Shown here piece after piece: positions 1 through 64,000 of a DNA stretch of 64,000 nucleotides. The DNA comes from an uncultured Alphaproteobacteria bacterium. GTDB lineage: Bacteria > Pseudomonadota > Alphaproteobacteria > RF32 > CAG-239. The notes under the pieces were generated by a model. It did no database searches. It saw only the letters and a program-made list of their open reading frames with translations, and was not told where the DNA came from. Location of the stretch: assembly GCA_944392295.1 (NCBI GenBank), contig CALXWE010000001.1, positions 1 to 64,000 on the forward strand, in the 5' to 3' direction. Each line of letters opens with the position of its first letter. Position 1 is the stretch's first letter. A program made the position numbers and the translations under genes.

Positions 1-516
1 TAGATTTCCTGTATTATCTTTAATCATATTTTCATCAAGGATGTTCATTTTTTTATATATGGGGATTAAAGACATAGACGCTGGAGGGGTGTTCCATAGA
101 GATTTGTATTGATACATAATATTGAGTAACCAACTTAACTGTTCAGTTTGTTTGTTGAGTTTATATTTCATCATAGCTTTGGAGTAGCCGCTAATAGCAC
201 CGACGGATAATACGCCAATTATGGCTAAAACTCCTAGCATCTCGACCATACTTCTTCCGGCGGAAAGTTTGTATAAGGGCTCATCTAAAGCCGTTTTACG
301 GTATTGAAAAAAATTCATGTACTTCCCGTGTACACTAAAATTTTTTTCACCCCTAGAAACGACTTTATCTAAACCCTTCTCCCAACTTCCGGAAAAAGTC
401 GCATTCTCTTGCAATTTTGCTCCTCGTGTACCTCTTATTGTACACGTCGTCGCAAAATTGCTGCGTATCTGCACCATTTTACGGAAGAATGACCGACCAA
501 GTTCATTAAATTTCAT
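1..516 (-). CDS. Type IV pilin-like protein, copy 1 (partial, 3' end outside window)
   Basis: The reading frame opens at ATG 516 (MKFNELGRS) and stays open to the left edge (172 codons), so the C-terminal head is missing. The prepilin signal G|RSMVEML, with Glu at +5, does not follow the leader directly as in most sister copies. It comes after Gly87, because about 80 residues are inserted between the first GRS (residues 7-9) and a second GRS. Part of the insert is the palindromic element at 389-487; the rest is unique. An internal ATG at 318, preceded by GGGAAG, would give a 21-residue leader (MNFFQYRKTALDEPLYKLSAG) and is a plausible alternative start. After the signal come the family hydrophobic helix and a KYKLNKQ segment. 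The gene follows the QueH fusion gene and has the family promoter block at 543-598. Membership of the pilin family is clear; which start is used is not. Confidence 0.8.
   Translation of the reverse strand, partial: MKFNELGRSFFRKMVQIRSNFATTCTIRGTRGAKLQENATFSGSWEKGLDKVVSRGEKNFSVHGKYMNFFQYRKTALDEPLYKLSAGRSMVEMLGVLAIIGVLSVGAISGYSKAMMKYKLNKQTEQLSWLLNIMYQYKSLWNTPPASMSLIPIYKKMNILDENMIKDNTGNL
389..487. repeat. Palindromic insertion element, copy A, in frame inside pilin copy 1
   Basis: The core at 411-461 is an interrupted inverted repeat. GCAATTTTGC (411-420) pairs with GCAAAATTGC (452-461), and CGTGTAC (425-431) pairs with GTACACG (440-446). Flanks from CCGGAAAAAGT to ACCATTTTACGGAAGA are shared with copy B at 9987-10086. 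On the minus strand it is translated in frame within the pilin leader (residues about 11-43, containing RGTRGAKL). Rickettsia palindromic elements behave in the same way, but homology to them is not shown. Confidence 0.75.
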
Positions 517-542
517 CTAAAATCTCCAAAATTTGGTTTATT

Positions 543-598
543 AAAGGACTTTAAACGAAATCATAAACTGTTTTTTTTTTTTGCAACTTTAAAAGGAA
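543..598 (-). promoter_or_regulatory. Conserved pilin promoter block, copy 1 (A12 tract)
   Basis: Read on the minus strand it runs TTCCTTTTAAAGTTGC, twelve A, then CAGTTTATGATTTCG and on to the Shine-Dalgarno region. TTGCAA and TATGAT could be -35 and -10 with a 15-nt spacer made mostly of the A tract (571-582). The block begins 15 nt behind the stop codon of the QueH fusion gene. The same block precedes seven other pilin genes in the window. Confidence 0.6.
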
Positions 599-612
599 AG
601 TTGTTAATGCTC

Positions 613-1713
613 TTAATCCCTTGGCTTGCAGCCGCAATAAGTTTGATTATAAAGATTAAGCTCTTTAATAAGCGTGGCTCTCAGTTCTTGCATACCGTTT
701 TTGCGACCTTCAATTTCTAAGTAAGGGCATTTGGTCTCCCGCATGGCTTTGTCGGCGGCGGCGTTTACCTGATTGAGGTCTTTGTATCTTGAAACTCCGA
801 GCACGGAGGCAACCGAGGTATATCCGTTTTGTTTGGCGTAATCCATAACTCTTTTTAAGCGCATTTCAAAACATAAACTGCATCTTTTGCCTCTTTCCGG
901 CTCATTTTCTAAGCCTTTGATGATACTGCACCAGCGCTCGTTGTCATATTCCAGTTCAATAAACGGAACATTATAAAGTTCACATACTCTCTGGTTTTCA
1001 TCGCGCCGTTTTTCATATTCTTTAAAAGGTCTGATGTTGGGGTTATAAAACACTACGGCAAAATCTTTTTTCTGCTCGGCTAAAGTCTTAATTACGGCAC
1101 AAGAGCATGGCGCACAGCAAGAAAGCAGTAAAAACTTTTCCGGCTCGGCTAAATAAAATTTTCCGTCATCGTAAATAATATGAAAAAGCGCTCCATTGGG
1201 TATATCATGCTGTTTTTTACCTAAATGCAGTAAAATTACACGTAAAACCGCACTGTGGGTGGCAACGCCTATAACATTATGCGGAGACTTTAGCAACTTA
1301 TTTAAGCCGGCTAAAGCCCTATTTAGAATCTGTCTCTTGCTTTCTCCATTTTTAAAATGAACATCTAAAAACTGCTCATCAAGTTTAACCCATTCTTTGA
1401 ATATAGTAATTTCCTCTTCGGTAACTTCTTCTTTGGTTTTACCTTCCACATCACCAAAATTTCCTTCAATAAAATGCTCATCAATTTCTATGGGCACGCC
1501 AAGATGTTCAGCAACGATTTGCGCCGTTTCTAAGGCTCTTTTTAAGGGGCTTGAGACAATAAATTCAATACCTTTGTCCTCAAGCTTTTTAGCTAAATCT
1601 TGAGCTTGTTTTTTACCGTTTTCGTTTAAGCCGGCATTTAAGGTTTGTCCTTGAAAGCGACCTAAAACATTAAAGTGAGTTTCACCGTGTCGGAACAGAT
1701 AAAAGTGCTTCAT
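613..1713 (-). CDS. Histidine phosphatase - QueH (epoxyqueuosine reductase) fusion
   Basis: Residues 1 to about 190 are a phosphoglycerate-mutase-like histidine phosphatase, with RHGET near residue 8, SSPLKRALETA and GVATHSAVLR. Residues about 195-366 match QueH (DUF208), the non-homologous alternative to QueG that reduces epoxyqueuosine to queuosine in tRNA. The QueH signatures are the CCAPCSC motif, FYNPNIRPFKEYEKR, RGKRCSLCFEMRL, SRYKD and the terminal YCGC. The QueH part has the usual full length for that family. The ATG at 1713 overlaps the uvrA stop by one base (TGATG), indicating translational coupling; an upstream in-frame TTG is less likely. What the phosphatase half acts on is unknown. 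A phosphatase partner for QueH is not something I know from the queuosine pathway, so the fusion is notable. Domain calls are firm; the functional link is inference. Confidence 0.88.
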   Translation of the reverse strand: MKHFYLFRHGETHFNVLGRFQGQTLNAGLNENGKKQAQDLAKKLEDKGIEFIVSSPLKRALETAQIVAEHLGVPIEIDEHFIEGNFGDVEGKTKEEVTEEEITIFKEWVKLDEQFLDVHFKNGESKRQILNRALAGLNKLLKSPHNVIGVATHSAVLRVILLHLGKKQHDIPNGALFHIIYDDGKFYLAEPEKFLLLSCCAPCSCAVIKTLAEQKKDFAVVFYNPNIRPFKEYEKRRDENQRVCELYNVPFIELEYDNERWCSIIKGLENEPERGKRCSLCFEMRLKRVMDYAKQNGYTSVASVLGVSRYKDLNQVNAAADKAMRETKCPYLEIEGRKNGMQELRATLIKELNLYNQTYCGCKPRD

Positions 1714-4526
1714 CAAAGTTTTCCTTTTAAGTATTTGCCGGTATAAGAACCTTTAACTTTAACAATTTCTTCAGGTGTGCCCTGAGCAATAATTTTTCCG
1801 CCGCCGTCGCCGCCTTCGGGACCGATATCAACAATATAATCGGCGGTTTTTATTACATCTAAGTTATGCTCGATTACCAGTACGGAATTACCTTGTTCAA
1901 CAAAGGTATGCAAAACTTTTAAGAGCTTATTGATATCTTCAAAATGAAGTCCGGTCGTCGGTTCATCTAAAATGTACAAAGTTTTGCCGGTAGCTTTTTT
2001 AGAAAGCTCTTTTGAAAGTTTAATTCTCTGAGCTTCACCGCCCGAGAGGGTGGTGGCCGGTTGTCCGAGTTTAATGTAGCCCAGACCGACTTGGCGCAGC
2101 AAATTAAGACGATTTTTAATAGCCGGAATTGCTTCAAAAAATTTGTAAGCTTCATCAACCGTCATATCCAAAACATCGGAGATGGATTTATCTTTATATT
2201 TAACTTCCAAAGTTTCCCGATTAAAGCGTTTACCTTTACAAACTTCGCACTCTACGTACACATCGGGTAAAAAGTGCATTTCAATTTTGGTAACACCGTC
2301 GCCTTTACAAGCCTCACAACGACCGCCGGCTACGTTAAAAGAAAAACGACCTGCCGAATAACCACGAGCTTTGGCTTCGGGCAGAGATGCAAACCAGTCG
2401 CGGATATAGGTAAACAACCCCGTATATGTTGCCGGATTGGAACGCGGCGTTCTGCCGATAGGCGATTGGTCAATATCAATAATTTTATCAATATTTTCTA
2501 CGCCTTTAATTGCATCGTAAAATCCGGCCGGTTCGCGTGAACCGTTAAGCTCTTTATTTAAGGCCTTATATAAAGTTTCCAACACCAAAGAAGATTTTCC
2601 GCTGCCTGATACGCCGGTAACACAGGTTAAAGTTCCGAGTGGCAGTTTAAAATTAACCCCTTTGAGGTTGTTGGTTTTAACCCCGTCAAGCTCCAAAAAT
2701 TTACCGTTGCCTTTGCGTCTTACTTGAGGCACGGCAATTTGTTTTTCGCCGTTTAGATATTTGGCGGTTAAACTGTTTTTATTTTGCAAAACTTCTTCCA
2801 CGGTGCCGCAGGCGGTAACTTTTCCGCCTTCATCACCGGCAAGAGGTCCCATATCTACCAAAAAGTCGGCGGCTCTTATGGCATCTTCATCGTGCTCCAC
2901 CACAATTACCGTATTGCCGATATCACGCAGTCTGGTTAAGGTTTCCAACAGCTTGTCGTTATCGCGTTGATGCAAGCCGATAGAGGGCTCATCTAACACA
3001 TACATAACCCCGGTTAAGCCCGAGCCGATTTGCGATGCCAAACGAATACGCTGCGATTCTCCGCCCGATAAAGAGCCCGATTGCCGCGACAAAGTCAAAT
3101 AATCTAAGCCGACATTGTTTAAAAAATGCAGTCGCTCAATAATTTCTTTTAAAATTTTATGGGCAATCTCTCGCTTTTGCGTTGAAAGTTGCTCTTCAAC
3201 CTTAGAAAACCAGTCCAGAGCTTTTTTAACCGACATATCGGAAACTTCCATAATATCCAAGCCACAGATTTTAACGGCAAGAGCTTCGGGCTTTAAGCGT
3301 TTGCCCTTACAAAATTCGCAAGGAGCGGCAGATTGATAATGCGAGAGTTCTTCACGAGCCGCCATGGAATCTGTTTCCAAAAAACGCCGTTCCATATTAG
3401 GAATAACTCCTTCAAACGGCTTATCGGTAACAAAGCGAGAGTAATACATCGGAATGGATTCGTTACCCGAACCGTACAAAATAATTTGTTTGGCGCGTTC
3501 GGGCAAATCTTTCCAAGGAGTTTTGGTAGATACGTGCAAATAGTCGCACAAAGAGTTAATGGTTTGGGCATAAAACGAAGTTCTAAAACCAAACCACGGA
3601 GCAATGGCTCCTTGATCTATGGTCAAGTTTTCGTTAGGAACAATTAAGTTCGGGTCCATATAAAGTCTTGCCCCGATACCGTCGCAATGCGGGCAGGCGC
3701 CGTAAGGATTGTTAAAAGAAAACAAACGCGGTTCAATTTCTTCAATGGTAAAGCCGGAAACCGGACAGGCAAATTTAGAAGAAAAGATTTTGCGCTCACC
3801 GCCTCCCGGAAAATCTACAAACAGCAAACCGTCGCTTAATTTTAAGACTGTTTCTATGGACTGGCTTAATCTTTCGGCAATTCCGGGTTTTACGACCAAA
3901 CGGTCAACTACAACTTCAATATCGTGCTTTTGATTTTTGTTTAAGGTCGGAAGCTCTTCAATATTATAAATCTGACCATCAATGTTTAAGCGCTGATAGC
4001 CCTGTTTTTGTAAAGCCTCAAACTCTTTTTTAAACTCGCCTTTTTTACCTCTGGCAATAGGAGCCAGAAGAATAATTTTGGTAGATTCGGGGTATTCTAA
4101 AATTTTATCGACCATCTGTGATACGGTTTGTTGCTCAATGGGCAGTCCGGTTGCCGGAGAGTAAGGAGTTCCGGCTCTGGCCCATAAAAGACGCATATAA
4201 TCGTAAATTTCGGTAACCGTACCGACTGTTGAACGCGGATTGTGAGAAGTAGTTTTTTGTTCAATGGATATGGCCGGAGATAAGCCTTCAATAGAGTCTA
4301 CATCGGGCTTTTTCATTAAATCCAAAAATTGGCGTGCATAAGAAGATAAGCTTTCCACATATCGTCTTTGTCCTTCGGCATAGATAGTATCAAACGCCAA
4401 AGAAGATTTACCCGAACCCGACAAGCCGGTAATAACGGTTAATTTATCTTTGGGAATATTTATATCAACATTTTTAAGGTTATGCTCACGCGCCCCTTTA
4501 ATTTCAATAAATTTACTTTCAGCCAT
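1713..4526 (-). CDS. uvrA: Excinuclease ABC subunit A (UvrA)
   Basis: DNA-damage recognition ATPase of nucleotide excision repair, working with UvrB. The 937 residues match the family's usual length. Visible features are two ABC cassettes, with Walker [10 protein letters not shown] near the N-terminus and GVSGSGKSS in the second half. Their signatures are [19 protein letters not shown] and [15 protein letters not shown], with Walker B motifs ending LDEP. The zinc-binding cysteines are also present (CPVSGF...CPHCDG and CEACKGDG...CEVCKGKR). The start was set at ATG 4526 (MAESKF) because GGAGAA lies seven bases upstream; an in-frame ATG at 4541 precedes that site. The histidine phosphatase-QueH fusion gene follows with a one-base overlap. 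Confidence 0.97.
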
Positions 4527-4587
4527 ATTACTTCTCCGCATTGAGGTAATATAGATAAAAAGCCTTCGTAACTCAATAGAAATTTTA

Positions 4588-4620
4588 TAAAAAAATAAGG
4601 CGTAAATTTGTTACGCCTTA
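4588..4620 (-). terminator. Rho-independent terminator
   Basis: Inverted repeat TAAGGCGTAA / TTACGCCTTA around ATTTG, followed on the minus strand by a T-rich run. It ends the transcript of the small gene at 4642-4962. Confidence 0.75.
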
Positions 4621-4641
4621 CTGAAAATAAGTAGCTAAAAA

Positions 4642-4962
4642 CTACCAATCGCGAACTGTTTCTCTGTACATTGCTGCATTTGAACGGTTTGCTTCATTGC
4701 TCATTTTTTGCTCTTCTTTAGCTCTGTAAACAGATTTTACCACGCCGCTTTTTAATGACATAGTACGATCAGAGGATTTAATCTCATCCAAACCTTCGGC
4801 TTTGCGTTGTTCATTTGCATTACGTAAATAAAGCAATTCATCGGTAGCATTTTTAGTAAACATTTCACGTCTGCCGCCGGTTCCAACTTCTCTTTCGTAT
4901 TTTTTCAAGAAATTGTTAAGTTCAACTTTTTCATGAGGTGTTAATTCAATTTTTTCATCCAT
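4642..4962 (-). CDS. Small hypothetical protein, charged and helical
   Basis: 106 residues, MDEKIELTPHEKVELNNF..., rich in Lys, Glu, Arg and Asn, with no signal peptide or membrane segment. A GGAGAA Shine-Dalgarno lies seven bases before ATG 4962. Its own terminator at 4588-4620 makes it a monocistronic unit between uvrA and a divergent binding-protein gene. I recognise no family. The composition and the repeated short Arg/Glu/Asn helices suggest a small cytosolic, perhaps nucleic-acid-binding or adaptor protein, but that is speculation. Confidence 0.7.
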   Translation of the reverse strand: MDEKIELTPHEKVELNNFLKKYEREVGTGGRREMFTKNATDELLYLRNANEQRKAEGLDEIKSSDRTMSLKSGVVKSVYRAKEEQKMSNEANRSNAAMYRETVRDW

Positions 4963-5099
4963 TTTGTTTCTCCGTTGCTTAGTTGTTATAGATATAGTTT
5001 AGATTATTTGTCCAAAAATTCAACAAAAAAATTAAAATAGTTGATTTTATAATCTTATTGTTATACATTCGGCTCATTGTAACTAATAATATAACGTCA

Positions 5100-6206
5100 A
5101 TGCTTAAAAAAATTGTAAACATCATTTTATTATCGGCGCTTTTTTATCCCGATATAAGTTTATCGGCGATGAAAGTAGCGGTTATTGCTCCAAAATCCGG
5201 CGAATATAAAAGGTGGGGCGATGAGCTCAATTACGGAGTTCAAGTGGCGATTGATGAAATTAATCATGACGGTGGTATTAAAGGTAAAAAGCTCGAGCTG
5301 TTCAGCATAGACGATGCCTGCAGTGATAATTTAGCCGTTTCTACGGCACAAATGTTGGCGGTTGGTTTGGAAAATAAACCGGTAGTAGTTATCGGACCTT
5401 ATTGTACCAATGCATTTGAGCAGATTTCGCAAATATATTCTGGAGCCAAAATTTTTCAGATTGTTCCAACGAGCCTTAATTATAATTCGGCGATGCAAGA
5501 GCATCAGGGAATGGTCAGAATGGGAGGTTTTAAGGAGCAGGCGAGTCGCGATTTTTTTCAGTTTTATAACACCCATTTTGCCGGTAAAAAAGTGGCTATT
5601 TTATTAAACAGTGAGGACCCTTCAACAACCACGGCATTTAATTTGGTGTACGAAGAATTCAGAAAGTTCGGAAAATCGTCTTTAGTTACCAATTACGATT
5701 TTGCTAATCAAGATTTAAATGATTTGGCGCAACGTATTACCGATAATCAAGAAGAGGTCGTAGCTATAGCCGGAACGCCGAAAGCTACAGCGAAGATGAT
5801 ACGTAATTTAAAACAAAACAACAAAGATATTATAATTGTAACCAGTAAATATGCTTTGGGCGATTCGTTATTTGAATATGCTCAAGATTATCTGGACGGG
5901 GTATATTTTGTAGCTTTGCCGACTATGGAAGATAACCCTGATTTTGCCGAGATTTTGGTTAAATTACGATTACGCGGTATAGAGATGAAGGGGCTAAACA
6001 TTTACGGTTACACAGCTCTTAAGACATGGGCCGATATGGTAAGTAAAGCCAATAGTTTTGCCTATGATGATTTATCGGAGTTGGTTAAAAAAGAAGGTGT
6101 GGAAGCCTTGTCTGATACAATGTTGTTTAACAACGGTGGGGTTGAAAATCCGATTCATTATGAGTTTTACGAATACAAAGACGGTGAATATGTAAAAGCT
6201 GATTAA
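5100..6206 (+). CDS. Periplasmic ligand-binding protein, branched-chain amino acid (LivK-like) family
   Basis: 368 residues with a signal peptide (MLKKIVNIILLSALFYPDISLSA), then the type I periplasmic-binding fold. Family signs are VAVIAPKSGEYKRWGDELNYGVQ, INHDGGIKGKKLEL and VVIGPYCTNA. LivK-like proteins capture amino acids or amides for an ABC importer. No permease or ATPase genes are adjacent, so the partner is unknown, and it could be a stand-alone sensor. The start was placed at ATG 5100 because an upstream in-frame TTG (5058) would add 14 residues before the signal peptide; no strong Shine-Dalgarno is visible. A terminator follows at 6211. Confidence 0.85.
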   Translation: MLKKIVNIILLSALFYPDISLSAMKVAVIAPKSGEYKRWGDELNYGVQVAIDEINHDGGIKGKKLELFSIDDACSDNLAVSTAQMLAVGLENKPVVVIGPYCTNAFEQISQIYSGAKIFQIVPTSLNYNSAMQEHQGMVRMGGFKEQASRDFFQFYNTHFAGKKVAILLNSEDPSTTTAFNLVYEEFRKFGKSSLVTNYDFANQDLNDLAQRITDNQEEVVAIAGTPKATAKMIRNLKQNNKDIIIVTSKYALGDSLFEYAQDYLDGVYFVALPTMEDNPDFAEILVKLRLRGIEMKGLNIYGYTALKTWADMVSKANSFAYDDLSELVKKEGVEALSDTMLFNNGGVENPIHYEFYEYKDGEYVKAD

Positions 6207-6210
6207 AACA

Positions 6211-6243
6211 AAAAAGAGGTCCACGGTAAAGGACCTCTTTTTC
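6211..6243. terminator. Bidirectional rho-independent terminator
   Basis: AAAGAGGTCC and GGACCTCTTT pair around ACGGTAAA, with A- and T-runs on both sides. It lies between convergent genes and can serve both. Confidence 0.85.
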
Positions 6244-6646
6244 AAATAGCAGTAATTTGGGTAAATTGCAAATTTCTGATTTTCATTTTCAGCCAATCGT
6301 AGCGTTCGTAGAAATAGCTTTCTGCCAGCTCGGCAAAATGCTGCGGATTGGCTGTTAAATCTTGCAAAGTTGCATCTTTAACGGTTTCACTGACAGCTTT
6401 TTCAACAGCCAGATAATAAGAGATGCATCCCCAAGAACTGAAAAATTCATATTCGGCTCTCACTTCGGCTTTACCGTCTGCAATAACGTACGTATCAACG
6501 TAATAGTCGGAAAAATAGTCAAATAGAACTTCACCGATATTAGGCCCGTCAAAATTTAAATCATCGGGCTTAGGCTTGACAATGGGTTCTCCGGGCGAAC
6601 AGGAAAACAGCATTGTAAGCAATAATAAAAATACAGATTTCTTCAT
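6242..6646 (-). CDS. Putative lipoprotein of unknown function
   Basis: 134 residues. A short hydrophobic signal ends in a lipobox (LLLLTMLFSC), followed by an acidic proline-rich linker and a globular part with paired aromatic residues (FDYFSDYYVDTYV). The lipobox predicts outer-membrane or periplasmic anchoring. Both sequence ends look intact. I do not recognise the mature domain. The gene is convergent with the binding-protein gene and ends in the shared terminator. Confidence 0.75.
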   Translation of the reverse strand: MKKSVFLLLLTMLFSCSPGEPIVKPKPDDLNFDGPNIGEVLFDYFSDYYVDTYVIADGKAEVRAEYEFFSSWGCISYYLAVEKAVSETVKDATLQDLTANPQHFAELAESYFYERYDWLKMKIRNLQFTQITAI

Positions 6647-6743
6647 AATATATAATTTAAAATAATTTTGCTGATTAACTTAAGTAATAACACATAAAAA
6701 GCGTTTGTCAAATTTAATAGATGTGTAAAAACGGGGTTTAAAG

Positions 6744-6773
6744 TTGGCTAAATTTGAAAAATCATTTTATACT
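6744..6773 (+). promoter_or_regulatory. Candidate ssb promoter
   Basis: TTGGCT (6744-6749) and TATACT (6768-6773) are separated by 18 bases, and the start codon of ssb is 36 bases downstream. Identified by inspection only. Confidence 0.4.
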
Positions 6774-6808
6774 ACATGGCAGTAATAAATCTAATTTAGG
6801 AAAAAACC

Positions 6809-7276
6809 ATGGTAGGAAGTATAAATAAAGTAATATTGGTTGGCAATTTAGGAGCCGACCCACGTGTAAGTAATACACAAAATGGTGCAAAAATCGTTAA
6901 TTTGAATGTAGCGACATCAGACAGATGGAAAGATAAACTTTCCGGCGACTGGAAAGAGCGTACCGAATGGCACAGAGTAGTCATATTTAATCCGCAATTA
7001 GCAGAAACAGCCGAAAGATATTTACATAAAGGCTCCAAAGTATACATTGAAGGTCAGTTGCAAACTCGTAAGTGGGAAGACAATAACGGTCAAGAGCGTT
7101 ACACCACCGAGGTTGTATTACAAAACTTTAACGGCAATTTGGTAATGTTAGATGCCAAAGGGGACGGAGCTCCGTCTGCAGCCGGAGATGATGTTTTCGG
7201 CGGTTCTTCGTCTACGGGTTGGGATAGTTCATCACAAGATACCTCATCAACTTTAGATGATGATATTCCGTTTTAA
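6809..7276 (+). CDS. ssb: Single-stranded DNA-binding protein
   Basis: 155 residues. The OB-fold begins [17 protein letters not shown], with [13 protein letters not shown] and [19 protein letters not shown] typical of bacterial SSB. A Gly/Ser-rich linker leads to the acidic tip DDDIPF, which recruits replication and repair partners. The start codon follows TAGGAAAAAACC. The gene stands alone, with a possible promoter at 6744 and a terminator at 7303. In many bacteria ssb lies beside uvrA; here they are about 2 kb apart on opposite strands. Confidence 0.97.
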
Positions 7277-7302
7277 TTAAAAGCCGTGAAATAATAAAAA
7301 AT

Positions 7303-7334
7303 GAGCCTGTATCTTGACTGATGCAGGCTTTTTT
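7303..7334 (+). terminator. Terminator of ssb
   Basis: AGCCTGTATC pairs with GATGCAGGCT (one G-U) around TTGACT, followed by T6. Confidence 0.8.
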
Positions 7335-7360
7335 ATAACATAAGCATGAAACACGCACAT

Positions 7361-7390
7361 AAAAAAGGTCTCGGCAAAAAGCGAGACCTT
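7361..7390 (-). terminator. Terminator of the AsmA-like gene
   Basis: AAGGTCTCG and CGAGACCTT pair around a short loop, with a T-run on the minus-strand side. Confidence 0.8.
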
Positions 7391-7413
7391 TCAATAATCA
7401 TTTAAGGTTATAA

Positions 7414-8340
7414 TTATTTAAACATTCCCTTCAAATTGCTAACGGCATTTTTTGCTGAGCCCAAAGCAGCTTTGCCCTGTTCTTGAATGTTTTCCGAACC
7501 GGCTTTTAAGTTATCAGCAACAGCCTTAACTTGTTTTACCGAAGCGTCTTTAAGTTCGCTCAGGTTAGCAGAAACCACGGTTTGCGAAACGGTTTGCATT
7601 ATTTTTGTAATAACTTTGGAAATTGTTTCAACCGGGGTTGCTCCGTTTTTATCTTGACCGATATTATTCATTTTTATTGTCGGTAAGCTTATATTGATAG
7701 GAGCTTTAAGCGATGCAGCTCCAACAATAGCAGCGACTTTACCATCTGAAACGGTTAATTGTTTAATAATCACCTTTTTAGAGGAGCCATCATCTTTAGC
7801 AGACTTTGAGGAATTATCTTTAGATTGAGCAGTTTCATCTGTTGCGGTATTTTTTTCAATATTATTTAAAATATCGGAAATATTATTTTGAGTTAAAGTT
7901 TTCATTTCGTAGGTAATTTCAGGATTATTGATAGTAATATTATCAATAATGATAGTATCGGATGTTAAAGAAGATATATCAATTTCAACGCCGAGTTCTT
8001 TCAAGTAGAAGAGGTTAGGGGCCTGATAACCTTTAGGGTTAGCGATTTTAATATCTTTAACTACGCCGATTCCTTTAGAAAGCTCAAGATCGATTCCGCC
8101 GATAGAGACATCGGTGCCGATAATTTGGCTACCGTATTGATGAACTACTCGTTTAATAATACTTTCCACTGAAGGCAGGCAAAAATAGATAGCGATAAAG
8201 AGCAGCACAAAGAAGGTAATAAATTTATTTCTTCTTTTCATATCCATAACGGAAGCTGATTTTTTCAAGATTTTTTTATACCAAGGCTCGGGTTTTTTAA
8301 GTCCGAAAGATATTTTTAATTTATCAAAAAAAGTACTCAT
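7414..8340 (-). CDS. AsmA-like membrane-anchored periplasmic protein
   Basis: 308 residues. A cytoplasmic basic N-terminus (to about residue 38) precedes one transmembrane helix (FITFFVLLFIAIYFCLP). A periplasmic part follows, with the AsmA-type pattern of short beta segments: GTDVSIGGIDLELSKGIG, IKIANPKG and IIIDNITINNPEITYE. AsmA-like proteins are linked to phospholipid or outer-membrane assembly. The middle (about residues 160-185) is a low-complexity Ser/Asp/Lys linker. The C-terminus is an Ala/Lys-rich helix resembling LEA-type repeats. The call is to superfamily level only. Confidence 0.65.
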   Translation of the reverse strand: MSTFFDKLKISFGLKKPEPWYKKILKKSASVMDMKRRNKFITFFVLLFIAIYFCLPSVESIIKRVVHQYGSQIIGTDVSIGGIDLELSKGIGVVKDIKIANPKGYQAPNLFYLKELGVEIDISSLTSDTIIIDNITINNPEITYEMKTLTQNNISDILNNIEKNTATDETAQSKDNSSKSAKDDGSSKKVIIKQLTVSDGKVAAIVGAASLKAPINISLPTIKMNNIGQDKNGATPVETISKVITKIMQTVSQTVVSANLSELKDASVKQVKAVADNLKAGSENIQEQGKAALGSAKNAVSNLKGMFK

Positions 8341-8498
8341 GATTCACCTCGTAATAATAAAATATAGCAAAAATGTAGCGTGTATTTAGGCAAGTTGCAA
8401 CAGAAAGATAACAAAAAAGCAAATATTTTTAAAAACACATAAAAAAAATATTGCAAAAAAAAATTTAGGGGGTTATATTCAACCCGAATTCGCGATAT

Positions 8499-8574
8499 GG
8501 GTGCGTAGCTCAGTTGGTAGAGCAACTGACTCTTAATCAGTGGGTCTGGGGTTCGAACCCCCACGCGCCTACCA
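8499..8574 (+). tRNA. tRNA-Lys(CTT)
   Basis: A complete cloverleaf can be drawn: acceptor GGGTGCG/CGCGCCT with U-G and G-U pairs, D stem GCTC/GAGC, anticodon stem ACTGA/TCAGT with loop CTCTTAA (anticodon CTT at 8532-8534), T stem TGGGG/CCCCA with TTCGAAC, and an encoded CCA end. Confidence 0.97.
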
Positions 8575-8576
8575 AT

Positions 8577-8608
8577 AAAAAAGGTCTGCCGTAAGTGCAG
8601 ACCTTTTT
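8577..8608. terminator. Bidirectional terminator between tRNA-Lys and pilin copy 2
   Basis: AAAAGGTCTGC and GCAGACCTTTT pair around CGTAAGT, with an A-run before and a T-run after, so it can end the tRNA transcript and the convergent pilin transcript. Confidence 0.85.
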
Positions 8609-8617
8609 ACCATTATA

Positions 8618-9244
8618 CTATGATATGATACCAAACATGATATATAAAATGCAATATTTGCTACCATCACAAACTCGACATAGTTCATCAGTTTCGGTAA
8701 CTGTCATATCTCGTAAACATTTTCTGCCGGAATGGCAATTTTTATCTCCGTAACGAGTACTTGGTTGTGAACCAGTGTTATCGTTTTGTGTGATAATAAT
8801 TCTTACATCGGAAACATCGGCATGGAATTCTTTTGCTACCGAGTATATGTTACGGCACACTTCAAGACTCGAATCATCGTTTTGTAAATAAGATAGTATA
8901 CCGATATACCCCGTAACGTGGTGATATACCAGATATTTGGAGTTAAAAACATCACGCAGTTCCGATTCATTATTTTTTACAAACATATCTTCCGGTATCT
9001 CGTGGAGCTTTTTTAAAAGAGGTATTAATTGGAAAGTATCAGTAGATCCATCATTAAGTCTTAAATCATTTTGATACCGACTGACTGCACTAATTATGGT
9101 ACTTAATTGCTCAGCTTGTTTATTTGATTTATATTTAAACATTGCTTTAGAATAACCGGCAATAGCACCAACGGAAAGAACGCCGATGATAGCAAGAACG
9201 CCGAGCATTTCGACCATAGAGCGACCAATTTCATAAAATTTCAT
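8618..9244 (-). CDS. Type IV pilin-like protein, copy 2
   Basis: 208 residues. Short leader MKFYEIG, then the cleavage site G7|RSMVE with Glu at +5 and a hydrophobic N-terminal helix, as in type IV pilins and pseudopilins. The head contains CRNIYSVAKEFH, then YGDKNC...KCLRD and a C-terminal cysteine pair (CRVC). This cysteine layout recurs in copies 3, 5, 7 and 8. Codons for residues about 10-87 are almost identical in DNA to copy 3, while the head beyond about residue 88 differs sharply. The Shine-Dalgarno is AGGAG. It is the last gene before a terminator and follows copy 3. The product is probably exported and assembled as a pilin or pseudopilin by machinery outside the window. Confidence 0.9.
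   Translation of the reverse strand: MKFYEIGRSMVEMLGVLAIIGVLSVGAIAGYSKAMFKYKSNKQAEQLSTIISAVSRYQNDLRLNDGSTDTFQLIPLLKKLHEIPEDMFVKNNESELRDVFNSKYLVYHHVTGYIGILSYLQNDDSSLEVCRNIYSVAKEFHADVSDVRIIITQNDNTGSQPSTRYGDKNCHSGRKCLRDMTVTETDELCRVCDGSKYCILYIMFGIIS
8983..9217. repeat. 235-bp near-identical segment shared with 9745-9979
   Basis: The 5' parts of pilin copies 2 and 3 match at 234 of 235 positions; the single difference is T at 9037 against A at 9799. Identity stops abruptly at both ends, at the prepilin cleavage region and inside the head. This suggests recent duplication or gene conversion. Confidence 0.95.
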
Positions 9245-9270
9245 CTAAAATCTCCTAATTTTTGGTTATT

Positions 9271-9326
9271 AAAGGACTTTAAACGAAATCATAAACCGTT
9301 TTTTTTTTTTGCAACTTTAAAAGGAA
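9271..9326 (-). promoter_or_regulatory. Conserved pilin promoter block, copy 2 (A12 tract)
   Basis: Same block as before the other pilin genes: TTGCAA, an A tract at 9299-9310 (twelve bases), CGGTT, TATGAT. It ends 43 bases behind the stop codon of pilin copy 3, so copy 2 probably has its own promoter. Confidence 0.6.
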
Positions 9327-9370
9327 ATACAGCTGTGGTTGTTGATAGTTCGATTTTACTCTATACCTAA

Positions 9371-10114
9371 TCAGTAAGTGGAATGGAACTTATGGAAGAT
9401 TATCAATAAGGCACACTGTTTGTTCCCTATACACTGTTGGCAGATATTATCTATGTCTGATATTTTCAAATCTCGTAGGCATTGCTGGTTGTTTTGACAC
9501 ATTTTATCACCGTATACCTTGGTTCTTTGATTATTAACATAATCTGTTTGGTAAACAGCAAAATGTATTGTTGATATTTCATTGTGAAATTCCTTGGCAA
9601 CAGTATACATATTTCTGCATATATTAACAGAATAAGCATCTGTGGGTATAGAGGAGGAAATACCTATATATCCTGTGTTGTGATGATATACAGAATATAT
9701 CACTTTAAACACGTCCTGTATAAGTTTGTCATTGTTCGGATAGTACATATCTTCCGGTATCTCGTGGAGCTTTTTTAAAAGAGGTATTAATTGGAAAGAA
9801 TCAGTAGATCCATCATTAAGTCTTAAATCATTTTGATACCGACTGACTGCACTAATTATGGTACTTAATTGCTCAGCTTGTTTATTTGATTTATATTTAA
9901 ACATTGCTTTAGAATAACCGGCAATAGCACCAACGGAAAGAACGCCGATGATAGCAAGAACGCCGAGCATTTCGACCATGCTTCTGCCGGAAAAAGTTGC
10001 ATCTACTGGCAATTTTGCTCCTCGTGTACCAGTTGTTATACATGTCGTCGCAAAATAGCTGCGCATCTGTACCATTTTACGAAAGATAGAACGTCCAAAT
10101 TGATAAAATTTCAT
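9371..10114 (-). CDS. Type IV pilin-like protein, copy 3, with palindromic insert
   Basis: 247 residues. The family start MKFYQFGRS is followed not by MVEML but by 34 inserted residues (IFRKMVQMRSY...TFSGRS). The true signal G43|RSMVEML comes after them. The insert is the translated palindromic element at 9987-10086 and keeps the frame open. Residues after the signal equal copy 2 up to HEIPEDM, then the head diverges. The head keeps CRNMYTVAKEFH, YGDKMC...QCLRD and CQQC. The gene lies behind sufD and before copy 2. A 43-residue leader is long for a type IV prepilin; whether it is processed cannot be told from sequence. Confidence 0.88.
   Translation of the reverse strand: MKFYQFGRSIFRKMVQMRSYFATTCITTGTRGAKLPVDATFSGRSMVEMLGVLAIIGVLSVGAIAGYSKAMFKYKSNKQAEQLSTIISAVSRYQNDLRLNDGSTDSFQLIPLLKKLHEIPEDMYYPNNDKLIQDVFKVIYSVYHHNTGYIGISSSIPTDAYSVNICRNMYTVAKEFHNEISTIHFAVYQTDYVNNQRTKVYGDKMCQNNQQCLRDLKISDIDNICQQCIGNKQCALLIIFHKFHSTY
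9745..9979. repeat. 235-bp near-identical segment shared with 8983-9217
   Basis: Partner of the segment in pilin copy 2, with one mismatch in 235 bases and the same orientation. Confidence 0.95.
9987..10086. repeat. Palindromic insertion element, copy B, in frame inside pilin copy 3
   Basis: Core 10009-10059: GCAATTTTGC (10009-10018) faces GCAAAATAGC (10050-10059) with one mismatch, and CGTGTA faces TACATG with one mismatch. It has the same flanks, orientation and position in the gene (directly after codon 9) as copy A at 389-487. It is translated as part of the pilin leader. Loss of perfect pairing compared with copy A suggests an older or decaying copy. Confidence 0.75.
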
Positions 10115-10140
10115 TTAAAAACCTCCAAAGTTTGGTTAGT

Positions 10141-10197
10141 GAAAGTTATTTAAACGAAATCATAAACCGTTTTTTTTTTTTGCAACTTTAAAAGGAG
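10141..10197 (-). promoter_or_regulatory. Conserved pilin promoter block, copy 3 (A12 tract)
   Basis: TTGCAA, twelve A (10170-10181), CGGTT, TATGAT. The distal part (AATAACTTTC) differs from the other copies. It begins 23 bases behind the sufD stop codon. Confidence 0.6.
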
Positions 10198-10220
10198 TAG
10201 GCGCCACAAAATTAATATAT

Positions 10221-11543
10221 CTACAAAGATTTAATCCATTCAGCAACGGCAGTACATGAAATTTTATTTATCACCTCATCGGTAAAGGCTTTTATAAGTA
10301 AGGTCTTTGCCTCATCTTCGCCGATACCTCGCGATTGTAAATAAAACAGCTGTTCTTTATCCAATTCGCCGCTGGCCGCTCCGTGCGAACATTTTACGTC
10401 ATCGGCAAAAATCTCTAACTCCGGCTTTACATCAACCTCGGCTTCATCGCTTAACAATAAAGCTTTATGTAATTGGTAGCCTTCGGTTTTAACCGCATCG
10501 GGCGCAATATGAATTTTTCCTTGAAAAACACCTTTGGCTTTTCCGCCGATAATACCTTTTACCAACTGATGCGAAACCGTTTCTTTGGATATATGCTTAA
10601 TATCGGTAGTGGTATCAAGCGTTGCCCAACCGTTCATTTTGTAAACGGCATTAACTTCCGCTTCGGCATGGGGTTCTTTTAAAACCACCTGCGTTTCTTG
10701 ACGAGATAAATCGGCACCGAGTTGCAAACAAAAACTTTCATAATGACCGCCTTGTTTTACTTGCACGGAGTTTAAGGCAATATGAAAAGCCTTAAAAGCT
10801 TCTTGCTGTACTTTGTAATGGCGGATATAAGCATCGCGGCCGATAAAAAACTCATTTACAATATTGTTAAAGTAAACGGATTTTTCGGCACCCGAACAGT
10901 AATAATGCTCCAAAATAGTTGCTCTTGCACCGCTTTCGGCAACAATTACGTTGTAAACATTACTTAACCTTTTAATATCTCCGTGACTGTGAAAATTTAA
11001 TAAAATCGGTTTGTCATCATTAAAATTTTTATCAACAGCTATCATTACCCCTTGCTCTAAGTAGGCACTGTTAAGAGCGGCAAAAGGAAAATTGTTGATA
11101 TCAAAACTCTTATTTAAATATTTAAAAACATCACCGTTTTCAAATGCATCGGTAAGGCTGACAATGCTTAAACCTTGGGTTGTATGGAAATGGTCGGCTT
11201 TTAGCTTACCGTTGCAAAAATTAACCTCATAAACCTCAAATGGCAGGCAGTTTTCATGACAACAACAATGTTCATGACTGCCGGTTTCATGTTCATCGTG
11301 ACAATGACATTTTTCATCATGACAATGGAAAGAATTCTTGTCATCACTTTCAACAACAAATTCTTCATCTGATAAATTGCGAAGTTTGGTATATTTCCAA
11401 GCCTCGGTTTTTGGGGTAGGTAACCCTTGAGATAAAAATGCCTGCCGACCTTTTTCGCGTAAAATTGCCAGCTTGGGGCAAAATGTTGTATTAGTATCAT
11501 CTTGTTGCCAATCGGCATAATTTTTGAGCACGATTTTACTCAT
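10221..11543 (-). CDS. sufD: Fe-S cluster assembly protein SufD with His/Cys-rich insert
   Basis: Scaffold subunit of the SufBCD complex that builds Fe-S clusters. 440 residues; family signs include EAWKYTKLRNL near residue 47, the beta-helix core (GKAKGVFQGKIHIAPDAVKT), CSHGAASGELDKEQLFYLQSRG and the C-terminal EVINKI. Residues 72-99 form an insert with eight His and seven Cys among 28 residues (HCHDEKCHCHDEH... HCCCHENC). This lies in the N-terminal helical part, and I do not know it from other SufD proteins. It would be able to bind several metal ions; a role in iron delivery or metal storage is inference. The gene begins one base after the sufC stop codon and is the last suf gene. Confidence 0.95.
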   Translation of the reverse strand: MSKIVLKNYADWQQDDTNTTFCPKLAILREKGRQAFLSQGLPTPKTEAWKYTKLRNLSDEEFVVESDDKNSFHCHDEKCHCHDEHETGSHEHCCCHENCLPFEVYEVNFCNGKLKADHFHTTQGLSIVSLTDAFENGDVFKYLNKSFDINNFPFAALNSAYLEQGVMIAVDKNFNDDKPILLNFHSHGDIKRLSNVYNVIVAESGARATILEHYYCSGAEKSVYFNNIVNEFFIGRDAYIRHYKVQQEAFKAFHIALNSVQVKQGGHYESFCLQLGADLSRQETQVVLKEPHAEAEVNAVYKMNGWATLDTTTDIKHISKETVSHQLVKGIIGGKAKGVFQGKIHIAPDAVKTEGYQLHKALLLSDEAEVDVKPELEIFADDVKCSHGAASGELDKEQLFYLQSRGIGEDEAKTLLIKAFTDEVINKISCTAVAEWIKSL

Positions 11544-11544
11544 T

Positions 11545-12309
11545 TTATGCTATATCCTTTACAAATTCGGCATAGCCGGTATTTTCCAATTCTTCAGCTA
11601 AATCTTTAGATCCGGATTTAACAATATGACCATTGGCAAATACATGTACAACATCGGGAACAATATATTCCAAAAGGCGTTTATAGTGAGTAATAACCAG
11701 CATGGCACGTTTACCGTCACGCAAACTGTTTACACCTTGAGCCACCACTTTCATGGCATCAATATCTAAGCCGGAGTCGGCCTCATCCAAAATAGCCATA
11801 TTGGGTTTTAAAATGGCCATTTGCAAAGTTTCCATTCTCTTCTTTTCACCGCCTGAAAAGCCTACATTAACAGGTCTTTTCAACATTTCATTATCAATGC
11901 CGAGCTTTTTACCTTCTTCTCGCAGCATTTTTATAAATTCCATGGTGTCAAGTTCAGGCTCGCCGCGGTGTTTACGAATATCATTTACGGCATATTTCAA
12001 AAATGAAGTGGTCGGAACTCCCGGAATTTCTACCGGATATTGCATAATTAAGAACAAGCCTTCACGGGCTCTTTCTTCTACGCTCATTTTGAGCAAATCT
12101 TTACCATAAAGCTTTACTGATCCTCCGGTTACTTCATAGCCCTCTTTACCGCACAAAACGTAAGATAGGGTAGATTTACCGGCACCGTTAGGTCCCATAA
12201 TGGCATGAACTTCGCCTTCGTAAATCGTTAGATTAAGGTTCTTGATGATTTCTTTATCATGCACGCGGGCACATAAATTTTCAATTTCCAAAACTGGCGT
12301 TCTATTCAT
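11545..12309 (-). CDS. sufC: Fe-S cluster assembly ATPase SufC
   Basis: ABC-type ATPase that drives the SufBCD scaffold. Walker A GPNGAGKST, signature SGGEKKRMETLQMAI, Walker B ILDEADSGLDIDAMK and the switch His in VITHYKRLLEYI are all present, and the length is that of the family. I place the start at ATG 12309 (MNRTPVLEI), ten bases behind GGGAG. An in-frame ATG at 12318 lies too close to that site but cannot be excluded. The start overlaps the end of the MazG-like gene by eight bases, showing tight coupling within the operon. Confidence 0.95.
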   Translation of the reverse strand: MNRTPVLEIENLCARVHDKEIIKNLNLTIYEGEVHAIMGPNGAGKSTLSYVLCGKEGYEVTGGSVKLYGKDLLKMSVEERAREGLFLIMQYPVEIPGVPTTSFLKYAVNDIRKHRGEPELDTMEFIKMLREEGKKLGIDNEMLKRPVNVGFSGGEKKRMETLQMAILKPNMAILDEADSGLDIDAMKVVAQGVNSLRDGKRAMLVITHYKRLLEYIVPDVVHVFANGHIVKSGSKDLAEELENTGYAEFVKDIA

Positions 12310-12583
12310 GTTTTCCATTCTCCCAATCGTCTAAACGCTTATTAATTTTAAGTAACTTTTGAGCCTTATAATCTTCAACTTCTTTGCGAATATTATAACA
12401 ACATTTAAGTTGTTCAAGCATAATCTCCACATCGGCGGTCTCTTCAATGAGCTCATTGATATTATCTTTATGACGATTGACATTTTTTAAAATTTCTTTG
12501 GTAAGTTCACTCATTTCTTCAATTACCTGAAGCATTTGCGGTTCTTTTCCCCAAGTTTTCAAAGCTCTCTCATAAGTGTTCAT
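12302..12583 (-). CDS. MazG-like all-alpha NTP pyrophosphohydrolase within the suf operon
   Basis: 93 residues, all helical by appearance, with the paired acidic motif of all-alpha NTP pyrophosphatases: EEMSEL (residues about 21-26) and EETADVE (about 47-53), the EExxE...ExxD pattern that binds Mg. Enzymes of this class hydrolyse (d)NTPs to monophosphates, but the substrate here is unknown. The start overlaps the sufB stop (TAATG) and the end overlaps the sufC start, so it is co-transcribed and coupled with both. A gene of this kind between sufB and sufC is unusual. The family call is moderately sure. Confidence 0.75.
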   Translation of the reverse strand: MNTYERALKTWGKEPQMLQVIEEMSELTKEILKNVNRHKDNINELIEETADVEIMLEQLKCCYNIRKEVEDYKAQKLLKINKRLDDWENGKHE

Positions 12584-14028
12584 TATCCGACGCTCCCTTC
12601 TAAGCTGATGTTGATTAATTTTGCTGCCTCAATGGCAAATTCCATCGGCAGATGCTGCATAACCTCTTTGCAAAATCCGTTAACGATTAAGCTTACTGCT
12701 TCTTCTTCGGAAATTCCTCTCTGGCGGCAGTAAAACAACTGTTCGTCGCTTATTTTTGAGGTTGTGGCTTCGTGCTCCAAAATGGCGGTTTTATTTCTGT
12801 TTTCAATATAAGGTACGGTATGCGAGCCGCATTTATTACCGATAAGCAAACTGTCGCACTGCGAATAGTTACGTGCATTTTGAGCCTGAGGTGCAACCTT
12901 TACCAGTCCGCGATAAGTCTGGTTGGAAAATCCGGCAGAAATACCTTTGGAGATAATTTTAGAGGTTGTGTTTTTACCGATATGAATCATTTTGGTACCC
13001 GTATCGGCCTGTTGATAGTTATTGGTTAGAGCAACAGAATAAAACTCGCCGGAGGAGTTATCGCCTTGCAAAATGCAAGACGGATATTTCCAGGTAACGG
13101 CAGAACCGGTTTCAACCTGTGTCCACGATACCTTAGAATTTTCGCCTCGGCATGCGGCTCTTTTGGTAACAAAGTTATATACGCCGCCTTTGCCGTTTTT
13201 ATCTCCCGGGTACCAGTTTTGCACGGTAGAATATTTAACTTCGGCATCTTTTAAGACGACAATTTCCACAATGGCGGCATGGAGCTGATTTTCATCGCGT
13301 TGCGGAGCGGTGCATCCTTCCAGATATGATACATAACTGCCTTCATCGGCAATAATCAAAGTGCGCTCAAATTGCCCGGTATTTTTAGCATTAATCCTAA
13401 AATAGGTAGAAAGTTCCATCGGACATTTAACACCCTTGGGAATATATACAAAAGAACCGTCGGTAAATACTGCCGAATTAAGGCAGGCAAAAAAGTTATC
13501 GGTAAAGGGGACCACCGAGCCTAAATATTTTTGTACCAATTCGGGGTGCTCTTTAACCGCTTCGGATATAGAGCAAAAGATAATACCTTGTTTGGCAAGT
13601 TCGGCTCTGTAAGTTGTGGCTACCGACACGCTGTCAAATACGGCATCAACGGCCACCACGCCGGAAAGCATTTCTTGTTCTTTTAAGGGGATTCCTAGTT
13701 TGTTGTAAGTCTCAATAAGTTTCGGGTCAACTTCGTCTAAGCTCTTTGGGGAAACCTTTTGCTGTGGAGCCGAATAGTAGTGCAAATTTTGATAATCTAT
13801 TTTATCATAAGTTAGTTTTGCCCATGTCGGCTCTTGCATGGTTTTCCAAAATTCGAATGCTTGCAAACGTTTATTTAAAAGCCATTCGGGCTCATTTTTT
13901 TTGGCCGATATCAAACGTATGATATCAGCATTTAAACCAATCGGCGCCGTCTCTGCATTAATATCAGTAACAAAGCCGTATTTATATTTGTCGCCACTCT
14001 CATCAATTATTTGAGTTTTTTTTGCCAT
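12583..14028 (-). CDS. sufB: Fe-S cluster assembly scaffold SufB
   Basis: 481 residues, full length. Typical SufB segments: [95 protein letters not shown] and [20 protein letters not shown]. SufB is the cluster-carrying subunit of SufBC2D in the cytosol. It is the first gene of this suf unit. No iscR or sufS lies upstream; the neighbour is a divergent nlpD-like gene 122 bases away. Cysteine desulfurase must therefore be encoded elsewhere. Confidence 0.97.
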
Positions 14029-14150
14029 TTATTTTTCCTTTTACTCAAAGCTTAGCAAGCATAAGCAATTGTTTGCTTAAAATCAAGGTCTTTTAACCAA
14101 TATTTAGCTATTTTATTTTAACATAACATATAAATTTACGAAGGAGATTA

Positions 14151-15032
14151 ATGCTAAAAAGGCTTATAAACATTGTAATTGTTTGTTTTTTGTTAAGCGG
14201 CTGTTACTTTTCGGGTAGCGGCATCCGCCTTTTTAACCATAATGTTTTATTTGGCGATTCTCCCTCAACCGTAACGGTTCAAAAAGGCGATACTTTATAT
14301 AGTATTTCACGTCGCTACGATGTTCCGTTAAAAGATTTAATCGAAGTAAACAGGTTGCGTCCGCCTTATTCTTTAATGGTAGGGCAGACTTTAAGAATAC
14401 CGACGGCGCAGTATCATATTGTGCAAAAAGGTGATACTTTATACAGTATTTCGCGTCAATATAATGTAGACGTAACATCGCTGAGTCGTAAGAACAATCT
14501 AAAAGCTCCGTACACTTTATACGTCGGGCAAAAGTTGGCATTATCTGGAACAATTTCGGGCAATAGCCGCAGTTATCAAAAATCGACCGTAGCTAAGAGT
14601 TCGTCTGCGAAAAAGACGACCTCAAAAAGTTATACTTACACTCCGCCAAAAAATCGTACGGCTAAGTTTTTATGGCCGGTACAGGGCAAAATTATCTCTA
14701 ACTTCGGAGTTATCGGTAAAGGTCGTAAAAATGACGGTATAAATATCCAAGCTCCCAGAGGAACGACCGTAAAAGCGGCAGATAAGGGAACCGTGGCTTA
14801 TGCCGGAAATGAACTTAAGGGTTTCGGTAATTTAATTTTGATAAAACACACCGATGGCTGGATAACCGCCTATGCTCATAACGATAAACTTCTGGTTAAG
14901 AAGGGGCAAAAGGTTATCAAAGGCGAAAAAATTGCCACAGTCGGCAGTACCGGAAGCGTTAACAGCCCGCAGCTTCACTTTGAAGTAAGAGCCGGTAAAA
15001 AGGCCGTCGATCCACGTAAATATTTGCCCTAA
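14151..15032 (+). CDS. NlpD-like lipoprotein: two LysM domains and an M23/LytM domain
   Basis: 293 residues. The lipobox LLSGC puts the lipidated Cys at 18. Two LysM repeats follow (VQKGDTLYSISRRYDV and VQKGDTLYSISRQYNV, each ending VGQ-L-I/AL), then a basic linker and an M23 domain. In the M23 part the first zinc ligand position reads NDGINI instead of HxGxD, while AYAHND and LHFEVR are kept. As in E. coli NlpD, the domain is probably not itself catalytic and would activate an amidase during cell separation. The gene precedes yajC-secD-secF, an order common in alphaproteobacteria. A GGAG site lies before ATG 14151. Confidence 0.88.
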   Translation: MLKRLINIVIVCFLLSGCYFSGSGIRLFNHNVLFGDSPSTVTVQKGDTLYSISRRYDVPLKDLIEVNRLRPPYSLMVGQTLRIPTAQYHIVQKGDTLYSISRQYNVDVTSLSRKNNLKAPYTLYVGQKLALSGTISGNSRSYQKSTVAKSSSAKKTTSKSYTYTPPKNRTAKFLWPVQGKIISNFGVIGKGRKNDGINIQAPRGTTVKAADKGTVAYAGNELKGFGNLILIKHTDGWITAYAHNDKLLVKKGQKVIKGEKIATVGSTGSVNSPQLHFEVRAGKKAVDPRKYLP

Positions 15033-15139
15033 ACCTTCGTAAAAAGGTAAAATAGTTGTTAAAGACTTTACAATTAAGTGTTGTAAAGGCAAAAAAATGT
15101 TGTATATTCATCGCAGTTGTAATTTATAAGGAGAAAATA

Positions 15140-15511
15140 ATGTTTATAAGCGATGCTTGGGCTCAAGCCGCAGGAGGCGCTGCAGCCGGTGCTTCGGTAG
15201 CAGGAACGGTTTTGCAGTTGGTTTTAATTCTGCTGGTCTTTTATTTGTTGTTGATTCGTCCTCAGCAAAAAAAGATTAAGCAGCATGAAGCAGAATTAAA
15301 TGCTATGAAAGTCGGGGATGAGATTGTAACCGGCGGTGGCTTATACGCCAAGGTTACCAATATAGAAAAAGATGATATTACTGCCGAAATAGCTAAAGGC
15401 GTTGAAGTTAAAATGTATCGCTATACCATAAGAGAAGTGTTGTCTTTAACTAAAGTTGCCGATAACAAAGTATCTAATGATAATAAAACGGCTTCTAAAA
15501 AGAAAAAATAA
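15140..15511 (+). CDS. yajC: Preprotein translocase subunit YajC
   Basis: 123 residues: one N-terminal membrane helix (VLQLVLILLVFYLLLIRPQQKK) and a small cytoplasmic domain with MKVGDEIVTGGGLYAKV. It is a part of the SecDF-YajC accessory complex. The start was set at ATG 15140 because AAGGAGA lies seven bases upstream; the frame is open further upstream but without a better start. It is followed by secD after 14 bases. Confidence 0.95.
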   Translation: MFISDAWAQAAGGAAAGASVAGTVLQLVLILLVFYLLLIRPQQKKIKQHEAELNAMKVGDEIVTGGGLYAKVTNIEKDDITAEIAKGVEVKMYRYTIREVLSLTKVADNKVSNDNKTASKKKK

Positions 15512-15525
15512 TGGGATGAAGGAAA

Positions 15526-17067
15526 ATGTATAAATTATCAAAAGAAAGAGTATTGATAATTCTGGCTATATGCGTGGTCGGAATTTTCTTTGCTATTCCG
15601 AACTTTATACCGCAGAGCGTAAAGCTGCCGAGTTGGTGGCAGCCGGTAAGTCTGGGGTTGGATTTGCAGGGTGGCTCTAACTTGTTGTTACAGATAGATT
15701 TTGACAGCGTTTTAAAAGAACGTATGGCCAATATTGAAGATTCGGTTCGCCAAACTTTAAGAGACCATCGTATTCGTTATCAGAATTTGAGTGCTCAAGG
15801 TGATTGCGTGAAAGTTAAGATAGATAACTTAAACGCTCGCAATCAAGCTATGGGCTACTTCCGTAAACTGGAAGATGGTTTGGACGTTAAGGTTGTAGAC
15901 GATGTTATTGAGATTCGTTATACCGATGCTGCATTAATGCAGTTAAAATCAAGAGTTATGGAACAATCGATTGAAATCGTCCGCCGCCGTATTGACGAAC
16001 TCGGCACCAAAGAGCCGGTTATTCAAAGTCAAGGCGGAGACCGTATTGTCGTTCAGCTTCCCGGTGTTCAAAATCCTGAAGAAGTTAAACAACTTTTGGG
16101 TAAAACCGCTAAGATGTCTTTTCACTTGGTAGATAACCGCACCAACGCCAGTGATGCCAGAAGAGGTAAATTAAGCAGCTCATCAAGAGTTGTTCCCGGA
16201 GTTGACGGCGGAGAATACGTAATTGCCCGTAAGACTGTAGTGGGTGGTGAAAGCTTGACCGATGCTCAGGTATCCTTCCAAGAAGGTGCTCCTGTGGTAA
16301 GCTTTAAGTTTGATACCATGGGTGGTCGCAAATTCGGTGAAGCTACCAAGAACAATATCGGTCGTCAGTTGGCAATTGTGCTGGATAATGAAGTTATTTC
16401 GGCACCTACCATTCAGTCTGCAATTATGGGCGGCAGCGGTGTAATTACCGGTAACTTTACTTCAGAATCTGCCAATGAACTGGCTATGTTATTACGTTCC
16501 GGTGCTTTACCGGCTCCTTTAGAGGTATTGGAAGAGCGTACTGTAGGTGCAGGTTTGGGCGCCGATTCTATTCGCGCCGGCATTGTCGCTTCGGTAATCG
16601 GCTTGATTGCGGTAGTAGCATTTATGATTGCGGCTTACGGATTATTCGGTGTGTTTACCACTATTGCTGTGTTTACCAACCTTTTCTTAATGTTGGGTGC
16701 TATGAGCATTATCGGTACGACTTTGACCTTGCCGGGTATTGCCGGTATTATCTTAACCATCGGTATGGCCGTAGACGCTAACGTTTTGATTTTTGAACGT
16801 ATGCGTGAAGAAGTTAAGAAAGGTCGTTCTACCAAAGATGCTGCTGATGCGGGATTTACCGAAGCCTGGTCAACCATTTTGGATTCTAACTTGACTACCT
16901 TGGTAGCCGGTGCCGTATTGTTCTGGTTCGGAACCGGTCCGGTAAGAGGCTTTGCCGTAACTTTGACCATAGGTATTTTAACATCAATGTTTACTTCGGT
17001 TACCGTAACCCGACTGATAATAGCAGCTTGGATTGCACGTTATAAACCGACCAAATTGCCGATTTAA
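15526..17067 (+). CDS. secD: Protein-export membrane protein SecD
   Basis: 513 residues. The first membrane helix is followed by the family motif LGLDLQGGSNLLLQID, the large periplasmic P1 domain (EQSIEIVRRRIDELGTKEP, IVVQLPGV) and a C-terminal RND-type block of five helices with IGMAVDANVLIFERMREE. SecD uses the proton gradient to assist late steps of Sec export. The C-terminus slightly overlaps an upstream in-frame ATG of secF. Confidence 0.97.
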   Translation: MYKLSKERVLIILAICVVGIFFAIPNFIPQSVKLPSWWQPVSLGLDLQGGSNLLLQIDFDSVLKERMANIEDSVRQTLRDHRIRYQNLSAQGDCVKVKIDNLNARNQAMGYFRKLEDGLDVKVVDDVIEIRYTDAALMQLKSRVMEQSIEIVRRRIDELGTKEPVIQSQGGDRIVVQLPGVQNPEEVKQLLGKTAKMSFHLVDNRTNASDARRGKLSSSSRVVPGVDGGEYVIARKTVVGGESLTDAQVSFQEGAPVVSFKFDTMGGRKFGEATKNNIGRQLAIVLDNEVISAPTIQSAIMGGSGVITGNFTSESANELAMLLRSGALPAPLEVLEERTVGAGLGADSIRAGIVASVIGLIAVVAFMIAAYGLFGVFTTIAVFTNLFLMLGAMSIIGTTLTLPGIAGIILTIGMAVDANVLIFERMREEVKKGRSTKDAADAGFTEAWSTILDSNLTTLVAGAVLFWFGTGPVRGFAVTLTIGILTSMFTSVTVTRLIIAAWIARYKPTKLPI

Positions 17068-17084
17068 TGAAGGGGGAAAAGAAG

Positions 17085-18023
17085 ATGAAACTTTTTAGTT
17101 GGGTAACTAAAGATACCAATATCGATTTCTTAAAAGTTCGTAAGTTTACCTACGCTTTATCAATTATCATGGTGCTTTTATCATGCTATTGTATAGTATT
17201 TAAGGGCTTTAACTATGGAATTGATTTTTCCGGCGGAATTTTAATGGAAGTAAAAAGTGAAAACAAGATAGATGCCAATCAAGTTCGTCAAGAGCTTTCC
17301 GGCATTGGTCTTGATGACTTAACTTTGCAAGCCTTGGGCGAAAACGGCGATGAAATGTTAATCAGAACGCAGGCCGTTGACGATTCTGAAGAAGGTTTGC
17401 GTATAGCCATTGTTAAAATTAAAGAAGCATTAGGTGAGGGCTATGAATATCGTCGTGTTGAATCGGTAGGTCCGCAAGTTGGTGACGAATTAAAAGTTGC
17501 CGGTGTTGTCGCCTCATTGATTGCAGTTTTAGCCATTTGTGCTTATATCTGGTTCAGGTTTGAGTGGCAGTTTGCCTTAGGCGCTTTGCTCGGCTTGTTC
17601 CACGATTTGTTTATTACCGTGGCTTTATTATCATTTTTCGATTTTGATATAAGCTTGACCACGGTTGCCGCCATTTTAACTTTGGCAGGTTACTCCATTA
17701 ACGATACGGTTGTAACCTATGACCGTATTCGTGAAAATATGCGTAAATATAAAAAGATGTCGCAGTACGACTTGTTAAATAAGAGTATCAATGACATTTT
17801 GTCGCGTACGATTTTAACCGGTCTTACCACAATGTTCGCCTCAGCAGCATTGTTTGTGTTCGGCGGCGATACCTTGCGTAGCTTTTCATTTACGATTTTA
17901 TGGGGTGTTATCGTAGGTACATATTCATCCATCTATGTTTCAGCAATTTTCTTAAATGTATTTGATTTAAGAAAGATGCAGGAAAATAAAGATAAGGATG
18001 TAAATCCGTTTGGTAACGTATAA
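17085..18023 (+). CDS. secF: Protein-export membrane protein SecF
   Basis: 312 residues. The SecF signature YGIDFSGGILMEV follows the first helix. The C-terminal half has the RND-like membrane domain with GYSINDTVVTYDRIRENMRKY. The start was set at ATG 17085, nine bases behind AGGGGG; an earlier ATG overlapping the secD stop would place that site inside the gene. It is the last gene of the nlpD-yajC-secDF run and is followed by a strong terminator. Confidence 0.96.
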   Translation: MKLFSWVTKDTNIDFLKVRKFTYALSIIMVLLSCYCIVFKGFNYGIDFSGGILMEVKSENKIDANQVRQELSGIGLDDLTLQALGENGDEMLIRTQAVDDSEEGLRIAIVKIKEALGEGYEYRRVESVGPQVGDELKVAGVVASLIAVLAICAYIWFRFEWQFALGALLGLFHDLFITVALLSFFDFDISLTTVAAILTLAGYSINDTVVTYDRIRENMRKYKKMSQYDLLNKSINDILSRTILTGLTTMFASAALFVFGGDTLRSFSFTILWGVIVGTYSSIYVSAIFLNVFDLRKMQENKDKDVNPFGNV

Positions 18024-18044
18024 AACGAATATTGATAAAAAACG

Positions 18045-18073
18045 AAAAGGCATCTTAAAAAAGATGCCTTTTT
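18045..18073 (+). terminator. Terminator of the yajC-secDF unit
   Basis: AAAAGGCATCTT and AAGATGCCTTTTT pair around a short A loop. Confidence 0.88.
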
Positions 18074-18092
18074 AGTTTGTCTGATACTAAAA

Positions 18093-18440
18093 TTATACAA
18101 TCATATGTATAATTTTTTTGATGAAGCCGGGGATGAAACGAGGCTCTTTGTTCCATGCCCGTTTGTAAAGGCCGTATATAACGGCCGCCGAGGATAGGTA
18201 GCTCATCTTTTCTTCTATCTGCATATGCTGCCAAACCCTAGGCATAACGTCTACTTTAGGAAATATTTCCTCAAAGAGATTGTTATACCCGACCTCAAGT
18301 GGCGGCTCAGTTTGTTTACCGCTTTCAAAGGCTTCTATTAAAGTACTAAGCCCTTTTACAATTTGTTTAATTCTCTGCTGGCTTCTGTCAGAGTTAAACC
18401 GAACAGCTAGGTTCGTAAGCCAAATGCTTTCTGTATTCAT
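18093..18440 (-). CDS. Hypothetical protein
   Basis: 115 residues (MNTESIWLTNLAVRFNSDRSQ...), helical, basic at the C-terminus, with no signal peptide. I recognise no family. It is convergent with secF and stands alone. No Shine-Dalgarno is obvious before ATG 18440, so the reading frame is probable but not certain. Confidence 0.55.
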   Translation of the reverse strand: MNTESIWLTNLAVRFNSDRSQQRIKQIVKGLSTLIEAFESGKQTEPPLEVGYNNLFEEIFPKVDVMPRVWQHMQIEEKMSYLSSAAVIYGLYKRAWNKEPRFIPGFIKKIIHMIV

Positions 18441-18847
18441 ATTTTGTATTTATTAAAATTTATAAATAATTCTCAATTCTGACAGATTATGGCACAAAAA
18501 ATATCTTTTGTCAATATAAAGGTTCGCAAATATTAGAAAAGTTATAATAAGTAATGTCAGAAAACTAATGGTAATACGTTTTTTATCAGGAGTGATATAA
18601 TCTCTCAGTGTTTTGCTAAAGCCCTGCTATGCGTATTTAATGTAGACAAAACAAGCTAAGAAAATTGTTGCTGAATTTATGGGGTTGATTAAACAAGTTT
18701 GACCTTAATAAAAAATACAAAAACATTTAAGCTAAATAAGAAAAATATTGTTGATGAACTGGGGGTTAATGAAAAAAAATATTGCACAAGATTAAATAAA
18801 GTACTAAAAAGTTATCAATTATTAATAAGCTTTATACGGAGTTTTAA
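18441..18847. other. Intergenic region upstream of mreB
   Basis: About 400 very AT-rich bases between divergent genes, with no convincing open frame. It must hold the mreB promoter, but no -35/-10 pair with good spacing stands out. A CGGAG Shine-Dalgarno lies before ATG 18848. Confidence 0.5.
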
Positions 18848-19888
<1,041 letters not shown>

Positions 19889-19923
19889 TACGCCCTGACG
19901 TTTTAAGGAGAGGCTTATTATAT

Positions 19924-20784
19924 ATGAAACGTCGTCGTGTGTTGTTTATACGATTGAGCCAGTTCAAAGTTTTCTTAAAAAAACTTTTGGTAGCATTGGT
20001 ATTTATATCCGCTTTAGCTTTAATGATGTTAAGCAAGGCGGATAACCTTGTTTTAAATAAGGTTAATAATTCGGCCCTACTGGTATTAAACCCGATAATT
20101 AAAGTATTGCAACTTCCTGCACAATTTGTTTTTGGTGCTTATGATACAATTCGCGATATAGCGCTTGTTTATCAGGAAAATAAGTCTCTCAAAAAAGAAA
20201 ATCTTGATTTGTTGATGCTTAAAAATCAGGTACGTACCCTTAAAATTGAAAATAGATTATTAGCAAGAATGCTCCACTATACTCCTCCTCCGGAAGCTTC
20301 GTTCATTACGGCTAAAATTGTTGCCGAGGAAGGTGATGCTTTTTCACATTCCATGATAGCCTATGCAAAACATACAGAAAGTATTCATAAAGGGCAGGTT
20401 GTGCTTGGAGCGGAAAGTGTTGTCGGTAGGGTTGACGATATTAACGGTAGTTATATACGTATTTTATTGTTTACAGATATTAACTCTAAAATTCCGGTAA
20501 TGGTAGAGCGTAGCCGTGCTCGCGGCATTTTGTCGGGAGATAATACTACGGTTCCTAAGCTGCTGTTTACGGCACTTGGCTCCGATATTGTTGAAGGGGA
20601 TATGCTTGTTACTTCCGGTGTTGCCGGTGTATTTCCTGCCGGACTTCCTGTTGGCATAGTAAGTAAAATATCTAAAGATGGAATAGAGGTTGAAACCATA
20701 ACCGATATTGAACGCTTGGAATATGTTAAAATCGTTGATTATGGTGTCTATGAAGGCATTTTAAATATGAATGGGGATAATTAA
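19924..20784 (+). CDS. mreC: Rod shape-determining protein MreC
   Basis: 286 residues. A short cytoplasmic basic tail, one membrane helix (LVALVFISALALMMLSKA), a coiled coil (about residues 80-115) and the periplasmic beta domain (VDDINGSYIRILLFTDINSKIPVMVE... GDMLVTSGVAGVFPAGLPVGIV) match MreC. It links MreB to PBP2 and RodA. It follows mreB after 35 bases with AGGAG upstream. Confidence 0.95.
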   Translation: MKRRRVLFIRLSQFKVFLKKLLVALVFISALALMMLSKADNLVLNKVNNSALLVLNPIIKVLQLPAQFVFGAYDTIRDIALVYQENKSLKKENLDLLMLKNQVRTLKIENRLLARMLHYTPPPEASFITAKIVAEEGDAFSHSMIAYAKHTESIHKGQVVLGAESVVGRVDDINGSYIRILLFTDINSKIPVMVERSRARGILSGDNTTVPKLLFTALGSDIVEGDMLVTSGVAGVFPAGLPVGIVSKISKDGIEVETITDIERLEYVKIVDYGVYEGILNMNGDN

Positions 20785-20792
20785 CACTAATT

Positions 20793-21332
20793 ATGGATGA
20801 CTCTATCGGTGAAATTTTGGAATATGGGTTAAAGAAACTGTTGCCGCTCTTATGGTCGGTGCTGTTGCTGTTGATTACTTATATTCCAATACATTTGCCG
20901 CTATCGCAATTTTTAAGGCCGGATATAGCCATGATATGTGTTTATTTTTGGGCATTGTACCGTCGCGATTTGTTTGGAATTTTTTCTGTAGTTTTACTTG
21001 GTTTTATCGGCGATAGTTTGAGTGCAGTGCCTGCTGGTCTTAATATTTTTATTTTGATGCTGATTTATGTACAAACATGCAGTTTCGGAAGTTTGGTTAA
21101 CACTAAGCCGTTTGCGGTAAGTTGGGGAGGTTTTGCTGTTATATCATTTTTGGCTTACCTTATTAAATGGCTTATATTGTCAATATTTTACAGCAGATTT
21201 TTACCGTTTAGCGGTGTATTTGCAGGCTACTTGGCAACGGTCTTTTTATATCCGCTTATTGCCAGATTAAATATTGCCATTCAAAATACATTTTTGGCAG
21301 GAGAAGAGGTCATCTATGAACAGGGACAATGA
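20793..21332 (+). CDS. mreD: Rod shape-determining protein MreD
   Basis: 179 residues, almost entirely membrane helices (about five or six), with LRPDIAMICVYFWALYRRDLFG and GFIGDSLSAVPAGLN in the arrangement seen in MreD. Position between mreC and mrdA supports the call. Its end overlaps the start of mrdA by 17 bases. Confidence 0.92.
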   Translation: MDDSIGEILEYGLKKLLPLLWSVLLLLITYIPIHLPLSQFLRPDIAMICVYFWALYRRDLFGIFSVVLLGFIGDSLSAVPAGLNIFILMLIYVQTCSFGSLVNTKPFAVSWGGFAVISFLAYLIKWLILSIFYSRFLPFSGVFAGYLATVFLYPLIARLNIAIQNTFLAGEEVIYEQGQ

Positions 21333-23124
21333 TAAAGGTAAAATGTTACTTCAGCGTGCCCTGGTAGTGGCTGTAGTATTTTTTATGTTACTGATATCGC
21401 TTATCGGTAGGTTATATTTTTTGCAGGTTTATCAGGGCGATAAGTATAAAATGTTAGCTGATGAAAATCGTATTTCCACACGGGTAATTGTTCCGCCCAG
21501 AGGTTCTATATACGATCGTAACGGAGTGGTCTTAGCTACTAACGAACAGAACTTTCAAGCACTTATTATAGCTGAACAAACCCCTGACATTGATAAAACC
21601 TTAAATAATTTTAAAAAAATTATTCCGTTGACAGAAGATGATGAAAATAAAATAAGAGAAAAAATTAAATATAGCCGCAAATTTGTTCCAATTAAGCTGC
21701 AAGATAATTTAAGTTGGAATGAAGTTGCTACGCTGCTTCTCAATGCGCCAGACTTGCCGGGGATTTTTATCAGTGAAGGCTTAAACCGGACTTATCCTTT
21801 GGGTGAATATACGGCTCATTTTTTAGGCTATGTCGGAGCAGTGTCGGAAACAGATGCCAAAGATAATCCACTTTTAATGGTACCCGGTTTTAAAATCGGT
21901 AAAGCAGGCTTGGAAAAACAATTTGAGCATGATCTCAGAGGACAAGGCGGAAGCGTTAAGCTTGAAGTTAATGCTTATGGTCGTATTATGAAAGAAATTG
22001 AACGAAATAACGGAATTGAGGGAAAAAGTATTTACTTGACCATAGACAGTCGTCTGCAAAAATTTGCCCAAGATGCCTTTGGCGATAATAGCGGAGCCGC
22101 GGTTGTATTAGACGTTCACAGTGGTGAAATTTTAGCCTTCGTTTCGGTTCCATCATTTGATCCTAACTTATTTACCAATGGTATTTCACACAAAGATTGG
22201 AACGCCCTGCTCAATAATGAACGTAATCCGCTCACCAACAAGGCAATAGCCGGACAATATTCTCCCGGCTCAACATTTAAAATTGTTGTAGCTTTGGCAG
22301 CTTTAGAAGCCGGAGTTATTGATGAGGACACAACCTTTAACTGCACGGGAGCTATGCAGCTAGGAAATCATATTTTTCACTGCTGGAAACATTACGGTCA
22401 TGGAACGCAAAATGTAGTTGATGCTCTTAAAAATTCTTGTGATATTTTTTTCTATGAAGTAGCTTTGCAGCTTGGAATTGAAAAGATTGCCGATATGGCG
22501 CATCGTTTAGGTATGGGGCAGCCTACGGGCGTTAGTCTTGATAATGAAAAAGGAGGGCTTATCCCTGACGAGGCTTGGAAAATGGCACGCTACGGCGAAA
22601 AATGGCAACAAGGTGAAAGCGTTATTGCCGGTATCGGCCAGGGTTACGTTTTGGCTACACCTTTGCAACTGGTAACCATGCTTGCCAGAGTGGTAAACGG
22701 CGGGTATGCCGTTAGTCCCACATTTATGAAGCTGGATTTACAAGCCAAGGGTGAAATTAAAAAAATCAAGATATCGCGTCATAGTATAGATATTGTAAAA
22801 AAAGGGATGTTTGAAGTTGTAAACGCCCAAAGAGGTACGGCCGGCAGTGCTAAATTTGATATTAACGGTATGAAAATGGGAGGTAAAACAGGTACCACCC
22901 AAGTTCGCCGTATCAGTATGGAAGAACGTCGGCAGGGTATAATTAAAGATGAGGATTTACCATGGCGCTTGCGTAACCATGCATTATTTGTAGGTTATGC
23001 TCCGCAAGATAAGCCTAAATATGCTGTTGCGGTTGTTGTTGAACATGGTTCTTCCGGTTCGGGAGTTGCAGCCCCGATTGCTTCTAAAATATTACAAGAA
23101 GCCATTAAACTTGATATAGAATAA
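21316..23124 (+). CDS. mrdA: Penicillin-binding protein 2 (elongation transpeptidase)
   Basis: 602 residues. An N-terminal membrane anchor (VVAVVFFMLLISLIGRLYFLQVY), the dimerisation domain beginning IVPPRGSIYDRNG, and the transpeptidase domain. The catalytic Ser319 lies in SPGSTFK (Lys322), followed by the SCD motif and GGKTGTT. It cross-links peptidoglycan for cell elongation together with RodA. The start was set at ATG 21316 because AGGAGAAGAGG lies just upstream, inside the end of mreD. Confidence 0.97.
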   Translation: MNRDNDKGKMLLQRALVVAVVFFMLLISLIGRLYFLQVYQGDKYKMLADENRISTRVIVPPRGSIYDRNGVVLATNEQNFQALIIAEQTPDIDKTLNNFKKIIPLTEDDENKIREKIKYSRKFVPIKLQDNLSWNEVATLLLNAPDLPGIFISEGLNRTYPLGEYTAHFLGYVGAVSETDAKDNPLLMVPGFKIGKAGLEKQFEHDLRGQGGSVKLEVNAYGRIMKEIERNNGIEGKSIYLTIDSRLQKFAQDAFGDNSGAAVVLDVHSGEILAFVSVPSFDPNLFTNGISHKDWNALLNNERNPLTNKAIAGQYSPGSTFKIVVALAALEAGVIDEDTTFNCTGAMQLGNHIFHCWKHYGHGTQNVVDALKNSCDIFFYEVALQLGIEKIADMAHRLGMGQPTGVSLDNEKGGLIPDEAWKMARYGEKWQQGESVIAGIGQGYVLATPLQLVTMLARVVNGGYAVSPTFMKLDLQAKGEIKKIKISRHSIDIVKKGMFEVVNAQRGTAGSAKFDINGMKMGGKTGTTQVRRISMEERRQGIIKDEDLPWRLRNHALFVGYAPQDKPKYAVAVVVEHGSSGSGVAAPIASKILQEAIKLDIE

Positions 23125-23137
23125 AGAAGGTAATATT

Positions 23138-24298
23138 ATGTATAAATACTACGAAAGTGGATTTAAAAGTCAGAGAATGTCAATTAAAGACCGATTTTTT
23201 AACATTAATTTCGGGTATGTCTTTTGCATAGTATTACTGGCCATCGTCGGTACTGTAGTTTTATATTCTGCGGCTAACGGCAGTTGGCAGCCATGGGCCG
23301 TAAAGCAATTAATTCGTTTTGGAGTAGCATTAGGCCTTATGTTCTTTATGGCTCTATTAGATGTTAAAATTTATCTTAAATATTCTTATGTGGCATATTT
23401 TCTGGTTCTTATGCTGCTTATTGCCGTAGAAATAAGCGGACATGTCGGTATGGGAGCGCAAAGGTGGATAGATTTAAAAGTATTTAAGCTGCAACCATCC
23501 GAATTAATGAAAATTGCCCTCGTGTTGGTATTGGCGAAATATTTTCATGGTTGTACGTTAAATAAAATTCGCAGCATTCAGGGCATTATAGCTCCCGTCC
23601 TTATGGCCGCTTTTCCGGCAGCTCTGGTTTTGGTTCAGCCAGATTTAGGAACGGCATTAATGATGTTATTTACCACAATGGTAATTTTCTTTATTGTTGG
23701 TGTACAATGGTGGAAATTTGCAGCCCTTGGGGGAGTGGGTTTGGCATTAGCTCCGCTTGCCTGGCATTTTTTAAGAGATTATCAAAAAGACAGGGTGTTA
23801 ACTTTTCTTAATCCGGAAAGAGATCCCTTAGGGGCGGGATATCATATCATACAATCTAAAATAGCGCTTGGCTCGGGCGGGGTGTTCGGTAAAGGATTTT
23901 TAAATGGTACACAAAGCCATCTCAATTTTTTGCCGGAAAAACATACCGATTTTATTTTTACCATGTTATCTGAAGAGTTTGGTATGATAGGAGGATCCTT
24001 AATTATTTTACTTAATATGGTAATTATTGCCTACGGGTATATGTTTGCATTTCATACCAGCAGCTATTATGGCAAGTTGGTTATTTTGGGGCTAAATACC
24101 AATTATTTTATGTACGTGTTCATTAACATTGCAATGGTATTAGGCTTGTTGCCGGTAGTTGGTATTCCGCTACCGCTTATATCGTACGGTGGTACGGTAA
24201 TGCTTTCGGTGATGGCCAGTTTTGGTATTATATTGTGTATGGACGTTAATCGTAATCTTAATTTAGGTCGCAGCTCTTTTGGCGATAATGATTTATAA
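23138..24298 (+). CDS. rodA: Peptidoglycan glycosyltransferase RodA
   Basis: 386 residues with about ten membrane helices of the SEDS family. Characteristic parts are MGAQRWIDLKVFKLQPSE, VQPDLGTALMM, FLNPERDPLGAGYHIIQSKIA, GSGGVFGKGFLNGTQSHLNFLPEKHTDFIFTMLSEEFG and PLPLISYGG. It polymerises glycan strands, with PBP2 as partner encoded directly upstream. AAGAAGG lies before ATG 23138. Confidence 0.97.
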   Translation: MYKYYESGFKSQRMSIKDRFFNINFGYVFCIVLLAIVGTVVLYSAANGSWQPWAVKQLIRFGVALGLMFFMALLDVKIYLKYSYVAYFLVLMLLIAVEISGHVGMGAQRWIDLKVFKLQPSELMKIALVLVLAKYFHGCTLNKIRSIQGIIAPVLMAAFPAALVLVQPDLGTALMMLFTTMVIFFIVGVQWWKFAALGGVGLALAPLAWHFLRDYQKDRVLTFLNPERDPLGAGYHIIQSKIALGSGGVFGKGFLNGTQSHLNFLPEKHTDFIFTMLSEEFGMIGGSLIILLNMVIIAYGYMFAFHTSSYYGKLVILGLNTNYFMYVFINIAMVLGLLPVVGIPLPLISYGGTVMLSVMASFGIILCMDVNRNLNLGRSSFGDNDL

Positions 24299-24357
24299 CT
24301 TGCATATATTGAAAAATAAAAATCAAGACATATCTATTTACGGCAAAGGAGATAGAT

Positions 24358-24759
24358 ATGAAAAAAATGATTTTACTGTTAGCTATAATGGCCTTTACGG
24401 CCTGTGCCACATCACAAAAATATGATGAAAAATTAAATAAATTGGTTGGTACCAGTGAAAAGCATTTGCTGGAAACATGGGGAAGCCCGAGTGCTGAAAA
24501 ATATTTAAGCCAAGATTCTAAAATTATAACCTATACCAGTATCAACGAATGGTTCTATCCGTCTGAGTATTATGTTTACAATAATGATTGGGTTGCCGAA
24601 GATGTTGAGTATTATCCGTTTATGGGAGAGTATGATTTTGGTCCGTATACGGAAATCACAGATAATGAGGTTGAAGAAGTATGCCAAACTTCATTTTGGA
24701 TAGAAAACGGTGTAGTCAAAGCGTGGAAATGGCGTGGCAACAACTGCGTAGCCGATTAG
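24358..24759 (+). CDS. Small lipoprotein, possibly SmpA/OmlA-like
   Basis: 133 residues. Signal with lipobox FTACA (Cys16), then VGTSEKHLLETWGSPSAEKYL, which resembles the repeated GxP pattern of SmpA/OmlA-type folds, and a Tyr/Glu-rich tail. Two further cysteines (near residues 108 and 130) might form a disulfide. CAAAGGAG precedes the ATG. It follows rodA after 60 bases and may be co-transcribed. The family assignment is weak. Confidence 0.65.
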   Translation: MKKMILLLAIMAFTACATSQKYDEKLNKLVGTSEKHLLETWGSPSAEKYLSQDSKIITYTSINEWFYPSEYYVYNNDWVAEDVEYYPFMGEYDFGPYTEITDNEVEEVCQTSFWIENGVVKAWKWRGNNCVAD

Positions 24760-24765
24760 GTAAAG

Positions 24766-25692
24766 TTATCTTCCTGAATTATATTTAGCCGAAACAGCTG
24801 CCCGCAATGCGCCGGTATCCTGTGATGGTGTATTTTTATAAGGAGCTTCTGCAATTTGAGCAGTATTTTGCTGTACATTAGATGACAAGTTTGTCTGTTG
24901 TTTCAAATGTGGGCAGTAGTTTTCCAGCATATACTCAACGGCTAGTTTCGTTTGAGGCGAGTAGTGTCTAGAGCGGCTCTGTGGCGACTGTAGATATGCA
25001 ATTAAATCGTTTTCGCGCCCTTGCTTGCTGATATTTTGCATTAAAGTATCTAACTTAGGTAATGCCGATGAAAAACTTTCATGCCCACGATCGATTTCCT
25101 TTACTAAATGGACGAACAATTTTTCAGGTTGATTTTGTGCCCAATCGGTTTTTATGGTTTTAACGTCATGAGCACGAGTCTTTTGCCAGTCTTCCAGCAG
25201 CTGAGCTTTTTGCTCGGGCAGGGCTTGTTCCAATTTTTGCTGTAATTGTACACGAATTTGGCTTGAAGTAGCCAACTGTGTAGCGGCTTTTTCACTGTAT
25301 CCTTTGCTCTGTATGGTGTTTGCCAAAGTCTTGATAGCTGCAAGTTCGGCCGCTCCGAAGGCAATTTGAGTACCAAGATCTATATCAACACCTAAATCAG
25401 ATGGGCGCTTATCATTTACGTTAACTTGTGTATGGTTTTGTTTTGCAGCGACATTTTCCGGTGTTAATGGCACACCTTGACGTACCATATCCAGAATATC
25501 TTCAGGTATTTTGTTTCCGTACTGTGCGCGCAACCATTCCGGGGTCTTTTTCCAGATATCAAATTCTGATTTATGCTTGGCAATAATAGTATTTATCAAG
25601 CTATCGGTAGCAGAATCAGCCGATACCTTACTGAAAGCTTCAGGGTCATAAGCTTTAAGATATGATATAAATTCTGTCCCGATATCAGGCAT
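24766..25692 (-). CDS. Hypothetical protein, Gln/Ala/Lys-rich
   Basis: 308 residues with no signal peptide or membrane segment. The N-terminus is compact (MPDIGTEFISYLKAYDPEAFSKV), the middle is strongly helical (QIRVQLQQKLEQALPEQKAQLLEDWQK as overlapping short repeats of Gln/Leu), and the tail is disordered and Gln/Asn/Ser-rich. I recognise no family. It is encoded two bases behind the next gene, with which it must be co-transcribed and probably works. A structural or secreted effector-type protein is possible but unsupported. Confidence 0.65.
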   Translation of the reverse strand: MPDIGTEFISYLKAYDPEAFSKVSADSATDSLINTIIAKHKSEFDIWKKTPEWLRAQYGNKIPEDILDMVRQGVPLTPENVAAKQNHTQVNVNDKRPSDLGVDIDLGTQIAFGAAELAAIKTLANTIQSKGYSEKAATQLATSSQIRVQLQQKLEQALPEQKAQLLEDWQKTRAHDVKTIKTDWAQNQPEKLFVHLVKEIDRGHESFSSALPKLDTLMQNISKQGRENDLIAYLQSPQSRSRHYSPQTKLAVEYMLENYCPHLKQQTNLSSNVQQNTAQIAEAPYKNTPSQDTGALRAAVSAKYNSGR

Positions 25693-25694
25693 AA

Positions 25695-26909
25695 CTATTT
25701 TCCTCCCGAATTTTCACCGTATTTTTGTTTCAAATAAGCCATTAATCCAGGATTTTGTTGTTGTTTTTTCTCGGTGTATTTTTTATTTTCAGTAATTGGC
25801 TTACCATTTACGTCAGTTACGTTTTCATCATGAATAATACCCATACGAGCCGCCATAATTTTTTCTACGGTCTCTCTGTTTTTATCATCAATATGCACGG
25901 CCGGATTAAGGGCGGCTTGTTCTTTCATTAAGCCGATTTGTTCACTACGCATGGCCTGGCGCTCTTGCATAGCTTCTTGTTTCTCTTTTGCGTTGAGAGG
26001 GACATAAGCTACTTTAGAATCTTTTGTAGGGTTACCGTTTTCATCCAAAGCAGTATAGGTTTTATCACCTTTATCCAAACGTTCCTCGTTAGCTCTTAAG
26101 CGTTTTCTGAGTTCATCCATTTTAGCTCGGGCCTGCTCAGCTTTTTCGGCCAGAGCCTGTTTTTGAGCATAGTCATTCAAAACTGTTTTGGCGTCTTCAG
26201 GCAAAGCCTTAAAATATTCAGCATTTATATCAATCTTGGGCGGATTAACCATTTGCATTTTATCGCCGTTGGCATAAGTGCCTTTTTCCAGTAAGCAAGC
26301 AGCTAACAGCATAGCTTTTTGTTTATCATCCAATGATGCACCGAAGGTGATGCTTAAATTATTTTTAAGAGCATCTTTAACCAGACCTTGATACATGGTC
26401 AAATGTGAATCTTTGGTAATTTGTGCGGAAGTAGGCGATGAATAGGTTATGGTTCCGGCATAAGATTCTTTATTAAGAGTACAGCTGAAAGTCTTATTTT
26501 CAAGGTCTTTTTGCGGATCATTTTGGAAATTATTTTCTTGGCTTTCAGCAAACTCTTTCCAGAACTTGCGTTTTTCTTCAATCCACTGCAAGTCATTTTG
26601 GGGAGCAGGTTGTTTTTCACCATTAATTTCCATTGTTTGACGAGTATTACCTTCTGCGCCATTGGCAGCTTTTTCAGCAGGTTTACCTTGAGCGTTTTCC
26701 GTACCATTGGCAACTTTGCCGCCCTGGGCTTGGGGCTCAGGCGATGTAGCTGTATTGCTGAGTTGCTTTTTTAGTTCTTCAATTTGACGCTCGTAATCTT
26801 CTTTTGAAGATGCTTTAACGTCATCTAATGCAATACCGGCCTCTTTGGCTTTAACGTACCACTCATTGGCTTGTAATTGCTCATCCCAGTTAATGTTTTT
26901 TTCGCTCAT
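25695..26909 (-). CDS. Hypothetical protein, coiled-coil and low complexity
   Basis: 404 residues, hydrophilic, no export signal. A short helical start (INWDEQLQANEWYVKAKEAGIAL) leads into a coiled coil and an Ala/Gly/Asn/Gln-rich linker (about residues 55-105). A globular segment with two cysteines follows, then a long charged coiled coil (about 250-345). The start ATG 26909 is chosen because GGAG is seven bases upstream; an ATG six bases earlier is too close to it. It heads a two-gene unit with the protein at 24766-25692. I do not recognise it. Confidence 0.65.
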   Translation of the reverse strand: MSEKNINWDEQLQANEWYVKAKEAGIALDDVKASSKEDYERQIEELKKQLSNTATSPEPQAQGGKVANGTENAQGKPAEKAANGAEGNTRQTMEINGEKQPAPQNDLQWIEEKRKFWKEFAESQENNFQNDPQKDLENKTFSCTLNKESYAGTITYSSPTSAQITKDSHLTMYQGLVKDALKNNLSITFGASLDDKQKAMLLAACLLEKGTYANGDKMQMVNPPKIDINAEYFKALPEDAKTVLNDYAQKQALAEKAEQARAKMDELRKRLRANEERLDKGDKTYTALDENGNPTKDSKVAYVPLNAKEKQEAMQERQAMRSEQIGLMKEQAALNPAVHIDDKNRETVEKIMAARMGIIHDENVTDVNGKPITENKKYTEKKQQQNPGLMAYLKQKYGENSGGK

Positions 26910-26990
26910 TACCATTCTCCGTTAGCAAATAACCTTATTTAAGAGCATAATAACATTAAAAAAGTTTTTTGTCTAGTATTTTGTGAAAAA

Positions 26991-27021
26991 ATTAAACACC
27001 CGAAAAAATCGGGTGTTTAAT
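26991..27021 (-). terminator. Terminator of ileS
   Basis: TTAAACACCCGA and TCGGGTGTTTAA form a long stem around AAAA, with an AT-rich run at its foot on the minus strand. Confidence 0.8.
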
Positions 27022-27037
27022 TAAGCTTTTTATTATT

Positions 27038-30000
27038 TTAAGCTACTTTGGCATCAAAGACAATAGCTTTACCTTCAATGTTATCGCTGGTGCCGGACGA
27101 GCAATCATCAGCCATTTTAACGGCTAAAACCTGCTCGGCAATATATTCGCGGTTTTCATTTAAGGCCTGAGCCAATTCACCGTCTTCGGTTTTCCAAGAC
27201 AACTCTATTCTATCGGAGATATTAAAGTCTTTGTCTTTACGCAAGGTTTGAACCAGACGAACAAAGTCGCGAGCCATACCTTCGCGTTTTAAGCTATCGG
27301 TAAGGTTGGTATCCAAAGTTACCACGGCTTTATTATCGGCAAAAGCTCTGCCGGCAACACCGTCTTTCATATCCAGGCGAACTTCAAATAAATCTGAAGT
27401 TAAAGTTTTTCCGGCAATTTCAAGTGTTCCGTTATCGTTTAACGACCAAGCGCCCTGCTTATAAGCAGCCATTACCGGCCCCATGTCTTTACCAAGAGCT
27501 TTGCCTAATAACGGAGTGTATAAATAGAGCTTTTTGTCGGCATAAGCAGATAAATTATCATCAAACTTAACTTCTTTAACATTGAGCTCATCTTTAACAA
27601 TCTCTTGGTATTCGGGCTTTAATGTCGCACCGATTAAGGTAAGGCTTGCCAAGGGCAGGCGGTTTCTTAGGTTTTTCTCTTCACGAATAAATTTACCGGC
27701 TGAGCATAACTCTTGTAAGAAATCCATTTCATTCATGAGTTTTTCATCAGATTTAATATCGGCTAAGCTCGGATAATCGGTCAAGTGAACAGATTCTTCG
27801 CCGGTTAGGTTTTTGAACACATATTCGCTGACAAACGGCATTAAAGGAGCCAAGATTTTGGTCAGATTTAAAAGTACCGTGTAGAGCGTATCAAAAGCCT
27901 GAGTATCACCTTCCCAGAAGCGGTCGCGTGTACGGCGTATATACCAGTTATTTAATACTTCCATAAATGCAGCCGTCTCATCGGTAGCCATAGAAACATT
28001 GTAAGTTTCCAAGCCTTGTTTTACAACATCACGCAGGTGTTTTAATTTTGATAAGATATAGTTATCAATAGCCTCGGAAGATGAAGATATTTCTTTGGCC
28101 TTATATTCTTCGGCATTAGCATATAATGTAAAGAAGTAAAAAGCATTCCACAACGGGATTAAAGCCGCTCTTGAAGCTTTGGCTATTTCTTTACCTTCTT
28201 TATCTACGGCCAAATTACCACCCTTTAATACCGGTGATGAAACCAAGAACCATCTTAAGGCTTCAGAGCCGATATTTTCCAAAACCTCATTAGGGTCAGG
28301 GTAATTTTTCAAGCGTTTAGAAAGCTTCTGTCCGCCTTCAGCCATTAACAAGCCGGTACAAATACAGTTTTTAAATGCCGGCTTATTGTGCAAAGCAGTA
28401 GATAATACGGTCAAAGTATAGAACCAACCACGAGTTTGATCCATAGCTTCCACAATAAAATCAGCCGGGAAGTGTTCTTCAAACCACTGTTTGTTTTCAA
28501 ATGGGTAATGTACCTGAGCATAAGGCATAGAGCCTGATTCAAACCAGCAGTCAAAGACGTCGCCAACCCTACGCATCATAGTTTTGCCGGATGGATCATC
28601 GGGGTTAGGGTATACTACTTCGTCGATATAGGGTTTATGTAAGTTGGTAACCTCAAAGCCGGTTTTTTCTTTAATTTCGGCAATAGAGCCAAATACATCA
28701 ACTCTCGGAAACTTCGGGTTATCCGACTTCCAAACCGGAATAGGCGTTCCCCAGAAACGGTTACGCGATATCGACCAATCACGAGCGCCTTCCAGCCATT
28801 TACCGAAACGACCGTCTTTAATATGTTCCGGCACCCAGTTGATTTGCTGATTATTTTTAACCATTTCATCTCTAAAATCGGTAACTTTAACAAACCAAGA
28901 AGACATAGCCTTATAAATCAGCGGAGTATCGGTACGCCAGCAGAACGGGTAGGAGTGAGTATATTGCTCTTTTTTAACCAGCAATCCGTTCGCTTTTAGC
29001 CATTGCATAATCGGCTCATTAGTTTCAAATACTTGTTTACCTTCATAGTCCGGAACTTCTGAGGTAAATTTACCGGCTTCATCAACCGGGCAAACAATCG
29101 GGAAGTTTTCATCATAAGTGCGGCAGGCTTCAAAGTCATCTTGACCAAAACCCGGGGCGATATGTACAATACCCGTACCATCTTCGGTAGAAACAAACTC
29201 ACCGCTTAAAACCTTAAATGCGCCCTTAGCTTTTAAGTGCTTAAAGTACGGGAACATCGGTTCATATGAAAGTCCGATTAACTCAGAACCTTTCAAGGTA
29301 GCAACCTGTTGAGCGTGTTCAAGTTGCTTTTTATAGCGACCGAGCAGAGCTTGAGCCAGTACGTATTTTTGACCGTCTTCTTCCATAACGGCATAGTCTA
29401 TGTCTTTACCTACGGCTAACATTAAGTTGGAAGGAAGAGTCCACGGAGTTGTGGTCCAAACCAAAATATTCATACCATTTTCAAGTTTAAACATTACGGT
29501 AATGGCGTTATCGGTTTTGTCTTGATAGCCCTGATTAACTTCAAAGTTAGAAAGCGGAGTTTCGGCAGCCCAAGAATAAGGCAGAACGCGGTAATCTTCA
29601 TAAACCAAGCCCTTGTCATAGAGTTGTTTAAAGTTGTTGATAACACTTTCCATAAAGGGTAGATCCATAGTTTTATAATCATGGGAAAAATCTACCCAAC
29701 GACCGATACGTTTAAACATTTCGACCCAGATGCCTGAGTATTTCAACACATCGGAGCGGCAAAAGTCATTAAATTTTTCAACGCCAAAGGCTTCAATTTG
29801 TTTACGTCCCGAAACGCCCAATTGTTTTTCGGCAGACATTTCGGCAGGCAATCCATGACAGTCCCAACCCAAGCGGCGTTCAACTTTTTTACCGTTCATA
29901 GTTTGGAAACGAGCCACAACGTCTTTAACGTAAGAGACCATCATATGTCCGTAGTGAGGGGTACCGTTGGCAAACGGAGGACCGTCATAGAATACGAATT

Positions 30001-30124
30001 CGGCGGCGCCGTCGCGATTATGTACCGATTTTTCAAAAGTTTTATCTTCTTCCCAGAAATTTAAAATTTCTTTTTCAAGTTCAACAAAGTTAGGTTTTGC
30101 CTTAACCTCAGCATAATGTCTCAT
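27038..30124 (-). CDS. ileS: Isoleucyl-tRNA synthetase, eukaryote-like type (IleRS2)
   Basis: 1028 residues. The class I signature is HYGH at residues 57-60, inside FYDGPPFANGTPHYGHMMV, and the second signature is KLSKR at residues 600-604. The block around HYGH, followed by LGWDCHGLPAE, and the length over 1000 residues match the eukaryote-like IleRS clade, not the E. coli type. A long C-terminal tRNA-binding region is present, and the editing domain lies between the signatures. Bacterial members of this clade are known to be less sensitive to mupirocin; that is family knowledge and cannot be confirmed here. The gene is monocistronic with its own terminator. Confidence 0.97.
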   Translation of the reverse strand: MRHYAEVKAKPNFVELEKEILNFWEEDKTFEKSVHNRDGAAEFVFYDGPPFANGTPHYGHMMVSYVKDVVARFQTMNGKKVERRLGWDCHGLPAEMSAEKQLGVSGRKQIEAFGVEKFNDFCRSDVLKYSGIWVEMFKRIGRWVDFSHDYKTMDLPFMESVINNFKQLYDKGLVYEDYRVLPYSWAAETPLSNFEVNQGYQDKTDNAITVMFKLENGMNILVWTTTPWTLPSNLMLAVGKDIDYAVMEEDGQKYVLAQALLGRYKKQLEHAQQVATLKGSELIGLSYEPMFPYFKHLKAKGAFKVLSGEFVSTEDGTGIVHIAPGFGQDDFEACRTYDENFPIVCPVDEAGKFTSEVPDYEGKQVFETNEPIMQWLKANGLLVKKEQYTHSYPFCWRTDTPLIYKAMSSWFVKVTDFRDEMVKNNQQINWVPEHIKDGRFGKWLEGARDWSISRNRFWGTPIPVWKSDNPKFPRVDVFGSIAEIKEKTGFEVTNLHKPYIDEVVYPNPDDPSGKTMMRRVGDVFDCWFESGSMPYAQVHYPFENKQWFEEHFPADFIVEAMDQTRGWFYTLTVLSTALHNKPAFKNCICTGLLMAEGGQKLSKRLKNYPDPNEVLENIGSEALRWFLVSSPVLKGGNLAVDKEGKEIAKASRAALIPLWNAFYFFTLYANAEEYKAKEISSSSEAIDNYILSKLKHLRDVVKQGLETYNVSMATDETAAFMEVLNNWYIRRTRDRFWEGDTQAFDTLYTVLLNLTKILAPLMPFVSEYVFKNLTGEESVHLTDYPSLADIKSDEKLMNEMDFLQELCSAGKFIREEKNLRNRLPLASLTLIGATLKPEYQEIVKDELNVKEVKFDDNLSAYADKKLYLYTPLLGKALGKDMGPVMAAYKQGAWSLNDNGTLEIAGKTLTSDLFEVRLDMKDGVAGRAFADNKAVVTLDTNLTDSLKREGMARDFVRLVQTLRKDKDFNISDRIELSWKTEDGELAQALNENREYIAEQVLAVKMADDCSSGTSDNIEGKAIVFDAKVA

Positions 30125-30468
30125 TTTTTTATACCTATGATTTTCAAAGTGATTAAGAAAGTTAAAAGTTTAATTTATATGTAAACGAAAATAGCATCCC
30201 CTTAGGGGATAATAATGTTAGAAATGTGTATATAAACCAAACGCATTGTAAAAATCTTTCCAGATAACAAACTTCTCAAAAGGTACACCAACTTTTTTGC
30301 ATCGTCAACAAAAAAGTTAGCAAGAGTAAACGATTTAATAAGGTTAAAGAACCGATGATAATCGGTAATGTTATCCAATTTTAAAATACGGTGAAAAACA
30401 CAAAACTAAAAGACCTCGGTCGCTTATAACCGAGGTCTTTTAAGAATTGCATTTTAATCTCTTGATGC
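30125..30468. other. Intergenic region upstream of ileS
   Basis: About 340 AT-rich bases. It contains a terminator (30407-30442), a small palindrome ATCCCCTTAGGGGAT (near 30196) and an inverted repeat AACTTTTTTG / CAAAAAAGTT (near 30290-30318). I see no gene, and no T-box elements that would control ileS. Confidence 0.5.
30407..30442 (-). terminator. Terminator of the 32711-30469 unit
   Basis: AAAAGACCTCGGT and ACCGAGGTCTTTT pair around a short loop, flanked by A- and T-runs. Confidence 0.8.
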
Positions 30469-30909
30469 CTATTTTTCAAACTGCTTGGCAAAAGTAAACT
30501 TATCAATTTTGTTGATTGTCTTGATATTATCGTTTTTTAAAATATTGGGTAGTTCAACCGTTCTAAACACACTGCGTTTATCGGCTCCGTCAACAAACGC
30601 GGTAACGTCTCCTTTGGCGGCAGCTATAAATCTACGCGAGGCTTCTCCCCAAATTAACATAATATCATCTTGATTTAGAGTTTTTACGCTTTCGTAACCC
30701 ATTTCTACCAGTTTTGCTCCACATTCGGTGTGCTCAATCATTATTTTACCGGGATTCTTTTGCACGTAATTAAATGCTTTTTCCCGATTGGTTTTACTTG
30801 GTAAAAAACTGATACTGTATACTACCACAGAGTTCTCTTTAGAAGAAACATCATAAGTTCTGGCAATGTTTAAGCCGTTCATTAAATCCATTTTTTCCGT
30901 TTTATCCAT
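30469..30909 (-). CDS. Hypothetical protein
   Basis: 146 residues, cytosolic in appearance, with LVEMGYESVKTLNQDDIMLIWGEASRRFIAAAKGDVTAFVDGADKRS in separate short blocks. The overall alternation of strands and helices suggests a compact alpha/beta domain, but I recognise no family. The start overlaps the end of the HAD-like phosphatase by eight bases, so it is the last member of a coupled three-gene unit (phosphoesterase, HAD phosphatase, this gene). Confidence 0.7.
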   Translation of the reverse strand: MDKTEKMDLMNGLNIARTYDVSSKENSVVVYSISFLPSKTNREKAFNYVQKNPGKIMIEHTECGAKLVEMGYESVKTLNQDDIMLIWGEASRRFIAAAKGDVTAFVDGADKRSVFRTVELPNILKNDNIKTINKIDKFTFAKQFEK

Positions 30910-31591
30910 TTTCTCTACCTGTTTTTACCTTAGTATTAGTTCTTGTTTTTTGTATCTGTAACAAATATTGTTGCAGAGTAAAATTTTCGTTAATAAACAC
31001 TGTATGCATACCGTTTCGGCGTGCTGCATCCAAATTTTTTTCGGTATCATCAACCAAAGTGCAATCTTGCGGACGTCTGCCGATTTTAGCGGCAAACATT
31101 GCCAAGGCTTTGTCATCTTGCTTGGGGTAAAAAACACCGTTTCTTTCCATAGATTGTATGTCAAAGCATTTAATACCGGCATTTTCCATATCAAACACGG
31201 TCTTATTAAAACGATGGCGCAAAACCTTATCCAAATGCGAAATATGATTGTTGGTTAAAATAACAATCTCATTATCTCGCGCCGCCGCCGACAATAAACC
31301 GAAAAGCTGCATATCTTGTGATATTTTAGAATAATCAACATAGCTTTGCATTTTTTCGCAAAAACGCCCAAAACCATAACCGGTGTGTTCGCATACAGCT
31401 TTAATGTAATTAAACATACCTAAATGTTTTTTTGCGATTGTATCTTCCGAGATTTGCTTTTGTAAATCCGAACTCAGTTTAACATCTTGATGAAAAGCCG
31501 TTTTCATAGCTTTTACAAAATCATCAAGCGTCAACTCAGAGTTTGGATACAAAACTCCGTCGCAATCTAATATTATGGTAGGTTTAGGCAT
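30902..31591 (-). CDS. HAD-superfamily phosphatase, pyrimidine 5'-nucleotidase-like
   Basis: 229 residues. Motif I is ILDCDGVLYP near the start, motif II ILTNNHISH, and motif III/IV KQDDKALAMFAAKIG ... CTLVDDTEKNLDAARRNGM. This arrangement fits the HAD subfamily that includes pyrimidine 5'-nucleotidases and related small-molecule phosphatases. The substrate is not predictable. The start ATG 31591 lies inside the end of the upstream phosphoesterase gene (overlap of eight bases), which indicates coupling. An in-frame TTG further upstream was rejected. Confidence 0.82.
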   Translation of the reverse strand: MPKPTIILDCDGVLYPNSELTLDDFVKAMKTAFHQDVKLSSDLQKQISEDTIAKKHLGMFNYIKAVCEHTGYGFGRFCEKMQSYVDYSKISQDMQLFGLLSAAARDNEIVILTNNHISHLDKVLRHRFNKTVFDMENAGIKCFDIQSMERNGVFYPKQDDKALAMFAAKIGRRPQDCTLVDDTEKNLDAARRNGMHTVFINENFTLQQYLLQIQKTRTNTKVKTGRENG

Positions 31592-32711
31592 TAGTGGCTT
31601 TGCTTTCAAAGTTGATTACGGTAATATCCGAAGGAGCCAACAATCGCATCGGAGGGCCCCAAAAACCGGCACCTCTGCTTACGTAAAGCTTATTGCCGTC
31701 AACTTCATACATACCTGCCAAATATCCGTTATTTGCAGCTTTTGATAAAAAGTTAAACGGAAATATCTGTCCGCCATGGGTATGACCAGAAAGCTGTAAA
31801 TTAAAATTACCCTCTTTCAAATGTTTTATGCTGGAAGGAGCATGCGACATTACGACCTTGTAATTTTCATCGGTGGTATTGTATAAGATTTTATACCAAT
31901 CATGCTTTTCTTGTCCGTCATCCGGAATTCCGGCAACATAAATTCCGCTATTGCCGAGAAATGTGCCGGTATTGTGCAACACTTCAAAGCCCATCTGAGT
32001 AAATTCAATCATCCATTTAATCGGCGAATTATAAAATTCATGATTACCAAAACTTACAAATACTTTTTTAGCTTGCAAACGTTTTAAGGCTTCCATTTGC
32101 TCGGTTAAAGCCTGCGGAACATCATCAATAATATCGCCGACCAATAAAATGTAGTCAGGATTTTGGGCATTAATGGTGTTGACAATATTATTTATTTGCC
32201 AAAGAGGAGTCGCTAAATCAATGTGCAAATCACTGGCTACAACAACGCGTACGTTTTCTTTTATTTTGGCATCGGCGATGGTAATATCCTTAACTGCCGG
32301 AGTTTTATTAGCCTCAAATACGGCATAAAGTGAAATAATTAAGGTGATTATCACCGTCAATAGATTATTTTTATTAATTAATGCGGCATTGTCGGGGTTT
32401 AATTCTTGATTGCGCGATATAAAGTATATAATGTACCAAATAATATCACGAGCAACCAGAAGCATTACCAAAATAAAGGCAAACCCCATTAAAAAGTAAG
32501 CACTTTTTGCGGTAATTGCATAAGCTGTTCCGTTCAGCAAGTTAAAGTGTCGGCTTATTCCCAGCAATACAGGGCTGAACCAAGCTACAAACAGTACTAA
32601 AAAAATAGATATTTTTACCCACATCGGAAAATTGCTGTAACTGGCAAGTGTTCTGTAGGTTATTAGTAAGCAAGATATCCCGACGATAAACATTGCAATT
32701 AAAAATCCCAT
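31584..32711 (-). CDS. Membrane-bound metallophosphoesterase (YkuE-like)
   Basis: 375 residues. Four N-terminal membrane helices, then a calcineurin-type phosphoesterase domain with the metal-binding motifs DLHID, GDIIDD, GNHEF, SHAP and GHTHGGQ. The start was placed at ATG 32711, with AAAGGAAG upstream; a TTG 39 bases earlier lacks a site. A paralogue of the same layout lies at 49455-50567. The substrate is unknown; related proteins act on UDP-sugars, lipids or nucleotides. Confidence 0.85.
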   Translation of the reverse strand: MGFLIAMFIVGISCLLITYRTLASYSNFPMWVKISIFLVLFVAWFSPVLLGISRHFNLLNGTAYAITAKSAYFLMGFAFILVMLLVARDIIWYIIYFISRNQELNPDNAALINKNNLLTVIITLIISLYAVFEANKTPAVKDITIADAKIKENVRVVVASDLHIDLATPLWQINNIVNTINAQNPDYILLVGDIIDDVPQALTEQMEALKRLQAKKVFVSFGNHEFYNSPIKWMIEFTQMGFEVLHNTGTFLGNSGIYVAGIPDDGQEKHDWYKILYNTTDENYKVVMSHAPSSIKHLKEGNFNLQLSGHTHGGQIFPFNFLSKAANNGYLAGMYEVDGNKLYVSRGAGFWGPPMRLLAPSDITVINFESKATNA

Positions 32712-32753
32712 TTTACTTCCTTTCAAATAATTAAATGTACGCTCTTTCAAAAG

Positions 32754-33368
32754 TTAGATAGCATCAGCTTGTTCATTTTCCAACGTTGAGCTGGGTTTAC
32801 GTCTTACGTTTTTTCTGACCTGACGCTTTACTTTTTGCGTAGCATCACCGTCTGAAGTTGTTTCTGTGTGATCTTCTTCAATAATCTTTTGAGGTTGTTT
32901 TATTTCAATAACTTTGAAAGACTTTCTCGCCTTTTTGGCCGTTGTTTCAGATATAGAAGTTTGCTCTTGTTGATTAGTATTCTCAGATTGTTCAGCAACG
33001 GTTTCTAAAGTTGATTTTTCAACGTTTTCAGCACAGCTTTGCTCTTCCGAAACGGATATTTCATCTGTCGGAACTGAAGCCTCATCTACGGTATCATTTG
33101 CGGTTTGAGCATTATCCTGACGAACATTACGGCGTTCATTAATTTCGGTAACAATTTTCCGATAATGCTCAGCATACTGGCGATAAACTTCCATTTCTAT
33201 ATAATCGCCGGAACCGTGTGCTTCTTTAGCAAGTTCATTATATTTTTTTATTAAATCAAGAGCCGTACCGTTGATTTTACCGGCCGGACTTATACTGTCA
33301 AATTTATAGTTAAGCGAGTACGCATTAGAGCTACCGCCATTGTTGCGAAATTTCATATTTTTCTTCAT
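32754..33368 (-). CDS. DUF4167 domain protein
   Basis: 204 residues. The N-terminal 75 residues match DUF4167: FDSISPAGKINGTALDLIKKYNELAKEAHGSGDYIEMEVYRQYAEHYRKIV in shape, with SP-GKI-GTA and AEHYRKI as anchors. The rest is an acidic, low-complexity linker and a basic tail. In alphaproteobacteria this gene commonly follows prmC, as it does here. Function unknown; the basic ends suggest nucleic-acid or ribosome association (inference). Confidence 0.85.
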   Translation of the reverse strand: MKKNMKFRNNGGSSNAYSLNYKFDSISPAGKINGTALDLIKKYNELAKEAHGSGDYIEMEVYRQYAEHYRKIVTEINERRNVRQDNAQTANDTVDEASVPTDEISVSEEQSCAENVEKSTLETVAEQSENTNQQEQTSISETTAKKARKSFKVIEIKQPQKIIEEDHTETTSDGDATQKVKRQVRKNVRRKPSSTLENEQADAI

Positions 33369-33410
33369 ATTTTATACAATCACAATGTTGAGCTAAATTA
33401 AAAAACTAAA

Positions 33411-33448
33411 AAAAGCGCTACATAAATTAATTAAAAAGCAAAGCGCTT
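33411..33448 (-). terminator. Possible terminator of the rpoH-prmC unit
   Basis: AGCGCT and AAGCGCTT pair around a long AT-rich loop, with a T-run on the minus-strand side. The long loop lowers confidence. Confidence 0.5.
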
Positions 33449-33485
33449 ACGGGTTGCATAATAGCGTTTTTTTTATCAAATGCAA

Positions 33486-34328
33486 TCATTTTTTTACAAA
33501 AATCAGGCATCTTTCAATACCGGACAAATCGTTTATTATTTTCAAAAGCTTAAAGCTGCTTTGTTCAAAAATATTTTGAACGGCTTGGGTCTGGTTAATA
33601 CCTATTTCTAAAATGATATATCCGTTTTCTTGCAGTAAATAAGGAGCAATCTGTGCAATTCTTTTATAGCTGTCCAGTCCGTCAATTCCGCCGTCAAGAG
33701 CCGGCATCGGATCAAAATTGCGCACTTCGGTATCAAGAGTTGCAATATCGGCCGTTGGTATGTAAGGCGGATTGCTTACAATCAGGTCAACTTTTTTTGC
33801 TATATGATCGGTAAATTGAGGCTCAAACCAATCAGCATTTATCAGTTTGCACCTTTTTTCTACATTTAATTTTACGGCATTGGTCTTTGCCACTTGTAAA
33901 GCCGATTCCGACTTATCAATGCCGATGCCCTCCAATAAATCAAATTCTTTTAATAAAGATAACAGTATGCATCCTGAACCTACGCCCAAATCCAATACGG
34001 AAGATATGCCGCTGTCCTGAATAAGCTCAAGGGCTGCCTCAAGCAATACCTCAGTGTCGGGGCGCGGAGACAATACATCTTCGTTAACAATAAAATCATA
34101 TTTATAAAATTCTTTATGACCTAAGATTTTATCTAACGGCTTATGAGCAAGCCTCTGTTGTAATAGATGTTCAAGTTGTATATTTTGTTGTTCATTGAGT
34201 TTCAAACTGCCGGTAACTTCATTGGGCGATATGTTGCAAACATGAGCCATAAGTATGCGCGCCTCTAAACGAGGTGAGGGAATATTGCCTTCTGCCAGCT
34301 TTTCAATTATATTTTGGTACATCATCAT
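33486..34328 (-). CDS. prmC: Release-factor glutamine methyltransferase PrmC (HemK)
   Basis: 280 residues. The helical N-terminal domain is followed by an SAM-dependent methyltransferase fold with VLDLGVGSGCILLSLL and the diagnostic NPPYIP motif. It methylates the GGQ glutamine of RF1 and RF2. No prfA is adjacent. The gene begins directly at the rpoH stop codon (TAAATG) and is followed by DUF4167. Confidence 0.95.
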   Translation of the reverse strand: MMMYQNIIEKLAEGNIPSPRLEARILMAHVCNISPNEVTGSLKLNEQQNIQLEHLLQQRLAHKPLDKILGHKEFYKYDFIVNEDVLSPRPDTEVLLEAALELIQDSGISSVLDLGVGSGCILLSLLKEFDLLEGIGIDKSESALQVAKTNAVKLNVEKRCKLINADWFEPQFTDHIAKKVDLIVSNPPYIPTADIATLDTEVRNFDPMPALDGGIDGLDSYKRIAQIAPYLLQENGYIILEIGINQTQAVQNIFEQSSFKLLKIINDLSGIERCLIFVKK

Positions 34329-35252
34329 TTAAGCAGCCATTTTTGCTTTAACTTCGTTTGAGAGTTTTTCAAAGGCTCTTTTTTCAATTTGTCTTACTCT
34401 CTCACGGCTTATGTTAAAATGAGTTCCTATTTCATCAAGTGTCAAAGGAGTGTCGGTCAGCATCCGATTCTTTATAACATATTGTTCACGTTCGCTCAGA
34501 GTTTTCAGACATTCTAATAAAATTTTGCGTTTATATTCTGCCTCTTGTTTGTTTGCCAGCCTGTTCTCAATATTTTGACGAGCATCGGCCAGCATATCGA
34601 TTTTTTCTTTAGGTTCATCATCACTGTCATTATAAACCGATACATTAAGTGAACTGTCGCCGCCGATTCTGCGGTTCATCTCTACAACGTCTTGTTCATC
34701 AACAACCAGTTCTTTGGCAATTTCTTTAACCACTTTGGGCTCCAGTTCTTTGTTTTCATATAAGCCAAGCCGAGCTTTTATTCTGCCCAAATTATAAAAC
34801 AGCTTTTTCTGTGCGGCAACCGTACCTATTTTAACCAAAGACCATGAACGTAATATATAGTCGTGAATGGCAGCTTTAATCCACCAAATAGCGTAGGTAG
34901 CAAGCCGTACTTTTTTCTGTTCGTCAAACTTTTTAACGGCCTGCATTAATCCTAAATTGGCTTCCGAAATAATGTCAGACATCGGTAAGCCGTAACGTTT
35001 GTAGGTAAGGGCAATTTTTGCCGCCAACCGTAAGTGCGAAGTTATAAGTTTTTGTGCGGCTTCCAAGTTTCCGTTAGTTTTAAAATCGTGGATTAAATCA
35101 TTTTCTTCCTGTTCGGTTAAAACCGGAAATTTTTTAATTTGCTCCAAATACGAGTAAATTCCGTCGTTATCGATAACGGCAGGCAAATTAGTTTTGTTTT
35201 GAACAACAACAAGATTGTTATGCTTATTCATATTTGTATTTTTATTTACCAT
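34329..35252 (-). CDS. rpoH: RNA polymerase sigma factor, RpoH (sigma-32) type
   Basis: 307 residues. Sigma-70 regions 2 and 4 are clear: LITSHLRLAAKIALTYKRYGLPMSDIISEANLGLMQAVKKFD, ATYAIWWIKAAIHDYILRSWSLVKIGT (read as separate blocks) and the region 4 helix-turn-helix LTLDEIGTHFNISRERVRQIEKRAFEKL. The region between, with QKKLFYNLGRIK, is the RpoH box. It directs heat-shock transcription. The nearby lon gene is a likely target. It forms a unit with prmC downstream. Confidence 0.93.
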   Translation of the reverse strand: MVNKNTNMNKHNNLVVVQNKTNLPAVIDNDGIYSYLEQIKKFPVLTEQEENDLIHDFKTNGNLEAAQKLITSHLRLAAKIALTYKRYGLPMSDIISEANLGLMQAVKKFDEQKKVRLATYAIWWIKAAIHDYILRSWSLVKIGTVAAQKKLFYNLGRIKARLGLYENKELEPKVVKEIAKELVVDEQDVVEMNRRIGGDSSLNVSVYNDSDDEPKEKIDMLADARQNIENRLANKQEAEYKRKILLECLKTLSEREQYVIKNRMLTDTPLTLDEIGTHFNISRERVRQIEKRAFEKLSNEVKAKMAA

Positions 35253-35291
35253 CTGTATATATTTAGGAAAATCTCACAAAAAAATCAAGAC

Positions 35292-35855
35292 TTACGGATA
35301 TATAAACGAAATATCTTTATAATCATCGCTCCAGCGATCCAGATTGATAACATATACCTTATAATTATCGGAATAGGGATAAATGATTAAAAACAGAGGC
35401 GTATTATGCTTACCGTTCTGCTCACAAATCAGTATATCATCCTCTAAAACCTTTTCGTTTATTTTTATCATAAGCAAGGCATTGGCCGTGTTAAAGTCGG
35501 TAGTGGTGTTAAAACCCTGTGTAGGAACTTTATGAAAACCGCTAATGTTTGCAGGGAGCAAAGCTTGTTTACGCTTAGCTAAAATTGTTTCGGCTTTAAC
35601 CTTTTGTGAATAATCATTAACGATATTCATCACCTTATCGTAAAGTTCGGTTGATGAACACTCAGGAGGAGTAAGCTCTTTAACACTTCCCAGATTTTCG
35701 GTTTGATTGTCAAAGACCTTGGCATTAGATGACGTTTCTTTAGCAATCGGGGTTATTTCGGGGTTTAAACCGGCAGCCACCATATCCTGAGCACAAGTTG
35801 CGCCGGATACAAAACTTAAGCATAAAGCCCCGATTAAAACCCCGATTTTAAGCAA
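35292..35855 (-). CDS. Exported hypothetical protein
   Basis: 187 residues with a signal peptide (LLKIGVLIGALCLSFVSGATCAQ). The mature part has a helical middle and ends with LFLIIYPYSDNYKVYVINLDRWSDDY in short beta-like stretches. I recognise no family. I chose the TTG at 35855 because AGGAG lies seven bases before it; ATG starts further upstream would overlap asnS and lack a site. The gene follows asnS closely. Confidence 0.65.
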   Translation of the reverse strand: MLKIGVLIGALCLSFVSGATCAQDMVAAGLNPEITPIAKETSSNAKVFDNQTENLGSVKELTPPECSSTELYDKVMNIVNDYSQKVKAETILAKRKQALLPANISGFHKVPTQGFNTTTDFNTANALLMIKINEKVLEDDILICEQNGKHNTPLFLIIYPYSDNYKVYVINLDRWSDDYKDISFIYP

Positions 35856-35865
35856 TATCTTTCTC

Positions 35866-37254
35866 CTAAAAGTTAATAGATTTAGGAGTACGCGGGAAGG
35901 GCAGTACATCGCGAATATTGGCAATACCGGTAACCAGCATCATCATACGTTCAAATCCCAAACCGAAACCGGCATGAGGCACGGTGCCGTATTTACGAGA
36001 ATCTAAATACCAAGAATAATCATCTTCATGCATACCCATATCATGAATTTTTTGAACCAAAACATCGTAACGTTCTTCACGCTGTGAGCCACCGATAAGT
36101 TCACCGATTCTGGGCACCAAAACATCCATGGCGGCAACGGTTTTACCGTCATCGTTTAAGCGCATATAGAATGCTTTAATTTCTTTGGGGTAATCGCGAA
36201 CTATAACCGGCTTTTTGAAATATTCTTCGGCTAAAAAGCGCTCATGCTCGGTTTGCAAATCAATACCATATTCCGGCTTGTACTCAAAATCTTTGCCGGA
36301 TTTTTTCATAATTTCGATAGCTTCGGTATAAGTAATGCGAGCAAACTCGTTATGGGCAATATTTTCCAAAGTTTGTTTTAATGTCGGGTCGACAAACTTT
36401 TCAAACAGTTCCAAATCTTCGCTGCAATTTTGCATAATATGCTTTACACAATAGCGAACCATATCTTCGGCCAAATCCATATCATCATAAATATCGGCAA
36501 AGGCCATTTCTGGTTCAATCATCCAAAATTCGGCGGCATGGCGCGGGGTGTTAGAATTTTCAGCTCTGAAAGTAGGACCAAAGGTATAAATATCACCCAA
36601 AGCGGTGGCATACATTTCACCGTTTAATTGACCTGAAACCGTAAGGCGGGCTTCTTTACCGAAAAAGTCTTGAGAATAATCAACTTTTCCATCGGGAGTT
36701 TTAGGCAGATTGTTCAAATCCAAGGTTGTAACCTGAAACATCTCGCCGGCGCCTTCGCAATCTGAGCCGGTAATAATCGGGGTATGGACATATCTAAAGC
36801 CGCGTTCATGGAAAAATTTATGAATAGCAAAAGACAGTTCGGAACGAATGCGGAAAGCTGCGCCGTACTTATTGGTTCTGGGGCGCAAATGGGCTATGGT
36901 ACGCAAATATTCGTCAGAATGTTTCTTTTTTTGCAACGGATAATCATCAGGAGCCAAGCCATAGATTTCGATATTATCGGCAACAATTTCCCATTTTTGA
37001 TTTCCGCCTTTAGATTCTTCCAAGCTGCCTGTAACAGCAACTGACGAACCTGTGGACAATTTTTTTATTTCATCGTAATTATTAAGGGAATTATTGGCAA
37101 TAACCTGCACATTTTTCAAGCAAGAACCATCGTTTACTTCTACAAACGAAAAATCTTTAGCATCACGGCGGGTGCGAACCCAACCCTTAATCAGCACCTG
37201 TTTTTGCGGCTCATCGGAGGCAAGCAGGCTGGCAATTTTTATTCTTTTTAACAT
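35866..37254 (-). CDS. asnS: Asparaginyl-tRNA synthetase
   Basis: 462 residues, the usual length. N-terminal OB-fold anticodon-binding domain ([25 protein letters not shown]), then the class II core with [24 protein letters not shown], typical of AsnRS, and the motif 3 region [29 protein letters not shown]. Having its own AsnRS, the cell need not make Asn-tRNA only by amidation. Confidence 0.97.
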
Positions 37255-37400
37255 ATTTCCTTCCCTTAAATTAGTTTATATATGCATATTTTTAACAAAC
37301 TTTTTGCAATATACAACAACAAAGTTTAATTGTCTAGCATTGACAACAAATTTTATCTGTATAAATTATAACTATCAGGTAAACATAAAGGAGAACATAT

Positions 37401-37847
37401 ATGAAAAAATTGCTAGGAGTACTGGGAGCAGTTGCCGTATTGGGAGCTTGTCAGGCTGATATTCAGTCCAATCAATATGGAACAAGTTCGGTCGGGCAGG
37501 CCAATCCGGCGGCACAGTGCCGAGTAATAAACGTTCGCAGAGTAAATGTTAAGAGCGATAACGAGCTTGGTACATTAATCGGCGGTGCGGCAGGCGGCGT
37601 AGCCGGATATGCCATTGGCGGCGACAGCACGGCTCACTGGTTGGGAAGCATCGGCGGTGCGGTATTAGGCGGGGTAGCCGGTAATGCTGCGCAAGATGCA
37701 TTATCATCACAAAACGCCTATGAATACATTGTTGAATTAAACAACGGACAAATTATGACAATTACGCAAGGTACCGATACATTGTTAAGCCCCGGACAGA
37801 AGTGCTTATTGTTGTACGGCAATCCGGCACGTTTGATAGGTTATTAA
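37401..37847 (+). CDS. Glycine-zipper (17 kDa surface antigen-like) lipoprotein
   Basis: 148 residues. Lipobox VLGAC (Cys17), then a glycine-zipper pair (GTLIGGAAGGVAGYAIGG and IGGAVLGGVAGNAAQDAL) as in the 17 kDa surface antigen and SlyB-type outer-membrane lipoproteins, and a C-terminal beta segment (YEYIVELNNGQIMTITQG). AAAGGAGAA precedes ATG 37401. It is divergent from asnS and has its own terminator. Confidence 0.88.
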   Translation: MKKLLGVLGAVAVLGACQADIQSNQYGTSSVGQANPAAQCRVINVRRVNVKSDNELGTLIGGAAGGVAGYAIGGDSTAHWLGSIGGAVLGGVAGNAAQDALSSQNAYEYIVELNNGQIMTITQGTDTLLSPGQKCLLLYGNPARLIGY

Positions 37848-37872
37848 TGCTTCTTGATTTTTAAGTTAAACT

Positions 37873-37910
37873 GACTTGCGCATTACTTTTAAGTATTGCG
37901 CAAGTTTTTG
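37873..37910 (+). terminator. Terminator of the glycine-zipper lipoprotein gene
   Basis: ACTTGCGCA and TGCGCAAGT pair across a TTACTTTTAAGTAT loop, followed by TTTTG. Confidence 0.8.
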
Positions 37911-37961
37911 TTTTATATAAGCTTGTAGATTATACAGCATTAAAGTCCATAGGGTCGTATA

Positions 37962-38561
37962 TTATTTATTGTTAAAAATGATAGTTGTTGCCATACTACC
38001 CTCTTTACATTCATTCAAAATATTAATACTTCTCAAATCTTGGGGCAAAGATGATTGCTTACCTCCGCCATATTGAAAGGCTTTCTCTCCTGAATAGACG
38101 GTTAGTGTTACGTAATTTATATCATCATAATAGGATTGTGCTACAGATAATAGGTGCATACACAATTCTTGACTGGTGTCTTTGTCCATGTCGTTTTGGG
38201 TGCGTACACGGAAAATCGTCTGATTGAACGGATCGCCATTATATATCTCAATTCGGTTATTAAATTTGTCGTACAAGTAAGTAGTATCATTTTTTTTAAT
38301 CATTTCTTCAGGCACAAGATTCATCTTAATAAAATATGGCACAAGGGAATCATCAGCTATGGAGCCTCCGGACGGTTTAATATTGAACATATACTCGTAG
38401 GTTACATTTATAAGCCAATCAATGTTTTCAATGCTTTTATTAAGCTTATATTTAGTCATCGCCTTTGAATAGCCGGAGATGGCCCCCACGGACAAAACGC
38501 CGATTATCGCCAAGACGCCAAGCATTTCGACCATACTTCTGCCCAGTTCATTAAATTTCAT
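37962..38561 (-). CDS. Type IV pilin-like protein, copy 4
   Basis: 199 residues. Leader MKFNELG, cleavage G7|RSMVEML, then the shared hydrophobic helix and KYKLNK. The head differs from all other copies: it lacks the YGD-C-CL block and has only two Cys (in QELCMHLLSVAQ and ILNECKEG). Its N-terminal codons differ from copy 7 at 13 of 21 positions with no amino acid change. It lies behind the spermidine-synthase-like gene, with the family promoter block between. The Shine-Dalgarno is AGGAG. Confidence 0.9.
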   Translation of the reverse strand: MKFNELGRSMVEMLGVLAIIGVLSVGAISGYSKAMTKYKLNKSIENIDWLINVTYEYMFNIKPSGGSIADDSLVPYFIKMNLVPEEMIKKNDTTYLYDKFNNRIEIYNGDPFNQTIFRVRTQNDMDKDTSQELCMHLLSVAQSYYDDINYVTLTVYSGEKAFQYGGGKQSSLPQDLRSINILNECKEGSMATTIIFNNK

Positions 38562-38587
38562 CTAAAATCTCCTAATTTTTGGTTATT

Positions 38588-38643
38588 AAAGGATTTTAAA
38601 CGAAATCATAAACCGTTTTTTTTTTTTGCAACTTTAAAAGGAA
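38588..38643 (-). promoter_or_regulatory. Conserved pilin promoter block, copy 4 (A12 tract)
   Basis: TTGCAA, twelve A (38616-38627), CGGTT, TATGAT. It differs from the block of copy 7 at one base in about 59. It starts 29 bases behind the stop codon of the upstream gene. Confidence 0.6.
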
Positions 38644-38672
38644 CTGCGTTGATATTTTAAGCCGTTTGGCAT

Positions 38673-40091
38673 CTATTGACCGTATACCGCCGTGTTTTTG
38701 TTTAAGGTATAAATACCGCTGTCTGCAGTGTGGTTATAATATATGTATTCAACATTTACCAGGGCCTCTTTTTCATATGGGTTATAAGGCTGTAGAGTCT
38801 GCCGACTTAAATATTGCGGAAAAACTTTGCGCAAAGTATTATCCAGCCTTTTGGAAAAAGAGTTATTAAATGCCGGCGACGTAATGGTATTTACCACCAT
38901 AATACCTTCGGGTTTTAAGTGCTTTTTGACCATTTCAAAAAAGTCGGTCGTAACAAAATTCATCGGAATGGAATATTTTGATGAAAATACGTCAACCACA
39001 ATTAAATCGTATAATTGCTGACTGTTTATCATAAACAAATAGGCATCTTGGGCAATAAATTTTTTATTATCCGAAAGCGGTTGGCGCAAGAAGAGCTCCT
39101 CGCTGATTTTTTGTAAATCTTTATCAATGTCTAAAAAAGTATAATTGTTTACTTTATCATTTAAGCCTATGGTAAATCCTCCGGCTCCCAGTATCAAAAT
39201 ATCTTTACCCGAGGTTGTCAAAAGCGGAGCTATAAACGTGTTGTTTATAAATTTAACGTATTCAAACATCAAATTTTCATCTGTCGATATTTTGGAAGAG
39301 GCCGAACCGTTAATGGTCATCAGTAAAGATTGCGGCTTGTTGTTTTTAAAATCTTGCTCAATGAGCTCAATTCGGGAAATAGCATCGTCTTTAACCATAT
39401 TAATGTGCGCTTCGTTTATTATATAGCGGCTGTTTAGGGTAATAGCCAATGCTAAACATAATAAATTTAAAAACGTGCTCAAAACCATTTCACGGCGGCG
39501 CTCCAATAACCATACGGTTGCACAGGTTAGCAACACCAAAATAACAATTGTTGCCCCAACTCCGATAAGAGGCATAAAAATCAAAGTGGTAGCCAAAGAG
39601 CCACAGACGCTTCCTAAAGTATCTACCGCCATAAAGCGTCCGGTATAATCAAAATGATGTCGATGCACAATCCTGCCGATAAATGACGTAATAAACCCTA
39701 ATGCTAAAGACGGAAAAGCTAAAAATACAGCCGAAAAAATGCTCACAAAGGCAAGCGATGATCTAATGTCCAGCCAATACATTAACAAAAAATACAATTT
39801 TATCATATGATAAGTGCAGGCAAAAATATACCATATCGCCAAAATTTTTAAAAATTTTAAGATAATGTTGCGTACCGGGTACAGGCTCATTTTAAGGGTC
39901 GAGCCGATATAGTATCCGACCGATAAAAACAGCAGTATAAAAGTGATAACAATAGATGTAATTAAAGTATTTGAGCCGACAAAGTTAATAAGTTGCCTTA
40001 AGATAATAAGCTCAAAAGAAAGGCTCGTATAGCCTAAAACAAATACTACGGTAAGTAATATATATTTTAATTTAGCGGTGAGTAGCGACAT
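38673..40091 (-). CDS. Membrane protein with spermidine-synthase-like domain
   Basis: 472 residues. The N-terminal half has about seven membrane helices (VVFVLGYTSLSFELIILRQL, ITSIVITFILLFLSVGYYIGS and others). The C-terminal half is a polyamine aminopropyltransferase-like fold with LILGAGGFTIGLN, FLDIDKDL and DLIVVDVFSSKYSIPMNFVT. Such fused proteins are known as SpeE-like, but their substrate is often not spermidine. The start overlaps the end of lpxK by 20 bases, so it is part of the lipid A/Kdo operon; a role in envelope chemistry is inference. Confidence 0.82.
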   Translation of the reverse strand: MSLLTAKLKYILLTVVFVLGYTSLSFELIILRQLINFVGSNTLITSIVITFILLFLSVGYYIGSTLKMSLYPVRNIILKFLKILAIWYIFACTYHMIKLYFLLMYWLDIRSSLAFVSIFSAVFLAFPSLALGFITSFIGRIVHRHHFDYTGRFMAVDTLGSVCGSLATTLIFMPLIGVGATIVILVLLTCATVWLLERRREMVLSTFLNLLCLALAITLNSRYIINEAHINMVKDDAISRIELIEQDFKNNKPQSLLMTINGSASSKISTDENLMFEYVKFINNTFIAPLLTTSGKDILILGAGGFTIGLNDKVNNYTFLDIDKDLQKISEELFLRQPLSDNKKFIAQDAYLFMINSQQLYDLIVVDVFSSKYSIPMNFVTTDFFEMVKKHLKPEGIMVVNTITSPAFNNSFSKRLDNTLRKVFPQYLSRQTLQPYNPYEKEALVNVEYIYYNHTADSGIYTLNKNTAVYGQ

Positions 40092-41052
40092 TGGTCTTAT
40101 CCTTAAAAGCCGATTGCAAAAAGAGCATAAACTTGTCTTTATCTTGCCACTGCACCTTAATGTTTAAGACTTTAATTTCTTTTCGTAAAGAAAGAGGAAT
40201 TTTCACAAAATCTTTTGAAGTGGTAAAAATATCCAAATCTTTATTTTTAGCTTCATCGATTAATTTATTAAGTTCGGCACGGGTATAAAAATAATGATCG
40301 GGAAAATTATGAGTTTTAACCACGTTTAAACCGCATTTTGCCAATGAATTATAAAATTTTTCAGGGTGCCCGATACCGGCAAAAGCCAACACATCGCGTT
40401 TGGCATTTTGGGGTTGTTCTTCCTTAACTTCGGCATAAAATATCGGCAAAGAGGTACGCTTGGCAATACCTGTTTTATCTTCACCCAAAATAACAACGGC
40501 CTGGGCACGCTTAATGCCTTCATCAAAAGTTTCACGCAGCGGTCCGGCCGGAATAACTCTGCCGTTGCCAACGCCGTATCTGCCGTCAAATACCAAAAGC
40601 GAAATATCTTTGTAAAGTCCCGGATTTTGAAAACCGTCATCCATAACCAAGCAGTCGGCTCCGTGAGCTATGGCAAGTCTTGCCGCCGAGGCTCTATCGG
40701 GGTTAACCACCGTTGGTGCACATTCTGCCAAAAGTAAAGGCTCATCGCCCACTTGCTGTGGGGTATGAACTTCTTTGTTAACTACAACATTATGGATTCT
40801 ACCGCCATAACCTCTGGATATAAAAAACGGATTATACCCCATTTGTTGCAGCATTTCGGCAACGGAAAGAGAAACCGGAGTTTTTCCGGTTCCTCCTGCC
40901 GTAATGTTTCCCACGCAGATTACCGGGCATTTAGCTTTATAAGAGCTTTTAAGCTTAAGCCGCAGACGAGTTGCCAAATCATACAAATCACCAAACGGCA
41001 GTAAGCAGTCGGATATAAAGCTTTTTTCATTCCAGAAGCGTGGTGTTTTCAT
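40072..41052 (-). CDS. lpxK: Tetraacyldisaccharide 4'-kinase (LpxK)
   Basis: 326 residues. N-terminal helix, then VGNITAGGTGKTP (Walker A), FISRGYGG, VGDEPLLLA, DCLVMDDGFQNPGL and the C-terminal FPDHYFYTRAEL and DIFTTSKDFVKIP. LpxK phosphorylates the lipid A precursor at the inner membrane. Directly follows waaA after five bases. Confidence 0.96.
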   Translation of the reverse strand: MKTPRFWNEKSFISDCLLPFGDLYDLATRLRLKLKSSYKAKCPVICVGNITAGGTGKTPVSLSVAEMLQQMGYNPFFISRGYGGRIHNVVVNKEVHTPQQVGDEPLLLAECAPTVVNPDRASAARLAIAHGADCLVMDDGFQNPGLYKDISLLVFDGRYGVGNGRVIPAGPLRETFDEGIKRAQAVVILGEDKTGIAKRTSLPIFYAEVKEEQPQNAKRDVLAFAGIGHPEKFYNSLAKCGLNVVKTHNFPDHYFYTRAELNKLIDEAKNKDLDIFTTSKDFVKIPLSLRKEIKVLNIKVQWQDKDKFMLFLQSAFKDKTNVATHR

Positions 41053-41057
41053 CTGTT

Positions 41058-42323
41058 TTAGTCCAGATAAACTTTAATTTTTTCAACAATACCGTCCAAA
41101 ACCTTAGCCTCGCTGGTTGCCCAGTTATAAGCCAAAGAACGTTTAGCTTCCAGCAATTCAGGATTTGTCAGTAAATTTTCAACAGTTTCCATTAACTCAA
41201 GTACATCGTTAACTTGAATAATAGCATCGGCCTTTTTAGCACGGTTCATAGCATCGGTAAAGTTATGCATATGTGGACCGACGATAACGGCATCACGCGA
41301 GCGTGAAGGCTCCATAAAGTTTTGTCCTCCGTGCGGAATAAGAGAGCCGCCGATAAATACAAGCGGAATGAGCTCATACCAAATACCCAATTCACCGATG
41401 GTATCTGCAATATAGACATCAGTCTTTTCGGTAATTTTTTCATTAGCCGAGCGTAAAGAAACATTTAAGCCCAACTCTTTTTGCAAACGCTCTTTAATTT
41501 CAACACCGCGATGAGGGTGGCGCGGAGCAATAAATGTAAGCAAGTTCGGAATTTTTTGCTTTAAGTCTTTTAAGAAGCGAGCAATTTTAAATTCCTCGTC
41601 ATCGTGAGTGGAGCTTACAAGCCAAACCGTACGACCTTTAATTTGTTCGGCAATTTCCTGCTTTTTGTTTTCATCAACGGGCAGTGGCAGACCGGCATAT
41701 TTTAAGTTGCCAAGGCACGCAGTGTTTTTGGCGCCCAAAACACGCAAACGATATTCGTCTTCATCAGATTGCCCCAAACACAGGGTAAAGCAGTCTAAAA
41801 TTTCTTTAATAACAAACTCAAACTGTTGCCAACGTTTGAACGATTTATTGGAGATACGTCCGTTTACCAAAATCAGCGGAATATTTTTTCTCTTAATGCA
41901 AGAAAGCATTGCCGGCCAAAACTCAGATTCAAACCACAAAGCAATATCAGGTTTCCAGTGCTTAATAAAGCGAGTGGCAAATACGGGGTTTTCAATCGGC
42001 AAATATTGATGAAAAGCTCTTTCCGGCAAACGTTTGGCCATAACTTCGGCAGAAGTCAAGGTGCCGGTAGTTACCATAACATGAGCATCAGGGTAGATTT
42101 CCAAAAGTCTGTTGATAAGCGGCAGCATGGAAATAGATTCTCCGACCGAGGCACCGTGCATCCAAATTAATTTTCCTTCTGGACGTGGCTTAGTTGGTCT
42201 GCCGATTCTTTCATTGAAACGTTTAATGTCTTCTTTGCCTCTTTTTTTGCGTTTTTCAATATAGCGGCTGATAGCTATAGGATATAAAAAACGGATGAGC
42301 GTGTTATAAATTTTCATCAACAT
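41058..42323 (-). CDS. waaA: Kdo transferase WaaA (KdtA)
   Basis: 421 residues. A short membrane-associated N-terminus, then the GT-B fold with WMHGASVGESISMLPLI, VTTGTLTSAEVMAKRLP, ALWFESEFWPAML, LVNGRIS, IAPRHPHRG and FIGGSLIPHGGQNFMEP. It adds Kdo to lipid A precursor. The basic stretch EKRKKRGKEDIKRFNERIG is as in the family. AGAGGAAA precedes ATG 42323. Confidence 0.96.
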   Translation of the reverse strand: MLMKIYNTLIRFLYPIAISRYIEKRKKRGKEDIKRFNERIGRPTKPRPEGKLIWMHGASVGESISMLPLINRLLEIYPDAHVMVTTGTLTSAEVMAKRLPERAFHQYLPIENPVFATRFIKHWKPDIALWFESEFWPAMLSCIKRKNIPLILVNGRISNKSFKRWQQFEFVIKEILDCFTLCLGQSDEDEYRLRVLGAKNTACLGNLKYAGLPLPVDENKKQEIAEQIKGRTVWLVSSTHDDEEFKIARFLKDLKQKIPNLLTFIAPRHPHRGVEIKERLQKELGLNVSLRSANEKITEKTDVYIADTIGELGIWYELIPLVFIGGSLIPHGGQNFMEPSRSRDAVIVGPHMHNFTDAMNRAKKADAIIQVNDVLELMETVENLLTNPELLEAKRSLAYNWATSEAKVLDGIVEKIKVYLD

Positions 42324-42371
42324 AGATCTATTTCCTCTGAATTTAATTTTAGTACCAATACAATAATATTT

Positions 42372-43139
42372 TTATGATTCAGCATTACCCGCATCGGTAT
42401 TTGAAGTGGCATGCCTTTTCTTTTTAGGCATTGTACCTTTTGGTATGTAAGGCATACCAAGCTCTTTATCCAGTTCCCAGGTCAATGCGTTAAGTTGATC
42501 TTCAATTTCCTTTCGATACTGTTCAAGCTGTTCTTTTGATGCGTCATGCGGAATAAAAAAAGGTTGAGTAACGGCGCAAATACCCTTATTAAAAGGCCTT
42601 GGAAGAAGCATTCTGTCCCAACTTTTTTCAATTACTTTAGAGTTAGCAATACTATAAGTAACGCCGATAACCGGCTTTCCGGTTTTTTGGGCATAATATA
42701 CAGGGCTCAAAGACATAGTCATACTCGGACCTCTCGGTCCATCGGGAATAATGGCAATAGTAGTACCCGATTGCAATTCTTTGAGCAAAGATACGGCGGC
42801 CCCGCTGGCATTTTCATTTGTAGAGCCGGATATATTACCTATTCCGAAGCGGCGTAAAAGTCCGACAATCATCCTTCCGTCGCGGTGCGGCGAGACCAAA
42901 GCTTTTAATACTTTTCTTTTATCCCAAAAATAGGGGAGCATTGGCATACGTCCGTGCCAAGCAATAAAGATAACACTACCGTATTTATCCAAGTTGCCGT
43001 AAAAGTTTTCGATATGTCTTATTTCCCATTTTGTGGTAGCGGCAATAAGGCGTATATACCAATAGGCCGCAAAGCTTATTACTTCTGCCGCGGCGCGTGA
43101 TTTAGTTATTTTTTTAAATGTATCTTTTAAGTACCCCAT
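42372..43139 (-). CDS. DUF374 lysophospholipid acyltransferase-like protein
   Basis: 255 residues. Motifs of the acyltransferase superfamily: WHGRMPMLPYF, SPHRDGRMIVGLLRRFGI, GSTNENASGAA and IIPDGPRGPSM. DUF374 proteins of this kind lie with waaA and lpxK in alphaproteobacteria and are thought to act on lipid A or phospholipid. The frame is open upstream to 43220, but ATG 43139 fits the family N-terminus better; the Shine-Dalgarno is weak. The Lys/Arg-rich C-terminal tail (PKKKRH) is not typical. Confidence 0.85.
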   Translation of the reverse strand: MGYLKDTFKKITKSRAAAEVISFAAYWYIRLIAATTKWEIRHIENFYGNLDKYGSVIFIAWHGRMPMLPYFWDKRKVLKALVSPHRDGRMIVGLLRRFGIGNISGSTNENASGAAVSLLKELQSGTTIAIIPDGPRGPSMTMSLSPVYYAQKTGKPVIGVTYSIANSKVIEKSWDRMLLPRPFNKGICAVTQPFFIPHDASKEQLEQYRKEIEDQLNALTWELDKELGMPYIPKGTMPKKKRHATSNTDAGNAES

Positions 43140-43256
43140 GGTCTCACTACACAAATTTAAGCATATAATATACACTTTTTTGCAATCTGCAACAGGTTTA
43201 AGCAAAAACATTAACAACAATGTGTCTGTGGATTAAAAAGTTTTGCCGTTGCCTCT

Positions 43257-43288
43257 CTTGCCAAATGTTTATACATTTCCTATATGAT
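43257..43288 (+). promoter_or_regulatory. Candidate lon promoter, possibly sigma-32 type
   Basis: CTTGCCA (43257) and CCTATATGAT (43279-43288) precede lon by about 30 bases. CTTG-N-CCTATAT is close to heat-shock promoters, and TTGCCA-N17-TATATG could be read by the housekeeping factor. Inspection only. Confidence 0.35.
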
Positions 43289-43320
43289 AGAAAGGATATG
43301 TATAACAGAAAGGAAAGAGG

Positions 43321-45636
43321 TTGCAAGATATTATTGATATGATTCCGGTATTACCTTTAAGAGATACTGTAGTTTTTCCGAAGATGATTGTTCCGTTGTT
43401 TGTAGGCAGGACCAAGTCGATAAATGCCTTACAAAAAGTAAGTGAAAACGGCGGCAATGTTGTTTTGGCAACTCAGAAAAGGGCCGAGCAGGAAGATCCT
43501 AAAGCCGATGATATATATAAAATAGGCACATTGGGCAACATTTTGCAGATGCTCAAATTGCCCGATGGTACGGTTAAAGTTTTGATTGAGGGTTTAGAGC
43601 GCATTAAAATCGAAGAATTTTCCGATAACGGCGATTACATAAGCGCACGCATCAGTTCTTTTCCTGAGACTGATGATCAAAATTCGCTGGAGCATGAAGC
43701 GTTGGCCCGTGCGGTTTTGGAGCAGTTTGAGGAATATGTTAAGGTATCTAAAAAGATTTCGCCTGATGTTTTGGTAGCGGTTCGACAGATAGAAGATTAC
43801 AGCAAGCTGGCCGATACCGTTGCCTCGCATATAGCCTTAAAAGTTGAAGATAAGCAAGCTCTTTTAGAGGCTAAAGATTTAAAAGCTCGTTTTGAAAAGT
43901 TGCTGGGTATTATTGATGCGGAAATGGCTTTAATTGAGGTCGAAAACAAAATTCGCAACCGCGTTAAAAAGCAAATGGAAAAGAGCCAAAAAGAATACTA
44001 TTTAAACGAGCAAATGAAAGCTATTCAAAAAGAGCTTAACGATGGTGATGAAGAAGACGAGATAGCAACATATCTAAAAAAGATTAAGCATACTCGTTTA
44101 TCTAAAGAGGCAAGAGAAAAAGCCCAAGCCGAGGTTCGTAAGTTAAAGACAATGGGAGCGATGAGTTCCGAAGCCACGGTAGTAAGAAACTATCTTGATT
44201 GGTTGTTAGATATTCCATGGAACAAAAAATCTAAAGTAAACAAAGATTTATCCAAAGCCATGGCTGTATTGGAAAGGGACCATTACGGATTAGATAAAGT
44301 AAAAGAGCGTATTGTTGAATACTTAGCGGTTCGTTCAAGAGCCGATAAAATAAAAGGTCCGATTTTATGTTTAGTCGGTCCTCCGGGAGTTGGTAAAACT
44401 TCACTTGGTCAATCAATTGCTCGTGCCACTGGTCGTAAGTTTGTCAGAGCTTCATTGGGCGGTATGCGCGATGAAGCCGAAATCAGAGGACACAGAAGAA
44501 CGTACATCGGTTCAATGCCGGGTAAAATTATCCAGAGCATGAAAAAAGCCGGTACATCTAATCCGTTGTTTTTGCTTGATGAAATTGATAAGCTTGGCAA
44601 CGATTGGCGCGGAGATCCGAGCTCGGCATTATTGGAGGTATTAGACCCTGAGCAGAACTCAACCTTTAACGACCATTACTTGGATGTTGATTACGACTTA
44701 TCGGATGTAATGTTTGTAACCACGGCCAACTCGCTTGATATGCCGCGTCCGTTACTGGACAGAATGGAAATAATTCGTTTATCGGGTTACACCGAAGATG
44801 AGAAGGTAGAAATTGCCAAGAGGCACTTATTACCTAAAATCTTTAAAGAGAATGCGGTAAAAGAGACAGAATTATTCATTGATGAAAGTGCGGTACGAGA
44901 CATTATTCGTTATTACACGAGGGAAGCCGGTGTTCGTAATCTGGAAAGGGAGTTATCTTCGATTGCCCGTAAGGCGGTAAAAGAGATTTTACTTTCCGAG
45001 AACAAGGGTCAAAAGATAGTAGTTAACGCCGATAATTTGGAAAAATACCTCGGAGTACGTAAATTTTCGTACGGCATAGCCGAAGAAAAAGATCACATCG
45101 GGGTAACGACGGGCTTAGCCTGGACGGAAGTCGGCGGCGATATACTGTTTATTGAAGCGGTAGATATGCCTGGTAAAGGCAAAGTAATGCAAACCGGCAA
45201 GCTCGGTGATGTGATGAAAGAGTCTATTGACACGGCATATTCTGTTGTTCGAGCCAATTCAAAAGAGTTAGGCATAGATCCTGACATATTTGAAAAGACC
45301 GATGTTCACATTCACGTACCTGAAGGGGCAACGCCCAAAGACGGACCTTCGGCAGGTATAGCCATGTACACGACTTTAGTTTCGGTATTTACCAAAACGC
45401 CGGTTAGAAAAGACGTGGCAATGACCGGAGAAATTACGCTGCAAGGAAGAGTATTGCCGATTGGCGGATTAAAGGAGAAGCTTTTATCAGCGTTACGAGG
45501 AGGAATTAAGACGGTAATTATTCCGAAAGAAAACGAAAAGGATTTAGCTGAAATTCCGGATAACGTTAAAAAAGGAATGAAGATTATCCCTGTTTCGGAA
45601 GTTTCTGAGGTATTAAAAATCGCCTTAAAGAAATAG
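43321..45636 (+). CDS. lon: ATP-dependent protease Lon
   Basis: 771 residues. N-terminal substrate-binding domain beginning IPVLPLRDTVVFPKMIVPLF, AAA+ domain with GPPGVGKT at residues 353-360 and DEIDK, and the Ser-Lys protease domain with Ser677 in KDGPSAG and Lys720 in GGLKEK. The start is TTG 43321: AGGAAAGAGG ends directly before it, while the next ATG (43339) is 18 bases away from any site. It degrades misfolded and regulatory proteins. Confidence 0.97.
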   Translation: MQDIIDMIPVLPLRDTVVFPKMIVPLFVGRTKSINALQKVSENGGNVVLATQKRAEQEDPKADDIYKIGTLGNILQMLKLPDGTVKVLIEGLERIKIEEFSDNGDYISARISSFPETDDQNSLEHEALARAVLEQFEEYVKVSKKISPDVLVAVRQIEDYSKLADTVASHIALKVEDKQALLEAKDLKARFEKLLGIIDAEMALIEVENKIRNRVKKQMEKSQKEYYLNEQMKAIQKELNDGDEEDEIATYLKKIKHTRLSKEAREKAQAEVRKLKTMGAMSSEATVVRNYLDWLLDIPWNKKSKVNKDLSKAMAVLERDHYGLDKVKERIVEYLAVRSRADKIKGPILCLVGPPGVGKTSLGQSIARATGRKFVRASLGGMRDEAEIRGHRRTYIGSMPGKIIQSMKKAGTSNPLFLLDEIDKLGNDWRGDPSSALLEVLDPEQNSTFNDHYLDVDYDLSDVMFVTTANSLDMPRPLLDRMEIIRLSGYTEDEKVEIAKRHLLPKIFKENAVKETELFIDESAVRDIIRYYTREAGVRNLERELSSIARKAVKEILLSENKGQKIVVNADNLEKYLGVRKFSYGIAEEKDHIGVTTGLAWTEVGGDILFIEAVDMPGKGKVMQTGKLGDVMKESIDTAYSVVRANSKELGIDPDIFEKTDVHIHVPEGATPKDGPSAGIAMYTTLVSVFTKTPVRKDVAMTGEITLQGRVLPIGGLKEKLLSALRGGIKTVIIPKENEKDLAEIPDNVKKGMKIIPVSEVSEVLKIALKK

Positions 45637-45653
45637 GAAAGAGCTTTAAGAAA

Positions 45654-45693
45654 TCGGCGCTGTTACAATCTCATAACAACGCCGATATTTTTT
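45654..45693 (+). terminator. Terminator of lon
   Basis: TCGGCGCTGTTA and TAACAACGCCGA pair with one mismatch around CAATCTCA, then ATTTTTT. Confidence 0.75.
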
Positions 45694-45698
45694 ATATA

Positions 45699-46316
45699 TT
45701 ATTTCCATAATATATAGAAGTTACAAGTATTTTCATCACAGACATTACATAAATCATTTACTTCGTTAATCGTGAGATTATTTAAGCACTTAAGATTTTG
45801 GTTGTTGCAATAGTTGTCCCCGTATAAAAGGCCATAATAATCATTTTTAAATTTAGTTTCAAGTAGCCAAAGATTGGAGCTATTTTCTTTAGTCATAGAG
45901 ACAACATTATAACATATTTTTTTACCCTGAGATGAGGATTGAAAAGATATACCCATCCCATAATAATTTTTATTAGGATAGTAAAATATCCAAATCATAT
46001 TATTAAAAATATCTCTAAAGGGACGAGTAGAATTAGTTGTGAGAGATATTCCATCAGGGATTAGCCCAAGTTTTTGTAATATTGTTGAGTAGTAAATAGC
46101 ACCGTCTGCATCAACAATATTGCCAGAGGCGTCTAGTTGATGAGAAATATTTAGAGAGTTATTAAGAAGAATATTTATAGATTCTGCGTGTTTATTAAGC
46201 TTATATTTCATCATAGCCTTAGAATAACCGGCAATGGCACCGACGGAAAGGACGCCGATAATAGCGAGTACTCCCAACATTTCGACCATAGACCTGCCAA
46301 GTTCATTAAATTTCAT
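45699..46316 (-). CDS. Type IV pilin-like protein, copy 5
   Basis: 205 residues. MKFNELG|RSMVEML and the shared helix are followed by a distinct Asn/Ser-rich head (NILLNNSLNISHQLDASGNI). It retains KICYNVVSMTKE, YGDNYC...KCLNN and the final CNVC...C cysteines of the family. It is convergent with lon and follows the redox operon after its terminator. The Shine-Dalgarno is GGAGG. Confidence 0.9.
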   Translation of the reverse strand: MKFNELGRSMVEMLGVLAIIGVLSVGAIAGYSKAMMKYKLNKHAESINILLNNSLNISHQLDASGNIVDADGAIYYSTILQKLGLIPDGISLTTNSTRPFRDIFNNMIWIFYYPNKNYYGMGISFQSSSQGKKICYNVVSMTKENSSNLWLLETKFKNDYYGLLYGDNYCNNQNLKCLNNLTINEVNDLCNVCDENTCNFYILWK

Positions 46317-46342
46317 CTAAAACCTCCAAAGTTTTGGTTATT

Positions 46343-46387
46343 AAAGGTATTTAAACGAAATCATAAACCGTTTTTTTTTTTTGCAAT
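46343..46387 (-). promoter_or_regulatory. Conserved pilin promoter block, copy 5 (A12 tract)
   Basis: Twelve A (46371-46382), CGGTT, TATGAT as elsewhere. Conservation stops after TTGCAA; the distal CTTTTAAAG part of the other copies is replaced by CTTTTTGATTG, so this copy marks the core of the element. Confidence 0.6.
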
Positions 46388-46417
46388 CAAAAAGAGTCTT
46401 GTCCGCAATAAGTTAAA

Positions 46418-46450
46418 AAAACACCCTCATTTTAGTAAAATGAGGGTGGT
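46418..46450 (-). terminator. Terminator of the redox operon
   Basis: CACCCTCATTTTA and TAAAATGAGGGTG pair almost without a loop, and a T-run follows on the minus strand. Confidence 0.85.
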
Positions 46451-46469
46451 GATATAAGATCTATCAATT

Positions 46470-47009
46470 TTAACAGGCTTTGCCCATATTATAAGCCTCT
46501 TCCATAGCCGGACTGCCTTTAATTTCACCTGCTTGCCAAGCACCTACACCGTAGATTATGCCTTTTTCTTTGGTACCGTTTAAGCAATCTTGAGTAAAAC
46601 CTCTGAAACCTTCCAAGGCTCTTTTAAGATTGGCTTTATTATCATCGGCAGATGCCAAAATAAAATAAAAATCTTTGTTGCTGATTTCGGTATATCTTGG
46701 TACTGTACGGTCAATTAAGGTTTTCATTTGTCCGTTCATGGCGTAAAAATATATAGGTGTCGCCATAACAATCACATCAGCATTTACCATTTTATCTAAA
46801 ATTTCGGCCATATCATCTTGCTGAATGCATTTGTGAGTACTATTGCATACTCCGCAGCCTTTACAAAAGTTGATATGTTTATCGTTAAGATAAATTTTTT
46901 CAACTTCATTTCCTGCTTCTTTGGCACCTTTTATAAATTCATCACATAACAAATCGGAATTTCCGTGTTTGCGAAAACTTGCCGATAAAACTAAAACTTT
47001 TTTACTCAT
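46470..47009 (-). CDS. Flavodoxin-fold NAD(P)H-dependent FMN reductase
   Basis: 179 residues. VLVLSASFRKHGNSDLLCDEFIKGA is the FMN phosphate-binding start of the NADPH-dependent FMN reductase family. FCKGCGVCNSTHKC is the cysteine cluster found in iron-sulfur flavoproteins, and VIVMATPIYFYAMNGQMKTLIDR is the typical flavin loop. The start ATG 47009 has AAAGGAG upstream. It is last in the five-gene operon with a carboxymuconolactone decarboxylase-like protein, a cupin, an alcohol dehydrogenase and a phosphoesterase. Confidence 0.85.
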   Translation of the reverse strand: MSKKVLVLSASFRKHGNSDLLCDEFIKGAKEAGNEVEKIYLNDKHINFCKGCGVCNSTHKCIQQDDMAEILDKMVNADVIVMATPIYFYAMNGQMKTLIDRTVPRYTEISNKDFYFILASADDNKANLKRALEGFRGFTQDCLNGTKEKGIIYGVGAWQAGEIKGSPAMEEAYNMGKAC

Positions 47010-47013
47010 AATT

Positions 47014-47799
47014 TTACTCCTTTGTAACAGTATCAACCGCCGCAATTCCGTTAAGTGAACGCGGATAGCCGATATAAGGCAATAACCCTGAAATTACATC
47101 TAACAAAACTTGACGGTCGTTGCCGACATTTATGTTGGCCTGAGCGTGTGCTTTGGCTTGAGCATCGGCTCCGCCCATAGACACTAATACGGCAAAGGTA
47201 ATAAGTTCTCTTTGCTGAATGTTCAAACCGTTACGGGTGTAATAATCTCCAAAACAGTTGGCCGACAGATAGTCTTGAATATGCTTCAAATCGTCCGGGG
47301 CATTTTTACGCATACTTAAAATTTGTTCTTTGCCGAAGATGGCACATTGTGTGTCAAGACCTTTTTCTAAACGATTATCAGGTGTGGTAACCGCCTGAGA
47401 AGGCAAGGGCAGTTTAACTCCTTTGGCACTCATTACCTCGTTGGTTGCATCAAAAAAGTCGTAAGCCTTAGCCATGCCGGCATAAGGTACGGTTTGGTAC
47501 AGCATTTCTTTAATTGCAATCGGTGAAACTTTATCATCTAGGGCTTGAGCCAAAATAAGTTTATATTCATTAACCGATTGGGTTGCCACATGCGCTGCCA
47601 AAACGGTTAAATAACGCATTTGAGTGTCAAGATTGCCGTGAGGTTTAACATCATTTTCCAAAAAATGATTCCACATGGCGGTAAAATCGGCATCGGTTTT
47701 TGCAAAATTTTGCATATTATCTCCTTTGTTAAGATATAATGCTCCTCCGGCGACGATAATACAAATTATTATCGCCGCCCCTAACAGAAGTTTGTTCAT
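47014..47799 (-). CDS. Carboxymuconolactone decarboxylase-family protein, membrane-anchored
   Basis: 261 residues. An N-terminal hydrophobic anchor or signal (LLGAAIIICIIVAGGALYL), then two CMD-like helical repeats: YLTVLAAHVATQSVNEYKLILAQAL with SPIAIKEMLYQTVPYAGMAKAYD, and ELITFAVLVSMGGADAQAKAHAQANINVGN with VISGLLPYIGYPRSLN (as shorter blocks). CMD proteins include decarboxylases and AhpD-like peroxidases; no CxxC of AhpD is visible. The start overlaps the cupin stop by one base. Confidence 0.82.
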   Translation of the reverse strand: MNKLLLGAAIIICIIVAGGALYLNKGDNMQNFAKTDADFTAMWNHFLENDVKPHGNLDTQMRYLTVLAAHVATQSVNEYKLILAQALDDKVSPIAIKEMLYQTVPYAGMAKAYDFFDATNEVMSAKGVKLPLPSQAVTTPDNRLEKGLDTQCAIFGKEQILSMRKNAPDDLKHIQDYLSANCFGDYYTRNGLNIQQRELITFAVLVSMGGADAQAKAHAQANINVGNDRQVLLDVISGLLPYIGYPRSLNGIAAVDTVTKE

Positions 47800-48269
47800 T
47801 ATTTATATTCCTCATCGGTTACCGGCTCTAACCAAATAGCTTGGTTGTTTGGTACATTGGTTTCCAGAGAAATATGGGTAAACCAACTTTCCGGAGCCGC
47901 CCCGTGCCAGTGTTCAACATCGGGAGCAATGCGAACCACATCGCCTTTGTGCAACACTTGCACTTCTTTGCCGCGTTCCTGGTAACGTCCTTCACCGGCA
48001 AGTACCAGCAAAATCTGTCCGCCGGTGTGCTTGTGCCAGTTGGTACGAGCTTTAGGCTCAAAGGTAACATTGCCAACGGGAGCGTTAAAAACGGTATCGT
48101 TGGAGCTTAACATGGTAAGATAAGTTTGACCCGTAAAATATTTGCCGTAAGGGTTAGGTTCGCCCTGGGCAAAAACGGTATCAATCGGAGCTTTTTTCAT
48201 TTCTTGCGCCTTTACTGTTAAAGTTGTTGTAAATATGATTGCTAACGCTAAAACAATACGATAAAGCAT
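47799..48269 (-). CDS. Exported cupin protein
   Basis: 156 residues. Signal peptide (YRIVLALAIIFTTTLTVKA), then a single cupin barrel with TNWHKHTGGQILLVLAGEG and GDVVRIAPDVEHWHGAAPES, carrying the His residues that bind metal. It is paired with the CMD-like gene, an association seen in many bacteria. The substrate is unknown; an oxidoreductive or binding role in the periplasm is inference. Confidence 0.85.
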   Translation of the reverse strand: MLYRIVLALAIIFTTTLTVKAQEMKKAPIDTVFAQGEPNPYGKYFTGQTYLTMLSSNDTVFNAPVGNVTFEPKARTNWHKHTGGQILLVLAGEGRYQERGKEVQVLHKGDVVRIAPDVEHWHGAAPESWFTHISLETNVPNNQAIWLEPVTDEEYK

Positions 48270-48279
48270 TATATTATCC

Positions 48280-49443
48280 TTATTTATAAGAGTTATGATA
48301 AATACTTACACAGTCTTCAATGCTTAATTTAATACGGTCAAAGTTAAACAAAAATCCCATGCAGTCTTGAGCGTTTGCCGCCATTGCGGTAAATTCGCTC
48401 TCACTTATTCCGTAATCGGACATTTTTAACTCATCAACACCGCAGGCTTTTTGCAAATTAACCAGAGCCGTAATAAAGTCTTGAGGCTTTTGGGCATCGT
48501 TAAAGCCTAAAAGTTGAGCCATTTTGATAAATCTTTCGGGAGCAACACCTTGATTAATAAAGTGGGTGTAATAAGCTTTAGAAATCATAATCAATCCGGC
48601 ACCGTGAGGGAGTTCTTGATGATAAGCCGATAAAGCATGCTCTAAAGAGTGCTCGCTGGTGCAGGTTCCGACACACATAACAAAGCCGGACATGGTATTA
48701 GCAAAGGCCATATGTTCGCGAGCTTCCAAATCGTTACCGTTATTAACGGCACGAGCCAAATATTTACCGACATTTTCAATAGCGGTAACGGCAAACATAT
48801 CGCTCATTAAGTTAGCCTGTTTGGAAATATAGGCTTCAATGCTGTGGAACAGAGCATCAAAACCTTGGTAAGCCGTCATCTTTTGAGGAACGGTAGTCAT
48901 TAACTCCGGGTCAACAATGGATAAGACCGGAAAATCGCCGAAGAATGCGGTTTTTTCTTTGGTTTCGGGGTTGGTAATAACCGCACCGTTATCAGCTTCC
49001 GAGCCGGTACCGGCGGTGGTGGTAATGGTTACCAAAGGTAAAGGTTTGTTTTTCATGGGCAGCTTTTTGCCGTTGCCGAACTGAATATAATCCCACAAAT
49101 CACCGTCATTTACAGCCATGGCAGCTATAGCTTTGGAGGCGTCCATAACGCTGCCTCCGCCCAGAGCCACAACAAAGTCGCAGGCATTGTCTCGAGCAGC
49201 TTGAGCTCCGTCCATAACCGTGGACTTTAAGGGGTTGGCTTCAACTTTATCAAACAAAACATATTTAGCTCCGGCTTTGGTAATCTGCTCAATGGTGCGG
49301 TCTAAATAGCCGTTGACACGAGCCGATTTTCCGTTAGAAATCACCAACAAGGCTTTTTTGCCGGGAAGGGGTTGTTTGTGCAAATTGTTTAATTCGCCGT
49401 TTCCGAATAAAATATGTACGGGAACATAAAAGTTAAAACTCAT
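48280..49443 (-). CDS. Iron-containing alcohol dehydrogenase
   Basis: 387 residues. Family motifs: FGNGELNNL, GGGSVMDASKAIAAM, TTAGTGSEADNGAVIT, GFDALFHSIEAYISKQAN and EHSLEHALSAYHQELPHGAGL with the metal-binding His residues. It resembles butanol-type dehydrogenases (YqhD/BdhA clade), which reduce aldehydes with NAD(P)H. The start at ATG 49443 has AGGAG upstream; an earlier ATG overlaps that site. Confidence 0.92.
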   Translation of the reverse strand: MSFNFYVPVHILFGNGELNNLHKQPLPGKKALLVISNGKSARVNGYLDRTIEQITKAGAKYVLFDKVEANPLKSTVMDGAQAARDNACDFVVALGGGSVMDASKAIAAMAVNDGDLWDYIQFGNGKKLPMKNKPLPLVTITTTAGTGSEADNGAVITNPETKEKTAFFGDFPVLSIVDPELMTTVPQKMTAYQGFDALFHSIEAYISKQANLMSDMFAVTAIENVGKYLARAVNNGNDLEAREHMAFANTMSGFVMCVGTCTSEHSLEHALSAYHQELPHGAGLIMISKAYYTHFINQGVAPERFIKMAQLLGFNDAQKPQDFITALVNLQKACGVDELKMSDYGISESEFTAMAANAQDCMGFLFNFDRIKLSIEDCVSIYHNSYK

Positions 49444-49454
49444 AATTTTTCTCC

Positions 49455-50567
49455 TCATTTATTTGAAGTTAATTTAATAATCGTAATTTCCGAAGATGCC
49501 AGAAAACGCATTTGCGGACCCCATTGACCGGCACCGTTAGTTACATAAATATAAGCATTGTTATCCATTTTATACAATCCTGATAAATACTTATTATGCA
49601 GTTTTGTAAAAATATGGAAAGGAAAAATTTGTCCGCCGTGTGTATGACCGGAAATTTCCAAATCAAAAACATTATCGGCTTTAAAATCGGTCGGAGTGTG
49701 CGACATTAAAATTTTGTATTGATGGTTTTGAGCTTTATTAAAAGCTTGTTTTATATCGGCTTTTTTGCCGTAAGCTTCTCCGGTAAAGGTATCGGGAATA
49801 CCGGCAAGATAGAGGTTGTTAACAACTGCCGAATTGTTTTCAAGCAAGGTAAAACCTAAATCTTGTAAAGTCTTAACGGTAGATTGGTATCCGGCATAAA
49901 ACTCATGATTGCCGGTTACAAAATAAACGCCGTATTTGGCTTTTAAGTCCTTTAACAAAGCGGTGATGTCTGCCACTCTTTGCGGTTCATCATCAATAAT
50001 ATCGCCGTCAAGCAAGATAACATCAGGATTTTGGGCATTGGTTTTGGCGATAATATTTTTAATCTTTTGCGGGCAGATAACTCGATGAATATGTAAATCG
50101 CTTAAAACGGCAACGGTCATATCTTGGCTGATTTTAGGCGAAGATAAAGTAACGACGTTAATGCTTGGAGTTTTGGTACCCTCATACAAAGCCCATACGG
50201 TAAACAAGAGAGCAATCATAACGGTATAGAGGTTGGCTTTAAGCGGCATATGCCAAGAAATAGCGGGGCATAAATCAAACTTAGCGCCAACAAACCAGAG
50301 AACGTCTCTGATAACGGTCAGAGTTAATAAAATAACCGCACCGATGTAGATGAAATAAAGAGTATAGCGATAGAAGGGATAGAATTTGCCTAATACATCT
50401 TCAAAAGAATATTCCACAAACAGGGGCACGCAGCCCATAAGCAGGAATAATACAAGGCATATTATTTTATAAGGGAGCCCGATTGAGGCAAACAAGATAT
50501 AGCGAAAATACAAGAAAAGCGTAGCCAGACAGCCTAAAAAAGAAGTGGTAACGGCACAGGTATACAT
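49455..50567 (-). CDS. Membrane-bound metallophosphoesterase, paralogue of 31584-32711
   Basis: 370 residues with four or so N-terminal membrane helices and a calcineurin-like domain: DLHIHRVI, GDIIDDEPQR, GNHEFYAGY, SHTPTDF and SGHTHGGQIFPF. The start was set at ATG 50567 with TAGGAG upstream. It is first in the five-gene operon. The second copy at 31584 belongs to another operon, so the pair probably has separate substrates. Confidence 0.85.
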   Translation of the reverse strand: MYTCAVTTSFLGCLATLFLYFRYILFASIGLPYKIICLVLFLLMGCVPLFVEYSFEDVLGKFYPFYRYTLYFIYIGAVILLTLTVIRDVLWFVGAKFDLCPAISWHMPLKANLYTVMIALLFTVWALYEGTKTPSINVVTLSSPKISQDMTVAVLSDLHIHRVICPQKIKNIIAKTNAQNPDVILLDGDIIDDEPQRVADITALLKDLKAKYGVYFVTGNHEFYAGYQSTVKTLQDLGFTLLENNSAVVNNLYLAGIPDTFTGEAYGKKADIKQAFNKAQNHQYKILMSHTPTDFKADNVFDLEISGHTHGGQIFPFHIFTKLHNKYLSGLYKMDNNAYIYVTNGAGQWGPQMRFLASSEITIIKLTSNK

Positions 50568-50700
50568 AAGCAAAACTCCTAATTAAAAAAGATAAATTAC
50601 AATAGTATTTTACGATTCTAACAGGAGTGTAATACTTAGAGTTAGCTTTAAGTCAAGAGCTTTTTGTTAAATCTTAGGAAAAATATTTTTTAAGCTTTAC

Positions 50701-51366
50701 CTAAGACGGGTATTTCCTAAAGCTGATATGAAAGAAGGCTTGTTTTTTATCGGTGAGTCGTAACTGTTGCTCGCAGACATTAGCTATCTCAGAAACATTC
50801 ATATTTGGAAAATTATATTTAGGCAACATTACTTGAATAATATGACTTCCGTCGTTCCAAAGGTATATATAGTTAAAATCACCTGGATTTTCTCTATAGA
50901 TAGATTGCAGTACGGTTAAAATGTTTTTGCAATATTCAATACCTACGGAAGTATCTTGAAAAGTAATAGGCTGATTCCATCTCGGGCTTCCGTATATAAC
51001 CAACATAATTTCACCGTTGTAGGGATCCTTATTTATGTATATTCCGCTGTAGGTTCCCATAGCATCTTTCAAATAAGAAGAAAGATTGCTATCACCTTCG
51101 ACTACGTCCATACCGTCAGGTATTACGTTAAGTTTTTGCAAATAAGGAATAAGAGATAAGCGGCTATCTTTTACATCAAACTGAAATTGGTACTGGTATA
51201 GATGTATGGTGTTGATAAGCTGAGATATTTGATAAGCATGCTCGTTGAGTTTATACTTCATCATGGCTTTATTGTAGCCGGAAAGTGCGCCGACTGACAA
51301 TACTCCTATGATTGCGAGCACTCCCAGCATTTCGACCATGGAACGACCAAGTTCATTAAATTTCAT
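50701..51366 (-). CDS. Type IV pilin-like protein, copy 6
   Basis: 221 residues. MKFNELG|RSMVEML and the shared helix (with LSGYNKAM) are followed by a head rich in Tyr, Asn and Asp. It lacks the YGD-C-CL block; only EYCKNILTVLQS and ANVCEQQ carry Cys. It is the only copy of the eight whose upstream neighbour is transcribed away from it (the GltD-like gene), so it cannot depend on read-through and must use its own promoter. The Shine-Dalgarno is GGAGG. Confidence 0.9.
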   Translation of the reverse strand: MKFNELGRSMVEMLGVLAIIGVLSVGALSGYNKAMMKYKLNEHAYQISQLINTIHLYQYQFQFDVKDSRLSLIPYLQKLNVIPDGMDVVEGDSNLSSYLKDAMGTYSGIYINKDPYNGEIMLVIYGSPRWNQPITFQDTSVGIEYCKNILTVLQSIYRENPGDFNYIYLWNDGSHIIQVMLPKYNFPNMNVSEIANVCEQQLRLTDKKQAFFHISFRKYPS

Positions 51367-51391
51367 CTAAAACCTCCGATTTGGGTTCACT

Positions 51392-51446
51392 AAAGGATTT
51401 TAAACGAAATCATAAACTGTTTTTTTTTTTTGCAACTTTAAAAGGA
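51392..51446 (-). promoter_or_regulatory. Conserved pilin promoter block, copy 6 (A12 tract)
   Basis: TTGCAA, twelve A (51420-51431), CAGTT, TATGAT. Because the gene upstream is divergent, this block is the best evidence that the element is itself the promoter. Confidence 0.7.
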
Positions 51447-51482
51447 GTGCTGTTATTAACCTCTTTTGCCGAGGGGTTTTTA

Positions 51483-51509
51483 TTGACACCGTATAAAAAT
51501 TTTTATACC
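51483..51509 (+). promoter_or_regulatory. Palindrome and promoter-like site before the GltD-like gene
   Basis: GTATAAAAATTTTTATAC (51491-51508) is a perfect 18-base palindrome. TTGACA (51483-51488) directly precedes it, and TATACC (51504) could be a -10 with a short 15-base spacer. A repressor binding the palindrome would block the promoter; this is inference. Confidence 0.45.
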
Positions 51510-51530
51510 CTACGGGCAAAGGAAAAGAAA

Positions 51531-52697
51531 ATGGCAGAAAACAGTAAAATATATTTAAATAAGGCTCAACTCAAAGCCGAGGTTGACAGATGCTTAAATT
51601 GCAAAACGCAGCCCTGTATGCAGGCTTGCCCCACCCATTGTAACCCACGTGAGTTTATTGAATATACCAAAAACGGCGAGGGTGCAAAAGCGGCGGCGAG
51701 TATTATCCGTGATAATATTTTAGGCCAAACCTGTGGTTTGGTTTGTCCTGACAAGTTTTGTATGAAAGCTTGTTTAAGGGCAAAGCTTGATTTTGCCATT
51801 AATATTCCCAAAGTTCAGGCAACTATTTTGGAAAACTACCGCCAAAATGAGAGAGAATATCAAGATGTTAAAGAAAATGGGCTGAAAATTGCGGTAATCG
51901 GCGCCGGACCGGCAGGTTTGGCGGCTGCCGCCAAATTAGCCGAAGGCGGATGCAGGGTAGATATATTTGAAAGTCAAAATTGTATCGGCGGAGCTTTAAA
52001 TTTAATTCCTTCGACGCGTTTGCCAAAAGATGTTGTACAAAAAGACTGGGCTTATGTTTTTAACCGCAAGCTCGTAACCTTAAATTTAAATACCGAGATT
52101 AAAGATGTTAAATCGTTGTCCGGCAAATACGATTGGGTTGTTGTTGCCAAAGGCGAACCTAACGTATCTGCCCTTGGTATAGAAGGTGAAGAATATGCTT
52201 TGTCTTATATGGAATATTTAAGACATCCCGAAAAATACGTAACAGACGGTAAAGTCGCGGTGGTAGGCGGCGGTAATGTTGCGGTAGACTGTGCCTTTAC
52301 GGCAAAAATGCAGGGAGCTAAAGAGGTTGAGATGTTTGTTCGCCGCCGTACGTCCAATATGCGTATTTCCCGGGCCGAATATATGGAGCTGGTTGATAAC
52401 AATATTGACGTAACGTCTATGACCAGCCCTGAGAAAATAGAAAAATCGGGAGACTTGCTTGATTTATATGTTCATAAAAATGAGTTTATTAATGATAAAT
52501 TGACCCCCATGCCCGACACAACGTTCAAGCTTAGCGGATTCTCATTGATTATCAAAGCCATAGGCAGTCGAGCCGATTCTTTTAATGAAGAAGAAAACAT
52601 TATGTATATCGGCGATTGCAAACACGGAGCCTCCACGGTAGTTGAAGCGGTAGCCTCCGGTAAGCAAGCCGCCGAACAGATTTTATCAACGATTTAA
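51531..52697 (+). CDS. GltD-like FAD-dependent oxidoreductase with N-terminal Fe-S domain
   Basis: 388 residues. The N-terminal domain has eight cysteines in CLNCKTQPCMQACP and CGLVCPDKFCMKAC, as in glutamate synthase small subunit and dihydropyrimidine dehydrogenase. The FAD site is VIGAGPAGLAAAAKLAEGG and the NAD(P) site VVGGGNVAVDCAFTAKMQGA. No large glutamate synthase subunit is near, so it is a stand-alone member, whose electron acceptor is unknown. It may instead be a NADPH-ferredoxin type reductase. ATG 51531 follows AAAGGAAAAG. Confidence 0.88.
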   Translation: MAENSKIYLNKAQLKAEVDRCLNCKTQPCMQACPTHCNPREFIEYTKNGEGAKAAASIIRDNILGQTCGLVCPDKFCMKACLRAKLDFAINIPKVQATILENYRQNEREYQDVKENGLKIAVIGAGPAGLAAAAKLAEGGCRVDIFESQNCIGGALNLIPSTRLPKDVVQKDWAYVFNRKLVTLNLNTEIKDVKSLSGKYDWVVVAKGEPNVSALGIEGEEYALSYMEYLRHPEKYVTDGKVAVVGGGNVAVDCAFTAKMQGAKEVEMFVRRRTSNMRISRAEYMELVDNNIDVTSMTSPEKIEKSGDLLDLYVHKNEFINDKLTPMPDTTFKLSGFSLIIKAIGSRADSFNEEENIMYIGDCKHGASTVVEAVASGKQAAEQILSTI

Positions 52698-52706
52698 TCT
52701 TATGTT

Positions 52707-52736
52707 AAAAAAGCTCCCGATTAAGGGAGCTTTTTT
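52707..52736. terminator. Bidirectional terminator
   Basis: AAAAAAGCTCCC and GGGAGCTTTTTT pair around GATTAA, between convergent genes. Confidence 0.9.
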
Positions 52737-52751
52737 AGTTCATGTTATAAG

Positions 52752-53243
52752 TTACAACTCAATGGCATAAACATCTTTAACACGCCAATGTTCGCCGTTA
52801 GGTACCAAAACATAAATAATATTACCGCTGCATAAGCCGAACCAGTTGCCGTTGCAGGTGCTTTGGGTGTGAATTTCTACCAAGTCGGCAGTTATCGGTT
52901 TTATCTTGCTGATTTTAAAGCTTATTTGGCTGGGTCTTTGTAAAGAAGGGTCGCTCATAAATATAAAGTTTGGCAGCTTGGCATCTTTACACCCGTTAAA
53001 ATCAGGATTAATCGTGCATTTTACAGCCAGTTCAACCGCACATGCCATTTCACTGTTGAGCTGGCATTTTTCTTGAAGTGAGGTTAAATCATAAGTAAAA
53101 GTCTGTTCTTCAAATTTTTGGCTGTTTGTTTGTTGATGTGCTGGCTGATTAGTGTTAATTGGGTAATATTTATTTTTAATCCAATATGCAGCTCCCAAAA
53201 TCACGATGACAGCAACTACGGGAATGATAATTTTTTTTAACAT
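52752..53243 (-). CDS. Membrane-anchored hypothetical protein
   Basis: 163 residues. One N-terminal membrane helix (IIIPVVAVIVILGAAYWI), a Gln/Asn-rich linker and a periplasmic domain with six cysteines (CQLNSEMAC, CTINPDFNGC, STCNGNWFGLC), probably disulfide-bonded. I recognise no family. It follows the outer-membrane protein gene after 12 bases and is probably co-transcribed with it. Confidence 0.72.
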   Translation of the reverse strand: MLKKIIIPVVAVIVILGAAYWIKNKYYPINTNQPAHQQTNSQKFEEQTFTYDLTSLQEKCQLNSEMACAVELAVKCTINPDFNGCKDAKLPNFIFMSDPSLQRPSQISFKISKIKPITADLVEIHTQSTCNGNWFGLCSGNIIYVLVPNGEHWRVKDVYAIEL

Positions 53244-53255
53244 GGTATATATCCT

Positions 53256-53798
53256 CTATAAAAAGTAATAACGCAATCCCAACGAATATTCCATTAAATG
53301 GTCATAATCGGAAATATCGTCTAAATTAACATATCTTACGGTAGCTTTTATGCTAACATTTTCTGAAACATTATAAATAAGTCCGCCGCCCCACCGATAG
53401 CCGATAGCACTTTCGTTATGACTTTTCGCACCGCTAGGGTCAAATCTAAATACATATTCGCCGGCTCCGGCAGTTACAAAGGCATCAAAAGTATGGTAGC
53501 AGCCTAAAGGCAGATAGGCATTTACATCAAGACCGTAAGCCCGATAAGATGTTTTTAAATCATGCTTGTCATATCTGGCTGACTGTTGATAAAATAGTTC
53601 GGTGCCAAAGTAATCGTTATATTTGGTACCTAAATTAAAACTTCCGGCATTATAGTAAGGTGATGCTGCTTTGGCGTTGACATCAACATATGAATAATCA
53701 AGCCCGATGTAAGGCACATATTTAAAATCTTGTGCCTTGGCGGTACTGCAAACACCGAGTGCGGTAAACAAAACTAAAGCAGATAATTTATATTTCAT
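53256..53798 (-). CDS. Outer-membrane beta-barrel protein
   Basis: 180 residues. Signal peptide ending TAKAQ, then alternating hydrophobic strands with aromatic residues (YVPYIGLDYSYVDV, YFGTELFYQQSARY, AGEYVFRFDP, YRWGGGLIYNVSENVSIKATVRYVN) and a final strand ending GLRYYFL. This is the pattern of small OmpA/OmpW-like 8-stranded barrels of the porin family. The last residue is Leu rather than the usual Phe. Function is unknown. Confidence 0.85.
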   Translation of the reverse strand: MKYKLSALVLFTALGVCSTAKAQDFKYVPYIGLDYSYVDVNAKAASPYYNAGSFNLGTKYNDYFGTELFYQQSARYDKHDLKTSYRAYGLDVNAYLPLGCYHTFDAFVTAGAGEYVFRFDPSGAKSHNESAIGYRWGGGLIYNVSENVSIKATVRYVNLDDISDYDHLMEYSLGLRYYFL

Positions 53799-53935
53799 GA
53801 AGTTAACCTTTAAACTGTTTATAACTTTTTAACATAATAATAGCAATAATAAAAAAATAAAGCAAATAATGCAAAAATATTTTGAGAAAGAATGTTTTTG
53901 TGCTATATTGTATAAAACATTTAATGAGGTCTACA

Positions 53936-54496
53936 ATGAAACGTTTTTTACACAGCAATCAGTCCGGTCGTTCCATGATAGAGGCGCTAGGTTACATAAG
54001 CATCATGATAATGATAAGCACGGCTGTTGCTTCGGCGGTTAACAGTGGCTATTACAAATACAGAATGAGCCGTATTAACGGCGAACTGACTGATTTAAAA
54101 AAAGTTATCAGTCAGCGTTATGTGGCGGCAGAAAACTATAAAGAAGTAAAAATGGAAACGCTTGTTGATGAAAAGATAGCCCCCTATGATACGGCCGACG
54201 GCTCTCACGCTTTCGGTGGCGATGTTAAAATCGGCAGCGGTGATTCTCAAGGCTCCACGTTTTATATTGAGTTTGACAATATCCCGAGAGAAGTTTGTAT
54301 GGAGCTTGGTTTAAGAGTGTGGTTAGTAAACGATGGTTCGGATTTGGATGCAATGAAAATTAATAACAAAACTTGGGGATGGAAGTTTTCCAATTCAATA
54401 GATAACCCCAATTACGATTTACCGGCAGTTGCATCTGACGTACTAAGTGGTTGCTCCAAAGAATATGATAACAAGATGGTATGGTACTTTAATTAG
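53936..54496 (+). CDS. Divergent type IV pilin-like protein (outlier of the family)
   Basis: 186 residues. Leader MKRFLHSNQSG, cleavage G|RSMIEALG with Glu at +5, then a membrane helix and YYKYRMSRINGEL. It shares the RSM-E-LG signal with the eight minus-strand copies, but its helix (YISIMIMISTAVASAV) and head are unrelated. It lacks the A12 promoter block and lies on the plus strand. Only two cysteines are in the head. ATG 53936 has GAGG upstream, while the frame opens earlier at a TTG without a site. It may be a minor pilin or pseudopilin with its own promoter. Confidence 0.8.
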   Translation: MKRFLHSNQSGRSMIEALGYISIMIMISTAVASAVNSGYYKYRMSRINGELTDLKKVISQRYVAAENYKEVKMETLVDEKIAPYDTADGSHAFGGDVKIGSGDSQGSTFYIEFDNIPREVCMELGLRVWLVNDGSDLDAMKINNKTWGWKFSNSIDNPNYDLPAVASDVLSGCSKEYDNKMVWYFN

Positions 54497-54590
54497 TTTT
54501 GTTGTTATTAAATAGGTAAATTTTACTTGCAGTTATAGAAATGAATTGCTAATTTTTGAGCATTAATTATTTAACAGAGGAGATTAAAAT

Positions 54591-55016
54591 ATGGTAACGT
54601 CAATTATACTTCCCCCGGACTATAAACCTTCAGCTGATGAAGAATACATGAATGATATGCAGTTAGAATACTTCCGTCAAAAGCTGTTGGCGTGGAAAAA
54701 GTCGTTAGTAGAGCAGTCGCAAGATACGCTTGAAGATCTTCGTCAGGGAGGTTTAAATCAGCCCGATGATGTTGACAGAGCTTCATTGGAAGCCGATAAA
54801 TCGCTTGATTTACGTACCAAAGACAGAGCACGCAAGTTAATTTCTAAAATTGACGAGGCCTTGGAACGTATTGAAGACGGTTCATACGGATATTGTGAGG
54901 AAACCGGCGAACCGATAGGCTTGGAACGCTTGGAAGCTCGCCCGATAGCCACGCTTTCAATAGAGGCGCAGGAACGCCATGAAAGAATGGAAAAAACTTA
55001 CGACGACGAAGCATAA
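54591..55016 (+). CDS. dksA: DksA-family transcription regulator
   Basis: 141 residues. Coiled coil (about residues 20-85) with the acidic DDVDRAS tip, and the zinc-ribbon region GYCEETGEPIGLERLEARPIATLSIEAQER. Only the first of four zinc cysteines remains; the others are Thr, Ser and Ala, as is usual in alphaproteobacterial DksA. With ppGpp it would tune rRNA promoters. AGAGGAGA precedes the ATG; maf follows after three bases. Confidence 0.92.
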   Translation: MVTSIILPPDYKPSADEEYMNDMQLEYFRQKLLAWKKSLVEQSQDTLEDLRQGGLNQPDDVDRASLEADKSLDLRTKDRARKLISKIDEALERIEDGSYGYCEETGEPIGLERLEARPIATLSIEAQERHERMEKTYDDEA

Positions 55017-55019
55017 GAT

Positions 55020-55592
55020 ATGGAAGTCAAAGATTTTATTTTAGCCTCGGGTTCGCCGCAGCGCAAGGCATTGTTGGCACAAATAGGGTTTAATCCCAAA
55101 CAGATTATACCGGCCGACATTGATGAGTCGTGCTTAAAATATGAACGTCCGCTGCCGTATGTAAAACGTATGGCTCAAGAAAAGGCTGAAAAAGTTTGGC
55201 AGGAACACAAAGGTGAAAATGTTTTGGCGTGTGATACCGTGGTGACGGTGGGCTTGAGGATAATTCATAAGTCTAAGACCCCGGAAGAACAAGAAAAGGT
55301 AATGAGATTATTGTCGGGTCGTAATCATAAGGTAATAAGTGCGGTATGTGTTATTGATAAAAACGGTAAAATGAGCAGCCGCTGTGTTACCACACGTATC
55401 AGTATGAAAAAATTATCCGAAGAAGAAATAAAAGATTATGTAGCCTCCAAAGAATGGGAGGGTGTTTGCGGTTATAAAGTTGAAGGAATGCTGGCCGGAT
55501 ACGTCAAAAATATGGTAGGTTCTTTTTCAGGCGTGGTCGGCTTGCCGCTTTATGAAACCAAAAATTTATTGACAGGAGCTGGAGTAAAATGA
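55020..55592 (+). CDS. maf: Maf-family nucleotide pyrophosphatase
   Basis: 190 residues. FILASGSPQRKALLAQIGF (the SxxR start), ENVLACDTVVTVG with the conserved Asp, and WEGVCGYKVEGMLAGYV, where dTTP/UTP-type Maf proteins have AGAY-like motifs. Maf enzymes hydrolyse non-canonical or specific NTPs. It lies between dksA and rng, a common order. The end overlaps the rng start by four bases. Confidence 0.93.
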   Translation: MEVKDFILASGSPQRKALLAQIGFNPKQIIPADIDESCLKYERPLPYVKRMAQEKAEKVWQEHKGENVLACDTVVTVGLRIIHKSKTPEEQEKVMRLLSGRNHKVISAVCVIDKNGKMSSRCVTTRISMKKLSEEEIKDYVASKEWEGVCGYKVEGMLAGYVKNMVGSFSGVVGLPLYETKNLLTGAGVK

Positions 55593-56755
55593 AAGCAGAT
55601 ACATTAGTTTATGAAAAAAAAGGTGATGCTGCTCGTTTGGCAGCCATAGATGAAGGTCGAGCCGTAGAATTTGATTTTTATAATGAAAATCATGCCGGAG
55701 AGGGCAATGTATATTTGGGAAAGATTGTCCATAAATTAGATTTAGCCAACGGCAATGTCGGATTTTTGGTAGATATCGGCGATGGCGAAGAAGCCTTTTT
55801 AAATGCCTCTGAGCATGATTTAAAAGAAGTAAATATGACTGAAGGGCAAAGCGTAGTAGTCCAGGTAAGCCAAGAAAAAAGGGCCGAAAAAGGAGCCAAG
55901 GTTGTTCGCAATATTCAAATTGTCGGCACTACGTTAGTATATCGTCCGTTTCGGATGGGTGTAGACGTATCATCTAAAATAGAAGATAAAGATAAAGCTC
56001 AAAGCTACCGCAATGCAGTATGGGAAAATATAACCGGTCAGGAAGGCTGGGCAATAAGAACGGCTGCGGTAGATTTTCCGATTGAAGATGTTTTGGAAGA
56101 GATGGTCAAGTTAAGAAACATCTACGAAAATATTCGGGTTAAGGCTCGTAATGCTACGGCACCGGCGCTGTTATATGTAAGAGAAAATCCGTTATTTGAG
56201 TACATTCGCAGATATAAAGATGATTTACAGACCATTGTGGTCAATAACCACAATTTAGAAAAAGAGTTATCGGAAGTTGCGCCAGAAGGCATGGTAAAAT
56301 ATTGTGCTGAACCGTTTGCCGAGTATGGCTTGGAAGATGCTATTGTTGAGGCCTTAAGACGTACGGTGGAATTACCGGGCGGCGGCAGATTGCATATTCA
56401 GGAAACCAGAGCCTGTGTAGCTATTGACGTAGACAGCGGCGATATGCAATCGGGCGGAGCAATTTCCAGATTAAATGAAGAAGCGGCCAAAGAGATTGCT
56501 CGTCAGATTAGATTGAAGAATTTATCTGGTAAAATTGTAGTAGATTTTGCGGGTTCATCTGAGTACAGATTTATAAGACCGGTGATTGACATTTTGCAGT
56601 CAGAATTAGCCGATGACCCTTGTCGCGGAAGAGTTTTAGGCTTAAGCCGCGGCGGCAACGTCGAGATAGTGCGTCAGCGTCGTCGTCCGTCATTATTAGA
56701 TACCTTTACCGAAGAATGTCCAACCTGTGAAGGAACGGGCAGGGTAGAAAAATAA
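55589..56755 (+). CDS. rng: Ribonuclease E/G family protein
   Basis: 388 residues. Partial S1 domain (GNVYLGKIVHKLDLANGNVGFLVDIG as short blocks), then the catalytic region with TRACVAIDVDSGDM and GKIVVDFAGSSE, holding the two Mg-binding Asp residues, and the zinc-link CPTCEGTG at the end. It lacks the long C-terminal scaffold of RNase E, so it fits RNase G. It overlaps maf upstream and yacG downstream. Confidence 0.92.
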   Translation: MKADTLVYEKKGDAARLAAIDEGRAVEFDFYNENHAGEGNVYLGKIVHKLDLANGNVGFLVDIGDGEEAFLNASEHDLKEVNMTEGQSVVVQVSQEKRAEKGAKVVRNIQIVGTTLVYRPFRMGVDVSSKIEDKDKAQSYRNAVWENITGQEGWAIRTAAVDFPIEDVLEEMVKLRNIYENIRVKARNATAPALLYVRENPLFEYIRRYKDDLQTIVVNNHNLEKELSEVAPEGMVKYCAEPFAEYGLEDAIVEALRRTVELPGGGRLHIQETRACVAIDVDSGDMQSGGAISRLNEEAAKEIARQIRLKNLSGKIVVDFAGSSEYRFIRPVIDILQSELADDPCRGRVLGLSRGGNVEIVRQRRRPSLLDTFTEECPTCEGTGRVEK

Positions 56756-56964
56756 TGGTAAAGATGCACAAATGTCCGATTTGTGGTCGTGAGACGGACG
56801 ATGAAAAATATCGTCCGTTTTGCTCCAAGAGATGTGCCGATATAGATTTAGGCAGATGGTTTAACGGCTCGTATAATATTCCGGCTGTAGAGCTCGATGC
56901 GGAAGATTACGAAGAGCTGGAAAAAGAAATGAGCAAAACCGAATCCCTTGAAGATAAGGAGTAG
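56755..56964 (+). CDS. yacG: DNA gyrase inhibitor YacG
   Basis: 69 residues. Four zinc cysteines in CPICGRE and FCSKRCADIDLGRWFNGSYNIP, the family hallmark. The acidic tail is usual. The gene starts one base inside the rng stop codon and ends the dksA-maf-rng-yacG unit. Confidence 0.95.
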   Translation: MVKMHKCPICGRETDDEKYRPFCSKRCADIDLGRWFNGSYNIPAVELDAEDYEELEKEMSKTESLEDKE

Positions 56965-57037
56965 GGATAATATCAGCGGTGATAAAAGCCGAGGAAGGTT
57001 TTGTTTAATAAAAAACAATTGATTGTTTAAAAAAACA

Positions 57038-57066
57038 AGAGAGTGGTTTTCACCACTCTCTTTTCT
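57038..57066 (+). terminator. Terminator of the dksA-maf-rng-yacG unit
   Basis: AGAGAGTGGT and ACCACTCTCT pair around TTTC, with T-rich ends. Confidence 0.85.
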
Positions 57067-57087
57067 CTTTTGGTTTTTCTCTTGACC

Positions 57088-57954
57088 CTATGACAGAATA
57101 ACAACAGACAGCTTTTCAATCTGCTTGCTAAATTCTGTCATATTAGTCTTCTCATCGAAGCCAAGAGCGTAGATTTTCCTCCCCTGCTTCTGGAATGCTT
57201 GAGCGATTGCTCCCCAGTTTTCCACCCCATTCTTGTTGTACAGGATAATCTGTGGAATTTCAGGGAACATCGTCAGAAGTACCCATGTATGGGTACCGGC
57301 GATACCGATACATGCGCGCAGCTGCTTGTACAGATTATAGTACATTCTGTGCTGCACGCCGCGGATTCCGAATACCTCCTTATGCTCAGTCATACCCGGA
57401 ACGTACATGTTGAACTCTTTAGCAAGAGCCTCAACTATTGCAAGGTCTTTGACCTTGTCAAAGTGCTGTCCGAGCACAAAATTGAACATCTTCCTGTACA
57501 CATCATCTTTCAGGAAGTAAAATACTGACTGGTTGAGCGACTGCTGAGCTGCAGTCACCCCGCACTCTCCATCACTGATGAGCTTTTGAGGAACTATCAT
57601 AACGTTCCTCTTACCAATGAGTTCCCTGTAAACAGGAAGCTCCAGAGTACTCTCAGTAGGAGTCAGACGATACTTGGCAAATTCAAGCCATGCCCCGTCA
57701 GGAAGCTTGCCGGCCTTGAGCGTACCGATGATATCCACAGCCTCTTCTTCATAGCGTCCTCTTTCGTCGAAATCAATTTTCAACAGAGAGTCATAGAAAA
57801 ACGACAAGTTTTCGTAAATCTTGCGACTCTCAGCTTCCCACTCCTCTCGATTATCCTTTTTTGGAAGGATAACTACCGGAATTCCGAAAGCCTTTGCGAA
57901 GTTGAGTGCCATGATTTCGTGTCCGAAGCTGGAAGAAACTTTAATTGTATTCAT
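57088..57954 (-). CDS. Hypothetical protein of foreign composition, C-terminus glycosyltransferase-like
   Basis: 288 residues, with no signal peptide. The C-terminal half contains CIGIAGTHTWVLLTMFPEIPQI, which resembles the nucleotide-sugar-binding part of heptosyltransferase-type GT-B proteins; the N-terminal half is not recognised. Codon use differs from the neighbours, with more G/C at third positions. No Shine-Dalgarno precedes ATG 57954 (AGAAAAATT), a Bacteroidetes-like trait. The gene stands alone between a terminator and an AT-rich spacer. Recent transfer is likely; the function is unproven. Confidence 0.7.
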   Translation of the reverse strand: MNTIKVSSSFGHEIMALNFAKAFGIPVVILPKKDNREEWEAESRKIYENLSFFYDSLLKIDFDERGRYEEEAVDIIGTLKAGKLPDGAWLEFAKYRLTPTESTLELPVYRELIGKRNVMIVPQKLISDGECGVTAAQQSLNQSVFYFLKDDVYRKMFNFVLGQHFDKVKDLAIVEALAKEFNMYVPGMTEHKEVFGIRGVQHRMYYNLYKQLRACIGIAGTHTWVLLTMFPEIPQIILYNKNGVENWGAIAQAFQKQGRKIYALGFDEKTNMTEFSKQIEKLSVVILS

Positions 57955-58333
57955 AATTTTTCTGGCTTATTTAGAGAGGCTGCTCCTTGAAAGCTCCAGT
58001 AACCTCTGTTATGTTAATAGATAAATAAATACCGTATTAAGCTAAAACAAATAACCCATGAAAAATATGAATGGTTAAATAATAGCTTAATAATTTGTTT
58101 ACGATAATGAACCTACCATAATTTTTATTACCTGTCAATACAAAAAATGCACTTTTGTCAAGTTTTTTTACAGAATAAAATAAAACACGGTATTTGTTGT
58201 TGATAAAACAGTAGGTTAACAGATTGGCGCAATCGTCAAATATTATATAAATTGTCTAGTTTTGTGATTAAAAGGAATTTTAAAAAGGCAAAAGCCGGAA
58301 TGAAAATTCCGGCTTTAAGCTCAAAATTGTCGG
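57955..58333. other. AT-rich intergenic region
   Basis: About 380 bases without a credible open frame. It contains the terminator at 58291-58316 and, near 57970-58010, sequence of the same balanced composition as the gene to its left, so the transferred block probably extends to about 58020. Confidence 0.45.
58291..58316 (-). terminator. Terminator of the 58334-58795 gene
   Basis: AAAGCCGGAAT and ATTCCGGCTTT pair around GAAA. A T-run follows a few bases downstream on the minus strand. Confidence 0.75.
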
Positions 58334-58795
58334 CTAAATAGCCACACAACCGTAAATCTTTTTGGTGTTGCGATTATACCTGTACGGTATAAAATTCACT
58401 GTTTTCTGTCCTTCGTCAAAATGGTCAGCTTCGGCAAAGGCGAACACATTGGGTGCCAACTTTACTAAGAGATGAACACTTTCCTGACCCTTGTTTACAC
58501 TCAACACTTCACCCTGATAGGTTTCAAGCATCTCATTTTGCCTTACCCATTTATCATGCGGGTGTCTAAACACCGGCACTGCCACTTTAAGCTGTGTGCC
58601 TTTTACGTTGGCGCATACATGCGAATGCTTTACTTTATAAGCATTTCCAGGTTGAAAGATATCTCCCCAGTTATGTTGGCGCATTAAATGCAACCGACGC
58701 TTAGGACAAATGGCAAGACCACCTGAGCATTTGAAAACCAGCAAGTCTTGATTTTTTACATGACGCACACCTAAAGAAATTATTTTTTCGCTCAT
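58334..58795 (-). CDS. Hypothetical protein, conserved-looking
   Basis: 153 residues, cytosolic, rich in His, Val and Lys (VKHSHVCANVKGTQLKVAVPVF, FRHPHDKW, NVFAFAEADHFDEG). The pattern suggests small beta-rich domains, but I recognise no family. Three cysteines are spread out (near residues 23, 30, 61) without a metal-site pattern. The gene is divergent from rplK and occupies the position where nusG and secE normally lie. Confidence 0.68.
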   Translation of the reverse strand: MSEKIISLGVRHVKNQDLLVFKCSGGLAICPKRRLHLMRQHNWGDIFQPGNAYKVKHSHVCANVKGTQLKVAVPVFRHPHDKWVRQNEMLETYQGEVLSVNKGQESVHLLVKLAPNVFAFAEADHFDEGQKTVNFIPYRYNRNTKKIYGCVAI

Positions 58796-58995
58796 AAAAT
58801 AATATAAAATTAAAAATTAGAATTAAAAATTAAAATTTAACCTAGGATAACCGCGAGCTAAGGGGTTGTCAATATTAAAAAATAAAAGTAAATGTAAAAA
58901 AGTCTTGCATTTTTAAAAGAATATGCTAAGAGTAAAGCACTTGTAAAAGGCGATTCTGCTTTTTGTGGGTGTAATATATTGTTTTAACATAATTT

Positions 58996-59027
58996 CGTGG
59001 GAGGGCAGCCATGCTCTTAAAACCACG
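58996..59027 (+). promoter_or_regulatory. L11-operon leader with probable L1 binding site
   Basis: CGTGGGAGGGC...TTAAAACCACG forms a stem CGTGG/CCACG with GGGAG on its 5' side, 22 bases before rplK. This matches the L1 target that mimics the 23S rRNA site and gives feedback control of rplK-rplA. Family resemblance by eye. Confidence 0.65.
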
Positions 59028-59049
59028 AACCTGAAAAAAGAGGTATAAA

Positions 59050-59487
59050 ATGGCTAAGTCTAAGAAGAAGATTTTAGGTTTAATCAAGCTTCAGATTGCC
59101 GCCGGAAAAGCCAATCCTTCTCCGCCGGTAGGACCTGCATTAGGTCAAAAAGGCTTGAATATTATGGAATTCTGCAAGGCATTTAATGCTGCAACACAAA
59201 AAATGGAACCCGGTATTCCGGTTCCGGTTATCATTACGGCATATGAAGATAAGAGCTTTACTTTTATCACCAAATTGCCTCCGGTAGCTTATTACATTAA
59301 GAAAGCAGCAAATGTATCTTCAGCATCCAAAGAACCCGGAAAATCTTTTGCCGGCCAGATAACCCTTGCTCAAGTAAAAGAAATTGCTCAAACCAAACTT
59401 CCTGACATGAACTGTGCAACAGTTGAATCTGCCATGAACATGGTAAAGGGTCAGGCTGTTTCTATGGGTATTAAAGTAGTGGAGTAA
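59050..59487 (+). CDS. rplK: Ribosomal protein L11
   Basis: 145 residues with [33 protein letters not shown] (in blocks), [16 protein letters not shown] and [18 protein letters not shown]11 forms the GTPase-associated stalk base. It starts the rplKA pair and is followed by rplA after four bases. Confidence 0.98.
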
Positions 59488-59491
59488 GACG

Positions 59492-60175
59492 ATGGCTGGA
59501 AAAAGAATTGTAAATGCGTATAAAAACATTGATAAGAATCAAGCATACGCTTTAAAAGATGCTGTAAAAATCGTTAAAGACAACGCTACAGCTAAGTTTG
59601 ATGAAACCATTGATTTGGCAATCAACTTGGGTGTTGACCCCAAATATGCCGATCAAATGGTAAGAGGTGTTTGCTCATTACCGCATGGCAACGGCAAAAA
59701 AGTACGCGTAGCCGTATTTGCTCAAGGCGAAAAAGCTGATGAAGCTAAAGCAGCCGGAGCAGATATTGTCGGAGCTGAAAATTTGGTAGATACCATTTTA
59801 TCCGGCAAGATTGATTTTGATCGTTGCATTGCCACCCCGGATATGATGGGTATGGCTGGTCGTGTTGCTCGTGTTTTAGGTCCTAAAGGATTAATGCCTA
59901 ACCCGAAACTCGGCACCGTTACCATGGATGTAGCAACCGCCGTACAAAAAGCTAAAGCCGGTGAAGTTCAATATCGTGTAGAAAAGAACGGTATTGTTCA
60001 TGCAGGTATCGCCAAGGCATCGTTTAGTGAAGATAAAATTTACGATAACGCTAAAATGTTTATCGAAACCATTATCAAAGCTAAGCCGCAATCCTTAAAA
60101 GGAACATATTTGAAGAAAATTTCCATTAGTTCCACAATGGGTGTTGGCGTAAGAGTTGACTCTTCAGCTTTGTAA
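59492..60175 (+). CDS. rplA: Ribosomal protein L1
   Basis: 227 residues, usual length. [54 protein letters not shown] and [18 protein letters not shown] are family blocks. L1 also represses its own operon through the leader before rplK. Confidence 0.98.
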
Positions 60176-60478
60176 GCAGGGAGTTGGCCTTAGAATTTAA
60201 GGCAAAAAGTTTTGAGCGGTGAGCTTTATCACCGCTCGCTCTCAAGAGCATCAAGCTCTTGAAACTGTCCAAGACTGTAGGTAACAGATTGCTCATAAAT
60301 CGTTAGATTGTAGCCGTTGTTTTAAATATCCTACATAGACGGGAGCGGAATTTAAGTTTATAAATTTTTTCTCCTGGACAGATTAGTTGCCGTATATTTC
60401 AGATGTTTATATCTGATATATTCGGTTGTGGTAAATTAATATTGTCAGAAATGATAATATGTTAATTGGAGACAATAA
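60176..60478. other. Spacer between rplA and rplJ, with hairpins
   Basis: About 300 bases without a gene. Two perfect hairpins come first: GAGCGGTGA/TCACCGCTC (60214-60238) and TCAAGAGC/GCTCTTGA (60242-60262). The L10 leader follows. The region ends with a GGAG site before the GTG start of rplJ. Confidence 0.6.
60262..60381 (+). ncRNA. Ribosomal L10 leader (autoregulatory RNA)
   Basis: CTGTCC (60265-60270) pairs with GGACAG (60376-60381). Inside are AAGACTGTAGGTAAC and CCTACATAGACGGGAG, the kink-turn strands typical of L10 leaders, to which L10(L12)4 binds and represses rplJL. Similarity to the Rfam L10 leader is judged by eye. Confidence 0.75.
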
Positions 60479-60961
60479 GTGAACCGCGAAGAAAAGAAAC
60501 AATTACTCGACGACTTGCATGAGTTGTTCAACGGTTCTGAAATTGTAGTCGTTTCACACTATAAAGGTTTAACGGTTGCAGAGGTTTCAGAATTGCGTGC
60601 AGCTATTCATAAAGCAGGCGCTGGGTTTAGAGTTACTAAAAACCGGATTACTAAGCTGGCTCTTAAAGATACCAAGTTTGAAGGCTTAACAGATTTGTTT
60701 ACCGGACCTACCGCAATTGCGTTCGCAAACGATCCTGTTTCGGCTTGTAAAGCTTGCGTTGAATTCGCAAAGAATAATGAAAAATTGGTTGTAATTGGTG
60801 GTGCTATGGGCACAGGTGTTCTGACCATTGATGAAATCAATCGTTTAGCTACCATTCCGTCTATGGATGAATTGCGTGCTAAAATCATTGGCTTGCTTCA
60901 AGCTCCTGGCGCTCAATTGGCCAGAGTTACCAAAGCATACAGCGAAAAAGAAGCTGCATAG
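60479..60961 (+). CDS. rplJ: Ribosomal protein L10
   Basis: 160 residues with GTG start 60479, GGAG upstream. REEKKQLLDDLHELFNGSEIVVVSHYKGLTVAEVSELR, FRVTKNRITKLAL and FTGPTAIAF are family blocks (given in parts). L10 carries L7/L12 dimers on its C-terminal helix. It follows the L10 leader. Confidence 0.97.
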   Translation: MNREEKKQLLDDLHELFNGSEIVVVSHYKGLTVAEVSELRAAIHKAGAGFRVTKNRITKLALKDTKFEGLTDLFTGPTAIAFANDPVSACKACVEFAKNNEKLVVIGGAMGTGVLTIDEINRLATIPSMDELRAKIIGLLQAPGAQLARVTKAYSEKEAA

Positions 60962-61012
60962 GTTTTTAAGTAATTTATTGGAATTTAATTTTAATTTAAT
61001 TGGAGAAAAAAG

Positions 61013-61384
61013 ATGGCAGATTTAGCCAAATTGGTAGATGAATTATCAGCTTTGACAGTTATGGAAGCTGCTGACTTGTCAAAAATGTTAGAAGAAAAAT
61101 GGGGCGTATCCGCTGCTGCTGCTGTTGCAGTTGCTGCTGGTGGTGCTGCTGCAGGTGCTGCTGCTGAAGAAAAAGATGAATTTGATGTAATCTTGGCAGA
61201 AGCTGGTGCAAATAAAATCAACGTAATTAAAGAAATCAGAGCTATTACTCAATTAGGTTTGAAAGAAGCTAAAGATTTGGTTGATGGCGCTCCGAAAACT
61301 GTTAAAGAAGGCGTTGCTAAAGCTGAAGCTGAAGAAATCAAAGCTAAGTTGGAAGCCGCTGGTGCTAAAGTTGAATTGAAGTAA
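61013..61384 (+). CDS. rplL: Ribosomal protein L7/L12
   Basis: 123 residues. N-terminal dimer domain ([29 protein letters not shown]), Ala/Gly-rich hinge, and C-terminal domain with [21 protein letters not shown] and [21 protein letters not shown]. It recruits translation factors. A strong terminator follows and rpoB is not present, which is unusual. Confidence 0.98.
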
Positions 61385-61405
61385 TTCTGTTTAACTAACA
61401 TCTTA

Positions 61406-61438
61406 AAAAAGACCCGCTTTATGGCGGGTCTTTTTTTG
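61406..61438 (+). terminator. Terminator of the rplJL unit
   Basis: AAAGACCCGC and GCGGGTCTTT pair around TTTATG, then T7. Confidence 0.93.
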
Positions 61439-61516
61439 TAATGGGAAAACCACGCGTTAGTTGCGAGGGTATCTTTTTATACAATTAAACCATTTTTTAT
61501 AGTATTAACAAAACGC

Positions 61517-61544
61517 TTGACAAAAATTTTGTTTATAGTATTAA
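61517..61544 (+). promoter_or_regulatory. Candidate promoter of the transferred lipoprotein gene
   Basis: TTGACA (61517-61522) and TATTAA (61539-61544) with 16 bases between. TTATAGTATTAA occurs twice, near 61498 and 61533. No Shine-Dalgarno follows before the ATG. Confidence 0.4.
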
Positions 61545-61585
61545 TTAAGTGATAACCCTATTTATTAATTAAAATTTTTTTGTAT

Positions 61586-62071
61586 ATGAAAGCTATTATT
61601 AAAATGGCATTGTGCATCATGGTGGTTGCACTTGCCGCTGTTTCTTGCAAACAGAAAGAAGCCCCCGTTCAGGAGGCAAAACCTGAGGTTTATGTTCCCA
61701 AGCATGGTCTTGAACTTGTAGACCTTGCCAAAATCAAAACCTACAACTACGTACAAGCTCCCGTCCAGGAAGCAGCTCTTTCGGTAGTCGTTAACTACAG
61801 TGAAACAGAGCTGTACGCGCCTATCAAAATCAAGTATACGTACGCCAACGGCGACACATATACGTATATGCTTGAAGGATTTGGGCTCTGGGAGAATGAA
61901 AACGGACGTCTTCGGGTTGTAGCCGACAAAACAACGGTATGGCTTCAAGGACAGACCAAGGCCGGCAAGTTCTGCGAGTTCGTCTTTTATGGCGATCCGA
62001 AGAACAATGGTAAGAAAATAACGCCGAATTCTTACCGCAACCTGCCTGCCGGCGAGATAGTTTACAGGTAA
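61586..62071 (+). CDS. Lipoprotein of foreign composition, unknown function
   Basis: 161 residues. The signal ends at a lipobox (VALAAVSC), then a Glu/Pro/Val-rich linker (KQKEAPVQEAKPEVYVP) and a beta-rich domain with YANGDTYTYMLEGFGLWENENGRL. C-ending codons are far more frequent than in neighbouring genes. The poly-T region before ATG 61586 has no Shine-Dalgarno, as is common in Bacteroidetes. It sits behind rplL, where rpoB is normally found. Likely acquired by transfer; the mature part is not recognised. Confidence 0.75.
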   Translation: MKAIIKMALCIMVVALAAVSCKQKEAPVQEAKPEVYVPKHGLELVDLAKIKTYNYVQAPVQEAALSVVVNYSETELYAPIKIKYTYANGDTYTYMLEGFGLWENENGRLRVVADKTTVWLQGQTKAGKFCEFVFYGDPKNNGKKITPNSYRNLPAGEIVYR

Positions 62072-62093
62072 ACTCTCTTGCTGTACAAATTAC

Positions 62094-62129
62094 AAACCCT
62101 CGGTATTTAATACCGAGGGTTTGATTTTT
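62094..62129 (+). terminator. Terminator of the lipoprotein gene
   Basis: AAACCCTCGGTA and TACCGAGGGTTT pair around TTTAA, then GATTTTTG. Confidence 0.85.
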
Positions 62130-62146
62130 GAGGATAATAGGCAATT

Positions 62147-62764
62147 TTATTTAAATACTATTGTCTGCACAAATTCTGTTCCTGTGCCGTTATGGTAAAT
62201 ATCATAGGCTTGCTGGCACATATTCCAAAAATCTTTAGTGCTGTATTGCGATAGGCATTTAGCATTTTTTGTGCAATAACGGTCTGAATACATAGTTATA
62301 GAGTATCCGTCGAAAATTCCGACACTGTAAAGGGAAGATTCTGATGCGTAATTTTTAATAATTTCAAAAATGTTTACGCAACTGGTTATGGAGTTAGAGT
62401 CTACATAACCTCCGGCTTTTTGCCCGGTATAATGGATGTAATATGCCTGCGTACCTGCATTAAAGCGTTCGATAGAGTTTCCCATTGCATCATACCATTT
62501 ATCTTCAATTAAACTTTGAGGGACCATATTCATTTTTTCCAATATTTTTGAAACGTGATCTCCTCCCAAAGAGGATATGCTGTTGCTAGATAACACGGAT
62601 ATTGTTGCGGCAATAAGCTGCGAATATTGTTCGGCTTGTTTGTTTAATTTATATTTAGTCATCGCCTTAGAGTAACCGGTGAGGGCGCCGACGGAGAGTA
62701 CTCCGATTATTGCGAGAACACCGAGCATCTCGACCATGCTTCTTCCCAGTTCATTAAATTTCAT
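62147..62764 (-). CDS. Type IV pilin-like protein, copy 7
   Basis: 205 residues. MKFNELG|RSMVEML, shared helix with ALTGYSKAM, then a Ser-rich head (ISVLSSNSISSLGGDHV). It keeps the family block in variant form (SCVNIFEIIKNY, YSDRYCTKNAKCLSQ, MCQQAYD). Its N-terminal codons use more C and G than other copies although the amino acids agree. It lies behind copy 8 and has its own promoter block. The Shine-Dalgarno is weaker here (TGAGGTTTTTAG). Confidence 0.9.
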   Translation of the reverse strand: MKFNELGRSMVEMLGVLAIIGVLSVGALTGYSKAMTKYKLNKQAEQYSQLIAATISVLSSNSISSLGGDHVSKILEKMNMVPQSLIEDKWYDAMGNSIERFNAGTQAYYIHYTGQKAGGYVDSNSITSCVNIFEIIKNYASESSLYSVGIFDGYSITMYSDRYCTKNAKCLSQYSTKDFWNMCQQAYDIYHNGTGTEFVQTIVFK

Positions 62765-62790
62765 CTAAAAACCTCAGATTTTGGGTTGTG

Positions 62791-62847
62791 AAAGGACTTT
62801 AAACGAAATCATAAACCGTTTTTTTTTTTTGCAACTTTAAAAGGAAC
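62791..62847 (-). promoter_or_regulatory. Conserved pilin promoter block, copy 7 (A12 tract)
   Basis: TTGCAA, twelve A (62819-62830), CGGTT, TATGAT. It starts 35 bases behind the stop codon of copy 8 and continues into GGAACTGAGC, also shared with copy 8. Confidence 0.6.
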
Positions 62848-62882
62848 TGAGCCCACAGATTATAAGCTTTAAAGCAGTTAAC

Positions 62883-63518
62883 TTATTCATCCCAAATTAA
62901 TTTTATATGTGGAGTAGATGTCTTCCCTGCGTTATACCTACACCAATTATCAATATCTGTTACGGTAATATCTTTTAGACACTTGTTACTGGTATTGCAG
63001 TAGCTATCACCATATACATTATTTGCATCGTAACCATCTCCTGAACTTCCACTGATTATTGACATACTTCTGAGGCTTTGATGGAATTCTTTAGCAACAT
63101 TGACTATATTGCGGCAAATACTTAATGAATATTGGTCATCTTTACTGGTATCTAATTCAATAAAAAATTGGGTGTAAATATCGCCATTTCCATTAATTGT
63201 ATATACAGGATACATTGAATTATTAAAAACATCATATATTACGGATGTACTGTTGTTTTTAATCATTTCTTGAGGTATTTCATTAAGTTTAATGAGATAA
63301 GGAATAGTGTTTACATATTGCACATTTTTAAAATTCCAGTGCTTAGCATAGCGTAAACCGGCATTTATTACTGTGGATAGCTGTTCGGCTTGCTTGTTAA
63401 GTTTGTACCTCATCATCGCTTTGGAATATCCGGCAATAGCCCCGACCGACAATACGCCTATGATTGCGAGAACACCGAGCATTTCGACCATAGAACGACC
63501 AAGTTCATAAAATTTCAT
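62883..63518 (-). CDS. Type IV pilin-like protein, copy 8
   Basis: 211 residues. MKFYELG|RSMVEML and the shared helix, then KYKLNKQAEQLSTVINAGLRY like copies 2 and 3. The head has SICRNIVNVAKEFHQSL, YGDSYCNTSNKCLKD and WCRY, so it belongs to the cysteine-patterned subgroup, but its middle is unique (FFIELDTSKDDQY). It lies directly behind a membrane protein gene. The Shine-Dalgarno is GGAGG. Confidence 0.9.
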   Translation of the reverse strand: MKFYELGRSMVEMLGVLAIIGVLSVGAIAGYSKAMMRYKLNKQAEQLSTVINAGLRYAKHWNFKNVQYVNTIPYLIKLNEIPQEMIKNNSTSVIYDVFNNSMYPVYTINGNGDIYTQFFIELDTSKDDQYSLSICRNIVNVAKEFHQSLRSMSIISGSSGDGYDANNVYGDSYCNTSNKCLKDITVTDIDNWCRYNAGKTSTPHIKLIWDE

Positions 63519-63544
63519 CTAAAAACCTCCGATTTTGGGTTGTG

Positions 63545-63600
63545 AAAGGACTTTAAACGAAATCATAAACCGTTTTTTTTTTTTGCAACTTTAAAAGGAA
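63545..63600 (-). promoter_or_regulatory. Conserved pilin promoter block, copy 8 (A12 tract)
   Basis: TTGCAA, twelve A (63573-63584), CGGTT, TATGAT. The block begins only 13 bases behind the stop codon of the membrane protein gene. Confidence 0.6.
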
Positions 63601-63613
63601 CTGAGCGGAAGTT

Positions 63614-64000
63614 TTATTCCTTATAGAAAAACTCATACAAATGTAAATAAGCTACCAACTGAAAAATAGTAAGCAGGGCATGAAAAATCGATAATAACCA
63701 TATCGAGGTGTTAAGACCTATAATACTTATCAGTAAAGGGAACAAACAAAAAACCAGCAAACAAACAATTACCACTTTAATATAGTTTCCTCTAACTTTA
63801 TCAAAAGCGGTTAATATGGAATTATCTTTGTTGTTTACGGTTGAAACCCAGGCAAACCCCGGAATAAAAAAAGAAAAAGTCAGTAATACGATAATTCCGG
63901 CATAAATCAAAATTTTGGCATAAGGATTAAGTGCCAAAAAGATATATGTTTCTCTTAAAAATGAATATATATCTGGAAATCCTATCAAATATCTGCTGCA
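63614..64000 (-). CDS. Small membrane protein, probably cut by the right edge
   Basis: At least 124 residues with three membrane helices (KILIYAGIIVLLTFSFFIPG, VVIVCLLVFCLFPLLISIIGL, TSIWLLSIFHALLTIFQLV). The only start inside the window is a TTG at 63988 without a Shine-Dalgarno, and the frame stays open to the edge, so the true start is probably outside. I recognise no family. Confidence 0.6.
   Translation of the reverse strand, partial: CSRYLIGFPDIYSFLRETYIFLALNPYAKILIYAGIIVLLTFSFFIPGFAWVSTVNNKDNSILTAFDKVRGNYIKVVIVCLLVFCLFPLLISIIGLNTSIWLLSIFHALLTIFQLVAYLHLYEFFYKE

Follow-up and report, generated by a model that had tools for sequence, protein, structure and literature searches.

The SufD protein encoded in the window (the whole stretch of 64,000 nucleotides analysed here) carries a Cys/His-rich insert which, to judge from its relatives, is a real variant, conserved in the family and under selection, and represents a new form of SufD. 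The insert very probably binds metal, as its composition, its spacing and the selection acting on it all indicate. We tentatively favour the view that it is a lineage-specific flexible arm of SufD acting as a metallochaperone tethered to the SufBC2D complex, by which Fe(II) would be captured and passed on.

For comparison we used a family of 152 genomes in 16 genera (labelled g1-g16), of which 141 contain SufD and in which the window genome belongs to g1. The stretch compared was the linker following the WKYT motif in 134 family SufDs.

The insert and its host protein

10221-11543, minus strand: sufD, 440 residues, intact, carrying the Cys/His-rich insert; Pfam SufBD_core and SufBD_N
11247-11330, minus strand: the Cys/His-rich insert, spanning residues 72-99 of SufD and containing 8 His and 7 Cys
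10389-10391, minus strand: Cys385, corresponding to Cys358 of E. coli SufD; conserved in 134 of 134 family SufDs
10383-10385, minus strand: His387, corresponding to His360 of E. coli SufD; conserved in 134 of 134 family SufDs

Apart from the insert, the window protein is an ordinary, genuine SufD. Its score against the SufD profile TIGR01981 is 271.4 bits, above the cut-off of 222, and the lower score against PRK10948, a profile of enterobacterial-type SufD (207.9 bits, 489 required), is expected because the protein belongs to a distant lineage. An AlphaFold model built with 51 aligned sequences has a mean pLDDT of 90.8 and contains the N-terminal helices, beta-helix and C-terminal helices of the SufD architecture, and the predicted fold matches E. 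coli SufD chains 2zu0_B/5awf_B (from the SufC-SufD and SufB-SufC-SufD crystals, respectively) with a Z score of 49.5 over 399 residues and an rmsd of 1.9. A wrong gene call could be rejected, since Pfam, TIGR01981 and fold all identify SufD. The likeness to E. coli SufD (1VH4, 2ZU0, 5AWF) and to TIGR01981 thus covers the fold, the active-site His and Cys and the place in the sufBCD cluster, including the counterpart of His360, which has a role in iron acquisition or as Fe-S ligand in E. coli (PMC6006206); the difference is the Cys/His-rich insert, which E. coli SufD lacks.

The insert reads FHCHDEKCHCHDEHETGSHEHCCCHENC, and 15 of its 28 residues are His or Cys, compared to 20 of the 412 residues in the remainder of the protein. 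At the latter rate the probability of finding at least 15 His and Cys among 28 residues is 4e-13, and after correction for every position in the genome's ORFs (253,000 residues) it is still about 1e-7. Scanning 840 kb of the same genome (59%; 869 ORFs, each 50 aa or longer) in 28-residue segments revealed the insert as the most His/Cys-dense of all, followed by a separate Cys-rich array with 10 such residues and then by segments with 7 or fewer. Chance or compositional bias was rejected on the strength of this probability and the genome scan. The earlier note on this DNA had the coordinates and residue counts right (residues 72-99 correspond to 11330..11247), and its remark that the insert is unlike normal SufD agrees with a survey of SufD in other classes and phyla, including other Alphaproteobacteria, in which none of about 110 sequences exceeded 6 His and Cys per 28 residues.

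In the model, the insert follows the N-terminal helices and precedes strand 105-110, ahead of the beta-helix, and residues 73-95 have a pLDDT below 50, being the sole segment of three or more residues to do so; presumably it forms a flexible loop. The E. coli protein lacks about 28 residues here (in phmmer, query residues 33-64 align with 33-64, and query residue 157 with 129). No Pfam family matches the insert, SUFBD_core and SufBD_N being the only matches to the whole protein at E values up to 10, and a search with the insert alone found no solved relative.

Distribution, forms and selection in the family

The relatives are uncultured Alphaproteobacteria, many of them from animal guts and several from rumen, roe deer or reindeer samples. 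A Cys/His-rich linker of 27-84 residues, with a His and Cys fraction of 0.13-0.33, is present in 91 of the 134 SufDs and in 11 of the 16 genera, as compared to a fraction of 0-0.08 in the other 43 SufDs (g10, g12, g13, g15 and g16). The insert was found neither in SufD of one genome from another family of the order nor in eight class-level outgroups. Independent genomes carry it, by which an assembly artefact was rejected. When the linker columns were left out of the SufD tree, unrooted parsimony required two changes of the trait, which it does not resolve into gains and losses. By this distribution, the insert is a lineage-specific feature of SufD occurring across the family, and the open literature searched yielded no description of a SufD with a built-in His-rich or Cys-rich insert. 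Two further cases deserve mention. SufD of genome G016 in g15 (L025) lacks the insert at the usual site and has a Cys-rich stretch, GGGCQCKGECIAEC, further along, which may represent a separate graft at another position. In genome G124, two SufD copies (L056 and L058) are found in one bin, one of them at a contig end, and the pair could be due to duplication or contamination.

The insert occurs in long and compact forms. The long form, found in g2, g6, g7, g8, g9 and g11, has arrays such as CHCHE and CxCGxxCxCG with up to 25 Cys and His, and the compact form of g3, g4 and g14 has mostly C-x3-C or close variants together with extra Cys and His. A further cysteine follows the insert:

11214-11216, minus strand: Cys110, in the next strand beyond the insert (FC[N/D]G); conserved in 48 of 48 SufDs of g1, g3, g4 and g14

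This cysteine is invariant in g3 (24/24), g4 (14/14), g14 (7/7) and g1 (3/3), its position is occupied by His in the allied genus g5, and it is absent from the remaining insert-bearing genera; the window SufD has both an expanded insert and Cys110. In a model of the compact form from g3, the loop has a pLDDT of about 62 with no residue below 50, suggesting that the compact loop is better defined than the long one, which falls short of claiming a site. Across the family SufDs, His is nearly as numerous as Cys in the inserts, and Glu, Gly and Asp make up most of the residues between these potential ligands; such spacers, together with the lack of structure in AlphaFold, would suit a flexible metal arm. 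The g9 linker is a tract whose copy number changes fast within a gene of essential type: four SufDs (L037-L040) that are near-identical elsewhere have linkers of 46-62 residues, differing in the number of CHCHE-type units. The repeat units use mixed codons.

Codon changes were counted in 23 non-overlapping same-genus species pairs. Cys and His codons showed 75 synonymous to 18 non-synonymous changes, compared to 53 to 74 in the spacers (p = 5e-9) and 17 to 36.5 at D, E, N, K and Q residues (p = 1e-8). Restricting the count to gap-free pairs, in order to exclude an alignment bias favouring Cys/His matches, gave 41 to 8 for Cys and His against 23 to 26 for the spacers (p = 2e-4). Judging from these counts, the Cys and His codons are under strong purifying selection though the length of the insert varies quickly, and it is precisely the potential metal-binding residues that selection retains; a decaying or neutral repeat is disfavoured by the synonymous excess. 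The composition, which the earlier note had called metal-binding-type, is thus kept by selection. Among the roles suggested in that note, nothing in the sequence points specifically to iron, to copper or to a sensor. That note had proposed to look for the insert in related genomes, with absence from close relatives and decay in sequence as the outcome that would speak against it; a version is present in both same-genus species and throughout the 11 genera, and its Cys and His codons are selected.

The suf genes and the Fe-S assembly context

11545-12318, minus strand: sufC, scaffold ATPase; TIGR01978 344 bits against a cut-off of 212.8
12302-12583, minus strand: small ORF between sufB and sufC, likewise placed in relatives of several genera
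12583-14028, minus strand: sufB, partner scaffold with no such insert; TIGR01980 650 bits, PRK11814 906 bits

The genes sufC and sufB lie directly upstream of sufD, and the order in relatives is sufB, small ORF, sufC, sufD, sufS, sufT-like and sufE-like, where sufS and sufE were named by eye from sequence and the SufT-type family by search. The small ORF has only weak MazG-like and coiled-coil matches, so that its family is uncertain and MazG-like at best. Just downstream of sufD in the window, where several relatives have sufS, there are two tandem pilin-like proteins (8618-9244 and 9371-10114, minus strand), partly near-identical, with GRSMVEMLGVLAIIGVLSVGAIAGYSKAMFKYK near the start and a weak N_methyl match.

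A-type carriers (IscA/SufA/ErpA, PF01521) were found in none of 128 family genomes nor in the order outgroup G030, compared to 19 of 23 other relatives in the class. The NifU_N domain of IscU/SufU type yielded marginal fragments only in the family, with no convincing IscU or SufU, and Nfu and SufT-type proteins are common. SUF is therefore, by gene content, the main and apparently the only scaffold system in the family. Since this set-up is found with and without the insert alike, it is a background to the insert and not an explanation of it, and the five arm-less genera sharing it imply that the arm is not essential to SUF. A link to the loss of A-type carriers was likewise rejected, as the loss extends over the whole order, with the arm-less genera and the outgroup genome of the order included, and shows no correspondence with the insert. 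The presence of ferritin, judged by eye, has no clear link to the insert either.

Candidate roles of the insert

Cys/His arrays in general favour Zn(II) and Cu(I) over Fe(II), which counts against an iron role. We nevertheless lean to iron capture because the arm sits on SufD, which is genetically tied to iron acquisition, in a system whose iron donor is unknown. In E. coli, SufD has this genetic link to iron acquisition although iron binding has never been demonstrated, and with no iron donor known for SUF, the route of iron to the scaffold is an open question (PMC6006206). Several thiolates and imidazoles of the arm would coordinate a divalent metal of thiophilic or borderline character, Fe(II) would be captured on the arm, and it would then be handed across the scaffold toward the SufB-SufD interface, the site of cluster building. 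Iron delivery as the direction of the arm is put forward with reserve; going by strand order in the model, the insert is at the start of the beta-helix and His387 on its last rung, so that delivery would have to cross the protein. It is on the unlikely side that a naturally evolved iron-donor arm has been fused into SufD, forming an iron-entry module of SUF within the scaffold itself, and such an arm would operate in bacteria in which neither IscU-type scaffolds nor A-type carriers were found. As the way by which iron gets to the SUF scaffold is open, a family with a selected metal-type SufD arm bears on the question, and its natural arm-less relatives offer a direct test system, the same scaffold with the arm present or absent.

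Metallochaperone-type appendages are known from other proteins, such as the His-rich stretch of HypB. The C-terminal domain of H. pylori SlyD contains five His and five Cys, and SlyD has been reported to interact with SufS, IscS and IscU (PMC10653786), so a Cys/His appendage near Fe-S assembly has precedent. In both cases, as in the family SufD, a Cys/His-rich appendage is carried by a protein with another function, but the host protein differs, SlyD has a tail instead of an internal loop, and the metal-chaperone role is a proposed one in the present case; the FKBP-type prolyl isomerase domain of the SlyD family is absent from the window SufD in Pfam. Long versions of the insert resemble bacterial metallothioneins in Cys/His density and CxC-type spacing, yet metallothioneins are stand-alone proteins and the insert is a part of SufD without a Pfam match; indeed, the window SufD matches no metallothionein profile.

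Nearly as likely as iron capture is a guard or buffer, in which the arm, instead of supplying iron, would bind Zn(II) or Cu(I) and keep them away from the thiols at the assembly site of the only Fe-S scaffold that the cell has. Cys and His ligands fit soft metals, Hg binds to the cysteines of the SufB/SufD assembly site in E. coli (PMC6006206), and a second, unrelated Cys-rich array in the genome, the tail of a SIMPL protein, looks like general metal sequestration and suggests a wider habit of adding metal-type modules. On the other hand, a general buffer has no need to sit on SufD, and the few-ligand compact forms with their fixed Cys110 resemble a defined site rather than a sponge. If the arm is such a guard, it would show protection of an essential Fe-S machine from mis-metallation.

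It is improbable that the insert is a structural site for zinc or a similar metal, stapling the linker to the beta-helix, of which the long versions would be elaborations. The C-x3-C motif with Cys110 in g1, g3, g4 and g14 and the better predicted compact loop fit this, but other insert-bearing genera lack Cys110 (g5 having His), up to 25 ligands are more than a single structural site would take, and 43 family SufDs manage without the insert. We give as little credit to a sulphur or cluster relay replacing the A-type carriers, in which the cysteines would either be handed persulphide by SufSE or carry a cluster as it forms: the carriers are missing from all 128 genomes tested, but equally so from the arm-less genera and the order outgroup, and a sulphur relay has no need for nearly as many His as Cys. 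A non-functional low-complexity expansion by repeat slippage, which the varying number of CHCHE-type units in g9 would suggest, is scarcely credible given the synonymous changes at Cys and His codons beside freely changing spacers, the mixed codons of the repeat units and the presence of only one other scanned protein with a comparable expansion.

The SIMPL (DUF541) membrane protein is encoded outside the window (L274:5821-6972, plus strand; contig C1, about 129821-130972). Among its relatives some have a CKCGGK-like stub or no array, and shorter arrays occur in species of g1, g7 and g11; in the protein itself, the N-terminus of about 145 residues ahead of the membrane segment is made of 18-residue Cys-rich repeats of the type CDKDCKCGCQEGKECTCG.
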